A stretch of DNA of 64,000 bases from positions 1 to 64,000 of the forward strand of contig DATLIY010000011.1 of the NCBI GenBank assembly GCA_035539175.1, in the 5' to 3' direction. How positions within the stretch are numbered: the first letter of the stretch is position 1; every line of letters starts with the position of its first letter. Made by a program: the position numbers and the translations under genes. A model generated the notes under the pieces. It was not told the origin of the DNA, ran no database searches, and saw only the letters and a list, made by a program, of their open reading frames with translations. This DNA is from Acidisarcina sp. GTDB taxonomy: Bacteria > Acidobacteriota > Terriglobia > Terriglobales > Acidobacteriaceae. Of this stretch, positions 1-64,000 are shown one piece after another.

Positions 1-556
1 GTTCCTGATGCCGATTGAGGATATTTTCTCGATCTCGGGTCGTGGCACGGTGGTGACGGGCCGCATCGAGCGTGGCAAGGTGAAGGTGGGCGAGGAAGCG
101 GAGATTGTGGGCTTCCGCGAGACGCGCAAGACGGTAGTGACGGGCGTCGAGATGTTCAAGAAGCAGCTGGACGAGGGCATGGCGGGCGACAACGCGGGAC
201 TTCTACTGCGCGGTATTGCGAAGGAAGACGTGGAGCGCGGCATGGTTCTGGCCAAGCCGGGTTCGATTACGCCGCACACCAAGTTCAAGGGCGAAGTGTA
301 CGTGCTGTCGAAAGAAGAGGGTGGACGTCATACTCCATTCTTCAATGGCTATCGTCCTCAGTTCTACTTCCGCACGACGGATGTGACGGGCACGGCGAAG
401 CTTCCGGAAGGCACGGAGATGGTGATGCCGGGCGACAATGTGCAGCTGGAGATTGAGCTGCATACCCCGGTGGCCATGGAGAAGGGTCTGCGCTTTGCTA
501 TCCGCGAAGGCGGACGCACGGTCGGCGCCGGTACCATCGCCGAGATTATTAAGTAA
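1..556 (+). CDS. tuf: Elongation factor Tu, C-terminal part (5' end outside window)
   Basis: EF-Tu carries aminoacyl-tRNA to the ribosome as a GTP complex in the cytoplasm. Only the last ~184 residues are present; the reading frame is open from base 2 (FLMPIEDIF...) so the start lies upstream of the window. What remains is domain 2, with the conserved stretch [14 protein letters not shown], and domain 3, with [15 protein letters not shown] and a C-terminus ending in IAEIIK. The G domain is not visible. The gene opens the tuf-rpmG-tRNA-secE-nusG order common in bacteria. The stop TAA is at 554-556. Identity is very secure; whether a second tuf copy exists cannot be told. Confidence 0.98.
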
Positions 557-653
557 ACGGAAATATTTCAGGTACGTCTCCGGGTGCTGGAAGGCGCCCG
601 GAGCGATCCGAAGGAAGGCCAAGAGCTCTCCGGATCAGTTAGGATAATCAGAG

Positions 654-803
654 ATGCGCGAAATTGTGACATTGCAGTGTGGGGTATGCAAGGAGCGGAA
701 CTACTCGACGACGAAGAATAAAAAGACGACCACTGGCCGCCTGGAGTTCTCGAAGTTCTGCAACCGCTGCCGCAAGCACACCGACCACAAGGAAACGAAG
801 TAA
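654..803 (+). CDS. rpmG: 50S ribosomal protein L33
   Basis: This 49-residue protein of the large ribosomal subunit starts [17 protein letters not shown] and ends in HKETK. It has the two CxxC pairs (C9/C12 and C36/C39) of the zinc-binding L33 form. It sits between tuf and tRNA-Trp, its usual place upstream of secE-nusG. It is short and easily missed, but the length, the cysteines and the position all agree. Confidence 0.96.
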
Positions 804-882
804 GCGGACGTAGGGATCGGGGAGCAGAGGCCAACGGAACCCGTGGCCGGATCTCTGCTACACTTGTCGCCTATCCCGACAC

Positions 883-958
883 AGGGGCGTAAGCTCAGCG
901 GCTAAACTGCCGGTCTCCAAAACCGGACTCCTCGGTTCGAATCCGAGCGCCCCTGCCA
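883..958 (+). tRNA. tRNA-Trp (anticodon CCA), CCA end encoded
   Basis: The acceptor stem pairs AGGGGCG (883-889) with CGCCCCT (948-954). The anticodon stem CCGGT/ACCGG encloses the loop CTCCAAA with anticodon CCA at 917-919. The T arm is CTCGG-TTCGAAT-CCGAG (931-947). G955 is the discriminator and CCA at 956-958 is encoded. The D stem is weak, with a C-A mismatch. It is probably cotranscribed with rpmG and secE. Confidence 0.97.
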
Positions 959-1064
959 GTATTGAGAAATTCTGCCGAGCGCAAGACGCAAGGGTAGCGG
1001 AAGCTGTGTGGAACAGTGGCCGCGGGAGAGGGCTACGATGCCCGTTTTAGAAAAAGGGAAGAAA

Positions 1065-1322
1065 ATGGCGAAGGAAATCGCGGTACCGGAAGGCGGGAAA
1101 CAGAATCAGCTCACCGGCCTGTACGCCAGAACCGTCGATTTTCTGAAAGATGTGCGCGGCGAGATGCGCAAGGTAGTGACGCCAGCGAAGGCAGAGGTGC
1201 GGGCCACGACGACAGTGGTGATCGTGACGGTCTTCGCGTTCGCGGCTTATTTCTATGTGGTCGACCAAGTGCTTGGCCGCACGGTGCAGGCTGTGTTGCG
1301 CTCGTTGGGTGGCGCCCAGTAG
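1065..1322 (+). CDS. secE: Preprotein translocase subunit SecE
   Basis: SecE is the small essential membrane subunit of the SecYEG translocon. The 85-residue product has a hydrophilic N-terminus, the conserved amphipathic stretch FLKDVRGEMRKVVTP (about residues 26-40) and one transmembrane helix (about residues 50-68, VVIVTVFAFAAYFYVV). The ATG at 1065 follows an AGGGAAG ribosome site. An in-frame ATG at 1038, also with a purine-rich site, would add nine residues, so the start is not certain. It precedes nusG as in most bacteria. Confidence 0.94.
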   Translation: MAKEIAVPEGGKQNQLTGLYARTVDFLKDVRGEMRKVVTPAKAEVRATTTVVIVTVFAFAAYFYVVDQVLGRTVQAVLRSLGGAQ

Positions 1323-1441
1323 GGCGATCCGCTCCGACCATGGAACAGGCAGTCGATGCAGGCTGATGGATAGCTCTGCGGAACTGCTGGTCCGGGTATA
1401 CCGGTAACGGGAGTGCGGCGGGCGTTGCGAAAGAGGAATGG

Positions 1442-2044
1442 ATGGCGGAAGAAACTGAAGGCACAGTAGGCAAAGCGGCCGGTCCGGAACAGTTGGGACC
1501 ACCCGCGAACGAGAATTTCAAGTGGTACATCATCCACGCCTACTCGGGGTTTGAGCGCAAGGTGCGCGAGTCTCTCGAGGGCCGCGTGCAGGCGTTCGGC
1601 CTGCAGAATAAGATCGGCCGGGTGATGATCCCGCTGGAATCGGTGACGGAAGTCATCAACGGCAAGAAGCGCACGGTGGAGCGGGTCTTCCTCCCCGGAT
1701 ATGTGCTGGTTGAGATGGATCTCGACAACGACCTGTGGCACATCGTCAAGAACACGCCGCGGGTAACGGGTTTTCTGGGAACAGGAGACAAGCCGGTAGC
1801 GCTGAGTGAGGAAGAGGTCAGCTCGATTCTCTTCCGCACGGATACGTCGAAGGAAAAGCCGCGGCTCAAGATCAAGTTCGAGAAGAACGAATCGGTGCGC
1901 ATCACCGAGGGTCCCTTTGCGAACTTCAACGGGATCGTGGATGAAGTGAATGAGGATCGCGAGACGGTCAAGGTGATGGTTACGATTTTTGGTCGCTCCA
2001 CACCGGTCGAGCTTGAGTTTGGCAAGGTAGAAAAAGTTGTTTAA
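1442..2044 (+). CDS. nusG: Transcription termination/antitermination protein NusG
   Basis: NusG binds the RNA polymerase clamp and modulates pausing, Rho termination and transcription-translation coupling. The 200-residue product has a short acidic leader, the NGN domain starting at WYIIHAYSGFERKVRESLE (about residue 30), the FLPGYVLVEMDL core, and a C-terminal KOW domain (about residues 150-199, EGPFANFNGIVDEV). Length is slightly above the usual ~180. The ATG follows GAAAGAGGA. The last codons are part of a 27-bp tandem repeat that continues past the stop. Confidence 0.98.
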   Translation: MAEETEGTVGKAAGPEQLGPPANENFKWYIIHAYSGFERKVRESLEGRVQAFGLQNKIGRVMIPLESVTEVINGKKRTVERVFLPGYVLVEMDLDNDLWHIVKNTPRVTGFLGTGDKPVALSEEEVSSILFRTDTSKEKPRLKIKFEKNESVRITEGPFANFNGIVDEVNEDRETVKVMVTIFGRSTPVELEFGKVEKVV

Positions 2045-2103
2045 CGGCTCAAGATAGAAAAGGTTGTTGAACGGCTCAAGATAGAAAAGGTTGTTGAACG
2101 GCT
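2023..2103 (+). repeat. 27-bp tandem repeat over the 3' end of nusG
   Basis: Units start at 2044 and 2071 (acggctcaagatag...), with a partial third at 2098. The last 21 bases of nusG (2023-2043) match the unit at 18 of 21 positions. The period is a multiple of three. The codon matching the nusG stop TAA is GAA in the two later units, so the repeat reads IEKVVERLK in the nusG frame downstream of the stop. Confidence 0.9.
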
Positions 2104-2231
2104 ATTGACGCGTAGTTCCTGGCGTTTTGTTGTGTTCGCGGACGTGGGTCGGATCCGGCGCGGACGATGCAGGCGGCAGGAAGCTGGGGGTTGGCAGCCG
2201 GAAGCTTAAAGCTGAGGAAGGTTTTCACGAG

Positions 2232-2666
2232 ATGGCTCCGAAGAAAGTTCAAACATACGTCAAGTTGCAGATCATGGCAGGCAAGGCAACACCCGCGCCG
2301 CCAGTCGGTCCCGCACTCGGCCAGGCGCAGGTCAACATCATGGAGTTCTGCAAGCAGTTCAACGCGCGCACGCAGAACAAGGAGATGGAAGGCCTGACGA
2401 TTCCGGTGGTCATCACCGTCTACACCGATCGCACGTTCACCTTTGTCACCAAGACGCCTCCAGCGGCAGTGTTGCTGAAGAAGGCTGCCGGGCTGGCCAA
2501 GGGTTCCGGCACGCCGAACAAGGACAAGGTGGGCAAGGTGACGGAAGCCCAGGTGCGCGAAATTGCGACGCAGAAGATGCCGGATCTGAATGCTGCCTCG
2601 GTTGAGACGGCAATCAAGAGCATCAAGGGTACGGCGCGTTCGATGGGGATTGAAGTCACGGCGTAG
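2232..2666 (+). CDS. rplK: 50S ribosomal protein L11
   Basis: L11 forms the GTPase-associated stalk base with 23S rRNA. The 144-residue product begins [18 protein letters not shown] and contains [22 protein letters not shown], the proline-rich N-domain, and the C-terminal RNA-binding domain with GTARSMGI near the end. An upstream in-frame extension is open but family length and the N-terminal motif support the ATG at 2232. It starts the L11-L1-L10-L7/L12 group. Confidence 0.98.
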
Positions 2667-2858
2667 ACCCGTGCTTCGGCAAAGTATCGGCGTAAGAGAT
2701 CGGGTCTCCCGGTTGCAATTGCGCCAGCTTTACCGCATAATACTAGGCTGTGCCTGTGGTTTCGACCGCAGGCCGTCACCAGGCGAACCGGACGATCCGG
2801 ATTCAGCCAGCACCACGGTTCGGCAGGGAGTGTGCCGTGCGGTGGGAGACGAGGAACC

Positions 2859-3569
2859 ATGGCAAAGAAAGCAAGCAAGAATATCGAGAAGGCGCGCGCG
2901 CAGGTCGAGGCGCGGCCCTACCCGCTTCCCGAAGCGGTTTCCCTCCTGCAGAAGATCAAGTATGCGAAGTTCGACGAGACGGTCGATCTTACGCTTCGCC
3001 TCGGCGTAGACCCGCGCCATGCGGACCAGATGGTTCGCGGCACGGTGGTTCTGCCGCACGGCCTGGGCAAGACCAAGAAGGTTGCTGTCATCGCTTCCGG
3101 CGATCGCCTGAAGGATGCCGAAGCGGCTGGCGCCGACATCGTTGGCGGAGAAGATCTGGTCGAGAAGATTCAAAAAGAGGGCTGGACGGATTTCGATGCG
3201 CTGATCGCGACGCCGGACATGATGAAGTCGGTTGGACGTCTGGGCAAAGTACTCGGACCGCGTGGCCTGATGCCGAATCCGAAGACCGGAACGGTGACCA
3301 ACGACGTAGCTTCGGCGATCAAGGAAATCAAGGCCGGTAAGGTTGAGTTCCGTACCGATAAGACCGCGCTGGTGCACGTGCCGGTGGGCAAGATCTCTTT
3401 TTCGCCCGAGAAGCTGATCGACAACGCGACGACGGTCATTTCGAGTGTGGTCCGCGCCAAGCCCTCGGCAGCGAAGGGTAAATATATCAAGGGCATTACG
3501 CTGAGCTCGACGATGGGCCCCGGCATCATGCTCGATGGCGCAGTCGCGGATACGGCAGCCAAGGCTTAG
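2859..3569 (+). CDS. rplA: 50S ribosomal protein L1
   Basis: L1 binds 23S rRNA at the E-site stalk, and in many bacteria it represses its own operon by binding mRNA. The 236-residue product starts [13 protein letters not shown] after a GAGGAACC ribosome site and contains the signature stretch [21 protein letters not shown] in its middle. The length is normal (about 230-235). The 192-bp gap after rplK has no gene and may hold a leader, but I could not recognise a specific L1-binding fold. Confidence 0.98.
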
Positions 3570-3680
3570 GCTGGGCTTTCCGGTTCAGATTTTTAAGATC
3601 AGGTTTCCGGCCGGGTGCGGTGGGCTTTCTGGCAAAGTGACCAGGGGCTGCGTACGACGGCCAGCAAGGATTCGAGAACA

Positions 3681-4226
3681 ATGGCATTAACCAAAGCAAA
3701 GAAGGCGGAGCAGATCGACAAGCTGTCGAAGGAGCTGCAGGGCTCTACGACGGCAATCGTCGGCACCTTCGCAAAACTGACCGTATCTCAGGATTTCCAG
3801 CTGCGTAAGGCCGTTCGGGATGCCGGTGGCCGCTATCGCGTATTGAAGAACAAGCTGGCCGCTCGCGCTTCGCAGGGCACCGGTGTAGAGGCGGCTCTGC
3901 AGGGGTTGAAGGGCGTTTCCTCTGTGGCCTATACCAGCGGTGACCCGGTAGCGCTGGCGAAGGCTCTCTCGGCGTGGGTCAAGGACAACGCTGAATTCAC
4001 CTTCAAGCTGGGCATTATCGATGGCAAGGTGCTCTCGGTCGCGCAGATCGCCGAGCTGGCCACGATGCCAGGCAAGGAAGAGATCTATGCCAAGCTGCTC
4101 TTCCTGTTGAACTCGCCGGCGCAGCGTCTGGCTACCGTGATCAATGCCACGGGCCGCGACCTTGCAGTGGTGATCAATCAGGGCGTCGAGAAGGGCAAAT
4201 TTGCGGGAGAGCCGGCGGCTTCCTAG
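3681..4226 (+). CDS. rplJ: 50S ribosomal protein L10
   Basis: L10 anchors the L7/L12 dimers to the ribosome stalk. The 181-residue product starts MALTKAKKAEQIDKLSKEL and shows the family stretches YRVLKNKLAARA and SGDPVALAKAL. The C-terminal helix expected to bind L7/L12 runs over about residues 135-170. The 111-bp region upstream (3570-3680) is where an L10 autoregulatory leader would lie; I see GC-rich inverted segments but no confident structure. Confidence 0.98.
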   Translation: MALTKAKKAEQIDKLSKELQGSTTAIVGTFAKLTVSQDFQLRKAVRDAGGRYRVLKNKLAARASQGTGVEAALQGLKGVSSVAYTSGDPVALAKALSAWVKDNAEFTFKLGIIDGKVLSVAQIAELATMPGKEEIYAKLLFLLNSPAQRLATVINATGRDLAVVINQGVEKGKFAGEPAAS

Positions 4227-4410
4227 GGATTTTGTATTGGGACGGGCTTGCAAGCCTCCGTCCTGGGTTTGATAGATGGGTTTCGCTGCAATCGGCAAGG
4301 GGTGTCGGGTCTGGACACATCGGAAACCTTGGCCACCGCGGCAACCGGCTCGCTCCTGGGTGAGTCGGCAGCAGTAGAAAAATTTAGATTTGATTCAAGT
4401 GGAGAGAATA

Positions 4411-4785
4411 ATGGCGGATCTACAGCAGTTGGAAGATCAGATCGTTGGGCTTAGCCTGCTGGATGCGGCTGCCCTTGTGAAGAAGCTCGAAGAGCGTCTC
4501 GGTGTGTCGGCAGCGGCAGCAGCGCCGGTCATGGTGGCTGGCGGCGGAGCGGCAGCAGCGGCTCCGGTGGAAGAGCAGACTGAGTTTACCGTGATCCTGA
4601 AGGATCAGGGTGCGAATAAGATCAACACCATCAAGGCGGTACGGGAAGTGACCGCCCTTGGCCTGAAGGAAGCGAAGGACCTGGTGGACGGTGCTCCGAA
4701 GCCCTTGAAGGAGAACGCGTCCAAGGAAGAGGCCGAGACGATCAAGAAGAAATTCGAAGGTGTCGCGACCATCGAAGTCAAGTAG
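4411..4785 (+). CDS. rplL: 50S ribosomal protein L7/L12
   Basis: L7/L12 is the multi-copy stalk protein that recruits translation factors. The 124-residue product has the N-terminal dimerisation segment ([28 protein letters not shown] in two parts), an Ala/Gly hinge around residues 36-53, and the C-terminal domain with [10 protein letters not shown]-like and [19 protein letters not shown] sequence. The start ATG follows GTGGAGAGAATA. The length is typical. Confidence 0.98.
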
Positions 4786-5506
4786 GCAAGTTGCATGCCA
4801 AAGCAAGACGCGCTATGCTTGTCATGGTGCGTCTTGTCTTGGACTGTAAGTTTTTTGATCTAAATTTCTTGAACCAGAAAGACGCGAAATGGTTCCGTAA
4901 TTTTCACGCCTGGCGGGGAATGGGTGTGCGGATCGCGGAGTCTAACGGGTTGGATTGCGCAAGTGTTCTCGGCCTATTGTTGCCGACATCTCTGCAAAGC
5001 GGGCGGCGGATTTGCAGGGGTGCTGAACAATCTGCTGTGAGGCGACACACACGCTAGTTTGGAACCGGCGGGAATCGGACATTCTGTTTTTGCCAAGTGC
5101 ACAATTCGGTTGTGACGCTCGAGGGGCTTCCTGTCTCTGCGAGCGTTTTGGCGTTTTCGTCCGAGTTTCTTCCCCTATCCGCATGGATTCCTGCTGCGGT
5201 CTTAGCTTGTGATGCCGTTGTTGCCCGCCTAAGTAGCTTGCGTGTCCGGATAATACATGGGACACGCGTGGAAATCCTATTCGGTCTGACGTCGGACCGC
5301 ACATTGCAGGTTGTCCGGACTTTCGGTCCAGCCGTAGTTTTTGTAATTTGCCTGATTTTCAGCAGAACGCCGTGTACGGTCCGAACGAGGCGGATCGAAC
5401 ATGTGAGCGAAGTGCTCTACCAGATTTGCCGCTTTGACTCGGACGGCAGGTCTTTCTCCGGTGTACAGTGCCGGAGCCTCGGGGACACGAGTTTCAGGAG
5501 TGAAGC
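4786..5506 (+). other. 721-bp region without a convincing gene between rplL and rpoB
   Basis: No frame here resembles a known protein or has a good start. A hairpin with 8-bp arms (caagacgc at 4804-4811 and gcgtcttg at 4829-4836) lies just after rplL, and a run of six T at 4851-4856 follows 14 bases later, so it could be an attenuator but is not a classic terminator. The rest probably contains the rpoBC promoter and leader. The base composition is lower in GC than the flanking genes. Confidence 0.5.
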
Positions 5507-9979
<4,473 letters not shown>

Positions 9980-9986
9980 ATCGAGG

Positions 9987-10088
9987 CCGGAGCTGCGTGG
10001 ATCGCGGCTCCGGCGGATGTACCGCCCAGATTGAGGAAGACAGGGACCTGTCCCATAAGAGCCAAACGGCTCTCCCGGGAAGGACAGG
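9987..10088 (+). promoter_or_regulatory. Structured rpoB-rpoC intergenic RNA (two hairpins)
   Basis: The first hairpin has 11-bp arms at 9987-9997 and 10003-10013 with the five-base loop tggat. The second pairs cctgtcc (10047-10053) with ggacagg (10082-10088) and encloses an inner hairpin agagcc/ggctct (10058-10063 and 10068-10073, loop aaac). There is no T run after either, so they are more likely processing or attenuation elements than terminators. Pairing is read from sequence only. Confidence 0.55.
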
Positions 10089-10175
10089 AGCCTAAAAACA
10101 TTTCCCCGGGAACGCAGCAGGCCACAACTCCGCTGGGAAGAGCCCAAGCGGAGCAAGGTGCCAAGGAGGGTCGTC

Positions 10176-13100
10176 TTGTACCGTTCCAGCCCATTTGAAC
10201 TCACCAGCCCGATCACGGACTTCGACGCAATTCGCATCAGTCTTGCTTCGCCAGAAAAGATCCGCAGCTGGTCTCACGGCGAAGTCACGAAGCCCGAGAC
10301 AATCAACTACCGAACCTTCAAGCCGGAGCGCGATGGACTCTTCTGCGCCCGCATCTTTGGCCCAGTCACCGACTGGGAATGCCTTTGCGGCAAGTACAAG
10401 CGGATGAAGCACCGCGGCGTGATCTGCGACAAGTGCGGCGTGGAAGTTACGCTGTCCAAGGTTCGCCGCGAACGCCTGGGCCACATCGAGCTGGCTTCGC
10501 CCTGCTCGCACGTCTGGTTCTTCAAGGGCCTGCCATCGCGTATTGGCCATCTGCTCGATATCTCTCTGCGTGATCTGGAGAGCGTGCTCTATTTCGAGAG
10601 CTACGTGGTGGTCGATCCGGGTGACGCGCCGGTGAAGGAACGCGAGATCATCAAGGACGAGGCGCGCTTCCGCGAGCTCGACCAGCAGTACCGCCCCACC
10701 GGCTTCAAGGGCATGATGGGTGCGGAGGCGATCAAGGAACTGCTCAAGCGGGTGAGCATCGACGAGTTGTCGATCGAGCTGCGCGAGAAGATGAAGCAGG
10801 AATCGTCGCTGCAGAAGCGGCTGAAGTATGCCAAGCGCCTGAAAGTGGTTGAGGCGTTCCGCAAGTCCGGCAACAAGCCGCAGTGGATGATTCTCGACGT
10901 AATCCCGGTGATTCCGCCGGAGCTGCGCCCCCTGGTGCCGCTCGATGGCGGACGCTTCGCCACGTCGGATCTGAACGATCTCTACCGTCGCGTGATCAAC
11001 CGCAACAACCGCCTCAAGAAGCTCATGGATCTGCATGCGCCCGAGGTGATTGTGCGCAACGAAAAGCGCATGCTGCAGGAGGCCGTAGACGCACTGTTCG
11101 ACAACGGCCGTCGTGGCCGCGTGCTGCGCGGTGCGAACAATCGTCCGCTCAAGTCGCTGTCGGATACGCTCAAGGGCAAGCAGGGCCGCTTCCGTCAGAA
11201 CCTGCTGGGCAAGCGCGTGGACTATTCGGGCCGTTCGGTGATCGTGGTTGGTCCGGAGCTGAAGCTGCACCAGTGCGGTCTGCCGAAGAAGATGGCGCTC
11301 GAACTCTTCAAGCCGTTTATCTATCACCGGCTGGAGCAGACAGGGCATTGCACTACCATCAAGCAGGCCAAGGAGATGGTCGAGCTTCAGGAGCCCATTG
11401 TGTGGGACATCCTGGAAGAGGTCATCAAGGATCACCCGGTGCTGCTGAACCGCGCGCCAACGCTGCACCGTCTTGGCATCCAGGCGTTTGAGCCGGTGCT
11501 GGTGGAAGGCAAGGCAATCAAGATTCACCCGCTGGTCTGCACCGCGTTCAACGCAGACTTCGACGGCGATCAGATGGCCGTGCACATTCCGCTGTCGCCT
11601 GAGGCGCAGGTGGAAGCCAGCGTTCTGATGCTGGCCTCGCACAACATCCTGTCTCCGGCATCGGGTCAGCCGATTACGGTACCGACGCAGGACATGGTTC
11701 TCGGTCTCTACTATCTGACCAAGGCCAAGGTTGGCGGCAAGGGCGAGGGACGAGTCTTCGCCAACACGGAAGAAGTGTTGATGGCTCTGAACGCGAAGGA
11801 AGTGGAGACGCTGTCGCCGATTCGCCTGCGGTACACGGGGAACGTGCTCGACATGACGACCGCTTATGACGATCAGGACCTGACGCACACCGAGCCGGTT
11901 CCGTATGAGAAGCAGTACATCTCGACGACGGTGGGCCGCGCGATTCTGAACGATGCTTTGCCGGAGGGCATGCCGTATGTAAACGGCCTGCTGAAGAAGA
12001 AGGGCATTGGTCAGCTGGTGAACTACTGCTATCTGAACCTTGGCCTGGAAATCACGGTGAAGATGCTGGACCGCATCAAGGAACTGGGCTTCCAGTACGC
12101 GACGCGTTCGGGCCTGTCGGTCGGCCTTGACGACATGGTGATTCCGGACTCGAAGGGACCGGTGGTGCGCGAAGCCGAGAAGCAGGCGGTCGGCATTCAG
12201 CGGCAATATCTTGACGGTGCGATCACCAATGGCGAGCGCAACAACAAGGTTATCCAGATCTGGTCGGCGGTAACGGAAAAGGTTGCCGATGAGATGTTCA
12301 ACAACATGAAGAACGCCGACAAGGCCGGCACCATGAACCCGATTTACATCATGGCCGACTCTGGCGCTCGTGGATCGAAGCAGCAGATTCGCCAGCTTTC
12401 GGGTATGCGCGGACTGATGGCGCGTCCTTCCGGCGAAATCATCGAGACACCGATCAAGGCGAACTTCCGCGAAGGTCTTACGGTTCTGGAGTACTTCATC
12501 TCGACGCACGGCGCGCGTAAGGGCCTTGCGGATACCGCTCTGAAGACTGCCGATTCCGGCTACCTGACCCGCCGGCTAGTGGACGTGGCGCAGGACGTGA
12601 TCGTCAGCGAGCACGATTGCGGTACGGTCGAGGGGATTTACGTGACCCCGATCGTCGAGTCGGGCGAAATCATCGAGCCGCTGCGCGACCGCATTGTGGG
12701 CCGCGTCTCACTCGAGCGCCTGAAGGACTTTGAAGGCTCGGTCATCTGCGAGGTGAACCAGGAAATTACCGAGGATCTGGCGTCGGCGATTCAGGCAGCC
12801 GGTATCGAGAGGGTGAAGATCCGCTCGGTGCTGACCTGCGAATCCAAGCGTGGCGTCTGCATTCTCTGCTATGGCCGCAACCTGGCATCGGGCAGGCTGG
12901 TGGAGCTTGGCGAGGCTGTCGGTGTTATCGCCGCACAGTCGATTGGCGAGCCTGGAACGCAGCTCACGATGCGTACCTTCCATATCGGTGGTACGGCATC
13001 GCGTGTTTCGGAGCAGTCGCGACTCGACGCCAAGAATAATGGCTCGGTGCGGTTCATCAACATGGTTTCGATCCGCTCGCGTTCGGGAGACCTGGTTGCG

Positions 13101-14366
13101 ATGAATCGTTCCGGTTCGATCGCCGTGGTTGACGATCGTGGCCGCGAAAAGGAACGCTACCAGGTTGTGTACGGCGCCAAGCTGAAGGTTGAGGATGGAG
13201 CCAAGGTCACCATCGGTCAGGCATTGGTCGAGTGGGATCCTTACACCTTCGCCATCCTCACGGAGATTGGCGGTACGGTCCAGTTCAAGGATCTGCTGGA
13301 AGGCATCACGCTGAACGAGGAAGTCGACGAAGTCACCGGTCTATCGCGGCTGGTGGTTGCGGAGTCTGCCGACGAGAAGCGCCAGCCAACCATCGTTATC
13401 AAGGGAGCAAAGGGCAGCAAGCGTTACCTGATGCCCAGCAGAGCCCACCTGATGATGCAGGATGGCGACGAAGTCTTCCCTGGAGACATCATCGCGAAGA
13501 TTCCTCGCGAGACCACCCGCACCAAGGACATCACCGGCGGTCTGCCGCGCGTTGTGGAGTTGTTCGAAGCCCGCAAGCCGCGCGAGACGGCCATCATCAG
13601 CGAGATCGATGGTGTGGTGAAGTTCGGCGATGTGTCCAAGGGACAGCGCAAGATCTATGTGACCGCGGATAACGGCGAGGAGAAGGAGTACTCCGTGCCG
13701 CGCGGCATCCACATCAACGTGCAGGAGGGAGAACGCCTGCACGCCGGTGAGGCGCTGATGGACGGACCGCTCAATCCGCACGACATTCTTGCCGTACTCG
13801 GTGAGAAGGAACTGCAGTCTTACCTGGTGAACGAGATCCAGGAAGTCTACCGTCTGCAGGGCGTGACGATCTCGGATAAGCACATCGAGACCATCGTGCG
13901 GCAGATGCTTCGCTGGGTGAAGATCGAAGAAGTCGGCGACACCAGCTTCCTGCTGGAGCAGCAGATCGACAAGTTCCGCTTCCGCGAGGAGAACGAACGG
14001 GTCATCGCCAAGGGTGGCCGTCCAGCGATCGGACGTCCGCTGCTGCTGGGCATCACCAAGGCCTCGCTCTCGACGGACTCGTTCATCTCCGCGGCATCGT
14101 TCCAGGAGACGACGCGAGTTCTTACCGAAGCGTCGATCAATGGCGCGGTGGACAATCTGCGCGGCCTGAAGGAGAACGTGATTGTGGGCCGTCTGATCCC
14201 TGCCGGAACCGGCATGGAGTACTACCGCAACATCCAGCTCTCGCCGGAACTCGAGGAGGCGGCTGCCAAGGTGCAGCAGGAAGTGAATGCCGCACACGAA
14301 GAAGCCGAGCGCGAACTGGAGATGATGCGGCAGGAAGGCGAAGCCGAGGAACTGGCTGCCGAATAA
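10176..14366 (+). CDS. rpoC: DNA-directed RNA polymerase subunit beta'
   Basis: RpoC carries the catalytic Mg2+ site. A TTG start at 10176 is chosen because AAGGAGG (10163-10169) lies six bases upstream and the protein then begins (M)[20 protein letters not shown]; a GTG at 10158 would place the ribosome site inside the gene. The product is 1396 residues. Visible features are the N-terminal zinc finger (C69, C71, C84, C87), the catalytic NADFDGDQ at residues 459-466, and the second zinc site C815, C888, C895 and C898. The C-terminus ends in an acidic Glu-rich helix. It follows rpoB by 196 bp and ends at a strong terminator. Confidence 0.98.
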
Positions 14367-14400
14367 CCGATCGCATCCACAGGAAACAAGCAGTAACTCA

Positions 14401-14429
14401 CGGCGGAGCCCACAGGCTCCGCCGTTTTT
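14401..14429 (+). terminator. Rho-independent terminator after rpoC
   Basis: A perfect 10-bp stem (cggcggagcc with ggctccgccg) has the loop caca and is followed immediately by five T. It closes the rpoBC transcription unit 34 bp after the rpoC stop. Confidence 0.93.
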
Positions 14430-14559
14430 GTTACGTCGGGACCGCGGATTGCGATGACCAAAGATCGGCTGGTTTTAGCATTTCGTACTCTGGCGGCAGA
14501 GGGTGCACGCCGCTATGATCGGCGCTGCTGTTCGAGTTTTCAGCTTCGGAAGTGAGAGT

Positions 14560-14796
14560 ATGACTCGTGAACCTCTTGAAGTCAGTGCACGATTTGGTCA
14601 GATTATTCTTGCCAGGGTTCTCGAACTGGAACTTGGCGCGGCAAGGGATGAGCAGATGATTCCCACTCTGCTGAGCGAGGATCATAAGATGCGCCAGCGC
14701 AGGCTTGTGCGTGAGCAAAGGGCCGAAGCCGGGCGCATGCGGGATTTTCTGAAGGATGCCCGCATACGCCAGCCGCGGCGTCCGCAGGAAGTTTGA
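14560..14796 (+). CDS. Hypothetical small protein (78 residues)
   Basis: The reading frame starts MTREPLEVSARFGQIILARV and ends RQPRRPQEV. It is rich in Arg and Glu and has no signal peptide or membrane segment. A purine-rich GAAGTGAGAG lies upstream of the ATG. It stands alone between the rpoC terminator and the lipid-kinase-like gene. I recognise no family; it could be a chance open frame in GC-rich DNA. The rest of 14430-15016 shows nothing else convincing. Confidence 0.35.
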   Translation: MTREPLEVSARFGQIILARVLELELGAARDEQMIPTLLSEDHKMRQRRLVREQRAEAGRMRDFLKDARIRQPRRPQEV

Positions 14797-15016
14797 CCCC
14801 CACCATGGAGTGCTCCATCCCTGCGGTGCGGCTGTGTGTCTGCGGTGGTCCGTCTCCAGCCTGGGCACCGTGACGGTTGCGGATAGTCTGCTTCTTTGTT
14901 TCGGCCTTGGATAGCGGCGGTATCGAATTTGTAAGCGACAGGGAACTCTTTGTTCCGTCATTCATGTCGCAACGGCGGTGCAGGCTGTATTCTGCTCGTT
15001 CGGGCCTCTGCCGCAG

Positions 15017-15973
15017 ATGATGCATCGAGTTCTCCTGCTGATCAATCCGCTCATCGGACAGCGTGCCAACCGCAAGCGCGATCTGCTGCGCGTGCAGGAC
15101 GCCTTTCGCAACGCGGGCGTGCATGTGGTGACTCGCGAGACGCCTGACGAACATGGGGCGGGTGCTCTGGTGCAGGCCATCGGAGCGGAGTTCGACGCGG
15201 TCATCGTATGCGGCGGCGATGGCACGATCTTCGATGCAGTGCAGGGCGCCGTGGGAACCTCTATCCCCATCGGCATCGTTCCCTTTGGAACAGGCAATAT
15301 CCTGGCGCAAAATCTGGGCATACCGCTCGATGCGGTAAAAGCAGTGCAGGCGCTGCTGCGTTCGCGGCAACGCTGTGTGCCCCTTGGCAGGATTACCTGC
15401 GGCTTCGAAGGCGAAGAGCCGCGAAGCTGGTACTTCCTGTTTGCGGCTGGCCTGGGCATGCATGCCTCGCTGCTGGGAGCTTCAACGGCCTGGGGCAAGC
15501 ACACCATTGGACCGGCTGCGTATTACGTCGCGGGCATCGATCTGCTGCTTCGCGGCCGCATCGCGCCCTTCGAGATGGAGACGACCGACGAGCATGGCCG
15601 GGTAGAGGTGCGCGCGTGCTGCGAGGCCATTGGTGTTCGCGTCGGTGCACTGAACCGGTGGCGGCCGGGCGGCGGCCTGGATCGCGGATCGATCCGCATC
15701 TTTGCGGTGCCGGGGGCGTCGCGCGCGGCACTGGCACGAGCTTCCTTCCACGCCATGGTTTTACGCTCGACCGAATCTGCAGGGTCGCCGGCAGGCATGC
15801 GAGGAAACGCGGCTGTCATCAGCGGAGATTTTGTGCGCGCCGTCTTCCGGCCGCTGCCGGGATACCGGTATGCCTCGCCCATCGAGGTGCAGGCCGATGG
15901 CGAGGTGCTGGGAACCTCCAGCGCCACCTTGGAAATCACCGACCAACGGGTGGCTCTGCTGACGCCGGAGTAG
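15017..15973 (+). CDS. Diacylglycerol kinase-family lipid kinase (DAGKc domain)
   Basis: The 318-residue product resembles YegS/DgkB-type lipid kinases that phosphorylate a lipid alcohol using ATP. It has the glycine-rich nucleotide motif GGDGT at residues 66-70, IPIGIVPFGTGNILAQNLGIP (the GTGN element) around residues 85-105, and the C-terminal beta-sandwich domain typical of the family, ending ITDQRVALLTPE. The start is one of two adjacent ATGs (15017 or 15020). The substrate cannot be told from sequence (diacylglycerol, sphingoid base or undecaprenol derivatives are possible). It is not in an operon. Confidence 0.85.
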   Translation: MMHRVLLLINPLIGQRANRKRDLLRVQDAFRNAGVHVVTRETPDEHGAGALVQAIGAEFDAVIVCGGDGTIFDAVQGAVGTSIPIGIVPFGTGNILAQNLGIPLDAVKAVQALLRSRQRCVPLGRITCGFEGEEPRSWYFLFAAGLGMHASLLGASTAWGKHTIGPAAYYVAGIDLLLRGRIAPFEMETTDEHGRVEVRACCEAIGVRVGALNRWRPGGGLDRGSIRIFAVPGASRAALARASFHAMVLRSTESAGSPAGMRGNAAVISGDFVRAVFRPLPGYRYASPIEVQADGEVLGTSSATLEITDQRVALLTPE

Positions 15974-15997
15974 TCCCCGGGAAGAGGTGGTTTTCGC

Positions 15998-16468
15998 CTA
16001 CTGTGGCGGCCGCTCCGTTCGTTTGGTGGAGATGGAGAGGGGCTGACCGGTCTCCAGAAAGGTCTTGAGGCTGGAGAGCACGGCAGGCCATCCACGGCTG
16101 ATGCCGTCCAGCATCTCCGAGCCGGGCTCGAGGTCCTCATGCGTGACGGTGAGGCGGACGATGTCCATGTAGGGCTCAATCTGGTAGGTGACGCGGGAGT
16201 GCTTCTCCGGGTCTCCGGCATCGCCGGGGTTGGCCCACGTAACCACGAGGCGCTGCGGAGGGGTGCTCTCGACGACCTTCCCCACAATATCGACCTTGGT
16301 GGCATCGTCGTAATCCTGATGCTGCCACTCCGATCCAGTCTTCCAGTCGGAGGCGTTTCTGTGATTCCACCAGTATTGGCGGGTGGCTTCGCTATCGATG
16401 AGCGCGTCAAAGACCTTTTGCGGCGTGGTGGCAATGTAGGCGACGTATACGAAGGTTGCTTTACTCAT
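15998..16468 (-). CDS. SRPBCC/AHSA1-domain protein
   Basis: The 156-residue product starts MSKATFVYVAYIATTPQKVFDALID and contains WWNHRNASDWKTGSEW and LVVTWANPGD, all typical of the Aha1-C-like SRPBCC hydrophobic-pocket fold. The start codon overlaps the 3' end of the upstream ArsR-type regulator by eight bases, a very common pair in which the regulator controls the SRPBCC gene. A specific ligand or enzymatic role is unknown. Confidence 0.9.
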   Translation of the reverse strand: MSKATFVYVAYIATTPQKVFDALIDSEATRQYWWNHRNASDWKTGSEWQHQDYDDATKVDIVGKVVESTPPQRLVVTWANPGDAGDPEKHSRVTYQIEPYMDIVRLTVTHEDLEPGSEMLDGISRGWPAVLSSLKTFLETGQPLSISTKRTERPPQ

Positions 16469-16778
16469 GCTGATCTCCTTCCAGGGATGTCTTGAGGGCA
16501 TGCAGGGCGCGCAGGCGCCTGGGCTCAAATTTCCCAATCCAGCGCTCGTAGACCTCGTGTATCGGAACGGGATTGAGGTAGTGCAGCTTTTCGCGTCCGT
16601 GCCATACGGTCGAGACGAGATTCGCCGCTTGCAGGATGGCCAGATGCTTGGTGACCGCCTGCCGGGTCATGGCGAGGTCTTTCGAGAGCTGGCCCAGGGT
16701 CTGCCCGTTCTCCGCATAGAGCCGGTCAAGGAGGCTTCTCCGGACCGGATCGGCGAGTGCCCGAAAGACGTTGTCCAT
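16461..16778 (-). CDS. ArsR-family winged-helix transcriptional regulator
   Basis: The 105-residue product begins MDNVFRALADPVRRSLLDRL, the classic start of this subfamily, with a helix-turn-helix at LGQLSKDLAMTRQAVTKHL and the wing LVSTVWHGREKLHYLNP. No metal-binding cysteine motif (CxC) is present, so it is the SdpR/non-metal type. An in-frame ATG at 16790 would add four residues, but it lies only about six bases after the expected transcription start. It is translationally coupled to the SRPBCC gene and is preceded by a promoter holding a palindrome, which suggests autorepression. Confidence 0.92.
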   Translation of the reverse strand: MDNVFRALADPVRRSLLDRLYAENGQTLGQLSKDLAMTRQAVTKHLAILQAANLVSTVWHGREKLHYLNPVPIHEVYERWIGKFEPRRLRALHALKTSLEGDQHE

Positions 16779-16802
16779 GCTGGCTGGCATATGGCAAGGG
16801 TC

Positions 16803-16832
16803 ATAATAGGCAACCAATAGGTTGCATGTCAA
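16803..16832 (-). promoter_or_regulatory. Promoter with palindromic operator for the ArsR/SRPBCC operon
   Basis: On the minus strand a perfect -35 TTGACA (16827-16832) and a -10 TATTAT (16803-16808) are separated by 18 bases. A perfect inverted repeat GCAACC-4-GGTTGC (16810-16825) fills the spacer, the expected place for an autorepressing ArsR-type regulator to bind. Confidence 0.75.
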
Positions 16833-17018
16833 GCGAATGCTGGGAGCACCCAAGTCACTCGTCCCTTCTTGCATTCCATGCCTCGCGTTGGCGTATCAGC
16901 GGTCGCGAGGCGGTAGAAAACCGTCTCGCAGCAGAAAGATTTTTCTCGCGAGAGAGCGGAATTCAGCAAGAGCGGCGTCCAAGGGAGAGAAGTCCTCGAT
17001 TTTTCGGGGGTGGCGGAC

Positions 17019-17792
17019 ATGGACTGGACGCAGGCGGAGAATTTGTTACCCCGGCAGGCAGAGAGCCAGACCTTTGCAGGACGCAGATGGCGCGATCTGG
17101 TGGAGCTCTCGATTGGCTATGGGCTGATCCTGCTCGCAATCTGGACTCCGCGACCCCTGCAAACGCAGTTATCGTTGCTCGCACTGGCCTGGGTACTGTT
17201 GGCTACCGCGATCTCTTTCGATGGCTGGAGCGAGATGGGGCTGCGGATCCATGGTCCTCTGCGTTCCTTGTGGGTGGTTGGCGTAGCCCTCCTGCTGGCG
17301 GCGACCGCTGTTTTGCTGGCTGTCTGGTTTGGCACCCTGCACCTTCCGGGCCACCCTGCGCTCTTTCTTCAGCGCTACTGGGCCTATGCGATCTGGGCAT
17401 TTTTCCAACAACTTCTCCTGCTGGATTTCTTCCTGCTGCGGTTGCTTCGTCTGCTACACGGCAGAAGGGCGGCGGCGGTGGTTGCGGCTGCGGGCCTCTT
17501 CGCGCTGGCGCATCTTCCGAATCCGGTGCTGACGCCGGTCACCCTCTTCTGGGGCGTCGTCGCATGCCTGCTTTTCCTTGAGTACCGGAACGTGTACACG
17601 CTCGCCCTGGCGCATGCCATCTGCGGCATCTGCATCTCGGTCACGGTTCCAGGGCCGGTGGACCACAATATGCGCGTGGGGCTGGGATATTTAACCTATC
17701 ACCCGCCCAGCTACCATCAGCGAAGCCAGAAGGACCATACGGTGTCCACGCAAGCATGGGTGATGGCGGAGGCCCCCACGCGGCGCTCCTGA
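17019..17792 (+). CDS. CPBP-like integral membrane protein, protease motif degenerate
   Basis: The 257-residue product has about seven hydrophobic helices and the CPBP (CAAX protease/bacteriocin-processing) layout. Motif 2 (LFALAHLPN, H165) and motif 3 (LALAHAICGI, H199) are present, but the expected glutamate pair of motif 1 is replaced by glutamines (FFQQLLLL, Q130-Q131). It may be a non-proteolytic member or a QQ-type variant. The ATG at 17019 follows GGGGGTGG; a GTG at 17010 is possible. Its last ~25 codons lie antisense to the 3' end of the next gene, also a CPBP protein. Confidence 0.75.
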   Translation: MDWTQAENLLPRQAESQTFAGRRWRDLVELSIGYGLILLAIWTPRPLQTQLSLLALAWVLLATAISFDGWSEMGLRIHGPLRSLWVVGVALLLAATAVLLAVWFGTLHLPGHPALFLQRYWAYAIWAFFQQLLLLDFFLLRLLRLLHGRRAAAVVAAAGLFALAHLPNPVLTPVTLFWGVVACLLFLEYRNVYTLALAHAICGICISVTVPGPVDHNMRVGLGYLTYHPPSYHQRSQKDHTVSTQAWVMAEAPTRRS

Positions 17793-18601
17793 CGCCACGC
17801 ACGGCCGTAGAAGATGCCTGCGATCGTGGCCAGCAACACATAGCGCCAGTTGAAGTGCAAGGCCCGCTTGTTGAAGTGCGCCAGCCCAAACAGAGCCGCC
17901 GTGACCAGCAGCGCGGGATAGCGCCCGAAGCGCCGTTCGAGCAGGTTTTGCAACCATCCCCGAAAGAACAGCTCCTCTGGAACGGCGATAAAGAAGAATG
18001 TGAAGAGAAATGCGCCTGCGATCTTTGGCAGCCACGGCCAGGACCCATGCAGGTGGAGAAAGCCGATGCTAAGTCCAAGGGCAATTGCGATGGGTGTGTA
18101 GAGGGCGAACTCGCGGAATCCTATGCCAAGGTCGCGCAGGCGCAGGCGAAGATCAAATCCCACGCCGTCGAGCTGCCGGATCAGCAGAAACCCATACACA
18201 CCGGCATCGAGCAGCAGGATCTTGTTAAAGACCGTGAGATGGGCCGGCCATGCCGTCTCGAACCAGCGCAGATCGACCGCCAGGCCAAGCGCAGCGAGAA
18301 CCAGAAAGTCGCGCCAGTTGCCCCGCTGCCCAGGATCGGCGCGCCTGGCCTCGCTCATCAGTGCGGACACCGCCACAGGCAGCAGCGCGTACACGGCCAG
18401 CCATCGCCAGCGGAAGACTCCGGAGGAACACGCTACCAGCAGATACGGCAGGCACAAAAGGGCCGGGCTCAGCAGCCGCACCCTTGCCGGGAGCGCGTCG
18501 ACTGCGGCGGCGAGCCTTCGAGGGAAAAACGCCGCCGTCAGGAACGGCAGCAGCGTGTAGAGTGCCGCGAGGAAGATGGACGGGCGGAAGAGCATGCGCA
18601 A
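17717..18601 (-). CDS. CPBP-family intramembrane glutamic-type protease
   Basis: The 294-residue polytopic membrane protein has all three catalytic motifs: PEELFFRGWLQNLLE (E209, E210, R214), LFGLAHFNK (H242) and ITHACVDTVW (H282, D286). Members of this family cleave membrane substrates or prenylated peptides; the substrate here is unknown. It converges on and overlaps by 76 bp another CPBP-like gene on the opposite strand. The N-terminal half is a set of extra hydrophobic helices. A single transcript from its own promoter is likely. Confidence 0.88.
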   Translation of the reverse strand: MRMLFRPSIFLAALYTLLPFLTAAFFPRRLAAAVDALPARVRLLSPALLCLPYLLVACSSGVFRWRWLAVYALLPVAVSALMSEARRADPGQRGNWRDFLVLAALGLAVDLRWFETAWPAHLTVFNKILLLDAGVYGFLLIRQLDGVGFDLRLRLRDLGIGFREFALYTPIAIALGLSIGFLHLHGSWPWLPKIAGAFLFTFFFIAVPEELFFRGWLQNLLERRFGRYPALLVTAALFGLAHFNKRALHFNWRYVLLATIAGIFYGRAWRQERRVGASAITHACVDTVWSFWLR

Positions 18602-18602
18602 T

Positions 18603-18636
18603 CCAGTCTAGAGCCTCGACCAGTCTAGAGCCTCGA
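18603..18636. repeat. Tandem duplication of 17 bp
   Basis: The unit ccagtctagagcctcga occurs twice in a row (18603-18619 and 18620-18636), directly upstream of the minus-strand CPBP gene. Confidence 0.9.
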
Positions 18637-18779
18637 CAGGAAAAGACGCTGCCGCATTTGCCGCGGCTGTTGGGGTTATCGGCGGGATCGAAATGAAGAT
18701 GTTCGGGAGTCGTGGCCCTGCTTCACTGCGGGTAACGGCCTGTGTAACACTGAATAGACCTTGCTGTGTGGGGAGAATT

Positions 18780-19316
18780 ATGCCGATGTTCTCAGCTTCC
18801 CGGGTCACTTCCGCCATTGCTGGCCTGCTGGTGCTGGTGAGTTCGTTGCCTGCGCTTGCCGCTCCGCAGATCTACTCCGAATCCGCAGATGCCAAGGCCG
18901 ATATTCGGCAGGCGCTATCCGTGGCGGCGCGCCAGCACAAGAATGTCCTGCTGGATTTTGGCGGGAACTGGTGCGGGGACTGCATGGTGCTGGACCTGTA
19001 TCTGCACGACCCTGGGAATGCGGCGATTCTTGCCGCCAACTACGTGCTGGTGGATGTGAACATCGGCCGCTACGACCGCAACCTTGACGTGGCGAAGCAG
19101 TACGGCATTCCGCTGGAGAAGGGTGTGCCCGCGCTGGCCATTCTGGATGGGAACGGAAAGCTGCTCTACAGCCAGCGAAATGGCGAGTTTGAAGCGATGC
19201 GCCGGATGGATGTGGCGAGCGTGAGCAGCTTCCTTACGAAGTGGAAGCCGGCGTTGCGCCATGCCTCCCGGCAGCCGGCTCCGTGTTCGACGGCTGCTGG
19301 CAAGGCTAACTGCTAG
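18780..19316 (+). CDS. Secreted thioredoxin-fold protein (WCGDC)
   Basis: The 178-residue product has a signal peptide (about residues 1-28, ending LPALAAPQ) and a thioredoxin-like domain with FGGNWCGDC (C65, C68), cis-proline region GVPALAILD, and a C-terminus with two extra cysteines. It probably acts as a periplasmic disulfide reductase or isomerase. The ATG at 18780 follows GGGGAGAAT; another ATG is at 18786. Its partner is unknown. It converges on the beta-glucosidase gene across a repeat block. Confidence 0.85.
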   Translation: MPMFSASRVTSAIAGLLVLVSSLPALAAPQIYSESADAKADIRQALSVAARQHKNVLLDFGGNWCGDCMVLDLYLHDPGNAAILAANYVLVDVNIGRYDRNLDVAKQYGIPLEKGVPALAILDGNGKLLYSQRNGEFEAMRRMDVASVSSFLTKWKPALRHASRQPAPCSTAAGKANC

Positions 19317-19320
19317 GTCT

Positions 19321-19464
19321 TGGCTGCTGGATCCTTCGCTTCGTCCGTCTCGAGATCCTTCGCTTCGCTCAGGATGACAAGAGGTTTTTCAGGATGACAA
19401 GTGAGTTCAGGATGGCAACCCCAGACTTGTCATCCTGAGCGAAGCGAAGGATCTGAAGCCTCGT
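19321..19464. repeat. Dispersed-repeat cluster with perfect 29-bp inverted pair
   Basis: The arm at 19353-19381 is the exact reverse complement of the arm at 19436-19464, with 54 bases between. Extra partial copies of the core caggatgacaag lie inside, and a truncated copy (atccttcgcttcg) starts near 19331. The cluster sits between the convergent ends of the thioredoxin-fold and beta-glucosidase genes. The same repeat family recurs across the window. Confidence 0.93.
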
Positions 19465-19498
19465 CACCCTGGGTAAAGCCGCCGTTGACGCCGTCTGC

Positions 19499-21865
19499 CT
19501 ATTTCGTGATCTCCACTTCCGTGTGTTCGATCGCTTTGGAGCTGCCTCCGACGACGATGCGATATTTGGTCGGCTCAACCACGCGTTCGAGGTTGGCGTT
19601 GTAGAAGGCCAGTTCCTCGAAGCCGAGCGTGAACTCGACATGCTTCTGCTCACCGGGAGCGAGGGTGACGCGCTCAAAGCCCTTCAGCTCGCGAACCGGC
19701 TGTTCAAGGCTGGCCGAGGTGTTGTGGATATAGAGCTGCACCACTTCCGTGCCAGGGACGGTGCCGGTGTTCTTGACGAAGACTCCTACCTTGATGGGGC
19801 CGCTGGCAGGCTTGCGGTCGGCGTTGATCGCGGCGAGCGGCACCTGCGCGTTGTTGAGGGTGAGCGGGGAGTAGGAGAACTGGGTGTATGAGAGACCCCA
19901 TCCGAAGGGATAAATGGGATCGTTCGGGCCGTCGATGTAGCGGGAGCCGTACTTTCCGCGATCCGAGACGTCGGCCACTCCATCCGGGTCCACGATCGGC
20001 CGCCCGGTGGGGAATTGCGAGTAGGAGAGAGGCTCCTGCCCGACGCTGTAGGGGAAGCTGGCGGGCAACTTGCCGCTGGGATTCACTTCGCCCAGCAGAA
20101 CGTTGGCGACAGCATTGCCAGCCTCGATGCCGGGATACCACGCCTCAAGAATCGCGGGAATGTTCTTTGCGGCCCACGGCAGCGCGAGCGGACGGCCGTT
20201 GAAGAGCACCAGGACAATGGGTTTGCCAGTGGCGGCAACGGCTTCGAGGAGCTGCTGCTGGTTCCCGGTCAATCCCAGGTTCATGCGGGAGGCTGCCTCC
20301 CCGGTATCGTTTGCCTCTTCGCCGAGCGCCATCAGCACCAGATCCGCCTGCTTTGCGGCGGCAATGGCGGCTTCAAATCCCTCCGTGCTCTCGCTCTTCA
20401 ACTCGGTTCCCTTGGCATAGAGCACCTTGCCGGAGCCGAGGCGCTGTTCGAGGGCCTGCCGCAGGGTAATAGCATCGTCAGGATTTCCGGAACCTGCCCA
20501 GGAGCCGAGCATCTCGCCTTTGGCGTCGGCCATGGGGCCGATGAGGGCGATTGCGTGTGCCGATGGCTTGAGAGGAAGCAAGCGGCCGGTTCCCTGCAAC
20601 GGTTCGTTCTTCAGCAGGACAAGCGTCTCTTCAGCAATCTTGCGGGTGATCTCCCGCTTCTCCGGAGTGGCGACGTAGGGGGCACTCTTTTCCGCGTAAG
20701 GATGCTCAAAGAGGCCGAGGGCGAACTTCACGCGCAGGATGCGGCGCACTGCCTCGTCCACGACGGATTCCTTGAGTTCGCCGGAGCGCACCAAGGAGAC
20801 GAGGTGCGTCCCGTAGAGGCCGCCTTCCATGTCCATGTCCACCCCGGCGGTGAGCGCCTTCTGCGCGGCAGCGGCGCCGTTCGGTGCGATGTCATGATTC
20901 AGCAACTCGCTGACGGCTCCCCAGTCGCTGACCACAAAGCCATCGAACTTCCACTCCTTGCGAAGAATCTGCGTCAGCGTGAAAGGATTGGCGGTTGCGG
21001 GAACACCGTTGATGGAGTTGAAGGAGCTCATCAGCGTGGCCGCGCCAGCCTCCACCGCGGCGCGGTAGGGCTCAAGGTAGACCTGCCGCAGAGTGACCTC
21101 GGACATATCGACCGCGTTGTAGTCACGCCCGGCGATGGCTGCACCGTAGGCCGCGAAATGCTTGACGCAGGCTGCGACAGACTGCGGATTGCTCAGGTCG
21201 CCCTGCTGATAGCCGCGAATCCAGGCGCGGGCAATGGCGCTGCCCAGGTAAGGATCTTCGCCTGCGCTCTCTGTGATTCGTCCCCAGCGGGCATCGCGGG
21301 CGATATCGACCATGGGGGAGAAGACCCACTGCACACCGTCGGCGCGGGCTTCCACCGCGCTGGTGCGGGCTACGATCTCGGCCGCATGGGGATCGAAGCT
21401 GGCAGCGAGCGCCAGGGGAACAGGAAAGGTTGTGCGGTGGCCGTGGATGACGTCATAGCCGAAGATGAGGGGGATGTGGAGACGGGATTTTTCAACGGCG
21501 ATGTGCTGATAGGCGTTCGTCTTGTCCGCCCCAACGGCGTTAAGCAGCGAGCCAATCTGTCCCCTGGCGATGCCCTCTTCGTAACCGCCGCGGCCGGTTC
21601 CGGGGCCGGTGGCTGCGCCGGCGGAGTACTGCACAAGCTGCCCGACCTTCTCTTCGAGCGTCATCTGCTGCAGCAGCTTTTCGACGCGCTGGTTCAGCTT
21701 CGGATCCGCAAGTTGCGCATTGGGAGGCGCAACAGCCGCCCCCTGTGAAACAGCGGTGGTCTTCCTGGCGTCTGCTTTTTTAGGAGCAGCCACTACAAGC
21801 TCTGGATTCAGAAACGCGAGCATCGCGAGGGCGAAGATGAGGGCGGCGAAGGGCTTTTTAAACAT
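19499..21865 (-). CDS. bglX: Beta-glucosidase, glycoside hydrolase family 3 (BglX type)
   Basis: The 788-residue product hydrolyses beta-glucosides from the non-reducing end, probably in the periplasm: it has an N-terminal hydrophobic signal (about residues 8-27). The GH3 N-domain shows KHF (K235, H236) and the catalytic nucleophile in VVSDW (D314). The C-terminal domain has LIGPMADAKGEMLGSWAG and a fibronectin-III-like end with GTEVVQLYIHN. Domain order and length match E. coli BglX. It is monocistronic and has a LacI-type palindrome about 45 bp upstream. Confidence 0.95.
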   Translation of the reverse strand: MFKKPFAALIFALAMLAFLNPELVVAAPKKADARKTTAVSQGAAVAPPNAQLADPKLNQRVEKLLQQMTLEEKVGQLVQYSAGAATGPGTGRGGYEEGIARGQIGSLLNAVGADKTNAYQHIAVEKSRLHIPLIFGYDVIHGHRTTFPVPLALAASFDPHAAEIVARTSAVEARADGVQWVFSPMVDIARDARWGRITESAGEDPYLGSAIARAWIRGYQQGDLSNPQSVAACVKHFAAYGAAIAGRDYNAVDMSEVTLRQVYLEPYRAAVEAGAATLMSSFNSINGVPATANPFTLTQILRKEWKFDGFVVSDWGAVSELLNHDIAPNGAAAAQKALTAGVDMDMEGGLYGTHLVSLVRSGELKESVVDEAVRRILRVKFALGLFEHPYAEKSAPYVATPEKREITRKIAEETLVLLKNEPLQGTGRLLPLKPSAHAIALIGPMADAKGEMLGSWAGSGNPDDAITLRQALEQRLGSGKVLYAKGTELKSESTEGFEAAIAAAKQADLVLMALGEEANDTGEAASRMNLGLTGNQQQLLEAVAATGKPIVLVLFNGRPLALPWAAKNIPAILEAWYPGIEAGNAVANVLLGEVNPSGKLPASFPYSVGQEPLSYSQFPTGRPIVDPDGVADVSDRGKYGSRYIDGPNDPIYPFGWGLSYTQFSYSPLTLNNAQVPLAAINADRKPASGPIKVGVFVKNTGTVPGTEVVQLYIHNTSASLEQPVRELKGFERVTLAPGEQKHVEFTLGFEELAFYNANLERVVEPTKYRIVVGGSSKAIEHTEVEITK

Positions 21866-21909
21866 AGGTTTTCTCGATAGACGATGCTATTCCGCTCCGG
21901 TTGCCCTGG

Positions 21910-21921
21910 GCAAGCGTTTGC
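21910..21921 (-). promoter_or_regulatory. Possible LacI-type operator upstream of the beta-glucosidase
   Basis: The near-palindrome gcaagcgtttgc has the central CG flanked by AA/TT seen in LacI-family operators. It lies 45-56 bp before the beta-glucosidase start in the divergent region shared with the BrkB-like gene. No LacI gene is in the window. Confidence 0.35.
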
Positions 21922-21986
21922 GGTTCAGGTTACTGGTGTCGCGAGGCTCTGGTTGAGCACTCGGCATTCAGATAATCTTCCCATGT

Positions 21987-22886
21987 ATGCTGCGCATCTT
22001 ACGACAGTTGCGGGAAGCGACAATCAAGTCGTTCGAACACGACGTCCTCGGTACGGCGAAGGCGGCTGCGTATTCGGCGATTCTGGGTGTTTTTCCTGCG
22101 CTGCTGGTGTTGACGGCTGTGCTGGCCGTGGCGCCCGGAAGCTACTCGCTGCGCGGTGAAGTTCGTGGGGCGCTGGATGAGATTCTGCCGCGCGAGGTCA
22201 TGGATCTGGCGCAAGCCTATCTGCAATATCAGCACCAGCGGTCGATTCAGGTACTCTTTACCGCGGTCTTCATCAGCATGTTTGGCGGAATGGGCGTAAT
22301 GCTCTCGCTGATGGAGGGCTTTCGGCGCGCCTACCGCATCAAGCGGAATGCGTGGAATTTTTGGAAGCAGCACATTCTGGCGCTTCTGCTGATTCCCAGC
22401 TGCCTGGTGCCGATGGCGTCCGCAACGCTGGTCGTGATCTTCGGACACCAGATCGAGCTGTGGATGATCGCCAATGCCAACTTTGGGCTTCGAAGCTATG
22501 TGCTGATTTTTTGGATGGTGGTGCGATGGACGATTGCCATGGCCACCTGCGTCAGCGTGCTTACGGTGATCTACCACTTTGGTACCCCGCACCCGCATAG
22601 CTGGAAATGGGTTCTTCCGGGGGCACTGCTCTCCACTGTTCTGTGGTTTGTTACTACGCTGCTATTCGGCTGGTATGTGACTCGTTTTGCTGATTATTCG
22701 GTAGTCTATGGCTCGCTGGGCGCGGCGGTTGCGACGCTCGTGTGGCTGTATATCACCTCGGTCGCAGTGCTGTTTGGCGGCGAGTTCAACGCGCGGATTG
22801 CGCCGCTTCCCGCGACTCCGGCCTTACCCACAGGTGGCGGAGCAGATGAAATTGCGGTGACACCTGATCGACCGCCAACGGCATAA
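21987..22886 (+). CDS. YihY/BrkB-family membrane protein
   Basis: The 299-residue product has six predicted membrane helices and the family hallmarks AAYSAILGVFPALLVLTAV near the start, and VYGSLGAAVATLVWLYITSVAVLFGGEFNA near the end. The C-terminal tail is a short hydrophilic extension. YihY/BrkB proteins were once called RNase BN and are now regarded as transporter-like proteins of unclear substrate. It precedes pyk by about 60 bp on the same strand. Confidence 0.92.
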   Translation: MLRILRQLREATIKSFEHDVLGTAKAAAYSAILGVFPALLVLTAVLAVAPGSYSLRGEVRGALDEILPREVMDLAQAYLQYQHQRSIQVLFTAVFISMFGGMGVMLSLMEGFRRAYRIKRNAWNFWKQHILALLLIPSCLVPMASATLVVIFGHQIELWMIANANFGLRSYVLIFWMVVRWTIAMATCVSVLTVIYHFGTPHPHSWKWVLPGALLSTVLWFVTTLLFGWYVTRFADYSVVYGSLGAAVATLVWLYITSVAVLFGGEFNARIAPLPATPALPTGGGADEIAVTPDRPPTA

Positions 22887-22948
22887 GCTTCCCGCTCTAG
22901 TAGAATAGAAAAGAAATAAGCGAAAACAAGCAGTGGTTTGGGGGATTG

Positions 22949-24544
22949 ATGAATTTTGTCCTTGCCGATTCGAGCCTGAACATGAGTCAGGGTCAACGAA
23001 GAGCCAAGATAGTTGCAACACTTGGTCCAGCTTCGAATAGCGAAGCGATGTTCCGTGAGCTGGTGCGTGCGGGTCTTGATGTCGCGCGCCTGAACTTCTC
23101 CCACGGAGCCAACGCGGAGAAGCTGGAACTGATCGAGATGATCCGTAAAGTATCCGAGCAGGAGGGGAAGCGGATCTGCATTATGGCCGATCTGCAGGGC
23201 CCCAAGATCCGGACCGGGCGGCTGAAGAACAAGATCCCCGTGCAGTTACGAACTGGGCAGATGCTCCGCATCACGCCGGGCGACATTCTTGGAACCGCCG
23301 ATGTCATCGGCACCACCTTCAAGACGCTGGCGGAAAACGTAGAGCAGGGCTCCCGCATTCTGCTTTCCGATGGCCTGATTGAGCTGCGCGTGCGCGAGGT
23401 TCAGGATACCGATGTCGTCTGCGAAGTGATCAACGGCGGCATGCTCGGCGAGAACAAGGGAATCAATCTTCCCGGCGTCGCGGTCCGTGTGCCTTCCCTG
23501 ACGGAGAAGGATGAGATCGATCTGGAATTCGCGCTGAAGAGCGGTGTCGATGCGATTGCCGTTTCCTTCGTCCGCACTGCGGAAGACGTGAAGCTGGTGA
23601 AGCACAGAATTGCGGCGCTGGGCTCGGAGACCTGGGTGATTGCGAAGCTCGAAAAGCCGCAGGCCATTGAGCACCTGGAGAGCATTCTGGAAGCCGCCGA
23701 CGGAGTCATGGTAGCCCGCGGCGATCTCGGCGTGGAGGTTCCGCCGGAGAAGGTTCCAGCGATCCAGAAGCATGTAATCCGCCGTGCGGCGGACTATCGC
23801 AAGCCGGTCATCACGGCGACGCAGATGCTGGAGTCGATGATCGAGAATCCGCGGCCAACGCGAGCCGAGGCAAGCGACGTAGCCAATGCTATCTATGACG
23901 GAAGCGACGCGGTTATGCTTTCCGGCGAGACGGCGATGGGCAAATATCCGATTGAAGCTATCCGCATGATGGCGAAGATTGTGAGCGAGACGGAATTGGC
24001 GATGCGCGAGACTCCGGCCCGCGATCGCGATCGTACGCACCGCGTCCGGCTGTCCATCAGCGAGACGATTTGCGAATCGATGGCGCACGCGGCAGACGAT
24101 CTCGACCTGAGCGCAATCGCGGTCTTCACGGAGACCGGCACGACGGCGCGGCAGCTTTCGAAGTACCGCCCGCGCACCACGATTTACGCCCTGTCCAGCG
24201 TCGATGTGACGATCAACCGCATGGCGCTGCTCTGGGGCGTTCATCCCATCAAGTGCGCCAAGCTGACCACTACCGACCAGATGGTGGACACGGCGGAGCA
24301 GTTGCTTCAGGAAGGCGGATTCGTTCGCCCCCGGGAAGTGATCGGAATCGTGGCCGGAACACGCACCCGATCGGGTTCCACAAACTTCCTGCGTCTGCAT
24401 GTGCTGGGAGATTACCTGGCAGACCAGGTGCGAGCGAAGGAACTGGCTGCTACGCAGACGGAGTTGCCTGCGCCAAGGGCGACGAAGGGCGTTGTGAAGT
24501 CAAAGATGCCGGTCAAGAGGGGCAGGCCGGTGCGGTCGCGCTAG
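22949..24544 (+). CDS. pyk: Pyruvate kinase
   Basis: This enzyme makes pyruvate and ATP from phosphoenolpyruvate and ADP at the end of glycolysis. The 531-residue product shows KIVATLGPAS near the start, LNFSHG, IMADLQGPKIRTG, the K+/Mg2+ region with VMVARGDLGVEVPPE, and the signature VITATQMLESMIENPRPTRAE. A C-terminal domain of about 150 residues ends in a basic tail (PVKRGRPVRSR) beyond the usual ~480 residues. The ATG at 22949 follows GGGGG; an internal ATG at 22982 would start at MSQGQRRAK and is a possible alternative. Confidence 0.97.
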   Translation: MNFVLADSSLNMSQGQRRAKIVATLGPASNSEAMFRELVRAGLDVARLNFSHGANAEKLELIEMIRKVSEQEGKRICIMADLQGPKIRTGRLKNKIPVQLRTGQMLRITPGDILGTADVIGTTFKTLAENVEQGSRILLSDGLIELRVREVQDTDVVCEVINGGMLGENKGINLPGVAVRVPSLTEKDEIDLEFALKSGVDAIAVSFVRTAEDVKLVKHRIAALGSETWVIAKLEKPQAIEHLESILEAADGVMVARGDLGVEVPPEKVPAIQKHVIRRAADYRKPVITATQMLESMIENPRPTRAEASDVANAIYDGSDAVMLSGETAMGKYPIEAIRMMAKIVSETELAMRETPARDRDRTHRVRLSISETICESMAHAADDLDLSAIAVFTETGTTARQLSKYRPRTTIYALSSVDVTINRMALLWGVHPIKCAKLTTTDQMVDTAEQLLQEGGFVRPREVIGIVAGTRTRSGSTNFLRLHVLGDYLADQVRAKELAATQTELPAPRATKGVVKSKMPVKRGRPVRSR

Positions 24545-24588
24545 CTCGATTGCTGAATCAGTAAGAGTGGTCGAAGAGCGGGTCAGGA

Positions 24589-24636
24589 AGCGGTCAGCAG
24601 ATACGGAGCATCGTATGCTGGCCGCTTTGTTTTTTT
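24589..24636 (+). terminator. Rho-independent terminator after pyk
   Basis: An 11-bp stem (agcggtcagca at 24589-24599 with tgctggccgct ending at 24626, one G-T pair) continues after a two-base bulge into a 4-bp stem and a six-base loop. A T-rich tail (ttgttttttt) follows. Confidence 0.88.
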
Positions 24637-24694
24637 GAGCACAAGGTCCGGCTGGCTTTGAGCCGCGCGCGGTTCCTGTTAACGTGGGGTTGAA

Positions 24695-26734
24695 ATGGGC
24701 CGCATCCGCATACTCTCCGATCAGGTCGCCAACCAGATTGCCGCTGGCGAGGTAGTGGACCGTCCGGCATCTGTGGTAAAGGAGTTGCTGGAGAACGCGC
24801 TCGATGCCGGGGCGACGCGCATCCGCCTGGAGGTGGAGGGCGGGGGACGCAAACTGATCCGCATGGCCGACAATGGCTGCGGCATGTTGCGCGACGATGC
24901 TCTGCTGGCCTTCGAGCGCCACGCGACCTCAAAGATTCGCTCCAGCGACGATCTGCTTTCCATTGCGACGCTGGGGTTTCGCGGCGAGGCGCTGCCTTCC
25001 ATCGCCTCTATCTCGCGGCTGCAGCTCGATACCCGGACAGAGGAAGAAGCGACCGGCACTCATGTTGAAATCATGGGTGGAAAGATCGTGCGCGTCGATG
25101 AGGCTGCGGTTGCTGGCGGAACGACGATTGCCGTGCGCGATCTCTTCTTCAATACTCCGGCGCGGCGCAAATTCCTCAAGTCGGAGACGACGGAGCTTTC
25201 TCATATAACTGCGCTGGTTACAAATTACGCGCTGGCGCATCCTGACAAGCATTTTGAGCTGCATACAGCGACGCATGCGCTGCTGGTGGCCCCGCCGGTG
25301 CGCAAGCCGCAGGAGCGGATGTATCAGATCTTCGGAGGAGAGCTGGTCGAGCAGCTTCTGCCGGTAGCGGCAGAGATGAGCCTGGCGCACGCGGGGCTGC
25401 CGGAGCCGCCGCCGTGGAAGCGCGATGCGGACTATCAGCGTCCTGAGCCGGGTTTTCTGCGCCTCAGCGGTTTTCTGTCAAAGCCCGAGCTGCAAAAGCT
25501 GAACCGCAACTCGATCTATGTCTTCGTCAACCGCAGGCTGGTGCGCGATCGCCTGATCCTGCACGCGGTGAGCGAGGCCTACCGGAACATCCTGCCGCCG
25601 ACCTCCTTTCCCGTAGTGCTGATGTTCCTGGAGATGCCGCCGGAAGAGGTGGATGTGAATGTGCATCCGGCCAAGACGGAGGTGCGCTTCCGGCAGTCCA
25701 GCTTCGTCCATGACTTTGTGCGCGACAGCCTGCGGAATGGGTTGATCAAGGCGCGCCCCGCGGCGAGCTTCCTGCAGGCGCTTACGGCCAGCCCGCATGC
25801 GTCGTCGGCGATCTCTTCCGCGTTGTTGCAGGATGTCTCTCCTCTGCCGGGCGGGGATGAAGCGCAGACGATGGTTGCCGAGTCGGAGGGCATTGTGGCG
25901 GAGGATGCTGCCGGCTTCGAGCTGCGGCCCCCGGAGCACAGGCCGGAGACGGGGAGGTTGCCATTCGCCCTTGGCCTGCCGCAGGGGGATGGCGCGCAGC
26001 CAGGGGATGGCCTGCCGCAAGGGACGGGTCTGCTGCGGGAGAGCGTTGCGGCCATTGCTTCGGCCTTGCCCGAGACGCATGATTGCGATGCCCAGGCATC
26101 CGTCGATGCGAACGAGGCAGCAGTCGGCGATGGGGCGCCGGGCACGCTAAACGCGCTGGCTTCGCTGAAGCCGCTGGGGCAGTTGCGCGAGTCGTTCATC
26201 CTGGCAGTCAACGATGAGGGCCTGTGGATCATCGACCAGCATGTGGCGCATGAACGGGTTCTGTTTGAGAAGGTTCTGCGCGAGCGGCAGGTGGAGCGGG
26301 TGCAGCGCCAGCGCCTGTTGATGCCCATGCTGGTGGATCTGCTACCTCAGCAGATGGTAGTGTTTGCGGCAATTGCGCAGGAGCTGGAGCGCAATGGATT
26401 TGAGGCGGAACCCTTTGGGCCACGCACCATCGCCATCAAGGCGGCGCCGATTGGTCTGGAAGGCAATCAACTCGAACGGATGCTGGTGGAGGTGCTGGAG
26501 CAGAGCCAGCGCGAGACGCAACGGGAGAATCTGGAGACGATGCGCACACGGATCGCCGCCTCGATTGCCTGCCACGCGGCAATCAAGGTGAACACGGCGC
26601 TCGATACCACGCGGATGGAATGGCTGCTGGCGGAGCTGGCCAAAACGGAGCATCCGACGAGCTGCCCGCATGGGCGGCCCATCGCATTAAGGTATGCTTG
26701 GAAAGACATCCAGCGCGCCTTTCAGAGGATCTGA
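24695..26734 (+). CDS. mutL: DNA mismatch repair protein MutL
   Basis: MutL links mismatch recognition by MutS to strand incision. The 679-residue product has the GHKL ATPase motifs KELLENALDAGATRI (E33, N34 region), MADNGCGM and LGFRGEALPS, a long variable linker (about residues 360-490) and a C-terminal dimerisation domain. That domain has DQHVAHERVLFE, matching the metal-binding endonuclease motif DQHA(x)2E(x)4E with Ala changed to Val, and CPHGRP near the end. It is therefore expected to nick DNA itself, as in organisms without MutH. MutS is not in the window. Confidence 0.97.
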   Translation: MGRIRILSDQVANQIAAGEVVDRPASVVKELLENALDAGATRIRLEVEGGGRKLIRMADNGCGMLRDDALLAFERHATSKIRSSDDLLSIATLGFRGEALPSIASISRLQLDTRTEEEATGTHVEIMGGKIVRVDEAAVAGGTTIAVRDLFFNTPARRKFLKSETTELSHITALVTNYALAHPDKHFELHTATHALLVAPPVRKPQERMYQIFGGELVEQLLPVAAEMSLAHAGLPEPPPWKRDADYQRPEPGFLRLSGFLSKPELQKLNRNSIYVFVNRRLVRDRLILHAVSEAYRNILPPTSFPVVLMFLEMPPEEVDVNVHPAKTEVRFRQSSFVHDFVRDSLRNGLIKARPAASFLQALTASPHASSAISSALLQDVSPLPGGDEAQTMVAESEGIVAEDAAGFELRPPEHRPETGRLPFALGLPQGDGAQPGDGLPQGTGLLRESVAAIASALPETHDCDAQASVDANEAAVGDGAPGTLNALASLKPLGQLRESFILAVNDEGLWIIDQHVAHERVLFEKVLRERQVERVQRQRLLMPMLVDLLPQQMVVFAAIAQELERNGFEAEPFGPRTIAIKAAPIGLEGNQLERMLVEVLEQSQRETQRENLETMRTRIAASIACHAAIKVNTALDTTRMEWLLAELAKTEHPTSCPHGRPIALRYAWKDIQRAFQRI

Positions 26735-26793
26735 TCGGCCTGAAGTCGGCCATTTTTCCAAAGAACTCCGGCGCGCGGCAAGAGAGAACCCCA

Positions 26794-29259
26794 TTGACAC
26801 GAGAGCAACTCCAGGCAACACGCGCTGAACGCTGGCGACAAAACGGCGAGGCTCTCCTTACGCTCGAGGCCGCACGGGAATGGCTGCAGGAGACGGGCAT
26901 CTGCCTGTTTCTGCCGCGGAAGATGCAATTGCCGGCTCCGGCACCCTCCTTTGTGGAGGCATGCCTTGGCACGCCGAACGCCACTCCCCCGCGGGAGGCG
27001 ATTGAGGCGGCTACGGAACTGCTGGCCCGGCTGATAGACGCAGGCGACGTAATTGCTCTGAACCTGCTGGGTATGGTGGGGGAGCAGCCCGACTTCCTGG
27101 TAACACCGGAGTTTTTGCCCTACGTCTTCGCCTTGCGCGGCGACAGGGACTGGAAGCACGATCCGGCAACCACGGGCACGGGGCGGGTTTCTCCGCTGGT
27201 GCTGGAGGTGTGGAAGACGATTGAGCGCACCGGCGTCCAGACGGCGATCGAGATTCGCGAGGCACTGGGCAAGGAGCTGACAGAGGCAGCCGTGCTGCGC
27301 GCCCTGAATGAGTTGTGGAGCGGAATGCGCGTGATCCTGCTGCCCGGCGCGAGCGGCGAACCTGCCACCTGGGAGGCTTTGAAGACGCGCCACCAAAAGG
27401 CATTGGCGGGCGGCACGGCTACTTCGCTGGTCACCGCTCTCTCGGTGCTGCTGGCGCGCTATTTGCAGTCGTCGGTGGCGGCCACCAGCGAGGAGGCGGA
27501 GGTCTTTTTGTCGCCGCTGGCCTCACGCAGCAAGGTCCGCGAGGTGATCCGCGGCCTGAGCGCGACGCGGCAACTGGCGACGTACTCGCTCGATGCACAG
27601 CCACTGCTCTATGTGGAAGGGACTCTGCCGGAGTTTGAGGAGCCGGTAGCGGCTGAGGAGCCTGCGCCGCAGCCTGCGGTGGAAGGTGCGGCTTCGGGTG
27701 AGGCAGGATCGAGAATCCGGATCTATACCCGGCGCCCGGTCACAGGACCCGATCCGCTGCGCTGGAAGCGGGATTCGAGTGTGCCTCCGCCGCCAGGGGC
27801 GCGACGTTCTTCCATGGGCGACACGGCCCGGGAGGAATCTCGCGGCAGCAGGCCGGAGGGGGAGAAATTCGCGGCTCGGCGTGGGCCGGGATCTGGACCA
27901 GGATCGGGACGTGGACCTGGACGTGCGCCGGGCGGTATGCCGCGTCGGGAAGGCGCAGGAGCGCCACGGCGCGCGGGTGCAGAGGGAGAGCGGAAGCAGT
28001 GGACGCCGCGTGAGGGAGGCTTCTCCAGGCCAGCAGGAAGGCCAGCAGGCAAGTTCGCTCCGCGGCAGCAAGAGGGTGGGGCTCCGGCGGAAGGCCGTCG
28101 TCCGTCCTTCGGTGCAAGACCCGGTAGTAGTAGATTCAGCGGTGCAAGGCCCAGCAGTGCAAGACCATCGTTTGGCGGTGCAAGACCTGGTAGTGCAAGA
28201 CCCGGTAATGCAAGACCTGGTAGTGCAAGACCCGGTAATGCAAGACCTGGCGGTGCAAGACCATCGTTTGGTGCTGCAAGACCTGGTAGTGCGCGACCAT
28301 CGTTTGGCTCGCGGCCACCCGCAGCTGGCGGTTTCGGCGCAAGACCCTCGGGACCGCGCGCGACGGGCAGGCCAGGAGGTTCTCCGGGAGGACGTACCTT
28401 TAGCAAGAGCGCGGAGCCGGGAGAGAAGAGGCGCTTCGCTCCGGCGGGCCGTGGTCCGGGTATGGATCGCCCAGGCGGTCGTCCCAGCAGTCGCCCGGGC
28501 GGTCGCCCCAGTTTTGGGAGCGCCGGTCGTCCGGCAGGGGATCGTCCCAGCTATCCGAAGAGTGCAGGCGGCAAGTTTGGACCTCGCCGCACGCCGGGCG
28601 CCGTCGCAGGTGAAGGAGCAGGAAGCGCGAAGAAGGGCCGCTGGGTTCCTCGCACCGGCGCTGGAGATGGGCGCGAGGAGCGTCCAGCGCGGCGTGAAGG
28701 GGGATTTGCGGGAGCCTCGGGCAGGGGACCGTCGCGGAGTGGCGGTCCGAAGACATCCTTTGGCTCGCGCGGCTCGCGTCCTCCGGCTGGCGGAACAAGA
28801 CCCGGAACAAGGTTCGGCGCCAAGCCCGGGGCAAGGCCGGGAACAGGGCCCAGCCGTGGCGCAGGAGCATCGCGTCCGTACGCCAAGCCGGGTGGGGGCA
28901 AGTTTGCTCCACGGCGCGAGGGCGGCGGTGCGGCACGGCCTTCTTACACAAAGCCATGGGCAGAGGGCAGGGAGCGTCCGGCACGGCCAAGGAGCTTTGG
29001 AACGGGACCTGAAAGCGGCGGATCGAGACCGGAAGGCGGCTTCGAGCGTAGGCGCCCGGCTGGCGGGGAGGGTGAGCGTCGGCCACGGACCTTTGGAGCG
29101 CGGCCACCAGCCGGGAAGTCCGGCGGCAAGGCTGGCTTTAAACCAAGGCCGGGCGGCAGAACTCCAGGTGGTAAGACTGCGGGAGGAAGGCCCGGAGGAT
29201 TTGGCACGAAGAAGCGCGGTCCCGGAGATTATCCCCCAAGGAAGAAGCGAACTGAATGA
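26794..29259 (+). CDS. Large protein with N-terminal winged-helix-like region and long Arg/Gly/Pro-rich tail
   Basis: The start is uncertain: a TTG at 26794 gives MTREQLQATRAERWRQNGE; the frame is open further upstream into mutL. The first ~300 residues are ordered and include FLVTPEFLPYVFALRGDRDW and LRALNELWSGMRVILL, which look like winged-helix elements of a DNA-binding protein, but I cannot name the family. From about residue 320 to the end (about 500 residues) the protein is low complexity with repeated GSARPG, GGRP and SFG units and many Arg, so it is probably disordered and nucleic-acid binding. It ends with an ATGA overlap with cmk, so the two are translationally coupled. Confidence 0.75.
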   Translation: MTREQLQATRAERWRQNGEALLTLEAAREWLQETGICLFLPRKMQLPAPAPSFVEACLGTPNATPPREAIEAATELLARLIDAGDVIALNLLGMVGEQPDFLVTPEFLPYVFALRGDRDWKHDPATTGTGRVSPLVLEVWKTIERTGVQTAIEIREALGKELTEAAVLRALNELWSGMRVILLPGASGEPATWEALKTRHQKALAGGTATSLVTALSVLLARYLQSSVAATSEEAEVFLSPLASRSKVREVIRGLSATRQLATYSLDAQPLLYVEGTLPEFEEPVAAEEPAPQPAVEGAASGEAGSRIRIYTRRPVTGPDPLRWKRDSSVPPPPGARRSSMGDTAREESRGSRPEGEKFAARRGPGSGPGSGRGPGRAPGGMPRREGAGAPRRAGAEGERKQWTPREGGFSRPAGRPAGKFAPRQQEGGAPAEGRRPSFGARPGSSRFSGARPSSARPSFGGARPGSARPGNARPGSARPGNARPGGARPSFGAARPGSARPSFGSRPPAAGGFGARPSGPRATGRPGGSPGGRTFSKSAEPGEKRRFAPAGRGPGMDRPGGRPSSRPGGRPSFGSAGRPAGDRPSYPKSAGGKFGPRRTPGAVAGEGAGSAKKGRWVPRTGAGDGREERPARREGGFAGASGRGPSRSGGPKTSFGSRGSRPPAGGTRPGTRFGAKPGARPGTGPSRGAGASRPYAKPGGGKFAPRREGGGAARPSYTKPWAEGRERPARPRSFGTGPESGGSRPEGGFERRRPAGGEGERRPRTFGARPPAGKSGGKAGFKPRPGGRTPGGKTAGGRPGGFGTKKRGPGDYPPRKKRTE
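28111..28306 (+). repeat. 15-bp coding tandem repeat (GSARP/GNARP units)
   Basis: Units of the type ggtagtgcaagaccc follow each other with small changes and encode Gly-Ser/Asn-Ala-Arg-Pro. Three frames and the reverse strand stay open across it, which creates spurious long reading frames. Confidence 0.9.
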
Positions 29260-29936
29260 CAGGCAAGCACTTAATTGTTGCGATTGACGGTCCGGCGGGA
29301 GCGGGAAAGAGCACTCTGGCGGCGCGGCTTGCCAGCCGGTTCGGACTTCTCAATCTGGAGACGGGCGCGATGTATCGGGCGTTTGCCCTGGCGGCGCTGG
29401 AGAAGGGCATTCCAGTCGATCAATCGGCGGAGCTCGAACGGTTGACCGGGAGCACCACGATCCGCCTGCAGTCCGGGGCTGGTGGCAATCGAGTCTTTCT
29501 GGATGGCCGAGACGTGACCGAGCGCATCCGGCAGAAGGACGTTACCGAGGCTGCCTCGCGCGTGAGCGTTCACCCCGCGGTCCGCCACTGGATGGTGGCC
29601 ATGCAACGAAAGCTGGGGGAGATGGGCGGCGTAGTCATGGAAGGCCGCGATATCGGAACCGAGGTCTTTCCCGGGGCGGATGTAAAGATTTTTCTGGATG
29701 CCTCACCCGAGGCCCGTGGAGAGCGGCGGTATCAGCAGCTTGGCCCTTCCGGTGAGACGCAGCAGGCGGCTGTGCTGCGCGAGATTCAGCAGCGGGATGA
29801 GAGGGACCGGACTCGTGTCCAGTCTCCTCTCCGCCCTGCTGCCGATGCAGTGGTCATCGACTCAACCAACCTGCCGCTGGACGAGGTTGTCGCCCTCGCG
29901 GAGGCCTTGATTACTGAACGGCTGGCTGCTCGCTGA
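29256..29936 (+). CDS. cmk: Cytidylate kinase
   Basis: Cmk phosphorylates CMP/dCMP with ATP. The 226-residue product begins MTGKHLIVAIDGPAGAGKST with the P-loop at residues 12-20, then LETGAMYRAFALAAL, FLDGRDVT, VVMEGRDIGTEVFP and the LID-region arginines QQRDERDRTR. All are family hallmarks and the length is normal. The start overlaps the upstream gene by four bases (ATGA). Its 3' end overlaps the convergent DUF4097-like gene by 26 bp. Confidence 0.97.
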   Translation: MTGKHLIVAIDGPAGAGKSTLAARLASRFGLLNLETGAMYRAFALAALEKGIPVDQSAELERLTGSTTIRLQSGAGGNRVFLDGRDVTERIRQKDVTEAASRVSVHPAVRHWMVAMQRKLGEMGGVVMEGRDIGTEVFPGADVKIFLDASPEARGERRYQQLGPSGETQQAAVLREIQQRDERDRTRVQSPLRPAADAVVIDSTNLPLDEVVALAEALITERLAAR

Positions 29937-31521
29937 CGCCGGGCGGTTGCCGCAGGTGCCGGATTGGGCCGGGTGGCGTGGGAGCCTTGGGCATCTTGGG
30001 AAAGACGGGCAAGCTGTTCGCCGAAGGCATAGGCGGCAGCGGCGGAATCGGCGGCAGCCCTGGAATCAGATCACCCTTCTTCAGGTGAATATCACCCTGA
30101 CTCGACATTAAGGTAATCCGCGGTCCGCCCTTTCCAACTTCGCCGGTAAGGGAGTGGGAGGAGTTGCTGCCGGTCTGGTTCAGCGGAAAATCGGTAGAGA
30201 TTTCCCCATTGTTGGCGTGGCCGTCGATCGAAAAACCGGCACCCGGCGGCAGTCCCAGGTTGATGGAGCCGTTGCGGTTATTGATCCAGATATTCCCCAG
30301 CGGTGCTCCGGGAGTGACGTTGACATCGTCATTGGAATTCTCGATGTGGATGTCGCCAAAGACCTGGCTGCAGTCGATGGACTTGGAGCGGGTCACGATC
30401 TTGATGGGCCCTTGTGCCTGCTGCAGATGCAGGTCGCTGGAGTCCATCGTCATATCGCCGGCTATGCGGGCGGCCTCAAAGTCGGTACGGCTGGAGTGGA
30501 AGTGCAGCGGCGCCTCGATGCGTTCGAGGTGCGTAGAACCGAAGAAGTCGCCATCCAGCAGCACCTTGCCGCGGATCTCCGACAGCGTGACGTCTTCCAT
30601 GCGCCCATCGACGGAGAGATCGCCGCGAACATCGTGCGCGGAGAAGTTGCCCCGGCTCACGCGGGCATGCGCGGTTCCTCCCAGGCTCTCGAACTTGATG
30701 TCGCCGTGTCCCGAGGCTACGTTGACGCTCCCCTTCAGCCCTTCGATGTTGATGTCTCCGTGCCCGGCGTTGACGTCAGCCGATGCGGCAGGAGGCAGTT
30801 CGAGGGTGACGTCGGACTTGCCATTTGCGTTGCCATCCACGTGCACGACCACATTTGTACCAGAGACAGTTACCTTTGGAGCCAGCGACTGGAGAAAGCG
30901 CCGTGCGTCGTCCTCGGAGTTGGTATAGGCCGTCTCGTGCGAGCGGACATGCAGGCGGGCATCGGCGGATGGGGTTATGGTGATATCGCCGCGCGGATTC
31001 TGCACCTGCACCTGGGGCGATGCGGGAATATCGAGATCCAGTTGGGTATCGTTCGCGTGCTCCGCGCCCATGAAGTGGAAAAATTCGCCATCCTGGCCGG
31101 AGAACTCGTCATGCAGGGGGCCCCAGTTCCAATGCGCCCAGGTCGCGCCTCCAGCGAGCGCGGCAAGAATGAGAAGGAAGACAACTCCACCGGCGGAGCG
31201 GCGAACGGGATGCGGCCGATTGCGGTCGAGGAACCACTCCCCCAGCAGAATCGATCCCACCAGAATGAAGAGCAGCGGCCACCAGCGGTGATAGGCCATC
31301 CAGAAGGTCGGGCCATCGATCTTGCCGGTAGCCAGCAGCAGGGCGACGATGCCGATCACGATCAGAACAACAGGGCCGGCGATGGAGGGCCGTTGCATGG
31401 CGCGCCAGTAATTGCGCTGGGCGCGAATGGCGGCGCGTTGCGCGGCTGCCTGCGAGCGCCAGGCTTCGCGAGCGCGGCGGCGCGCATCCTGCGGAGAGTA
31501 GGGAGGAGGAAGGGTTGCCAT
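29911..31521 (-). CDS. DUF4097-like envelope protein with N-terminal membrane helices
   Basis: The 536-residue product has a basic N-terminus, a pair of hydrophobic helices (about residues 45-100; the first has GPVVLIVIGIVALLLATG), a third at about 115-130, and then a long repetitive beta region with strands such as GHGDINIEGLKGSVNVASGHG and GNIWINNRNGSINL, characteristic of DUF4097 beta-solenoid folds. The C-terminus is Pro-rich. The ATG at 31521 is preferred because GGAGG lies five bases upstream; adjacent in-frame ATGs at 31524 and 31533 exist. It is the last gene of the sigma-factor operon and probably acts at the envelope. Confidence 0.82.
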   Translation of the reverse strand: MATLPPPYSPQDARRRAREAWRSQAAAQRAAIRAQRNYWRAMQRPSIAGPVVLIVIGIVALLLATGKIDGPTFWMAYHRWWPLLFILVGSILLGEWFLDRNRPHPVRRSAGGVVFLLILAALAGGATWAHWNWGPLHDEFSGQDGEFFHFMGAEHANDTQLDLDIPASPQVQVQNPRGDITITPSADARLHVRSHETAYTNSEDDARRFLQSLAPKVTVSGTNVVVHVDGNANGKSDVTLELPPAASADVNAGHGDINIEGLKGSVNVASGHGDIKFESLGGTAHARVSRGNFSAHDVRGDLSVDGRMEDVTLSEIRGKVLLDGDFFGSTHLERIEAPLHFHSSRTDFEAARIAGDMTMDSSDLHLQQAQGPIKIVTRSKSIDCSQVFGDIHIENSNDDVNVTPGAPLGNIWINNRNGSINLGLPPGAGFSIDGHANNGEISTDFPLNQTGSNSSHSLTGEVGKGGPRITLMSSQGDIHLKKGDLIPGLPPIPPLPPMPSANSLPVFPKMPKAPTPPGPIRHLRQPPGVSEQPAVQ

Positions 31522-31823
31522 CATGGCCTCCATTCACTGGCATCGGACTGTGAGCCAGAGGACGGGACAATCGAGGTCGTGCTCGAGGTACTGGCAGGCG
31601 GCTGCGGAGGCGGTGTTGTTCCAGGGTAGCCAGGGTAGTCCCCCGGCTCGATCTCGCAGAGCGCCGAACGCTGCAGCAGCTTGAGCACGCCCAGGGTGAT
31701 AAGGTACAGCGGCCAGCTCTTATGCCAGGGGAGAATATGCGCCTGTGCAAGCAGGGCCAGAACGCCCGTCAGCAGCAGCAATGCGGGTCCGGTGAGACGG
31801 CAGAGGATGGCATAGCGGTTCAT
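31521..31823 (-). CDS. Small two-helix membrane protein (LiaF-TM/DUF5668-like)
   Basis: The 100-residue product has two hydrophobic helices (GPALLLLTGVLALLAQAHIL and WPLYLITLGVLKLL) joined by a short HK turn, and a Pro/Ser/Thr-rich tail. The pattern matches the membrane segment found in LiaF-type envelope-stress proteins. It overlaps both neighbours in the operon by a few bases, so all are probably translated together. Confidence 0.75.
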   Translation of the reverse strand: MNRYAILCRLTGPALLLLTGVLALLAQAHILPWHKSWPLYLITLGVLKLLQRSALCEIEPGDYPGYPGTTPPPQPPASTSSTTSIVPSSGSQSDASEWRP

Positions 31824-32710
31824 TTTGTGCCTCCATCTGGTACGTCACGAGTTCTCCGGTAGATGAGCCAGCCGCCCAGGGCGATGAGGAAAATAGGCCA
31901 GCCGTGACCGATCCAGTGCATGCTGAAGATGCCAAGGGAGCTAAGCAGGAACAGGACCCCCAGGCCGATGAGGACAATGGCGCCGACCGGCTCGGGCCTG
32001 CGCGGCGGCAGAACCGGAGGGATCGGCGGAGGATACGCCTCGTAAGGCGTTTGCGGTGGCGGCGGAGCATACCCGGCTACCTGGTAAGCCGCGGAGTCGT
32101 AGGGGCTCTGCGCCGTTGCCTGAGGATATCCGGCATCGCCGGGAGCAGTGGCTGGCGGGGTATAACTAGCCGGAGGAACTGGAGCATAAGTGGCCGGCGG
32201 AACGGGAATGGCTGCTTGCGCCGGATGCAAGCCAAGCCGGGCGCCGAGGTCGTTCAGTCCGAAGGGATCGGGCAGCGGCAGGCCATCGCGCCGCGCCTTG
32301 GCGGTCTGGTAGGCGTCGAATATCTGGTAAAAGACCCAGGCGGCGATGAACAAGCCGAAGATTCCGTTCTGATTGGAAATGGAGATCAGAATGGCGAAGA
32401 TCAACACGTGGACCAGCGCTTTGACGAACTGACCGTTGTACATCGCTCCCACGCCCGGAATGAATCCCAGGAAGCCGGCCAGCATAGGTTTCGCGTCGCC
32501 GTTATAGGCTGGCGGCAAAGGGCCGGTCGCCGGATAGGGAGCTTTGCCTGCGCTCTCTTTCGCGTTGCCGGCAACACCTAACCGGGCTGCGATGCACGAC
32601 TCGCAGGCAACAATGCCGCTGATGGAATGCACACACTGCGAACACAGGGCCTTGCCACACAACTGGCAGTAAGCTTCTACAGGTGTTTCAGGATGGTTTG
32701 CGCAGTTCAT
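31820..32710 (-). CDS. B-box zinc-finger membrane protein
   Basis: The 296-residue product starts with a B-box-like zinc finger (C3, H6, C15, C18, C23, C26, C36, C39). It is followed by a TM2-like pair of helices (FLGFIPGVGAMYNGQ... and VHVLIFAILISIS), a Pro/Tyr/Ala-rich cytoplasmic or periplasmic stretch (about residues 165-240), and a final two-helix region (AIVLIGLGVLFLLSSLGIF, WPIFLIALGGWLIYRR) similar to the next gene. It is probably a membrane sensor or scaffold of the sigma-factor module. Confidence 0.82.
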   Translation of the reverse strand: MNCANHPETPVEAYCQLCGKALCSQCVHSISGIVACESCIAARLGVAGNAKESAGKAPYPATGPLPPAYNGDAKPMLAGFLGFIPGVGAMYNGQFVKALVHVLIFAILISISNQNGIFGLFIAAWVFYQIFDAYQTAKARRDGLPLPDPFGLNDLGARLGLHPAQAAIPVPPATYAPVPPASYTPPATAPGDAGYPQATAQSPYDSAAYQVAGYAPPPPQTPYEAYPPPIPPVLPPRRPEPVGAIVLIGLGVLFLLSSLGIFSMHWIGHGWPIFLIALGGWLIYRRTRDVPDGGTK

Positions 32711-33582
32711 GCCAAGCTCCTTTCTGCCTGGTCTGCTCTTGGGGGGAACAAACTGTTTTGCTGCACTTCATGGGTATAGAGCCGGTTGTGGCCCTCCGGT
32801 AAGTCCTGCAGGCGGGCTTCGATGGGCCGACCGGCAAAGCTGGCAGGGGGGGTGACGGTACGCGGAGTCTCTGACTTCCCGCCGTTCTTGCGGGCGCTGC
32901 CTCCGTTTTCATTCGCCGCCGGAGCCTTCTGCTGCTCCGTCTGCGGTGGAGTCTTGGTCTCGTCGCTCTCGGTGGTCCGGCGCAATTCGCGCATCCTGGA
33001 CTCGACCTCGTAGACGACGCGGAGATTCTCGTAATAACGGACCACAGGAGCCTTGGCGGTGTAGAACTGGCGCTCCAGGTTGGAGAACATTGCCGAGGGG
33101 CGCAGGTCCTGTCCCCGCAGAGCGGTCAAACGGACACCTGCCAGGTTCAGGGTCATGGCAATCGAGAAGAAAGCCATCGCCGCGGTCATCATCATGCGCG
33201 GCTCGATATAACGGCGCACGCCTGCCGGGAGCGAGAAGCGCTGCCATGCCGGAGTGCGGTGGTGCACTGCTGCCGGAAGCGGCAGGGCAGGCGAAGTTGC
33301 CGGGTCCGCGCCTAACGCGGCTGTGCCCGCAGTTTTGACAAGAATGCGCTGCAGCAGGTCCGCAGGGATGGGCGGCTCGGGGTGGAGGAACTGGAGCCAC
33401 TGCTGGCCCTTTTGCGCCTCTGCCAGCATGGTGACGCACAGCGGGCACTCGGCGGCATGCCGCTCAAAACTGGCTTGATCGCGGGTGGTCAAAGCGCCAT
33501 CGAGCGCGTCAGCTAGCAGGGCTTCCCACTCCTCACACCGGAGCTTGCGCGGATTCGATTCGAATGGAGTACGGTCGGACAT
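32707..33582 (-). CDS. Anti-sigma factor with zinc-finger domain
   Basis: The 291-residue product has the HxxxCxxC zinc motif (FERHAAECPLC; H42, C46, C49) of zinc-associated anti-sigma domains that clamp ECF sigma factors. One membrane helix is predicted at about residues 130-155 (MMMTAAMAFFSIAMTLNL), leaving a C-terminal extracytoplasmic part rich in Pro and Lys. It starts one base after the sigma-factor stop, so the pair is coupled. The signal that releases the sigma factor is unknown. Confidence 0.9.
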   Translation of the reverse strand: MSDRTPFESNPRKLRCEEWEALLADALDGALTTRDQASFERHAAECPLCVTMLAEAQKGQQWLQFLHPEPPIPADLLQRILVKTAGTAALGADPATSPALPLPAAVHHRTPAWQRFSLPAGVRRYIEPRMMMTAAMAFFSIAMTLNLAGVRLTALRGQDLRPSAMFSNLERQFYTAKAPVVRYYENLRVVYEVESRMRELRRTTESDETKTPPQTEQQKAPAANENGGSARKNGGKSETPRTVTPPASFAGRPIEARLQDLPEGHNRLYTHEVQQNSLFPPRADQAERSLA

Positions 33583-33583
33583 C

Positions 33584-34429
33584 TCAAACCACCTGTTTCT
33601 TATTACGTTCCAGCAAGCGTGCTAGTTCCGCACGTCCGCGGCTGATGCGTGATTTCACTGTGCCTTCCGGAATATGAAGTACCTGGGCAATTTCCTTATA
33701 GTCAAGGTCCTGAAGGTCGCGCAGAATGACGGCCTCCCGCAGCTCCGGGGAGATCTGGGTTAACGCCTGTTGCACCATTTTCTGCAGCTCCTGCGCGGCT
33801 GCATTTTCGTGTGGGCTTGGACGTGAGTCGGTGAGCCGCTCGGCGACGTGCGTCTGCTCGGGGTCGTCCCAGCCGGCGTCAATGGAATCGGTGGCCCGCT
33901 GCTGGCGGCTGCGCCGGAAGTGATCGACGAGAAGATTGCGGGTGAGGGTGGCGATCCAGACCTGGAAGCTGCCGCGGGTACCGTCAAAAGTGTGGAGATT
34001 GGCGTAGATCTTGAGAAATACGTCCTGGGTCAGGTCTTCGGAGTCCTGGGGGCAGCCGGTGAATCGATAGCAAAGGCTGTAGACGCGGCGATGATGTGCG
34101 CGGACCAGTTCGGTCCAGGCCATCGAGTCTCCACCGAGGCAACGCCCTACAACGACATTCCAATCTGGTTCCAAACGCCGTTCCTCGAATCTCTCGCCCG
34201 CATGCCGCTCTCCGACCGCGCTCCCCGCCGCTGTGATTGCTGACGTGGACAGTCGGCCTGGGTAAAGACTCTCCCGAAGGACGATCTGGCGGGAACCGCT
34301 GGCTTTGTCTGCGCGCCCGGATTCGTAGCCGGCGACAAACGGCTCGACGCGATTCAGAGCGGGGCGCTTCTGCGAGTGGGCGAGCACAGGGCCATTGGGT
34401 AACTGGATCCCAAATGCATTCCACGTCAT
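33584..34429 (-). CDS. ECF-type RNA polymerase sigma factor
   Basis: The recognisable sigma part has region 2 (MAWTELVRAHHRRVYSLCYRF, SEDLTQDVFLKIYANL, FQVWIATLTRNLLVDHFR) and region 4 with the helix-turn-helix ELREAVILRDLQDLDYKEIAQVL, HIPEGTVKSRISRG. Only the last ~190 residues are needed for an ECF sigma factor. The start is uncertain: ATG at 34429 gives 281 residues, ATG 34447 and GTG 34387 are alternatives, and none has a clear ribosome site. The frame stays open upstream through a repeat block, which inflates a naive gene call. It leads the minus-strand operon with its anti-sigma factor. Confidence 0.88.
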   Translation of the reverse strand: MTWNAFGIQLPNGPVLAHSQKRPALNRVEPFVAGYESGRADKASGSRQIVLRESLYPGRLSTSAITAAGSAVGERHAGERFEERRLEPDWNVVVGRCLGGDSMAWTELVRAHHRRVYSLCYRFTGCPQDSEDLTQDVFLKIYANLHTFDGTRGSFQVWIATLTRNLLVDHFRRSRQQRATDSIDAGWDDPEQTHVAERLTDSRPSPHENAAAQELQKMVQQALTQISPELREAVILRDLQDLDYKEIAQVLHIPEGTVKSRISRGRAELARLLERNKKQVV

Positions 34430-34621
34430 TGAGCCCGTCGTGCGCATACTGCCAGATACGGCAGAAATGTCTCCGCGGTTCCAGACAGAGAAGATTATGC
34501 AGCAAATTCCCAGGAGCGGCACTTCAGTAAAAGGATTAAGTTGATTTCGGGGGGAGCTTCGCTTCGCTCGGATGTGTGTGCGTAGGGGACGACTGTGGTG
34601 CCGTGGGACAAGGGTGGGGTG

Positions 34622-34923
34622 GTAAAGCAGGTCCTTCGCTTCGCTCAGGATGACAATAAAAAAGCGTACTCGCGGGATGACAAAGTGGAAGTGCTCAGGA
34701 TGACAACGCAAGGGGGCTCAGGGATGACAACGCAAGGGGGCTCAGGGATGACAACGCAGAGGTTCCGGATGACAGGGTTGGGGACTCAGTCCGCCCTGAT
34801 GAGTCTCGCCCGTACTTGTCATCCTAAGCACACTCTTTTTTGTCATCCTGAGCCCCTCTTCTTTTTCATCCTGAACCCCTCTTCTTTTTTGTCATCCTGA
34901 GCGAAGCGAAGGACCTGCTTTAC
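34622..34923. repeat. 302-bp palindromic repeat composite with perfect 35-bp inverted ends
   Basis: The arm 34622-34656 is the exact reverse complement of 34889-34923. Between them, forward units (gatgacaacgcaag, 24-bp period, three copies from 34699) occupy the left half and reverse units (tgtcatcctgag-type) the right half. No gene is present in 34430-35128 apart from these repeats. Confidence 0.93.
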
Positions 34924-35084
34924 TCCGCCGCGGTGCACCCCTTGCCAAGTCGGGCAATGAGCAACTCGTCGCGGCCAACCTGCTTTACGAGGAAAGAGCC
35001 ATCCCGGCAGGCAGGAAACGGGCCGGCATAGGCCAGCCCGTTTCAGCGGGGGAAACCAGAGTCGGAATGCGGCGCGAGGGCACA

Positions 35085-35115
35085 GCAGATCCTTCGCGGC
35101 GCTCCGGATGACAAG
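35085..35115 (+). repeat. Single copy of the dispersed repeat
   Basis: One diverged copy (gcagatccttcg ... ggatgacaag) lies just before the 3' end of the secreted Gly-rich gene. Confidence 0.85.
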
Positions 35116-35128
35116 CGTGCCATCGGCT

Positions 35129-35662
35129 TTATGAGTTGCTATTTACATCCTGCTCAGCCTGGTGCTTCGCCTTCTTCAATTCGGGTTTGACGTCCACGTT
35201 GGGTTTGAGATCCTTGATCGCACTGCCGAGGGAGACGGAGTTTGAGCCGGTAACCTTCGACTTGAGATCGGCGAACGGGATATCAAGGTTGTGCGAAACA
35301 TGAATGGCCGCGGCGCACTGGCCTACGTTCTTAAACCCGGAGCAGGCCTGCTGCGCGGTCGTTCCCTGTGGCAGCAACTTATCGAGATTGCTGGAGAGCT
35401 TCGTGTTGTTGGAAAGGATCTCCGACGGCGTACGGCCCATCTCCGTGCGTCCGGCGTTGGCTGAACCAGCCCGGCCAGTCCCGGCATCCATTCCTCCGCT
35501 CGCACTGGCACCCACGCCAGCTCCGCGTTCTCCGGAGGCGCCCATCCCTCCTCCGCCGCCCATCGACGCTCCGCCGCCACGCCCGTGCTGTGCCAGCGCG
35601 AAGGACGACAGTGCCAAAATAGCAATCATTAATCCTGGTTTTACAGCGAGTCCTGGTTTCAT
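35129..35662 (-). CDS. Secreted Gly-rich protein, function unknown
   Basis: The 177-residue product has a signal peptide (LMIAILALSSFALAQ), a Gly/Ala/Ser-rich segment (about residues 27-75) and a conserved-looking C-terminal half with ACSGFKNVGQCAAAIHVSHNLDIPF and DLKSKVTGSNSVSLGSAIKDLKP. I associate this C-terminal pattern with hypothetical proteins of Acidobacteria, but no function is known to me. Two cysteines (in ACSGFKNVGQC) may form a disulfide. The ATG follows AAGGAGGGG. Confidence 0.8.
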   Translation of the reverse strand: MKPGLAVKPGLMIAILALSSFALAQHGRGGGASMGGGGGMGASGERGAGVGASASGGMDAGTGRAGSANAGRTEMGRTPSEILSNNTKLSSNLDKLLPQGTTAQQACSGFKNVGQCAAAIHVSHNLDIPFADLKSKVTGSNSVSLGSAIKDLKPNVDVKPELKKAKHQAEQDVNSNS

Positions 35663-35784
35663 CGTGCGTCCCCTCCTTGGGTGACTTACAAAAAATAACC
35701 CAAGGCATTTGTCGTAGTTGCGGAAAAAATCTCCGAAATTTCAAATCCGGAAAAAGTCTCTCCTGCCGCATCCAATTGCAACCG

Positions 35785-36429
35785 TCAGAGGATCAAATTC
35801 CGTAAGTCCCGGCTGGCGATCGAGTGGATTCCCTGGCTGGCGAAATCGCGCCGGGTGGCCTCGACCGAGCCGGGGAGGCCGATGGCACGGCAGGCGTCCT
35901 CGATGACAACGGCTTCAAATCCCGCGTGTCTGGCATCCAGAGCGGAAAAGCGAACACAGTAATCGTAGGCCAAACCGGCGAGAAAAACGCGCTCCAGGCC
36001 ATGCTCTGCAAGGTAGTGGGAGAGCCCGGTGTGCGTCTGCCGGTCGTTCTCCCGGAAGGCGGAATAGGAGTCGATGGCGCGGTGAAACCCCTTGCGCAGG
36101 ATCATCGCGGCAGAGGGCACCGCAAGCTTTGCGTGGAACTCCGCTCCGTAACTGCCCTGCACGCAATGATCTGGCCAGAGGATCTGCTCTCCATAGGGAG
36201 CCTGGATGGTCTGGTAGGCAGCCTTGCCGGGATGGCTGGAGGCAAAGGAGAGGTGACCTTCGGGGTGCCAGTCCTGGGTGACAACCGCGTGACGAAAGAG
36301 AGGCGCGATACGGTTGATGAGGTCGACAACCTCTTCTCCCCGGGGAACGGCAAGCGCGCCTCCCTCACAGAAGTCGTTCTGCACATCGACAATGAGCAGC
36401 ACATCGTTCTCTGTCAGAGTGATTGGCAT
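35785..36429 (-). CDS. pncA: Nicotinamidase (isochorismatase fold)
   Basis: PncA deamidates nicotinamide to nicotinate for NAD salvage. The 214-residue product has the catalytic triad D15 (LLIVDVQNDF), K113 (LRKGFHR) and C158 (LAYDYCVR), and metal ligands D53/H55 (QDWHPEGH) and H88 (WPDHCVQ). The length matches the family and the start ATG follows GGAAGA. It is monocistronic with no other NAD genes nearby. Confidence 0.95.
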   Translation of the reverse strand: MPITLTENDVLLIVDVQNDFCEGGALAVPRGEEVVDLINRIAPLFRHAVVTQDWHPEGHLSFASSHPGKAAYQTIQAPYGEQILWPDHCVQGSYGAEFHAKLAVPSAAMILRKGFHRAIDSYSAFRENDRQTHTGLSHYLAEHGLERVFLAGLAYDYCVRFSALDARHAGFEAVVIEDACRAIGLPGSVEATRRDFASQGIHSIASRDLRNLIL

Positions 36430-36706
36430 GTATGGTCTTCCGTCTCTGGCTCAGTGTACCGAAGCGAGGAAGGATGGTCCGGGGTATTCTGGGGTTGCCT
36501 CGAGCCTTTGGGGAGACTCACCAAATCGGGGCATGGCGCGGACCGCCGCTCCCGCTTCAGAATTCTGTAATTGTCGTTCGGGTGCAGACAGAAGCAACTG
36601 GAGAGGTATTCTCGGGTATACATTAGGGCGCATCCAGTAGAGGCGCATCTAACAAAGTTGTTGTTGCGAAACGGACTACGGCTCGTAGCTGCCGCCAAGG
36701 AGAAGA

Positions 36707-37228
36707 ATGAAACAGAGATTGTTTTTGGTACTGCTACTTATCGCTTTTGTGCCCGGCTTTCTTATGGGACCAGTGGCTATGGCCCAACATGGCAATGGCC
36801 ACGGCAATGGTGGGGGCAATGGCCACGGAAATAGTGAAGGCAATGATCAGGGCTATGACCACGGGAATGGTCATGGAAATGGTCGTGGGAATTCCGAGGG
36901 CCAGGGGCAAGGGGAGCATGGCAATGGTCACGGTCACGGTGGCGGGCGCTACTTCCGCGACTCGGATTACGGGATGCTGCAGCAGTACTATAGCGGGCCG
37001 CGGGACCTGCCCCCAGGCCTGCGCAAGAAGTATTACCGCACCGGAACGCTGCCTCCCGGCTGGCAGAAGCGCTTTCAGCCGATGCCCATGGTTCTCGTGC
37101 AGCAGCTTCCTCCGGTTCCCGCTTATTGCGAGCGCGGCTACGTGGATGGATATGCCGTGGTGTATGACCGCCGGACGCGCGTGATCATGGATGCAGTAGA
37201 CATGATCGGGGCATTGTCCGGGCGGTAG
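36707..37228 (+). CDS. Secreted His/Gly/Asn-rich protein with RcnB/CigR-like C-terminus
   Basis: The 173-residue product has a signal peptide (about residues 1-26, ending AMAQH), then a low-complexity block of HGNGHGNG-like repeats (about residues 27-80), which could bind metal ions. The C-terminus has DLPPGLRKKYYRTGTLPPGW and a final YVDGYAVVYDRRTRVIMDAVD, the pattern of RcnB/CigR-type periplasmic proteins. Its role is not known. The start follows AAGGAG. Confidence 0.8.
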   Translation: MKQRLFLVLLLIAFVPGFLMGPVAMAQHGNGHGNGGGNGHGNSEGNDQGYDHGNGHGNGRGNSEGQGQGEHGNGHGHGGGRYFRDSDYGMLQQYYSGPRDLPPGLRKKYYRTGTLPPGWQKRFQPMPMVLVQQLPPVPAYCERGYVDGYAVVYDRRTRVIMDAVDMIGALSGR

Positions 37229-37253
37229 GAACACTCTTCCACACCGATGCACA

Positions 37254-37289
37254 AAGGACGAGGTGGCCGAGGGCCATCTCGTCCTTTTT
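37254..37289 (+). terminator. Rho-independent terminator after the RcnB/CigR-like gene
   Basis: A 15-bp stem (37254-37268 with 37272-37286, one G-T pair) with a three-base loop is followed by TTTC, giving a five-T run together with the last stem bases. Confidence 0.92.
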
Positions 37290-37334
37290 CTGCAAGAAAG
37301 ACGCGATAAATCGTAGCTGTGCGGCGGGCAATAA

Positions 37335-37363
37335 CAGATCCTTCGCTTTGCCAGGATGACAAG
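37335..37363 (+). repeat. Single diverged copy of the dispersed repeat
   Basis: A shortened copy (cagatccttcgcttt ... caggatgacaag) lies between the two terminators downstream of glgC. Confidence 0.75.
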
Positions 37364-37401
37364 GATCGCGGCCTTGACCGCAAGAACTGCGCGGCGATGA
37401 T

Positions 37402-37428
37402 GCGGCCTGGAGGAATCCTCCAGGCCGC
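37402..37428 (-). terminator. Inverted repeat after glgC
   Basis: A perfect 12-bp stem (gcggcctggagg with cctccaggccgc) has a three-base loop 46 bp beyond the glgC stop. There is no long T run on the minus strand, so termination strength is unclear. Confidence 0.65.
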
Positions 37429-37474
37429 TTGCTTGAGAAGAGATCGTCCAGAGCCATCGAGAGCCGCGGAGGCT

Positions 37475-38731
37475 TTATCCCTGCCGGAGGAAATCCGCGG
37501 CGACGGGATTCTCATAAAGAGAGTAATCGCGAGTGACGACCGTCAATCCCGATGGGGTGACGAAATGGGTCCGCTTGTCTTCGTTGTGGTCATAGCCGAT
37601 CACCGTGCCTTCCGGCAGATGGACATCGCGGTCGATGATCGCGTTCCGGATGCGGCAGTGACGTCCTATGTTGACGTGGGTGAAGATGATGCTGGAGTCG
37701 ATCTCGGCGTAGGAGTTGACGCGCACATCCTGCGAAAGGACGCTGTTGCGCACCACGGCGCCGGAGATGACGCAACCGGCGGAGATGACCGAATTGATGG
37801 CCATGCCGGAGCGGCCCGGTTCGCCGAAGACGAACTTTGCCGGGGGATACTGCCGCTGCCGTGTGCGCATGGGCCAGGCATGGTCATAGAGGTTGAATAT
37901 GGGGGAGACGGCGGCGACATCCATGTTGGCGTCGTAGTAGGCGTCGAGCGTTCCCACGTCGCGCCAGTAGAGCGCATCCTGGCGATTTTCGTCGACGAAG
38001 TTGTAGGCCATCAGCTTGTACTTGCCGAGGATGGCGGGCAGGATGTTATGCCCGAAGTCGTGCTTCGAGGAGGGGTCTTCGGCGTCCTTCATCAAGGCCG
38101 GCAGCAGGACATCGGTGTTGAAGATGTAGATGCCCATGGAGGCGTCAACCTTATCGGGGTGGAAGGCGGAGCGGACGCTTGTCTCCTTGGGCTTCTCATG
38201 GAAGCCGGTGACGTCACCATTGCGGGCCACTTCCACGACGCCGAAGCGGGAGACCTCGGAGGGATCGATCTGCAGCGTGGCCAGGGTGACGTCGGCGCCT
38301 GAGTCCTTATGCTGCTGCAGCATCTTGCCATAGTGCATTTTGTAGATGTGGTCACCGGAGAGGATGAGCACGTATTTTGGCTGCTCGGCGCCGATGGAGT
38401 AGATGTTCTGATAGACGGCGTCGGCGGTTCCCATGTACCAGTTGGCGCTGACGCGCTGCATGGGTGGGAGGATCTCAATGAATTCGCCAAGATCCTGCGC
38501 GACAATGCCGGTCCAACCCTCGCGGATGTGGCGGTTCAGGGAGAGCGCCTTGTACTGGGTAAGGATGTAGACGCGGCGCAGTTCGGAATTGATGCAGTTG
38601 GAGAGGGTGATGTCGATGATGCGGTACGTGCCACCGAACGGCACCGCAGGTTTTGCGCGATCTCTTGTGAGGGGGAAGAGCCTCTCCCCCGCCCCACCTG
38701 CCAGCAATACTCCCAGCGTGTCTTTCATCAT
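37475..38731 (-). CDS. glgC: Glucose-1-phosphate adenylyltransferase
   Basis: GlgC makes ADP-glucose, the committed step of bacterial glycogen synthesis. The 418-residue product has the nucleotidyltransferase core GVLLAGGAGERLFPLTRDRAKPAVPFGG at its start, GTADAVYQN, LILSGDHIY, GFHEKPKE and a C-terminal left-handed beta-helix domain. An upstream extension is open, but the family start fits the ATG at 38731 or the next one at 38728. No other glycogen genes are adjacent. Confidence 0.96.
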   Translation of the reverse strand: MMKDTLGVLLAGGAGERLFPLTRDRAKPAVPFGGTYRIIDITLSNCINSELRRVYILTQYKALSLNRHIREGWTGIVAQDLGEFIEILPPMQRVSANWYMGTADAVYQNIYSIGAEQPKYVLILSGDHIYKMHYGKMLQQHKDSGADVTLATLQIDPSEVSRFGVVEVARNGDVTGFHEKPKETSVRSAFHPDKVDASMGIYIFNTDVLLPALMKDAEDPSSKHDFGHNILPAILGKYKLMAYNFVDENRQDALYWRDVGTLDAYYDANMDVAAVSPIFNLYDHAWPMRTRQRQYPPAKFVFGEPGRSGMAINSVISAGCVISGAVVRNSVLSQDVRVNSYAEIDSSIIFTHVNIGRHCRIRNAIIDRDVHLPEGTVIGYDHNEDKRTHFVTPSGLTVVTRDYSLYENPVAADFLRQG

Positions 38732-38876
38732 CGTTCCGTACCCTTGGTGCGCGCTTCCTGATCGGCCCGCGCTGCCGGAATCTCCTTGGGTTGAGGGCAC
38801 ACACACTACAGTGTGCTCCGGTGGACGAGCGATCCTAACACAATACGGTGGCTCTGGTTAACTCCAGAGCCTGCGG

Positions 38877-39182
38877 TTATTCTCCTGCTCCATCTTCCAC
38901 CGCAATGCGCAGGGACCGGAGAAAGCTGACATCCTGCGGGGAGAAGGGCTCGCCCCTCTCGTCGCCAGTCGCGCCGGCAGGCTCTTCTTCTACCTCGTTG
39001 AGCCCGATGGTCGCTTCCAGCATCAGCAGAACGTCGAATCCCTGCTTGCGTATGTCCTGTACTACCCCCGCGATCTGCGGAGATTCGGCGACCGATTCGT
39101 GTATGGCTTCGCCCAGTTGTTGAATCAGGCTTTGCAGTCGTTGGTTCAAGGTCGCCCCCTTTTTGACACCCTGGTTTGACAT
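38877..39182 (-). CDS. Hypothetical protein (about 101 residues)
   Basis: The product begins MSNQGVKKGATLNQRLQ and has two helical segments (SLIQQLGEAIHESVAESPQIAGVVQDIRK and QGFDVLLMLEATIGL) without a signal peptide or membrane span. A GTG at 39224 would add 14 residues. The amino-acid pattern looks like a real protein, but I know no family or function. Confidence 0.6.
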   Translation of the reverse strand: MSNQGVKKGATLNQRLQSLIQQLGEAIHESVAESPQIAGVVQDIRKQGFDVLLMLEATIGLNEVEEEPAGATGDERGEPFSPQDVSFLRSLRIAVEDGAGE

Positions 39183-39357
39183 CCTTGTTTGGACGTTTTG
39201 CGTGTTGTTTTGCTGCCGATCCACCGCCTGCGCAGCGGATCGCCACTCGGTGGCTGTCGTGAAAAATGCCTCAAGACAGTCTGTGCGGATTCCCTTACCT
39301 TACTTCTGATGTCGGAGCGGGGCAATCCGAAAGCCGGGTCGCTGCTAAACTTTTCTT

Positions 39358-39954
39358 GTGGAACCGAGTTCGTTTGGCCGGATGTTGGGGATAGGGGTCA
39401 GAGTCGCCACTCGCGTCGTGAAGGAGCGTGTGGATGCGCATGCCCAATCGTCGCAGGAGGCTGCCGCGAAGCAGCAGGCTGCGCCGCCCTCGGCCACACC
39501 CGCCCAGCCAGCAGCACCCGCCCAGCCCTTAGCGCCCGCCGTCCAGCCCGCAGCGCCGCCGCCGCCGCCCTCCCGAGTGGAGACGGCATCTCGCGAGGCT
39601 GCGGAGAAGGTCCGGCAGAGCGCCGAAACGGCGACGCGCACCGTACGCCAGCAGGCTCCGGTGGTCGTGGCCCAGGCGCGCGGCGTGGGAGAGGGCGCGA
39701 AGCGGTTCGGTAAGGCGATCTGGGGGCCTTTCGCTCACGTCTCCAGCGTGCTGTGGTCCGAGGTTACGGGTGTCTTCTTTGGGTTATTCGCGTTCTACTT
39801 TGCCCGGGGAATCTTTGTTTACCGGGCGCAATACAAGGCGGGGCCGGATCACGAGAAGTTTGTGCTGGATGTGGCGATGACGCTGGTGTTTGGCTACTTC
39901 GCGCTGAGCTCGTTCTACATCGCACGCAGGAAAGAGAAGAAGCGGCGGAGTTGA
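39358..39954 (+). CDS. Hypothetical membrane protein with Pro/Ala-rich linker
   Basis: The 198-residue product has a charged N-terminus, an Ala/Pro-rich linker (about residues 35-80), a helical stretch and two membrane helices near the C-terminus ([17 protein letters not shown] and [16 protein letters not shown]), ending in RRKEKKRRS. The GTG at 39358 is used; an ATG at 39382 is an alternative and neither has a clear ribosome site. I recognise no named family. Confidence 0.65.
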
Positions 39955-40038
39955 TTCGCCCGGCCTTGGCGTACGATGACGCTGCAGGGGGGCGGGGCAA
40001 CCGTTTCTTTGGCAGATCTGAGCCCGGAGCGAACGCAA

Positions 40039-40068
40039 GCAGATCCTTCGCTGCGCTCAGGATGACAA
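40039..40068 (+). repeat. Single copy of the dispersed repeat upstream of the mutase gene
   Basis: A complete copy (gcagatccttcgctgcgctc followed by aggatgacaa) is flanked at 40011-40030 and 40083-40102 by a second, unrelated ~20-bp near-duplicate (ggcagatc.gagcc.ggagc). Confidence 0.9.
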
Positions 40069-40145
40069 CAATTGAGGTTCCTGGCAGATCGGAGCCGGGA
40101 GCAAAAGGAAGTCCGGGGCGAAACGCAGGCCCGAGAGGAGCGGCA

Positions 40146-41732
40146 ATGAGCGGAGCCGCGGGGAATGGTGCGGGCGAGAAGACGGTCTATACCCAGGCGG
40201 AGCTTGCGGCCGCAGGCTTCGATGCGGAGCGGGATCTTGGGTTTCCGGGGGAGTTTCCCTTTACGCGCGGCATCCAGCCGACAATGTATCGCGGGCGGCT
40301 CTGGACGATGCGGCAATACGCCGGCATGGGCGACGCGGAGGAGAGCAACGCGCGCTACAAGTTTCTGCTGGCCAACGGGACCGCGGGCCTCTCGGTAGCC
40401 TTCGATCTGCCGACCCAGATCGGCTACGACTCCGACGACCCGATGGCGCTGGGCGAGGTGGGCAAGGTCGGGGTGGCGATTGACTCGCTCGAAGATATGG
40501 AGCGGCTCTTCGCCGGCATTCCGCTGGACAGCATTTCGACTTCGATGACGATCAATGCCACTGCGTCGATTCTGCTGGCGCTCTACGTGGCGACGGCGCG
40601 ACGGGCGGGGTCGGAGACGCGCAAACTCTCCGGCACGGTACAGAATGACATCCTGAAGGAATACATCGCGCGGGGAACATATATCTATCCCATTCGCCAT
40701 GGCATGCGGCTGGTGACGGATATGTTCGCCTGGGCGAAGGAACAGGTGCCGGAGTGGAACACGATCTCCGTCTCCGGCTACCACATGCGCGAGGCAGGAT
40801 CGACGGCCGCGCAGGAGGTCGCCTTTACCCTGGCCAACGGCATGACCTACGTGCAGGCGGCTATGGACGCGGGCCTGGGCGTGGATGACTTTGCCGGGCG
40901 GGTGAGCTTCTTCTTCAATGCGCACAATGATTTTTTTGAGGAGATTGCGAAGTTCCGCTGTGCGCGGCGGGTGTGGGCGCACCTGATGCGGGACCACTTC
41001 GGAGCAAAGAATCCCCGGTCGTGGATGTTGCGGTTTCATACGCAGACGGCGGGATCGACGCTGACCGCGCAGCAGCCGGAGAACAACATTGTCCGCACGG
41101 CGATCCAGGCTCTGAGTGCGGTGCTCGGAGGCACACAGTCTCTGCACACGAACGGCTACGACGAGGCGCTGGCGCTTCCTACCGAAGAGGCGGCGCGAAT
41201 CGGTCTGCGCACGCAGCAGATCCTGGCATCGGAGTCTGGTGTGGCGCAGACGGTCGATCCCGTTGCGGGGTCGTACTATGTGGAGTCGCTGACCAGCCAG
41301 TTGGAGCAGAAGGTACGCGGATATCTGGACCGGATTGCGGCCATGGGCGGAATGCTGCGGGCGATCGAGCGGGGATGGGTGCAGCAGGAGATTCAGGACG
41401 CGGCCTATGCATACCAGCGTCGTGTGGATAGCGGCGAGGCCGTGGTGGTGGGCGTCAACCGCTTTGCGACGGAGAATGAGGCGGCGATTCCTATCCAGCG
41501 CATTGCCGAGGACCTGGAGCGCAGGCAAGTGGAGCGGGTTCGTGCATTGCGGGCGCGGCGCGATCCTGCGAAGCATGCCACGGCGCTGGCGGCGGTGGTG
41601 GATCGGGCGCGTTCGGGGGCGAACCTGATGCCGGTGATTCTGGAAGCGGTGGAGAGCTATGCCACGGTCGGCGAGGTGGCCACGGCGCTGCGCAGCGTCT
41701 TTGGGGAATACCAGGAATCCGTAGTGGTTTGA
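40146..41732 (+). CDS. Acyl-CoA mutase large subunit (methylmalonyl-CoA mutase family), catalytic domain only
   Basis: This enzyme family isomerises acyl-CoA thioesters (methylmalonyl/succinyl, isobutyryl/butyryl and others) using adenosylcobalamin. The 528-residue product has the TIM-barrel features [62 protein letters not shown] and [18 protein letters not shown]. The C-terminal cobalamin-binding domain (DxHxxG) is absent, so a separate small subunit is required and is not in this window. The exact substrate cannot be fixed here. The ATG follows GAGAGGAG. Confidence 0.9.
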
Positions 41733-41741
41733 GGGGGAAGA

Positions 41742-42329
41742 TTGCAGGCGAAAGAATCCTCGCTGGAGTTTGTGCCGGCAACGCCGGAGCGCTGGAAGGA
41801 CGTGGAATCGCTGTTCGGCAGCCGGGGCGCGTGCGGTGGCTGCTGGTGCATGACCTGGAGGCTGAGCCGCGCCGAATTCAATCGGCAGAAGGGTGAGGCG
41901 AATCGCGACTCGTTGCGCAGCCTGGTGGAGTCGGGCGCGGTGCCCGGTGTATTGGCTTTAAGCGAGGGCCGCCCGGTGGGCTGGTGTGCCGTGGCGCCGC
42001 GAGAGCACTATGTCGCGTTGGCGCGCTCGCGGGTGCTGCGTCCGGTCGATGAGCAGAGAGTATGGTCCATCTCGTGTTTATTTGTAGCAAAGGGCTTCCG
42101 CCGTAAAGGCTTGAGCGTATTGCTGTTGCAGGCTGCTGCGGAGTTTGCCCACTCTCAGGGAGCGGCGATTGTGGAGGGCTATCCGCAAGAGCTGGACGCC
42201 GATCTGCCGGACGCATTCGTCTGGACGGGGCTTGCCGGAGCCTTTCAGAAGGCAGGATTTGTCGAGGTTGCGCGCCGTTCTCCCCGGCGGCCGATCATGC
42301 GCCATAATCATGTGCCATTGGGAAAATAA
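41742..42329 (+). CDS. GNAT-family N-acetyltransferase
   Basis: The 195-residue product shows the GNAT acetyl-CoA site ISCLFVAKGFRRKGLSVLLLQAAAEFA (V-x-x-x-x-R-x-x-G type) and a preceding beta strand RPVGWCAVAPRE. A TTG at 41742 is used as start because GGGGGAAG lies seven bases upstream and the frame has no closer ATG. Cysteines in GACGGCWC near residue 30 recall a small subgroup of GNAT proteins. It begins nine bases after the mutase stop, so they are probably cotranscribed; the substrate is unknown. Confidence 0.85.
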   Translation: MQAKESSLEFVPATPERWKDVESLFGSRGACGGCWCMTWRLSRAEFNRQKGEANRDSLRSLVESGAVPGVLALSEGRPVGWCAVAPREHYVALARSRVLRPVDEQRVWSISCLFVAKGFRRKGLSVLLLQAAAEFAHSQGAAIVEGYPQELDADLPDAFVWTGLAGAFQKAGFVEVARRSPRRPIMRHNHVPLGK

Positions 42330-42519
42330 CGGGCATTAAGAGGGTCGGGAGAGTTCGCGGGATGGTTTGCGGCAGAGTGCGAAGGGGCTGCGGCGGAGTG
42401 TTCGTGTCTGCATATTGGGAAACAGCTCTCCCCGGCAGGGCGCCTGGTGAAAAATCGAGTCCAGACGCCCGCGGTATGAGCTGAACTTCCTGTCCCTGGC
42501 AGCCGGAGTCGCCGGGGCG

Positions 42520-42897
42520 CTATTCCTTCTCTTCGAGGTGGGCTCTGATCTTGAGTTCCTCGATGAACTCCTTGATCACGGTCCGGCGCTTACGGCTGCG
42601 CTCTTCGAAGTTCTGCTGGAGCCGTTCGTGCTCCGGCCCACCGAAACGCACCTGAACATCGGCGGTTCCCAGGCTGCGGGTTTTGACGAGCTTCTCCAGT
42701 TGCGGGCTGTCGGGCCCAAAGATTTTTGAGACGAGTGCTTCCGAAAGGAAGGTCCACTCTCTTTCCTTGTCCTGAACCTCGCCGAAAAAGCCTTCGGCAA
42801 TTTCTTCAAGAGCTACAAGTTGTTTCTTCAGCAAAGCGATTGCTTCTTTGCCGTCTGACCTGATTTCCGTTGGGTTTGCTGCCTGTTCTGCACTCAT
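42520..42897 (-). CDS. Hypothetical coiled-coil-rich protein (125 residues)
   Basis: The product begins MSAEQAANPTEIRSDGKE and is mostly helical and charged (AIALLKKQLVALEEIAEGFFGEVQDKEREW, RKRRTVIKEFIEELKIRA). It has no signal peptide or membrane span. It is divergent from gcvT. I recognise no domain. Confidence 0.6.
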   Translation of the reverse strand: MSAEQAANPTEIRSDGKEAIALLKKQLVALEEIAEGFFGEVQDKEREWTFLSEALVSKIFGPDSPQLEKLVKTRSLGTADVQVRFGGPEHERLQQNFEERSRKRRTVIKEFIEELKIRAHLEEKE

Positions 42898-43031
42898 GGC
42901 CAACCATGCTAGTCCCCGGCACGAAGGTTGCTCAAGGGCTTTCTGGGAAATGTCCGGGGAGCGGGAGAATGTCGGGCTGACGGCGGATTGACCCCAGAAA
43001 AATTGCGGTGCTAACGTTAAGAAGGCTCTCT

Positions 43032-44198
43032 ATGCCCATTTCGAGGTCTGCTTTGTCTACTCCAGCCGCTCCCACGCCTGTATTGCGCAAGACTGCACTT
43101 AACCCCGTACATCGCCAGCTTGGCGCGAAGATGGTCGATTTTGGCGGGTGGGATATGCCCGTCGAATACTCCGGCCTGGTGGCGGAACACATGGCGGTGC
43201 GCACCGGGGTCGGTCTCTTTGACGTGAGCCACATGGGGGATATTCAGTTTCGCGGCCCGGGTTCGCTGGCCGCGGTGCAGCACATCTCGATGAATGATGC
43301 TTCGAAGCTGGCCGTGGGGCAGGCGCACTACTCCGCGATGCTGTATCCGCAGGGAACCTTTGTGGATGACCTGATCGTGCACAAATTGAGCGACAACGAC
43401 TACCTGCTGGTGATCAACGCCGGCACGCGGGAGAAGGACGTGCAATGGGTGCGTTCGCAGGTGGGCCGGTTCCAGGGCGCGCACATCAGCGACTACAGCG
43501 ACATGTACACCCAGCTTGCCATCCAGGGACCGCGCGCGGCGGAGACTCTGGCCAAGCTGACCAAGACGGATCTGTCGGCCATCAAGAACTATTGGTTCAC
43601 ATGGGGAGAGGTTTGCGGCCTCCCCAACACGCTGATCGCGCGCACCGGGTACACGGGCGAGGATGGCTTCGAGATCTATGTGCCCTCCGATGAGGCGACC
43701 AGCGCCCGGGTCTGGGGCGAGGTGCTGGAGGCGGGCAAGGAGTTCGGCATCCTGCCATGCGGGCTTGGGGCGCGCAACACGCTGCGGCTGGAGTCCGCCA
43801 TGGCGCTCTACGGGCACGAGATCAGCGATACGATCGACGTCTTCGAGGCGGGGCTTGACCGCTTCTGTAAGCTGGAGAAGGGCCCCTTTGTGGGTTCGGA
43901 TGCCCTGGCGAAGAAAAAGGCCGAGGGCGGCCCCAGGCGTAAGCTGGTGGGGCTGGAGATGATCGAGCGGGGAATCGGCCGTGACGGCTATGCTGTGTTT
44001 TCCCTGGAGGGCAAGGAGATTGGCTCGATCACCAGCGGTTCGCCTGCACCCTTCCTTAAGAAGAACATTGCTCTCGCCTATGTGCCGCTTGCGTTCTCCG
44101 CTCTGGACACCGAAGTTCTGGTGCAGGTGCGCAACAATATGGTGAAAGCGAAGGTGGTTCCGACGCCGTTTTACCGCCGACCCAAAAAGCAGGCATAG
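43032..44198 (+). CDS. gcvT: Aminomethyltransferase (glycine cleavage T protein)
   Basis: GcvT transfers the methylene carbon of glycine to tetrahydrofolate. The 388-residue product has MVDFGGWDMPVEYSGLVAEHMAVRT at its folate-binding start, GLFDVSHMGDI, IARTGYTGEDGFEIYVP and LGARNTLRLESAMALYGHEI. It heads the gcvT-gcvH-gcvPA-gcvPB operon. The ATG at 43032 is chosen; a GTG at 43008 is in frame. I looked for a glycine riboswitch in the 130 bp upstream and did not see the consensus. Confidence 0.97.
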   Translation: MPISRSALSTPAAPTPVLRKTALNPVHRQLGAKMVDFGGWDMPVEYSGLVAEHMAVRTGVGLFDVSHMGDIQFRGPGSLAAVQHISMNDASKLAVGQAHYSAMLYPQGTFVDDLIVHKLSDNDYLLVINAGTREKDVQWVRSQVGRFQGAHISDYSDMYTQLAIQGPRAAETLAKLTKTDLSAIKNYWFTWGEVCGLPNTLIARTGYTGEDGFEIYVPSDEATSARVWGEVLEAGKEFGILPCGLGARNTLRLESAMALYGHEISDTIDVFEAGLDRFCKLEKGPFVGSDALAKKKAEGGPRRKLVGLEMIERGIGRDGYAVFSLEGKEIGSITSGSPAPFLKKNIALAYVPLAFSALDTEVLVQVRNNMVKAKVVPTPFYRRPKKQA

Positions 44199-44301
44199 AC
44201 TGGAGATACGCGCAATACCGGGATGCTGGGGAGAGGAATTCCCGGCCTGCTCAACACCAGACCGCAGTGCACACCCAAGAGGTTAAGGAGACAGAGATTC
44301 G

Positions 44302-44685
44302 ATGGCATATCCCGCGACGTACCGCTATACCAAGGAACATGAATGGATTGAGGTAGAAACCGGAAAAATCGGAATTACCGATTACGCCCAGAGTTCGCTG
44401 GGCGACATCGTTTTTGTGGACATGCCCAAGGTCGGCGCCTCGGTTGAGGCAGGCAAGGTTTTCGGGAGCGTCGAGTCGGTGAAGGCTGTATCCGATCTCT
44501 ACTCCCCGGTGAGCGGTACCGTGACGGCGGTGAATGAGGAACTGGTGAAGGCTCCGGAAAAGCTCAACACGGATGCCCACGGATCCTGGATTATCCAGGT
44601 GAAGTTGTCGAATCCCGCTGAGGCGGATGGGTTGCTGGCCGCGGCGGATTACGAGAAGTTTGTGACCGAAGAGACGGGACACTAA
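44302..44685 (+). CDS. gcvH: Glycine cleavage system H protein
   Basis: GcvH carries the aminomethyl group on a lipoyl arm between the P, T and L proteins. The 127-residue product has the lipoylation stretch GSVESVKAVSDLYSP with the modified K61, preceded by GDIVFVDMPKVGA. The length matches the family. It lies about 100 bp after gcvT. The lipoate-attachment and dihydrolipoyl dehydrogenase (L protein) genes are not in the window. Confidence 0.98.
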   Translation: MAYPATYRYTKEHEWIEVETGKIGITDYAQSSLGDIVFVDMPKVGASVEAGKVFGSVESVKAVSDLYSPVSGTVTAVNEELVKAPEKLNTDAHGSWIIQVKLSNPAEADGLLAAADYEKFVTEETGH

Positions 44686-44790
44686 AGAGCAAGGTAAGAA
44701 GGCGGTCAGCGAGCCGGCAAAGGGATTGGCTGGCAGAGGACTTGCGGGTTCGCTGAGCGCCATAGTCTGAAGCATTAAGAAGGAAACACG

Positions 44791-46146
44791 ATGCGTTATT
44801 TACCGAAATCTCCTGCGGAACGGGAAGCGATGTTGCGCCAGATTGGCGCGGCATCGATCAACGACCTTTTTTCGACGATCCCGGCAGAGTATCGCCTGGA
44901 CCGCGATCTGAACATTCCGCGGCAGATGGCCGAGTCAGAGATAGTCGAACACTTCAAGGCGCTGGGGGCCGAGTCGGCCAACGGATATGCCAGCTTTCTG
45001 GGTGCAGGTGCGTACCGGCACTATCGCCCGGTAATTATCGACTCGCTGGTGCAGCGGGGTGAGTTTCTCACCTCGTATACGCCCTACCAGGCTGAAATCA
45101 CGCAGGGCACGCTGCAGGCAATCTTCGAATTCCAGACGATGATCTGCGAATTGACGGGGATGGATATCGCCAACGCGTCCATGTACGATGGCTCGACCGG
45201 TGCGGGCGAGGCGATGATGATGGCGGCTCGCATCACCGGTCGCAGCAAGGTGCTGGCGGCGGCGACGGTCCACCCGGAATACCGCGAGGTGATGCACACC
45301 TATGCGCAGCACCAGGGGCTTCCGGCTACACGCGTCGGCTACGGCGAAGATGGCCGCATCGATATGCGCCAGCTCGCAGAGAACCTGACTGAAGAGACGG
45401 CCTGCGTGGTGGTGCAGTCGCCGAACTTCTTTGGCGTAGTCGAGGATATTCCCGCGATAGCAGAGCTGGTGCACAGCAAGGGCGCGCTGCTGATTGTTTC
45501 GATTGCGGAGGCGGTTTCGCTGGGCATTCTGCGCCCGCCTGCAGAGGCCGATATTGTTTCCATGGAAGCGCAGTCGTTTGGCGTGGCGCTCAGCTATGGC
45601 GGCCCTTACTGCGGCGTGATCGCCACCAAAGAAAAGTATGTGAGGCAGATGCCGGGGCGGTTGTGCGGCGAAACCAGGGACAGCGAAGGCCGTCGCGGCT
45701 TTGTACTGACGCTCTCCACGCGCGAGCAGCATATCCGGCGGGAGAAGGCGACCTCGAATATCTGCACCAATCAGGCACTGGTGGCGCTGATGGCCACGAT
45801 CTTCCTGACGGTGTACGGCAAGGAAGGGATTCGCGAGCTGGCGTTGCAGAACCTGGCGAAGGCGCACTATGCGGCCGAGGCATTGAGCGGCGCACCGGGA
45901 GCGAAGCTGCTGTTTGCGGGCACGCCGCGCTTCCACGAATTCGTGCTGCAGACCGATGAAGCGGTGGACGAGCTGAACGCGCGCCTGCTGGAGCAGAAGA
46001 TCATTGGCGGGCTGTCGCTGAAGAAGTGGTATCCCGAGCTGGGCAACGCCACGCTATGGTGCGCCACGGAGCTGAGCAAGCGCGAAGAGATCGATCGCGC
46101 CGCGGCGGTGGTCAGCGCGCAGGTGGAAGCGGCGAGCCGCGCATAA
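44791..46146 (+). CDS. gcvPA: Glycine dehydrogenase (decarboxylating) subunit 1
   Basis: This is the N-terminal half of the split P protein, which decarboxylates glycine with pyridoxal phosphate. The 451-residue product starts [19 protein letters not shown] and has [27 protein letters not shown] and [17 protein letters not shown]. The PLP lysine is in the partner subunit. It lies between gcvH and gcvPB on one strand. Split P proteins are typical of many bacteria outside Enterobacteria. Confidence 0.97.
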
Positions 46147-46229
46147 GGGAACGGACGAGTAACGAAGAGATAACAGGGATGCGGAGAAGATCCACATTCC
46201 GCGCGCAAGCGCACTGAGGCATACACGAG

Positions 46230-47774
46230 ATGGCAACGACGATTCAAGACGCGCAACAGGCAGCAGGTGCAGGCAGCAAATTTGAAGGCACGCGGAAGAA
46301 GGTCTCCTCGCACCTGAGCCAGAACGAGGCTCTGGTGTTTGAGAAGTCCTCGCCCGGCAAGAAGGGGTACAAGCTGCCGCCGCTCGATGTACCGGAGGTA
46401 GACGCGGCGGCTGTTCTGGGCGGAGCGGTGCGGAAAGATGCAGGCTGTCTGCCGGAGCTGAGCGAGATCGAGATCATTCGCCACTTCACGCGGCTTTCTA
46501 CCTGGAACTACGCCATCGATCTGGGCATGTATCCGCTGGGCAGTTGCACCATGAAGTACAACCCCCGAGTGAACGAATTTGTCTCTCGCGTCGAGGGCAT
46601 CGCGGAGGCGCATCCCTACCAGCCGGAGTCGCTGTCGCAGGGCGCTCTGCAGGTGATCCAGCAGTTGCAGGAGAGCCTGCTGGAGATCACCGGGATGGAT
46701 GCGATTACGCTACAGCCCGCTGCCGGCGCACATGGCGAGTTCACCGGTATCTTGCTGGTGCGCGCCTATCACGAGTCGAAGGGCAATCCGCGCAAGAAGA
46801 TTCTCATTCCGGATTCGGCGCACGGCACCAATCCAGCGACCGCCGCGCAATGCGGTTACGAGGTGCAGAATCTGAAGTCGAATTCGCTTGGCATGGTGGA
46901 TCTGGCCGAACTGGAAAAGCTGGTGGACGAAGATACCGCTGCCCTGATGCTGACCAATCCGAGCACCATCGGCGTGTTTGAGAGCGAGATCCACAAGGTT
47001 GCGGAGATTCTGCATGCGAAGGGCGCGCTGCTCTACATGGACGGCGCGAACATGAACGCGCTGGTGGGCAAGACGCGCCCTGGCGATTTCGGCGTGGACG
47101 TGATGCATCTGAATCTGCACAAGACCTTCTCCACCCCGCACGGGGGTGGTGGTCCAGGGTCCGGGCCAGTGGCCTGCAAAAAGATTCTTGAGCCGTTTCT
47201 GCCGACTCCGGTGGTGGAGACGGCGCCGGATGGCAGCCTGCGCTTGAACTACGACAGGCCGCAGTCGGTGGGCCGTGTCCGCATGTTCTATGGCAACTTC
47301 GGCATGTTTGTGCGGGCGCTGGCGTACATCCTGGCCAATGGCCCCGATGGGTTGCGGCAGACGACCGAAGACGCCGTGCTGAATGCGAACTATATTCGCA
47401 AGAACCTCGAAGATTCCTACGAACTGCCTTTTAAGACACCGACGCTGCATGAGGTGGTCTTCAGCGACCGCCGCCAGACAGCGAAGGGCGTTAAGACGGG
47501 CGATATCGCGAAGAGGCTGATCGATTATGGCTTCCATCCATACACCGTTTCGTTTCCGCATATCGTCTCCGGGGCAATGATGATCGAGCCGACGGAGAGC
47601 GAATCGGTGGAGGAACTGGACCTCTTCATCGACGCGATGCAGCAGATTGCCCGCGAGGCAGAGGAGAATCCGGAGCTGATTCTGACGGCTCCGCACACAA
47701 CGCGGATTCGCCGCCTGGATGAAGTGGCTGCGGCAAGAAAGCCTGTGCTGCGCTGGAAGCCAAAGGCGGAGTAA
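46230..47774 (+). CDS. gcvPB: Glycine dehydrogenase (decarboxylating) subunit 2
   Basis: This subunit carries the pyridoxal-phosphate site of the split P protein. The 514-residue product has PLGSCTMKYNPRVNE, LQPAAGAHGEFTGI, PDSAHGTNPATA and DVMHLNLHKTFSTPHGGGGPGSGP, with the PLP lysine at K298. The last ~50 residues are a basic/variable tail. It ends the gcv operon, which is closed by a terminator 46 bp downstream. Confidence 0.97.
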   Translation: MATTIQDAQQAAGAGSKFEGTRKKVSSHLSQNEALVFEKSSPGKKGYKLPPLDVPEVDAAAVLGGAVRKDAGCLPELSEIEIIRHFTRLSTWNYAIDLGMYPLGSCTMKYNPRVNEFVSRVEGIAEAHPYQPESLSQGALQVIQQLQESLLEITGMDAITLQPAAGAHGEFTGILLVRAYHESKGNPRKKILIPDSAHGTNPATAAQCGYEVQNLKSNSLGMVDLAELEKLVDEDTAALMLTNPSTIGVFESEIHKVAEILHAKGALLYMDGANMNALVGKTRPGDFGVDVMHLNLHKTFSTPHGGGGPGSGPVACKKILEPFLPTPVVETAPDGSLRLNYDRPQSVGRVRMFYGNFGMFVRALAYILANGPDGLRQTTEDAVLNANYIRKNLEDSYELPFKTPTLHEVVFSDRRQTAKGVKTGDIAKRLIDYGFHPYTVSFPHIVSGAMMIEPTESESVEELDLFIDAMQQIAREAEENPELILTAPHTTRIRRLDEVAAARKPVLRWKPKAE

Positions 47775-47819
47775 AACGGGTCAGCGTTGGCACGACAGGA
47801 CACTGCAAGATAACAAAAG

Positions 47820-47852
47820 GCGCGATTACCGGGATGGTGGTCGCGTCTTTTC
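47820..47852 (+). terminator. Terminator of the gcv operon
   Basis: A 12-bp stem (47820-47831 with 47837-47848, three G-T pairs) has a five-base loop and is followed by TTTT. Confidence 0.82.
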
Positions 47853-47904
47853 TTGTGATCGCCCAGGAGTGGCGATTGATTTGTCTCAGCCTTGAATTGA
47901 TATG

Positions 47905-47915
47905 TATCAGTGATA
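47905..47915 (+). promoter_or_regulatory. Palindrome upstream of a small gene, tetO-like core
   Basis: TATCA-G-TGATA is a perfect palindrome 43 bp before the next start; with the outer gtatc/gatac pair it resembles the core of a TetR-type operator. It lies between a possible -35 (ttgaat, 47892) and the ribosome site aggagg. No TetR gene is nearby. Confidence 0.35.
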
Positions 47916-47957
47916 GATACGAAATACATGAGACTGGAAATTTCATAGGAGGCCGGC

Positions 47958-48224
47958 ATGACAGTGTTTGACGAGCGGCGGGAAGAGTTGGAGAAGCACG
48001 AGTTCATGATGGGTGCTGCGCGGGGCCGCCTGGCCGTGTCGCTGGACATGCTGACGGACGCGCTGATCCTGATTGGGCAGCATGGAGTGTACTGCACTTC
48101 GGGCCGCAACCCGTCCAAGCCGGCGCTTGATCTGGAGACGGTTTTGGGCGAGATCAAGGGCGCGAAGGAGCTGATTCAGTCGGTCATGGAAGAGATTCGC
48201 GCGGAGAGGGAAGCAAGGCAATAA
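47958..48224 (+). CDS. Hypothetical small protein (88 residues)
   Basis: The product begins MTVFDERREELEKHEFMMGAARGRLAVS and ends in an amphipathic helix (KELIQSVMEEIRAEREARQ). It has one cysteine (VYCTSGRNPS) and no signal or membrane segment. The ATG follows a perfect AGGAGG. It follows the gcv terminator and a palindrome, suggesting its own regulated promoter. I recognise no family. Confidence 0.7.
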   Translation: MTVFDERREELEKHEFMMGAARGRLAVSLDMLTDALILIGQHGVYCTSGRNPSKPALDLETVLGEIKGAKELIQSVMEEIRAEREARQ

Positions 48225-48313
48225 ACAGGCCGGGCCGATGCGCCGGCCTGCAAGCCCGGCGCGGCTCTTCGCGAAGAAGAGCCATCGCGGGCTTGCTGGC
48301 TGCGCGTCGAGGA

Positions 48314-48859
48314 CTACTCGGCCACGACAGGGACGGAGAGATCGGTGTTCTCCCAGACCAGGTGCAGTTCAGTCGCGTCCTTTTGAACCGGATCAAATTT
48401 GATGACGAAGGTCTCTACAGGATCGGGCAGCGTGATCGCTGTCATGCCGACGCGGCCCAGGTCTTTGCTCTCGTCATACTCGGTGCCCCACTGGCCGGTC
48501 TGCTTGTTGATGATGAGCGTGCAATCGTTCGCCGTGGGCAGCGAGTAGATGGTGTAGGTGCCAGCGGGAACGGAGAGCGTCCCGATCTTGAGGTTAATGG
48601 GGGTTTTGAGCGTGGTGGCGGCATTCGCGCCTGTGCGCCATACCTTGTTGTAGGGAACCAGCTCACCCGCGATCTTTCTGCCGCGCATCGACGGTGCGCT
48701 GTAGTCGATGGTGATGGTTTTGCCCTTGAGTACGACGGAGGCCTGGGCGGGCGGGCTGAGCGGCTTCTTGGCCTGTTGAGCGTAAATGTGCGTGGTTCCC
48801 AGTGCGAGCAAGAGTCCGCCAAGCATCGCAATCGTATGGCGTCGTGTCAGTTCCATCAT
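48314..48859 (-). CDS. DUF2911-family secreted protein
   Basis: The 181-residue product has a signal peptide (residues ~1-27, MLGGLLLALGTTHIYAQQ) and the DUF2911 pattern ITIDYSAPSMRGRKI, VWRTGANAATTLKT, LSVPAGTYTIYSLP and WGTEYDESKDLGRV. The fold is a small beta-sandwich of unknown function, abundant in Acidobacteria and Bacteroidetes. The ATG at 48859 follows AAGGAGTACT; an adjacent ATG lies at 48856. Confidence 0.88.
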   Translation of the reverse strand: MMELTRRHTIAMLGGLLLALGTTHIYAQQAKKPLSPPAQASVVLKGKTITIDYSAPSMRGRKIAGELVPYNKVWRTGANAATTLKTPINLKIGTLSVPAGTYTIYSLPTANDCTLIINKQTGQWGTEYDESKDLGRVGMTAITLPDPVETFVIKFDPVQKDATELHLVWENTDLSVPVVAE

Positions 48860-48981
48860 GCGGAGTACTCCTTGAACGTGTTTGGAGCAGATTTCGACGA
48901 AGTGCATCCATCAAAAACCCGCGGCGCCGGTTTGTCAAAGGGAGCTGGGAAGGAATAAAGCGAAGGGAAGGAGAATGAATA

Positions 48982-49058
48982 TGGTGCGCCCGGCAAGATT
49001 CGAACTTGCGACCTAACGCTTCGGAGGCGTTCACTCTATCCAGCTGAGCTACGGGCGC
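48982..49058 (-). tRNA. tRNA-Arg (anticodon CCG), CCA end encoded
   Basis: On the minus strand the acceptor stem pairs GCGCCCG with CGGGCGC. The anticodon stem AACGC/GCGTT encloses CTCCGAA with anticodon CCG (complement of 49022-49024), reading CGG. The T loop TTCGAAT and CCA at 48984-48982 are present. Confidence 0.96.
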
Positions 49059-49201
49059 GCTACATCAGGATACTATGCCTGCATCTCCCCGCACAGCCTG
49101 CCCTGCATTTTCCTCCTGTTCCGCTGCTGACGCGACCGGGAATTTGCTAAACCTCTCATCTTCTTAAGATTCTGCTGGAGGATTCCGCTAGACTGAGGGG
49201 A

Positions 49202-49957
49202 ATGCTCATACAAAATCTGCAAAGCTCTGTGTGGATGGCAGGGTTAGTGGGACACCTGCTGTTGGTGATGGTTCTGCTGGTGCGCGGACGGGTGGCGCGC
49301 TTTCCGCTATTCACCGCGCTGATTATCTTTTACATCGTGCGGACGGCGACTCCTCAGATGCCGTTTACTCACACCCTGCAACCGGGCACATACATGTGGC
49401 TCTTCTGGGGATTCGAAATTGGCGACGTGATCCTGCGGGCGCTGGTGCTGGGCGAGTTGCTGCGGCTTGCCTTCAAGGGAACTGAGGTTCCGCTGGCCCG
49501 GGTGGCGGCGTGGAGCGCGGTAGCTGTGGCGCTCTCGGTGGCGCTGGCGGTTCTGGCCGGTCCGATGCAGCGGATGCTCGTCTGGAGCATCTTCGCCAAG
49601 GGAAACCTGGCGGTGGCCATCCTGTCGCTGCTGGCGCTGGTGGCGCTGATCTGGACGCGCGGCAAGACGCATCTGCCATGGCGCAGCCATATATTCGCCA
49701 TCAGTAGCGGGCTGGCATTTTATGCTCTGATCTTCCTGTCGCTGCAGGCGATGCAGCTCTGGGGCGGCAGTGCAGCGAATCCGCATGGCGAGCATGCGGC
49801 CTTTCTGCGGCAATGGATGCAGGCGAGCGCGGCGGTCGCTTATCTGGCGGTGGTGCTGTACTGGGTTGTGAGCCTGTGGCTGGACGATGGCTCTGCGAGA
49901 TCAGCGGCACGAGGTCTTCGGAAGCCGGTTGCCGGAGCGGGACCTTCGGCCGCTTAA
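49202..49957 (+). CDS. Hypothetical integral membrane protein
   Basis: The 251-residue product has about seven hydrophobic helices (for example MAGLVGHLLLVMVLLVRG at the start and VAYLAVVLYWVVSLWL near the end) and a short cytoplasmic C-tail. The ATG follows GAGGGGA. No family is evident to me; no charged residues suggestive of a transporter motif stand out. It is not in an operon, and its stop codon lies in an 18-bp tandem repeat. Confidence 0.75.
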   Translation: MLIQNLQSSVWMAGLVGHLLLVMVLLVRGRVARFPLFTALIIFYIVRTATPQMPFTHTLQPGTYMWLFWGFEIGDVILRALVLGELLRLAFKGTEVPLARVAAWSAVAVALSVALAVLAGPMQRMLVWSIFAKGNLAVAILSLLALVALIWTRGKTHLPWRSHIFAISSGLAFYALIFLSLQAMQLWGGSAANPHGEHAAFLRQWMQASAAVAYLAVVLYWVVSLWLDDGSARSAARGLRKPVAGAGPSAA

Positions 49958-49991
49958 CCAGCCTAGATTCTTAAACCAGCCTAGATTCTTG
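49956..49991 (+). repeat. 18-bp tandem duplication over a stop codon
   Basis: The unit aaccagcctagattctt plus one base occurs twice (49956-49973, 49974-49991). The stop TAA of the upstream membrane gene is partly inside the first unit. Confidence 0.9.
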
Positions 49992-50017
49992 AGGGGCGCA
50001 AGGACTGGAAGATCCAG

Positions 50018-50052
50018 GGATCCCCAGGGATAGATGTTGCCCCTGGGGATCC
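50018..50052. terminator. Inverted repeat between convergent genes
   Basis: A perfect 12-bp stem (ggatccccaggg with ccctggggatcc) with an 11-base loop lies between the convergent membrane gene and msrA. It could act in both directions but has no T run. Confidence 0.65.
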
Positions 50053-50072
50053 GATCTTACGAGGATTCGGCT

Positions 50073-50543
50073 CTAGATGTGGCAGGTGACAGCGCCGCGT
50101 TTTTCCAGATACTTCTGGTGATACTCCTCAGCGCGCCAGAAGGTCTGCGCCGGCACGACCTGGGTAACAACGGGCTTCGGGTACTTCCCGGAGGCATTCA
50201 GAGCTGCAATCCTGGCTTTTGCCGCAGCTTCCTGCTGGGGAGAGTGGAAGAAGACGACGCTGCGGTATTGCGTGCCCCAATCCGGGCCCTGGCGATTGAG
50301 CTGGGTGGGGTCGTGCATGGCGAAGAAAGCGTCGAGGAGCGCCTCATAGCTCACCTTGTCGGGATTGAAGGTGACCTCGACGGCCTCGGCATGCCCGGTT
50401 TGATTCGTGCAGACGTCCTTGTAGCTGGGATTTTCGAGCTGGCCGCCTTCGTAGCCCACAGCCGTCTCGATGACGCCGGGAATGCTTGCAAATGAGGCTT
50501 CTACTCCCCAGAAGCACCCGGCACCAAATGTTGCTTTTTCCAT
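50073..50543 (-). CDS. msrA: Peptide-methionine (S)-S-oxide reductase
   Basis: MsrA repairs oxidised methionine. The 156-residue product has the active-site motif [12 protein letters not shown] (catalytic Cys in GCFWG), then [15 protein letters not shown] and the conserved RSVVFFHSP and [11 protein letters not shown] second cysteine near the C-terminus (TCHI) can resolve the disulfide. The ATG at 50543 is preferred because GGAG is seven bases upstream. MsrB is not in the window. Confidence 0.95.
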
Positions 50544-50657
50544 GATCGTCTCCATCCTGGTTAACGGTGGTCAGTTGCCGGCTGTCTGCAGGACCAGCCG
50601 GGACCGGGCACCCATACTTGCTGCCACTCCACTCGCATTCCTTTTCCCCGCACCATA

Positions 50658-51581
50658 TTAGCGCTGGCGGGATGGGGCTTTCTTTCTAGCGGTTGGTCGA
50701 CCTGCCGGTCGAGTGGCGGGGCGGGTGCCTGTTCGCTTAGATGCAGAGAGCAGCTTCGGGATCTTCAGCGGCGCAGCTCGTTTGGTGCGCACGCCAACTG
50801 ATGCCCTTTGCAGGGAGAGAACTTCGTCTTCGCTCAGTTCGCGAATCTCGCCCGGAGGAACGTCAAGGACCAGCGGGCCGTAGCCCACTCGGCGGATCTT
50901 TTCGACGAAGTGGCCGATCTCCTCAAAGAGTTTGCGAATCTGGCGGTTACGGCCCTCGGTGAGAATAACCTCGTACCAGGGGTTCTCGGCATCCCGGACG
51001 AGCCGGATGGAAGCGGGCTGGGTAAGGACGCGGCCCTCATGCGAGTCCTTTCTGCCGCGATCGATCATGATGCCGCCGCGCAACTGGTTGAGTTCGCTCT
51101 CGCTGGGTTTGCCGCTGATTTTCACAAGATAAGTCTTCTCGACCTTGGAGGATGCCTTGGTAAGCCGGTTGGCCAGCTCACCATCGTTGGTGACGAGGAG
51201 GAGGCCTTCGCTCTGGTAGTCGAGGCGTCCGACGGGATAGACACGCGCACCGGCCCGCTCAAAGAACTTCATGATCGTGGGGCGGTTCTCCGGATCGGAG
51301 ACGGTGGTGACGAACCCCTTGGGCTTGTTGAGCATGTAGTAACGATGCTTTTCCGAGCCCTGGAGGAGTTTGCCGTCGACGCGGATGTGGTCCTGGTCGG
51401 GGTCGGCCTTGCTGCCGAGTTCGGTGACGATCTGCCCGTTGACGCGCACGCGCCCGCTGGTGATCAGTTCCTCTGACTTGCGGCGGGAGGCAATCCCGGC
51501 AGCGGCCAGGATCTTCTGCAGCCGCTCTTCGTGGCGGGGCCGTTGGCGGTTCTCGTCGATCTGGTCCGGTTTGGTCTCCAT
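50658..51581 (-). CDS. rluB: 23S rRNA pseudouridine synthase, RluB type
   Basis: The 307-residue product has an N-terminal S4 RNA-binding domain (RLQKILAAAGIASRRKSEELI) and the catalytic GRLDYQSEGLLLVTNDGE with D121. The last ~45 residues are Lys/Arg/Pro-rich. It belongs to the RsuA/RluB/RluE/RluF group, and position next to scpB supports RluB. The start overlaps the 3' end of scpB (stop and start share bases at 51581). Confidence 0.9.
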   Translation of the reverse strand: METKPDQIDENRQRPRHEERLQKILAAAGIASRRKSEELITSGRVRVNGQIVTELGSKADPDQDHIRVDGKLLQGSEKHRYYMLNKPKGFVTTVSDPENRPTIMKFFERAGARVYPVGRLDYQSEGLLLVTNDGELANRLTKASSKVEKTYLVKISGKPSESELNQLRGGIMIDRGRKDSHEGRVLTQPASIRLVRDAENPWYEVILTEGRNRQIRKLFEEIGHFVEKIRRVGYGPLVLDVPPGEIRELSEDEVLSLQRASVGVRTKRAAPLKIPKLLSASKRTGTRPATRPAGRPTARKKAPSRQR

Positions 51582-52804
51582 CAATCCTCTTCTTTCGCCG
51601 GGACAGTTACGGGAGGGGCTGGCTCGGGTTTCGGATCAGCAGATGCCTGGGCATTGGCGCGGTTATCGGCCTGGCTATCGACCTGGTTATCGGCTTGGGC
51701 ATCGGCTTCGGGTGCTTGAGGCTCATCGTCCGGGTTCGCGTCGATCGGGTTCTGCTCCGCAGCGTGAGATGCTTCTTCCGGGGAAGGAGCGGCCTCGCTG
51801 GCAGACTCGTCTACCGGCTCGGCTGGTGCTTCCGTCTGGAACTCGCCTTCGTGAGGTTGGACTTCCACGGCCTCGACTGCCTGCTTCTCGCCTTCTGCGG
51901 CGGAGGCCTCCGAGGTTGCGGCTTCGGCAAAGGGCAGCTCCTCCGTGACCGGCGTTTCCGGCTCTTCGGCCAGTTCGGAGTCGGCCAGCTCTCCGGCCAT
52001 CTTTTCGAATTCCTCGATGCTGGGCAGCTCGTTGACGTCCTTGAGACCGAAGCGCAGCAGAAATTCCTTGGTGGTTTTGTAGAGGATGGGGCGGCCGATG
52101 ACCTGCTTGCGCCCGGCGGTGGTGATCAGTTTGCGGCTGATCAGGCTGCCCAGGACTCCGGCGGAATCAACGCCACGAATCTCGCTGACCTCGGGCGCGG
52201 TGACGGGCTGCTTGTAGGCAATGACGGCGAGCGTCTCCAGGGCCTGCAGGGAGAGCTTCATGGGCGGCTTGAGGCTCTTGACGAAGGCGCGGACGCTGTC
52301 GTGATACTCCGGCTTGGTGCCGACGCGGTAGCCACCGGCGATCTCGCGGATCTCGATTCCGCGGTCGCTCCGGTCATACTCCTCTATCAGCTCATCGAGC
52401 AGGAGGCGGAGGGTCTCGCGGACTTCGCGGTCGCGTTGGCGGGCGAGGCGCTTGGCGTCTGCCTCCGGGGATGCGGCGGCTTCGGAGGGCGGCTCTGAAG
52501 ATGGCTCAGAGGCCGCAGGCGGTTCGGCAGCAGCCTCGGCCTCGGGGATAGCTTCGGCCACGGGCGTATCTTCTGCAGAAACGGCAGGCGCCGAAACAGC
52601 AGGATCGGTTGCCGGATCCAGGCTGGCGGAGAGGGTGACCTGCTCGGCGGCGGGAGCAGCGTTGTCCGAGGGCGGCTCGGCTGGAGCCTGGTGCTCGCGG
52701 TTCCACTCCAGCGCCTCTTCGGCGAACAATGCTGCGAGCTGGGCCAGTGTAACCGGCTCTTCGGCGGCGTAGACAACTGCTTCGATCTTGGCTTTCAGAC
52801 TCAT
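51581..52804 (-). CDS. scpB: Segregation and condensation protein B, with long acidic insertion and tail
   Basis: ScpB is a winged-helix partner of ScpA and SMC in bacterial condensin. The 407-residue product starts MSLKAKIEAVVYAAEEPVTLAQLAALF, continues with a low-complexity Ala/Pro/Glu insertion (about residues 35-118), then the core REVRETLRLLLDELIEEY, LSLQALETLAVIAYKQPVTAPEVSEIRGVDSAGVL and LLRFGLKDVNELPS. The C-terminal ~140 residues are another acidic low-complexity region. Typical ScpB is about 180-200 residues, so this form is about twice as long. It is coupled to rluB. Confidence 0.93.
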   Translation of the reverse strand: MSLKAKIEAVVYAAEEPVTLAQLAALFAEEALEWNREHQAPAEPPSDNAAPAAEQVTLSASLDPATDPAVSAPAVSAEDTPVAEAIPEAEAAAEPPAASEPSSEPPSEAAASPEADAKRLARQRDREVRETLRLLLDELIEEYDRSDRGIEIREIAGGYRVGTKPEYHDSVRAFVKSLKPPMKLSLQALETLAVIAYKQPVTAPEVSEIRGVDSAGVLGSLISRKLITTAGRKQVIGRPILYKTTKEFLLRFGLKDVNELPSIEEFEKMAGELADSELAEEPETPVTEELPFAEAATSEASAAEGEKQAVEAVEVQPHEGEFQTEAPAEPVDESASEAAPSPEEASHAAEQNPIDANPDDEPQAPEADAQADNQVDSQADNRANAQASADPKPEPAPPVTVPAKEED

Positions 52805-52928
52805 AGGTAAATAGCTGGATAAAGTAGCGACGCCGGGTAAGACAGGGAGTGCGCTCTTCTGTGCTGGCCTCTCTGCGTGTCTTCTGACGTGTCTCTTTGA
52901 TACTACCGAAGAACCGTGGCAAGGGGGC

Positions 52929-53096
52929 AGCAGATCCTTCGCTTTGGGGATGAAGAAGCAGGTCCTTCGCTTCGCTCAGGATGACAAGTTTGGGTGCTCA
53001 GGATGACAAGTTTGTGTGGGGGATTAAGAAGCAGGTCAACAGGATGACAAGTTTGTGGCTCAGGATGACAAGTTTGGGTGTGCTCAGGATGACAGA
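52929..53096 (+). repeat. Dispersed-repeat array between scpB and scpA
   Basis: One compound copy (gcagatccttcgctttgggg followed by atgaagaagcaggtccttcg, 52929-52987) is followed by three degenerate caggatgacaag units. The compound copy matches the right end of the GIY-YIG element at 63793-63852 apart from a few bases. All units are in one orientation. Nothing else was seen in 52805-53116. Confidence 0.9.
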
Positions 53097-53116
53097 CCGG
53101 GATCGCAAAGCCCGGC

Positions 53117-54121
53117 CTATTGCCAGTCGTCCTGGGCGTTCGAGAGCGTTTCATTCATCGTGGTGTCGAACATGGGGTGCTTCTTGATGAAGACCTCGCG
53201 GAAGTTGCCGTCCTGCCGGAGAAGAATCGCCTGCAGGCGCACCAGCTCCAGCAGCGCCAGAAACATACAGATGAGGGCGCGCTCGGACCGGGTGTTCTGG
53301 AGCAGGCGATGGAGGGCGATGGGCTTGTCTTCCATGACCAGCCTGCGGCCCACGTAGCGGATCATCTGACCGACTGTGACCGAATCTTCCCGAACATCGA
53401 GGACCGGGCGATTGCGGGCACGTTCCAGGATCTCGCGGAAGACGCGGACCAGATCGACGGTATCGGCGGCAATCTCCGGTTCGGCGGCGGCATCGTTGCG
53501 GAACTCGCGCATGCCGGGATTGGTCCAGGTGGCTTCCTCGATCTGCTGCTTCTGGGCGAGCATCTGGGCGGCGTTTTTGAAGCGCTCGTGTTCGAGCAGG
53601 CGCTCCACCAGTTCGCGGCGGGGATCCTCTTCCACCCCTTCGGCAATCTCGTCGGGTGTTCGTGGGAGCAGCATCTTGCTCTTGATGTGGATCAGCAGGG
53701 CGGCGGTGTAGATGAACTCGCCTGCGGCGTCCACGTCCGTCTGCTTCAGGTTTTCCACGTATCCCAGAAACTGCGCCGTGATTTTGGCGATGGGGATGTC
53801 GTAGATGTCGATGTCCTGCTTGCGGATGAGGTCGAGCAGCAGATCCATGGGGCCGTCGTAGACGCGGCCGACGGTGATGTTGAACGGGAACGCACGGTCC
53901 GGGTCGGCCTTGGCAGCGGCCTGTGCGGAGGCAGCCGAGGCAGCATGCCGGGCAGCGGTCTTCTGCTCCGCGGTAAGAGCGGGCGGAGGCGCGGGAGATG
54001 CAGCTTCCGGCAACGGCGTGGTGTCGACCACCGGGTCTGCAGCTTGTTCCGGCTGCGACTCCGGTGTCGAGTTGGCATCGTTGGGCAGAATCTCGTCCTG
54101 GTTCTGTCGCGTGTCGGTCAT
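53117..54121 (-). CDS. scpA: Segregation and condensation protein A
   Basis: ScpA is the kleisin that bridges SMC heads. The 334-residue product has an N-terminal low-complexity extension (about residues 1-80), then FNITVGRVYDGPMDLLLDLIRKQDIDIYDIPIAKITAQFLGYVE, the N-terminal kleisin helix pattern, AGEFIYTAALLIHIKSKMLLPR, and a C-terminal domain ending in DLVRVFREILERA and FLALLELVRLQAILLRQ. Its start overlaps the trpS stop by four bases (the two genes are coupled). scpB lies ~310 bp away beyond a repeat block. Confidence 0.95.
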   Translation of the reverse strand: MTDTRQNQDEILPNDANSTPESQPEQAADPVVDTTPLPEAASPAPPPALTAEQKTAARHAASAASAQAAAKADPDRAFPFNITVGRVYDGPMDLLLDLIRKQDIDIYDIPIAKITAQFLGYVENLKQTDVDAAGEFIYTAALLIHIKSKMLLPRTPDEIAEGVEEDPRRELVERLLEHERFKNAAQMLAQKQQIEEATWTNPGMREFRNDAAAEPEIAADTVDLVRVFREILERARNRPVLDVREDSVTVGQMIRYVGRRLVMEDKPIALHRLLQNTRSERALICMFLALLELVRLQAILLRQDGNFREVFIKKHPMFDTTMNETLSNAQDDWQ

Positions 54122-55242
54122 TCGCCTGCTTTATGGGGAGCCATCAGGTTCATGGCTCCGCGCACCTGTTGCATGGTCTGCTCGGCGCGCGCGGCGGCAT
54201 GCTCGGCGCCGGCGCGGAGGATCTGCTTTACCAGTTGCGGATCGTTCTCATATTGCTTCCGTCGCTCCTGAATCGGGGCGAGCTCGGCCACAATGGCGTC
54301 GGCGACCCAGCCTTTGCACTCAATGCAGCCGATGCTTGCCGAGCGGCAACCGGCGTATACCCTGGCCATGGTCTCCGGAGTGGAGAAGACTTTGTGGAGA
54401 TCGCCCACCGGGCATTTGTCCGGGTCGCCGGGATCGCTGCGGCGGACGCGCGCCGGATCCGTGACCATCGTTTTGAGCTTCTTGCGGATGACCGGTTCCG
54501 GGTCGTTCAGGTCGATGGTGTTGCCGTAGCTTTTGGACATCTTGCGGCCATCGGTGCCGGGCAGTTTGGGCGAAGGAGTCAGCAGGACTTTGGGCTCGGG
54601 CAGGATGGGTTCCGGTTCTTCAAGCGCGACCGCGCTTCCGCGCGAAGAGACTGCCGCGACCGTCTTTCTTTGCGGGGCATAGATCGAGTTGAAGCGGCGG
54701 GCGATTTCGCGGGTGATCTCGACGTGGGCTATCTGGTCCTGGCCGACGGGCACGAAATCCGGCTGGTAGATGAGGATGTCGGAGGACATCAGCAGCGGAT
54801 AGCCAAGGAAGCCGTAGGTGGCCAGATCCTTTTCCTTGAGCTGCTCCTGCTGATCCTTGTACGTGGGGACGCGCTCCAGCCAGCTCAGCGGGGTGATCAT
54901 CGAGAGCAGCAGATGCAACTCCGCATGCTGCAGGACGTGGCTCTGCACGAAGATGGTGGACTTCTCCGGATCGAGCCCGGCGGCGAGGAAGTCGAGGGCC
55001 ACGTCGAGCGTGTTCTGCTGAATGCTGGAGGTGTCGGCGTAATCCGTGGTGAGCGCGTGCCAGTCGGCGATGAAGAAATAGCACTCATAGGCACGGTTGC
55101 CGGAGGCCTGGAGCTCGTTCTGCAGGCGGACCCAGTTATAGAGAGCCCCCATGTAGTTGCCCAGATGGAGCCTGCCGGTTGGGCGCATGCCACTGAGCAC
55201 GCGCGGGACCGAGATAGGAGAGGAAGAAGAGTTTGCCACCAT
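54118..55242 (-). CDS. trpS: Tryptophanyl-tRNA synthetase
   Basis: TrpS charges tRNA-Trp. The 374-residue product has the class I signature RLHLGNYMGAL (HIGH-like), FFIADWHALTT, and GRKMSKSYGNTIDL (KMSKS). A Glu/Pro-rich insertion near residue 220 (VALEEPEPILPEPKVL) is slightly unusual. The ATG at 55242 follows GAAGGAC and gives a family-like N-terminus. It is coupled to scpA, and a tRNA-Trp gene lies in the first kilobase of the window. Confidence 0.96.
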   Translation of the reverse strand: MVANSSSSPISVPRVLSGMRPTGRLHLGNYMGALYNWVRLQNELQASGNRAYECYFFIADWHALTTDYADTSSIQQNTLDVALDFLAAGLDPEKSTIFVQSHVLQHAELHLLLSMITPLSWLERVPTYKDQQEQLKEKDLATYGFLGYPLLMSSDILIYQPDFVPVGQDQIAHVEITREIARRFNSIYAPQRKTVAAVSSRGSAVALEEPEPILPEPKVLLTPSPKLPGTDGRKMSKSYGNTIDLNDPEPVIRKKLKTMVTDPARVRRSDPGDPDKCPVGDLHKVFSTPETMARVYAGCRSASIGCIECKGWVADAIVAELAPIQERRKQYENDPQLVKQILRAGAEHAAARAEQTMQQVRGAMNLMAPHKAGE

Positions 55243-55282
55243 GTCCTTCGCTACAAGAAACTTTCTTCCATTGTACGAGAAG

Positions 55283-55990
55283 TCAGAGCGAGAGCAGGAC
55301 GCGGTTGAGGGCATCGACGGCGGGGTTCATAAACAGGCCCACGACCCTTCCTCCGACGAACAGGATGAGGATAAGGCTGATCAGGCCCAGCGAGTCATAC
55401 ACGCGGAGCGCATTATAGGGCAGCATGTGGCGGAAGATGTGGCTGCCATCGAGCGGGGGCAGTGGCAGCAGGTTGAAGATCGCCAATAGCAGATTGACGA
55501 TAAAGCCCAGGTACAGGAGAAGCGCCAGCGGAAAGAGCGCGGGCAGGGTTCCCTCCACGGGTACCGGAATGTGGTTGGCGGTGAAGACGGCGACGATGAC
55601 GGAGAGCTTTCCGGCAGAGCTTGTGGCCTCAAGCAAGATCAGCACCAGCGAGCATACGATGGCGGCGAGGAGGTTGCTGCAGGGACCGGCGAGGGTGGTC
55701 AAAACGTCGTCGCGGCGCAGGTTCTTGAAGTTGCGGGTATTGACTGGCGTGGGTTTCGCCCAGCCGATGAGGAAGCGGCCAAATCCCGGCATGAAGAGCA
55801 TGGAGAGCGGAATCAGGATGGTCCCCACTGGGTCAATATGCTTGGCGGGATTGAGGGTGACCCGTCCCAGCATGCGGGCGGTCTGATCTCCCAGGCGCGA
55901 GGCCATCCAGGCATGCGACGCCTCATGCAGGCTGAGGGCGAAGAGAAGGATGGCAAATTGAAACAGCTTGATGACGAGATCTTGATTCAT
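55283..55990 (-). CDS. Site-2 protease family intramembrane metalloprotease (M50)
   Basis: The 235-residue product has the zinc site HEASH (about residue 22, LSLHEASHAWMAS) and the second motif NLLPLPPLDG, both in membrane helices, with about six helices overall. This small form matches the FtsH-like/Rv-type bacterial site-2 proteases that cut anti-sigma or membrane proteins. Position directly upstream of trpS with a 40-bp gap suggests cotranscription. Its substrate is unknown; the sigma/anti-sigma module in this window is 20 kb away. Confidence 0.9.
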   Translation of the reverse strand: MNQDLVIKLFQFAILLFALSLHEASHAWMASRLGDQTARMLGRVTLNPAKHIDPVGTILIPLSMLFMPGFGRFLIGWAKPTPVNTRNFKNLRRDDVLTTLAGPCSNLLAAIVCSLVLILLEATSSAGKLSVIVAVFTANHIPVPVEGTLPALFPLALLLYLGFIVNLLLAIFNLLPLPPLDGSHIFRHMLPYNALRVYDSLGLISLILILFVGGRVVGLFMNPAVDALNRVLLSL

Positions 55991-56187
55991 TGCGTGGTTG
56001 CGCCTGATTACTTGAGTACGCCTGATTGTGTGCCAGGCATGGAAAGCTGATGGTAGCACGCAGAGGGTTCAGGAATCCGTGCCCTGGAGTCTACCGCGCC
56101 CCGGACAGGAGCCAGATCGACCCGAAGAATCCCCGCGCAATCCAGCGTCACGATCGCCGCCGAAGCAGCCTCAATGCGCCAGACAGC

Positions 56188-56787
56188 CTATTTCGTAGCC
56201 GGATATGTGGCCCCCGGCGAAATGTTGCTTCCGCGTTGGAGGGTGAGGGCCTGGCGGTCATCGAGAATGGCGTTGGTGTGGATGCTGCAATCGTCTTCGA
56301 TCGTCAGGTTGTAGCCGAAGGTGAAATGGATGTTGGGGTAGAGGAGCACGTTGCTGCCGATGTGGCGGAAGATGTGGCGTCCGAGCATAATGCGGAAGCG
56401 GAAACCCAGCCATAGATTCAGGCCGACGGGGGAGCGGTCGAACATCCGCCAGAACCAGATGAGCGGCTTGCGCTGATCGTATTTGGCGTGATCGAGCGTC
56501 TCGTCGTACTCCTCGGGCAGCGTGACGTTGCGCGGGTCGAGGGAGAGTTGCAGTACGTTGGTGGGCAACTCGGTGGTCAGGGTGAAGTTGAGCTTGGCTC
56601 CTCCGGGCTGGCTGAAGTAGAGCTGGTGCAACTGCTCGCGAACAATCTCGGCGCGCACGTTCGGCTTGTGGTGGCGGCCAAACTCGTTATCGAGGAAGCC
56701 GATCCAGCGCAGGTAAATCTCCTCGGCCTCCGGGGTGGGCTGGGGAGCGAGGATGCTGGGAGGAGTGGTTTCTTGTGCCGGGGACAT
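56188..56787 (-). CDS. Hexapeptide-repeat (left-handed beta-helix) protein
   Basis: The 199-residue product has an N-terminal domain of about 120 residues with unknown fold and a short C-terminal run of hexapeptide-like repeats (IGSNVLLYPNIHFTFGYNLTIEDDCSIHTNAILDDRQ) typical of acyl- or nucleotidyl-transferases with a left-handed beta helix. Catalytic His is not clear. It is a stand-alone gene; the product may be a truncated or minimal transferase, so no enzymatic name is given. Confidence 0.7.
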   Translation of the reverse strand: MSPAQETTPPSILAPQPTPEAEEIYLRWIGFLDNEFGRHHKPNVRAEIVREQLHQLYFSQPGGAKLNFTLTTELPTNVLQLSLDPRNVTLPEEYDETLDHAKYDQRKPLIWFWRMFDRSPVGLNLWLGFRFRIMLGRHIFRHIGSNVLLYPNIHFTFGYNLTIEDDCSIHTNAILDDRQALTLQRGSNISPGATYPATK

Positions 56788-56867
56788 TCGGTTTCCTTCG
56801 CGTGAGATGGTGCGTGTCAGTCAGTGCCAGTATCCGGGTTCAATATCAGGGTCAGTGTACGCCGGGC

Positions 56868-57605
56868 TTACTCCAGCGCGAAGACGGCGTAGACGGTAGC
56901 CGAGCTGGTAACCTTGCGGGCACTGATGGCGAGCGGCTCCACCGTCTCGGCTTTCATCGCCATGGAGGACGCCATGCCGCGCATCAGTGGTATGGGGCGC
57001 GGTGCTTCCGGGTTCTGGTTGCTGGCATAGAGCAGGGTTCCGAGCCTGGCGCCGAGACCCTTGGCCATGCGGTCGGCGATCTCCTGCGCGCGCTTGAGGG
57101 CTTTGCCCGCGGCCTGGGATTCGAGCGCATCGGCATCGGCAACGGACCAGTCGATGGCGCCGCTCTGGTTGGCTCCGGCCTTGATGGCGGTGTCGAGGAT
57201 GGAGGCGGCGGCCTGGGCGGAGGTCTTCACGCTCCAGCTTTGCTGCACGGTGAACTGGTGCTGTGCTTTCTGGTCGGGCGTCAGGTTCTGCAACTCATAG
57301 GGCTGCACGTGGCTTATGTTCTGCGACTGGCTCTGGATGGCATCTTTCTTGACCCCTGCGGCCTCCAGGGCGCGAGCAATCGCATTCGAGGTCCGGGAGC
57401 CGCTGGCGTAGGCGGCCTGCTCGTCCGCGGCGTAGATCTGGAATCCGATGTGGACGGTGGCGGTATCGGCGTCGGCAGTAGCGGTGTCCGTGGTGGAGAC
57501 GGCGATGGTGCGGTTGTCCTTATTTACCTGAATCTGCTGGGCTGTCAGTGGAAGGTTGAGCGCAAGGAGCACAACTGGCAAAGCAGCTTTAAGGGCATTT
57601 CGCAT
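56868..57605 (-). CDS. SIMPL-domain (DUF541) periplasmic protein
   Basis: The 245-residue product has a signal peptide (residues ~1-22, ending LTAQQ) and the SIMPL fold: IAVSTTDTATADADTATVHIGF, a helix with ASGSRTSNAIARALEAAGV and YASNQNPEAPRPIPL. This family includes YggE-like proteins. Function is unclear, possibly in envelope or oxidative-stress responses. The ATG follows GAGGACTCC. Confidence 0.87.
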   Translation of the reverse strand: MRNALKAALPVVLLALNLPLTAQQIQVNKDNRTIAVSTTDTATADADTATVHIGFQIYAADEQAAYASGSRTSNAIARALEAAGVKKDAIQSQSQNISHVQPYELQNLTPDQKAQHQFTVQQSWSVKTSAQAAASILDTAIKAGANQSGAIDWSVADADALESQAAGKALKRAQEIADRMAKGLGARLGTLLYASNQNPEAPRPIPLMRGMASSMAMKAETVEPLAISARKVTSSATVYAVFALE

Positions 57606-57718
57606 GTAAAGGAGTCCTCTTGTGAGAGCAGGCTACTCCAAACCACTTCCGCAATTCCACCTCTCCGGCAATTCATCCGCTCCGGCAATTCATCTTAGGA
57701 ATGGCCGCCCGGCACTTT

Positions 57719-58762
57719 TTAGGCCGAAGGCTGAACGGTGCGGGAGAAGGCCCGGATGGATTCGAGGGTGCGGTTGACGGCGCCGGAATCAATGGCATGG
57801 GCGCAGAGGCGGACTCCCTCGGCCAGATCCCCGGCCAGTCCGGCGGCCAGCAGTGCGGCGGCGGCGTTGATGAGCACGATGTCGCGCCGGGGACCCTTTT
57901 CGCCATGGAAGATTCTTTCCAGCACGGCGGCGTTCGCGGCTGCATCGCCGCCCGTGAGTTCGCTGTAAGCGCCTGTCTGGAGCCCAGCATCCTCGGGCTT
58001 GGTGCGGTAGAGGGCAACGGTGCCGTCGCGTACCTCGGCGAGCGTGCTGTCGGTGGTGACGGTGATTTCATCGAGTCCGTCGGAGCCGCGAACCACGAAG
58101 GCATGGCGTACGCCGAGGCGGGCCATGGCTTCGGCAGCCAGCGGCAACTGCTTGTACTGGGCAACTCCCATGACCTGTACCGGAGCGTAAGCGGGGTTGG
58201 TGAGCGGACCGGCAAGGTTGAAGATGGTGCGGAAGCCCAGCGCCTTGCGGACGAGCGCGACGCGCTTCATCGCCGGGTGCAGCGCCGGGGAGTAGAGGAA
58301 CATGAAGCCGGTGGCGCGGAGGCACTCCACCGATTGCGCGGGAGAGAGAGCGATCGCGACGCCGAGGGTCTCCAGCACATCGGCGGAGCCGCATTGCGAG
58401 GTCACGCTGCGATTGCCGTGCTTGGCGATCTTTGCGCCCGCGGCGGCCGCCACCAGAGCCGCTCCGGTGGAGACATTAAAGGTGCTGCGGTCGCCGCCGC
58501 CGGTTCCGCAGGTATCCACAAGCTCCGCGCGCTCGGCGTCGGTGAGGGGGATGGGAACGCTGAGGGAGCGCATCGCCTCGGCAAAGCCGGTCAGCTCGTC
58601 CACGGTTTCTCCGCGGGTGTTGAGCAGGGTCAGCAGGGCGGCAATCTCGATATCGCTGGCATCGCCGGCGAGCATTTCATGGAGAGCCGCGCGCGCTTCA
58701 TCGCGGGTCAGTGTGGCGGAGTTTTCCGCGAGGTGCTTGAGCGTCTCTCTCAGTTTCGGCAT
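57719..58762 (-). CDS. trpD: Anthranilate phosphoribosyltransferase
   Basis: TrpD attaches phosphoribose to anthranilate in tryptophan synthesis. The 347-residue product has the PRPP-binding GTGGGD (residues 86-91), FNVSTGAALVAAAAG, KHGNRSVTSQCGSADVLE and FLYSPALHPAMKRV. Other trp biosynthesis genes are absent from the window, so it is either solitary or at the edge of a broken operon. trpS lies about 2.5 kb away but is not part of this unit. Confidence 0.96.
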   Translation of the reverse strand: MPKLRETLKHLAENSATLTRDEARAALHEMLAGDASDIEIAALLTLLNTRGETVDELTGFAEAMRSLSVPIPLTDAERAELVDTCGTGGGDRSTFNVSTGAALVAAAAGAKIAKHGNRSVTSQCGSADVLETLGVAIALSPAQSVECLRATGFMFLYSPALHPAMKRVALVRKALGFRTIFNLAGPLTNPAYAPVQVMGVAQYKQLPLAAEAMARLGVRHAFVVRGSDGLDEITVTTDSTLAEVRDGTVALYRTKPEDAGLQTGAYSELTGGDAAANAAVLERIFHGEKGPRRDIVLINAAAALLAAGLAGDLAEGVRLCAHAIDSGAVNRTLESIRAFSRTVQPSA

Positions 58763-58817
58763 GGTCTGGCACCATCGTAGCGGAGCGGAGCGGGGGAAGC
58801 CAATGCGCGGGCTGTGT

Positions 58818-58847
58818 TTGCTGATGGGTTACGCCGTCCGATACTAT
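58818..58847 (+). promoter_or_regulatory. Possible sigma-70 promoter for sucCD
   Basis: TTGCTG (58818-58823) and TACTAT (58842-58847) with an 18-base spacer lie about 80 bp before sucC in the divergent region with trpD. Confidence 0.4.
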
Positions 58848-58929
58848 TCAAGGTGTTTGTGAGCAGCATCACTGTTTTAGGAAGACGCGTGCCCAAGGGT
58901 ATGCGGCGAGGGGAATTCTCAAGCAGGCT

Positions 58930-60107
58930 ATGAAAATTCACGAGTATCAGGCAAAGGACATCCTGGCGAAGCACGGCGTAGCCGTTCCGCGGGGTGAAGT
59001 GGCCAACACGCTGGAACAGGCGTTGGATGTGGCCAAGAAGCTCTTCAGCGAAGGCGCGACCGGTGTCGTAGTGAAGGCGCAGATCCACGCCGGAGGCCGA
59101 GGCAAAGGCGGCGGCGTGAAGGTGGCCAAAACGCTGGAGGAGGCCGAGGGCTACGCCAAGCAGATTCTGGGGATGCAACTGGTAACGCACCAGACGGGAC
59201 CGCAGGGGCAGAAGGTGCAGCGGCTGCTGGTGGAAGAGACGGCGGCCATCGACCGCGAGCTGTATCTCGGCATCGTGCTCGACCGTGCGGCGGCCAAGCT
59301 GGTCTTTATGGCATCGAAGGCCGGCGGCATGGAGATAGAAGAGGTTGCAGCCAAGGATCCGGATGCGATCGTGAAGGAGTACATCGACCCCGCAGTGGGA
59401 TTCCAGCCCTACCAGGCGCGCAAGCTGGCTTTTGCGTTGGGGCTGAAGCCGACGCAACTCAACCAGGCCGTGCAGTTCATGCAGGGGCTGTACAAGGTTT
59501 ACGTGGACACGGATGCTTCGCTGCTGGAGATCAATCCGTTCATCACCACCAAGGACGACAAGCTGTTCGCGCTGGATTGCAAGATCAATTTTGACGATAA
59601 CGCGATGTTCCGCCACAAGGATCTGAAGGAACTACGGGATGTGGCGGAAGAGGATCCGCTTGAGGTGGAGGCGTCGAAGTACGCGCTGAACTACATCAAG
59701 CTGGATGGCAACATTGCCTGCATGGTGAATGGCGCGGGCCTGGCGATGGCCACGATGGACATCATCCAGTACGCAGGCGGAAGCCCGGCGAATTTTCTGG
59801 ATGTAGGCGGCGGCGCCAACCAGGAGCAGATCGAGCATGCGTTCGAGATTCTGCTCTCGGACAAGAATGTGAAGGCGATCTTCATCAACATTTTTGGCGG
59901 GATTCTGCGGGTGGACACTCTGGCGCAGGGCGTGGTGGCTGCGGCAAAGAAGCTGAATGTGACCGTGCCGATCGTCTTGCGGCTTGAGGGCACGAACGTG
60001 GAGCAGGGACGCGAGATTCTGAAGGCGTCGGGACTGAACTTCCTCGTCGGCGAGACGATGCAGGATGCGGCTGCGCTGGCCGTTGCGGCGGCGAAGGGAG
60101 ACAAATA

Positions 60108-60108
<1 letters not shown>
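58930..60108 (+). CDS. sucC: Succinyl-CoA synthetase subunit beta (ADP-forming)
   Basis: SucC with SucD makes ATP (or GTP) and succinate from succinyl-CoA. The 392-residue product has [22 protein letters not shown] at the start, the ATP-grasp stretch [21 protein letters not shown], and [24 protein letters not shown]. The length matches E. coli SucC. It overlaps sucD by one base (TAATG), so the two subunits are made together. Confidence 0.98.
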
Positions 60109-60983
<875 letters not shown>

Positions 60984-61010
60984 GCCACGCCGGAAGCAGC
61001 AAACAAAATG

Positions 61011-61063
61011 GGCCCGCACCCTGGTGGATTTCGCTTTCCTTCGGAGACCACTGGGTGCGGGCC
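61011..61063 (+). terminator. Strong hairpin downstream of sucD
   Basis: ggcccgcaccc (61011-61021) pairs perfectly with gggtgcgggcc (61053-61063); an inner 4-bp stem narrows the loop. No T run follows, so it may stabilise the 3' end or end transcription only with help. Confidence 0.55.
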
Positions 61064-61213
61064 TGGAATTACTGGGATCCATAAGCACGGAACCATAAGA
61101 GCGGGGCCAGGCATTGCAGTTGCGAATGCTTTGTCAGCCTTAGCAACGAAGTCCTGATTGGAGTCATGGAACGCACGCGAGTGGCTCGGCAGCCACGGAA
61201 GAGGAGAATGGTC

Positions 61214-62482
61214 ATGGATCAGAAAGTGACAAAATCTTTCGGACCGGTGCTTGCAAATCTCGATGCTTTGCTTCCAGATCTTGAGTCGATCTACAAGGAC
61301 ATTCATTCTCACCCCGAACTGTCGATGCAGGAAGTGAGGACTGCGGGCATCGCGGCGGATCACCTGCGCAAGGCGGGCTTTGAAGTGACAACAGGTGTGG
61401 GGAAGACCGGCGTAGTCGGTCTGTTGAAGAACGGCGACGGCCCTACGATTATGCTGCGCGCCGACATGGACGCCCTGCCGGTTCAGGAAGCCACCGGCCT
61501 GCCCTACGCGAGCACGGTTACCGCTGTCGATCGCACAGGAAAGACGGTGCCTGTGATGCACGCCTGCGGACACGACATGCATGTGACGTGGCTGATTGGC
61601 GCGGCCACACTCCTGGCTCAGTCTCGCAATGCCTGGCACGGTACGCTGATGGCCGTGTTTCAACCGGCGGAGGAAACCGGCGAAGGTGCGCAGGCGATGA
61701 TCTCCGACGGGCTCTTGACGCGGTTCCCCAAACCCGACGTCATCCTGGGGCAGCACGTCATGAACCCCACTGCCGGCGTGCTTTACTGGCGCACGGGCGT
61801 GGTGACCTCTGCCGGCGACAGCTTCCAGATTCGGATGTTTGGGCGCGGCGCTCACGGGTCCATGCCGGAAGCCAGTATCGATCCGGTAGTGATGGCGGCA
61901 TCCACCGTCCTGCGACTGCAGACCATTGTCTCCCGCGAGGTCGCGGCGACGGAAGCTGTCGTGGTTACAGTCGGCTCGCTCCAGGCAGGGACGAAGGAAA
62001 ATGTCATTCCTGACGAGGCTGTTATCAAGCTCAATGTGCGTACATTTGACGAAGGTGTTCGGACGCGTGTTCTGGCCGCAATTACGCGGATTGTGAATGC
62101 GGAAGCCGCCGCTTCGGGTGCTCCCAGGCCGCCGGAGATTACGCCGCTCGACCACTACGCAATCGTTCGGAACGATGACCAGGCAACTCATCGGGTGGTG
62201 GAAGCCTTCCATAAGTATTTTGCAGACGACCGCATACGGGAAACCAAGCCCTCGACTGCAAGCGAGGACTTTGGATGCTTCGGATCCTCGTGGCACGTAC
62301 CGGCTGTATTCTGGTTCGTTGGCGGCACGGATCCCAATGTGTACGAGAAGGCCAAAGCCGCTGGTAAGCTCGGCGAGCTTCCAACCAACCATAATCCGCG
62401 ATTTGCCCCAGTGATCCATCCAACGCTGGAAACAGGCGTGCAGACCCTGGTGGTTTCCGCCCAGGCCTGGCTGGCCTCGTAG
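61214..62482 (+). CDS. M20-family metallopeptidase/amidohydrolase
   Basis: The 422-residue product resembles amidohydrolases that cleave N-acyl amino acids, hippurate or similar amides. It has IHSHPELSMQEVRT, LRADMDALPVQEATGLPYAST, MHACGHDMHVTWLIGAA and FQPAEETGEGAQAMI, the zinc ligands and catalytic Glu of the family. The substrate is unknown. The ATG at 61214 follows GAGGAG by seven bases; an ATG at 61208 is also in frame. It is followed by the TRIC-like gene after five bases. Confidence 0.9.
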   Translation: MDQKVTKSFGPVLANLDALLPDLESIYKDIHSHPELSMQEVRTAGIAADHLRKAGFEVTTGVGKTGVVGLLKNGDGPTIMLRADMDALPVQEATGLPYASTVTAVDRTGKTVPVMHACGHDMHVTWLIGAATLLAQSRNAWHGTLMAVFQPAEETGEGAQAMISDGLLTRFPKPDVILGQHVMNPTAGVLYWRTGVVTSAGDSFQIRMFGRGAHGSMPEASIDPVVMAASTVLRLQTIVSREVAATEAVVVTVGSLQAGTKENVIPDEAVIKLNVRTFDEGVRTRVLAAITRIVNAEAAASGAPRPPEITPLDHYAIVRNDDQATHRVVEAFHKYFADDRIRETKPSTASEDFGCFGSSWHVPAVFWFVGGTDPNVYEKAKAAGKLGELPTNHNPRFAPVIHPTLETGVQTLVVSAQAWLAS

Positions 62483-62487
62483 CTACT

Positions 62488-63126
62488 ATGATTGTTAACG
62501 ATCAAATCCTGGTGAGTGATTTCCTGAACCTGCTGGATCTGGTAGGTACCTTCGCGTTCGCGATTAGCGGAGCGGTATCCGGCATCAAGCACAAGCTCGA
62601 TCTTTTTGGGGTGCTCGTACTGTCCTTCGTTGCGGCCACGGCAGGGGGCATCACCCGCGATGTGTTGATCGGAGCGATCCCGCCGGCTTCGGTCGCTGAC
62701 TGGCGATATATCACCGTGTCGATCCTTGCAGGATTGGCTGTATTTTTCTGGTACCCGCTCACGACAAAATTGAAGAGTCCGGTCCAGCTATTCGATGCAA
62801 TCGGGCTGGGACTTTTCGCGGTTGTCGGAGCCGGTAAGGCGCTTGCCTTCCATGTCGCCCCGGGAGGAGCCGTCCTTCTGGGCGTGATGACCGGAGTTGG
62901 CGGGGGAGTCGTACGCGACGTGCTTGTCGCAGAGGTTCCCATCGTTTTTACCGCCGAACTCTATGCGGTTGCCGCCCTGCTTGGCTCGATTGTGGTTGTG
63001 CTGGGCCACGCGCTTTCCCTCCCGTCCGCCCCAGCGGAAGCGGTTGGCGGGTTTCTATGCGTCGCACTGCGGCTGCTGGCCATTCGGAACGGCTGGCGTC
63101 TCCCCGTAGCGCAGCATCCGGATTAA
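62488..63126 (+). CDS. TRIC-type cation channel (UPF0126) membrane protein
   Basis: The 212-residue product has seven hydrophobic helices arranged as two related halves, each with a Gly-rich loop: GAVSGIKHKLDLFGVLVLSFVAATAGGITRDVL and LGVMTGVGGGVVRDVLV. These are marks of trimeric intracellular cation channels found in bacteria (UPF0126). Position right after an amidohydrolase gene (five-base gap) suggests one transcript. Function here is inferred from the fold. Confidence 0.88.
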   Translation: MIVNDQILVSDFLNLLDLVGTFAFAISGAVSGIKHKLDLFGVLVLSFVAATAGGITRDVLIGAIPPASVADWRYITVSILAGLAVFFWYPLTTKLKSPVQLFDAIGLGLFAVVGAGKALAFHVAPGGAVLLGVMTGVGGGVVRDVLVAEVPIVFTAELYAVAALLGSIVVVLGHALSLPSAPAEAVGGFLCVALRLLAIRNGWRLPVAQHPD

Positions 63127-63133
63127 AAGGCCC

Positions 63134-63420
63134 GCCTTGTCATCTTGAGCGCAGCGGCTCTGCTCCCCCACAGGCTTTGTCATCCTGAGCGCAGCAACTC
63201 TGTTCCCCACACTAGCCTTGTCATCTCCCACTAGCCTTGTCATCCTGAGCGAAGCGAAGGACCTGCTTCTTCATCTCCGGCCGCGTCCTCAGCAAAGCGC
63301 TCCGTGCTCCTCCCCACTGGCTTGTCCTAAGCGCAGCAACTCTGTCCCCCCACCAGCTCTGTCATCGCCCACGCCAGCCTTGTCATCCTGAGCGCAGCGA
63401 AGGACCTGCTTCTTCCCCTT
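63134..63420. repeat. Left repeat array flanking the GIY-YIG gene
   Basis: It contains seven full or partial tgtcatcctgag-type units, in reverse orientation. The segment 63232-63420 is an imperfect inverted copy of the right flank 63812-64000, including a perfect 43-bp arm (63237-63279) and a 20-bp perfect match at 63284-63303 with 63931-63950. No gene is seen in 63127-63470 besides these repeats. Confidence 0.92.
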
Positions 63421-63470
63421 GCCCACGAAAATCTTTGCGCCTCGCTCTTTGTCAGCCGTAAGCTCGCTTC

Positions 63471-63818
63471 ATGCATGGCGAGCGCGTTTATAGCACATAC
63501 ATTATGGCGAGCCGGAGCCGGACACTGTATATCGGCATGACTGGAAACCTGCGACAAAGAGTATTCGAGCATAAGCAAAAACGAGGGTCGGACTTCACTG
63601 CGAAGTATCGGTGCAGCCGCCTTGTCTGGTACGAAAACTTCCATTACGTCCGGAACTCCATCGCCATGGAAAAGAAATTGAAGGGGTGGCTGCGGGCAAG
63701 AAAGATTGCACTCATCGAAGAGGTGAATCCCTCGTGGGAGGATTTGAGCGAAGGATGGTACTCAGAAGAGCAGTTGAGGATTGATGAGGGGGAAGCAGAT
63801 CCTTCGCTGCGGAGATGA
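63471..63818 (+). CDS. GIY-YIG nuclease-domain protein in inverted repeats
   Basis: The 115-residue product begins MHGERVYSTYIMASRSRTLYIGMTGNLRQRVFEHKQ, the GIY-YIG superfamily start (a variant GIY at STYIM, YIG present), with the conserved Arg in NLRQRVFEHK, a Glu in EKKLKGWLRARK and the family's IALIEEVNPSWEDLSEGW. It is a stand-alone nuclease of the small YhbQ/UvrC-like type, expected to cut or nick DNA. It is flanked by long inverted repeats; its last codons (EADPSLRR) and its stop lie in the right repeat arm. No transposase or other recombinase is nearby. Confidence 0.85.
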   Translation: MHGERVYSTYIMASRSRTLYIGMTGNLRQRVFEHKQKRGSDFTAKYRCSRLVWYENFHYVRNSIAMEKKLKGWLRARKIALIEEVNPSWEDLSEGWYSEEQLRIDEGEADPSLRR

Positions 63819-64000
63819 AGAAGCAGGTCCTTCGCTTCGCTCAGGATGACAAAGCTGGCGTGGGGGATGACAAATGCGATGTGGAGACAGAGCTCCCGCG
63901 CTCAGGATGACAAGCCAGTGTGGCGAGCAGGGAGCGCTTTGCTGAGGACGAGGCGGGAGATGAAGAAGCGGGTCCTTCGCTGCGCTCAGGATGACAAGGC
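63793..64000. repeat. Right repeat array flanking the GIY-YIG gene, cut by the window end
   Basis: It begins inside the nuclease gene (gcagatccttcgctgcggag) and runs through forward units ctcaggatgaca and the perfect arm 63810-63852 to the window end. It is the inverted partner of 63232-63420. The outer end is not visible, so the full element length is unknown. Confidence 0.92.

Follow-up and report, generated by a model that had tools for sequence, protein, structure and literature searches.

An inverted pair of TGTC-tagged, REP-like repeat units with half-unit arrays as the probable basis of a 302-bp palindrome beside an ECF sigma factor gene of Acidisarcina sp.

The 302-bp palindrome at positions 34622-34923 of the window (the whole stretch of 64,000 nucleotides analysed, from the Acidisarcina sp. 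genome G000) is probably an inverted pair of members of a dispersed family of TGTC-tagged, REP-like hairpins. The two units face each other with their tags inward, and each is accompanied by an array of half-units that most likely grew by local tandem duplication. The bounds of the unit, its copy number, the stem covariation in the wider family, the one-sidedness of the half-units and the likeness of linkers within arrays are supported directly by the sequences compared.

The palindrome and its repeat unit

Over 43 nt the arms of the palindrome (34622-34664 and 34881-34923) show 95% complementarity, and their outer 35 nt pair perfectly, the latter as the preliminary description of this DNA had stated. 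Its observation that the internal units reverse orientation in the middle of the element also held. The left interior contains a 24-bp tandem repeat (34693-34758, 97% match) and the right interior a 23-bp tandem repeat in the opposite orientation (34819-34889). The 302 nt form a very stable fold on either strand, with energies of -165.6 kcal/mol (plus strand) and -171.9 kcal/mol (minus strand), z-scores of -13.8 and -16.7, respectively, and none of 100 shuffles folding equally well. This strong fold comes from the inverted pair and not from a single unit, which folds weakly, with four to five pairs, a 2-nt mismatch and then two more pairs. The arms in the window end in GGACC, which breaks the outermost stem pair.

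The 35-bp arms each consist of a dispersed 32-bp repeat in its consensus form, AAGCAGRTCCTTCGCTTCGCTCAGGATGACAA, and three further bases. The left full unit (34625-34656, plus strand, with bounds taken from the profile of 74 copies) has its tail outside and its TGTC tag towards the centre, and together with 34622-34624 makes up the left perfect arm. The right full unit (34889-34920, minus strand) forms the second arm with 34921-34923. Between them lie the left half-unit array, composed of tag plus one stem arm (34673-34774, plus strand, 24-bp period, linker CGCAAGGGGG), the centre of the palindrome, without strand (34775-34815), and the right half-unit array in opposite orientation (34816-34888, minus strand, 23-bp period). 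The repeat-bearing stretch is wider than 302 bp and includes a degenerate further unit at 35079-35114 (plus strand, 83% identical to the left arm) and a partial unit, CTTCGCTTCGCTC, at 34557-34569 (plus strand).

When up to one mismatch is allowed, the 3.92-Mb genome contains 74 copies of the core CTTCGCTCAGGATGACA (38 in forward and 36 in reverse orientation) and none of the reversed control. In the window, TTCGCTCAGGATGACA with up to three mismatches was found 22 times, against 0.56 expected and a maximum of three in 100 shuffles. The profile of all 74 genome copies drops to background beyond AAGCAGRTCCTTCGCTTCGCTCAGGATGACAA. Two units drawn at random from G000 agree at 31 or 32 of the 32 positions in 21% of draws, and a special terminal inverted repeat is therefore not required to account for identical arms. 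Other members of the family in the window are an inverted pair (19363-19444), a single unit (40051-40067), a polar array of one full and four half-units (52970-53094) and a dense cluster (63138-63996). A tandem array of AGTGCAAGACC... with a 15/30-bp period (28156-28308) is unrelated to the hairpin family.

On the other strand the unit reads TTGTC-ATCCT-GAGCGAAGCGA-AGGAT-C, a small stem-loop beside the TGTC tag. The tag (TGACA on the other strand) is present in 99-100% of the 74 copies, and the tail is C[TC]CTGC-like, with the consensus GCAGR on the other strand. For covariation, viral contigs were scanned with the pattern GTCAT-N3-GAGCGAAGCGA-N3-ATC, in which both stem triplets are free. Among the 98 distinct sites retrieved, the triplets were complementary in 89 and of eight types: TCT/AGA (35), CCT/AGG (24), TCC/GGA (11), CCC/GGG (7), GTT/AAC (7), GCT/AGC (3), TTC/GAA (1) and ACT/AGT (1). 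Complementarity across eight types indicates that the hairpin is constrained in the wider family. An earlier covariation pattern was discarded as uninformative: 76 of 82 sites were complementary, nearly all of one type, with a shuffle mean of 73 (80 of 111 loci).

One-sided arrays of half-units

A half-unit consists of CTCAGGATGACA without the other stem arm, and the spacing of half-units is often shorter than the length of a full unit. In G000 the full units lie mostly at the outer edge of an array, followed by half-units on the tag side, where 64 were counted versus three on the tail side (p 7e-16). The same polarity was found in other genomes, with 35 versus 3 half-units around 162 units in 117 genome_contigs loci, whose titles name Bacteroidales, Lachnospiraceae, Bacillota, Clostridia, Cyanobacteria, Desulfuromonadales, Gemmatimonadales and Acidobacteria. 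A second scan of viral contigs gave 14 versus 0, and 20 regions each of the genomes G044 and G067 gave 3 versus 0 and 2 versus 1. The polarity is weaker with a looser 260-nt window combined with a stricter motif (46 versus 12 in G000, 29 versus 11 elsewhere), and it is not significant for the TGC-stem type (10 versus 6). One viral contig, IMGVR_UViG_2808606664_000001 (loci L402, L435, L439 and L440), carries many AAC-stem units with half-units every ~20 bp.

The linkers of nine arrays are more similar within arrays (0.68) than between arrays (0.32), and 34 of 47 half-units have the same stem variant as the unit they accompany, with a shuffle mean of 13.3; a single viral contig accounts for 14 of the 47, and the count excluding it is 20 of 33. 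The shared stem variants thus point to a local duplication of half-units, and together with the likeness of linkers they suggest that half-units arise where they stand, by duplication of a partial unit with neighbouring DNA. Such a duplication would comprise the tag, one stem arm and ~10 nt of adjacent sequence, and may result from slippage during replication or from stuttering at the hairpin. Mismatches in half-units showed no steady rise with distance from the full unit, and seven lone tail-halves found near full units followed no clear pattern.

The two units of the palindrome could have been joined by separate arrival or by an inverted duplication; it may thus consist of two units that each have an array of their own, or stem from an old inverted duplication. 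The latter, in which one unit and its array were copied in inverted orientation, for example by template switching at the replication fork, and the halves drifted afterwards, is rather unlikely as an account of the whole palindrome. It would explain that the arms match beyond the 32-bp unit (43 nt at 95%) and that the interiors of the two halves pair imperfectly (73-84% over 32-41 nt). Linker similarity between the left and right halves (0.50) slightly exceeds that between different arrays (0.42), and therefore an independent growth of both arrays is not proven. Another inverted pair in G000 (L308, G000:C7:998572-998627) carries one private variant, CTTCACTTCGTTCAG, in both arms, as an inverted duplication would predict; this pair sits in ~2 kb of DNA whose G001 counterpart, in a genome of the same genus, measures 127 bp. 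Against an inverted duplication, the halves differ in spacing and in linker sequence, and the arms of seven inverted pairs show no clear excess of identity over random pairs (29.1 versus 27.0 of 32, permutation p 0.09).

Distribution and genomic context

The pattern is patchily distributed and present in 24 of 41 genomes, G000 included, of which 22 are among the 25 within the family and two among the 16 outside it. The same-genus genome G001 has no match with at most one mismatch, versus 74 in G000, but is not entirely without the family, since one unit or more was found there at two mismatches from the pattern. The exact 22-mer is present in many phyla, in at least 117 stretches. Among 29 genomes selected for holding it, which represent about ten phyla by record title, 21 contain ten copies or more and the reversed control is absent from all; these distribution counts are lower bounds. 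Single matches in archaeal, Patescibacteria and Dehalococcoidia MAGs may be contamination.

Units in G000 form 16 direct pairs and, within 300 bp, seven inverted pairs, of which six have their tags inward. In other sets of inverted pairs, outward tags prevail (5 versus 1, 8 versus 0 and 18 versus 1). By a rough ORF method, 51 clusters were placed 25 times between tandem genes, 19 times between convergent and twice between divergent genes, and five times inside an ORF. The window's own gaps are 28 tandem, seven convergent and seven divergent, and the excess of convergent over divergent positions of the clusters has a p value of 0.015.

A search of G000 for the Y1/RAYT transposase (PF01797) gave no match and was positive in five of 14 control genomes. 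Across the 41 genomes, 33 of which have PF01797 transposases, copy number correlates with Y1 count (rho 0.42, p 0.006). No correlation is seen among the 25 genomes within the family (rho 0.11, p 0.60), and G000 is copy-rich yet without Y1; a link between Y1 and copy number was rejected accordingly.

The preliminary description had offered either a MITE or two head-to-head copies. The second option fits, since the 35-bp arms are consensus family members with three further matching bases. A MITE, that is, a 302-bp non-autonomous transposon whose 35-bp terminal repeats are recognised by a transposase that moves it whole, is very improbable. Its perfect 35-bp inverted ends, its intergenic position inside a stretch absent from G001 and the fact that other G000 family arrays lie within a larger dispersed composite all suit such an element. 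However, the 302 bp have no second copy among the fetched G000 clusters, where the longest BLAST match is 125 bp at 74%; the arms belong to the ordinary members of the family, found also singly or as direct pairs; and a target duplication was looked for and none was seen. Unlike a MITE, the palindrome is not repeated whole with defined ends among these clusters. Perfect ends are thus no sure sign that a palindrome in such a genome is a transposon.

The larger composite, which holds a unit and its array, was observed in nine G000 clusters on contigs C3, C7 and C8 (L001, L006, L007, L012, L016, L017, L018, L021 and L022; a tenth match, L314, is marginal). These clusters share long flanks, with GCGTTATGAAGCAGATCC on one side and AACTAAATGAGG-like linkers on the other. 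Some outer ends resemble AGGGCCTGTTAACCCTA / TAGGGTTAACAGGCCCT; both ends are found in L012 (391 bp) and L022 (272 bp), neither of which has an obvious target duplication.

The palindrome lies between the ECF sigma factor gene and the 3' end of an ORF of 177 aa (35129-35662, minus strand), which faces it and has no match in Pfam or in G001. The conserved part of the sigma gene spans 33584-34132 (minus strand); its predicted start is ambiguous, the frame being open to 34711. The element is indeed upstream of the sigma gene, but the open frame that had been described as running through it (33584-34711, TTG start) covers just its left 90 of 302 bp (34622-34711), and the Pfam domain Sigma70_r2 starts at residue 202 (near 34108), which leaves ~514 bp between it and the element. 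Homology with G001 covers the sigma gene, ends at 34541, 81 bp short of the element, and resumes at 35841.

Comparison with G001, the sole genome of the same genus in the set, revealed neither a clean empty site nor a flanking target-site duplication. The 20 kb around three clusters (L332) have no G001 match. At 19368 and 40056 the intergenic regions of both genomes are of similar length, yet the DNA of G001 fails to align across the element. Intergenic lengths in the two genomes differ by more than 500 bp in four of six gaps with elements and in one of 16 other gaps (Fisher p 0.009); this comparison, tabulated by hand with contig-crossing gaps and one 18-bp gap excluded, is suggestive only. 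Copy number differs strongly between relatives and contexts vary, so that, by the contrast of size and context drawn in the preliminary description, mobile or recombinogenic DNA is the favoured reading of the element.

That the palindrome is a conserved RNA structure which regulates the ECF sigma operon is likewise very improbable: the very stable fold and the position upstream of the sigma gene would suit it, but G001 homology ends 81 bp short of the element, a clear unit is found upstream in just one of 29 orthologous sigma loci (L039, in a copy-rich genome; the two-mismatch 12-mer matches upstream in L033, L045 and L058 are about as many as the chance expectation of 0.11 per locus) and no Rfam family matched at its gathering score (top MIR1858, 33.3 bits versus 137). 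The effect on the sigma operon that had been considered is thus not supported. RNA co-transcribed with the gene at 35129-35662 would form a long hairpin, and any action would be that of a 3'-end structure.

Possible origin and comparison with known repeats

Returning to the pair of REP-like units, we infer how its arrays grow and how the unit spreads from the patterns described above. The unit would be spread in trans by an enzyme not recognised in this analysis. A bolder proposal, which we regard as doubtful, is that an active process guided by structure operates at the GTC tag in several phyla and has left the one-sided arrays as its footprint; it could, for example, nick the tag and fill short gaps repeatedly. 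If true, this process would be the machinery that spreads and maintains CGTC/TGTC-tagged REPs lacking a resident Y1 transposase. In any case, the directional footprint of the half-units is something that every enzyme or slippage model must account for. The polar signature and a same-genus pair of genomes with 74 versus 0 pattern matches offer a concrete handle on what spreads CGTC-type REPs.

The recurrent one-sided arrays are the part for which no description was found in the topic literature searched, that is, among the matches listed and in passages of key papers; the titles that matched unit strings, among those listed, are unrelated to bacterial repeats. A survey with RepRanger counted palindromic intergenic repeats in many phyla, including the acidobacterium Granulicella aggregans (PMC12306157); the core strings of the unit and the words 'tandem' and 'transposase' are absent from its main text. 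REPINs and GTAG REPs carry a GTAG tag and are associated with a Y1 (RAYT) transposase (PMC3116915, PMC2817692). Similar to these, the present units are short, dispersed and palindromic and often form inverted pairs; unlike them, they have a TGTC tag in a genome without a PF01797 match. The TIR/TIRYT elements of Acidobacteria also occur as dimers or clusters, yet they flank Y1-type transposase genes (PMC3733652), of which none was found in G000; this comparison is by description only.

The closest resemblance is to the CGTC REPs (Di Nocera, De Gregorio, Rocco 2013, PMC3733652), with which the unit was compared by description; the palindrome has the look and behaviour of a CGTC/TGTC-type REP pair, and the unit may belong to that superfamily. 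These repeats are reported in five phyla, Acidobacteria not among them. They carry at one end a CGTC tag, often TGTC or CCTC, with TGTC a frequent variant, followed by a stem of 8-9 bp that starts with AT, a loop of 4-5 nt and a short unpaired tail, mostly CCA, that is usual but not universal. Inverted (HH) dimers predominate, no dedicated transposase is known and the spreading agent was left open. In contrast, the stem described here has four to five continuous pairs plus two behind a mismatch, the tail is CTGC, and half-unit arrays accompany the units, none being found described in the passages of that paper compared. Like the CGTC REPs, the present unit has a TGTC tag and a stem that begins with AT, lies mostly in intergenic regions between tandem or convergent genes, forms inverted dimers and occurs in G000 without an associated PF01797 transposase.
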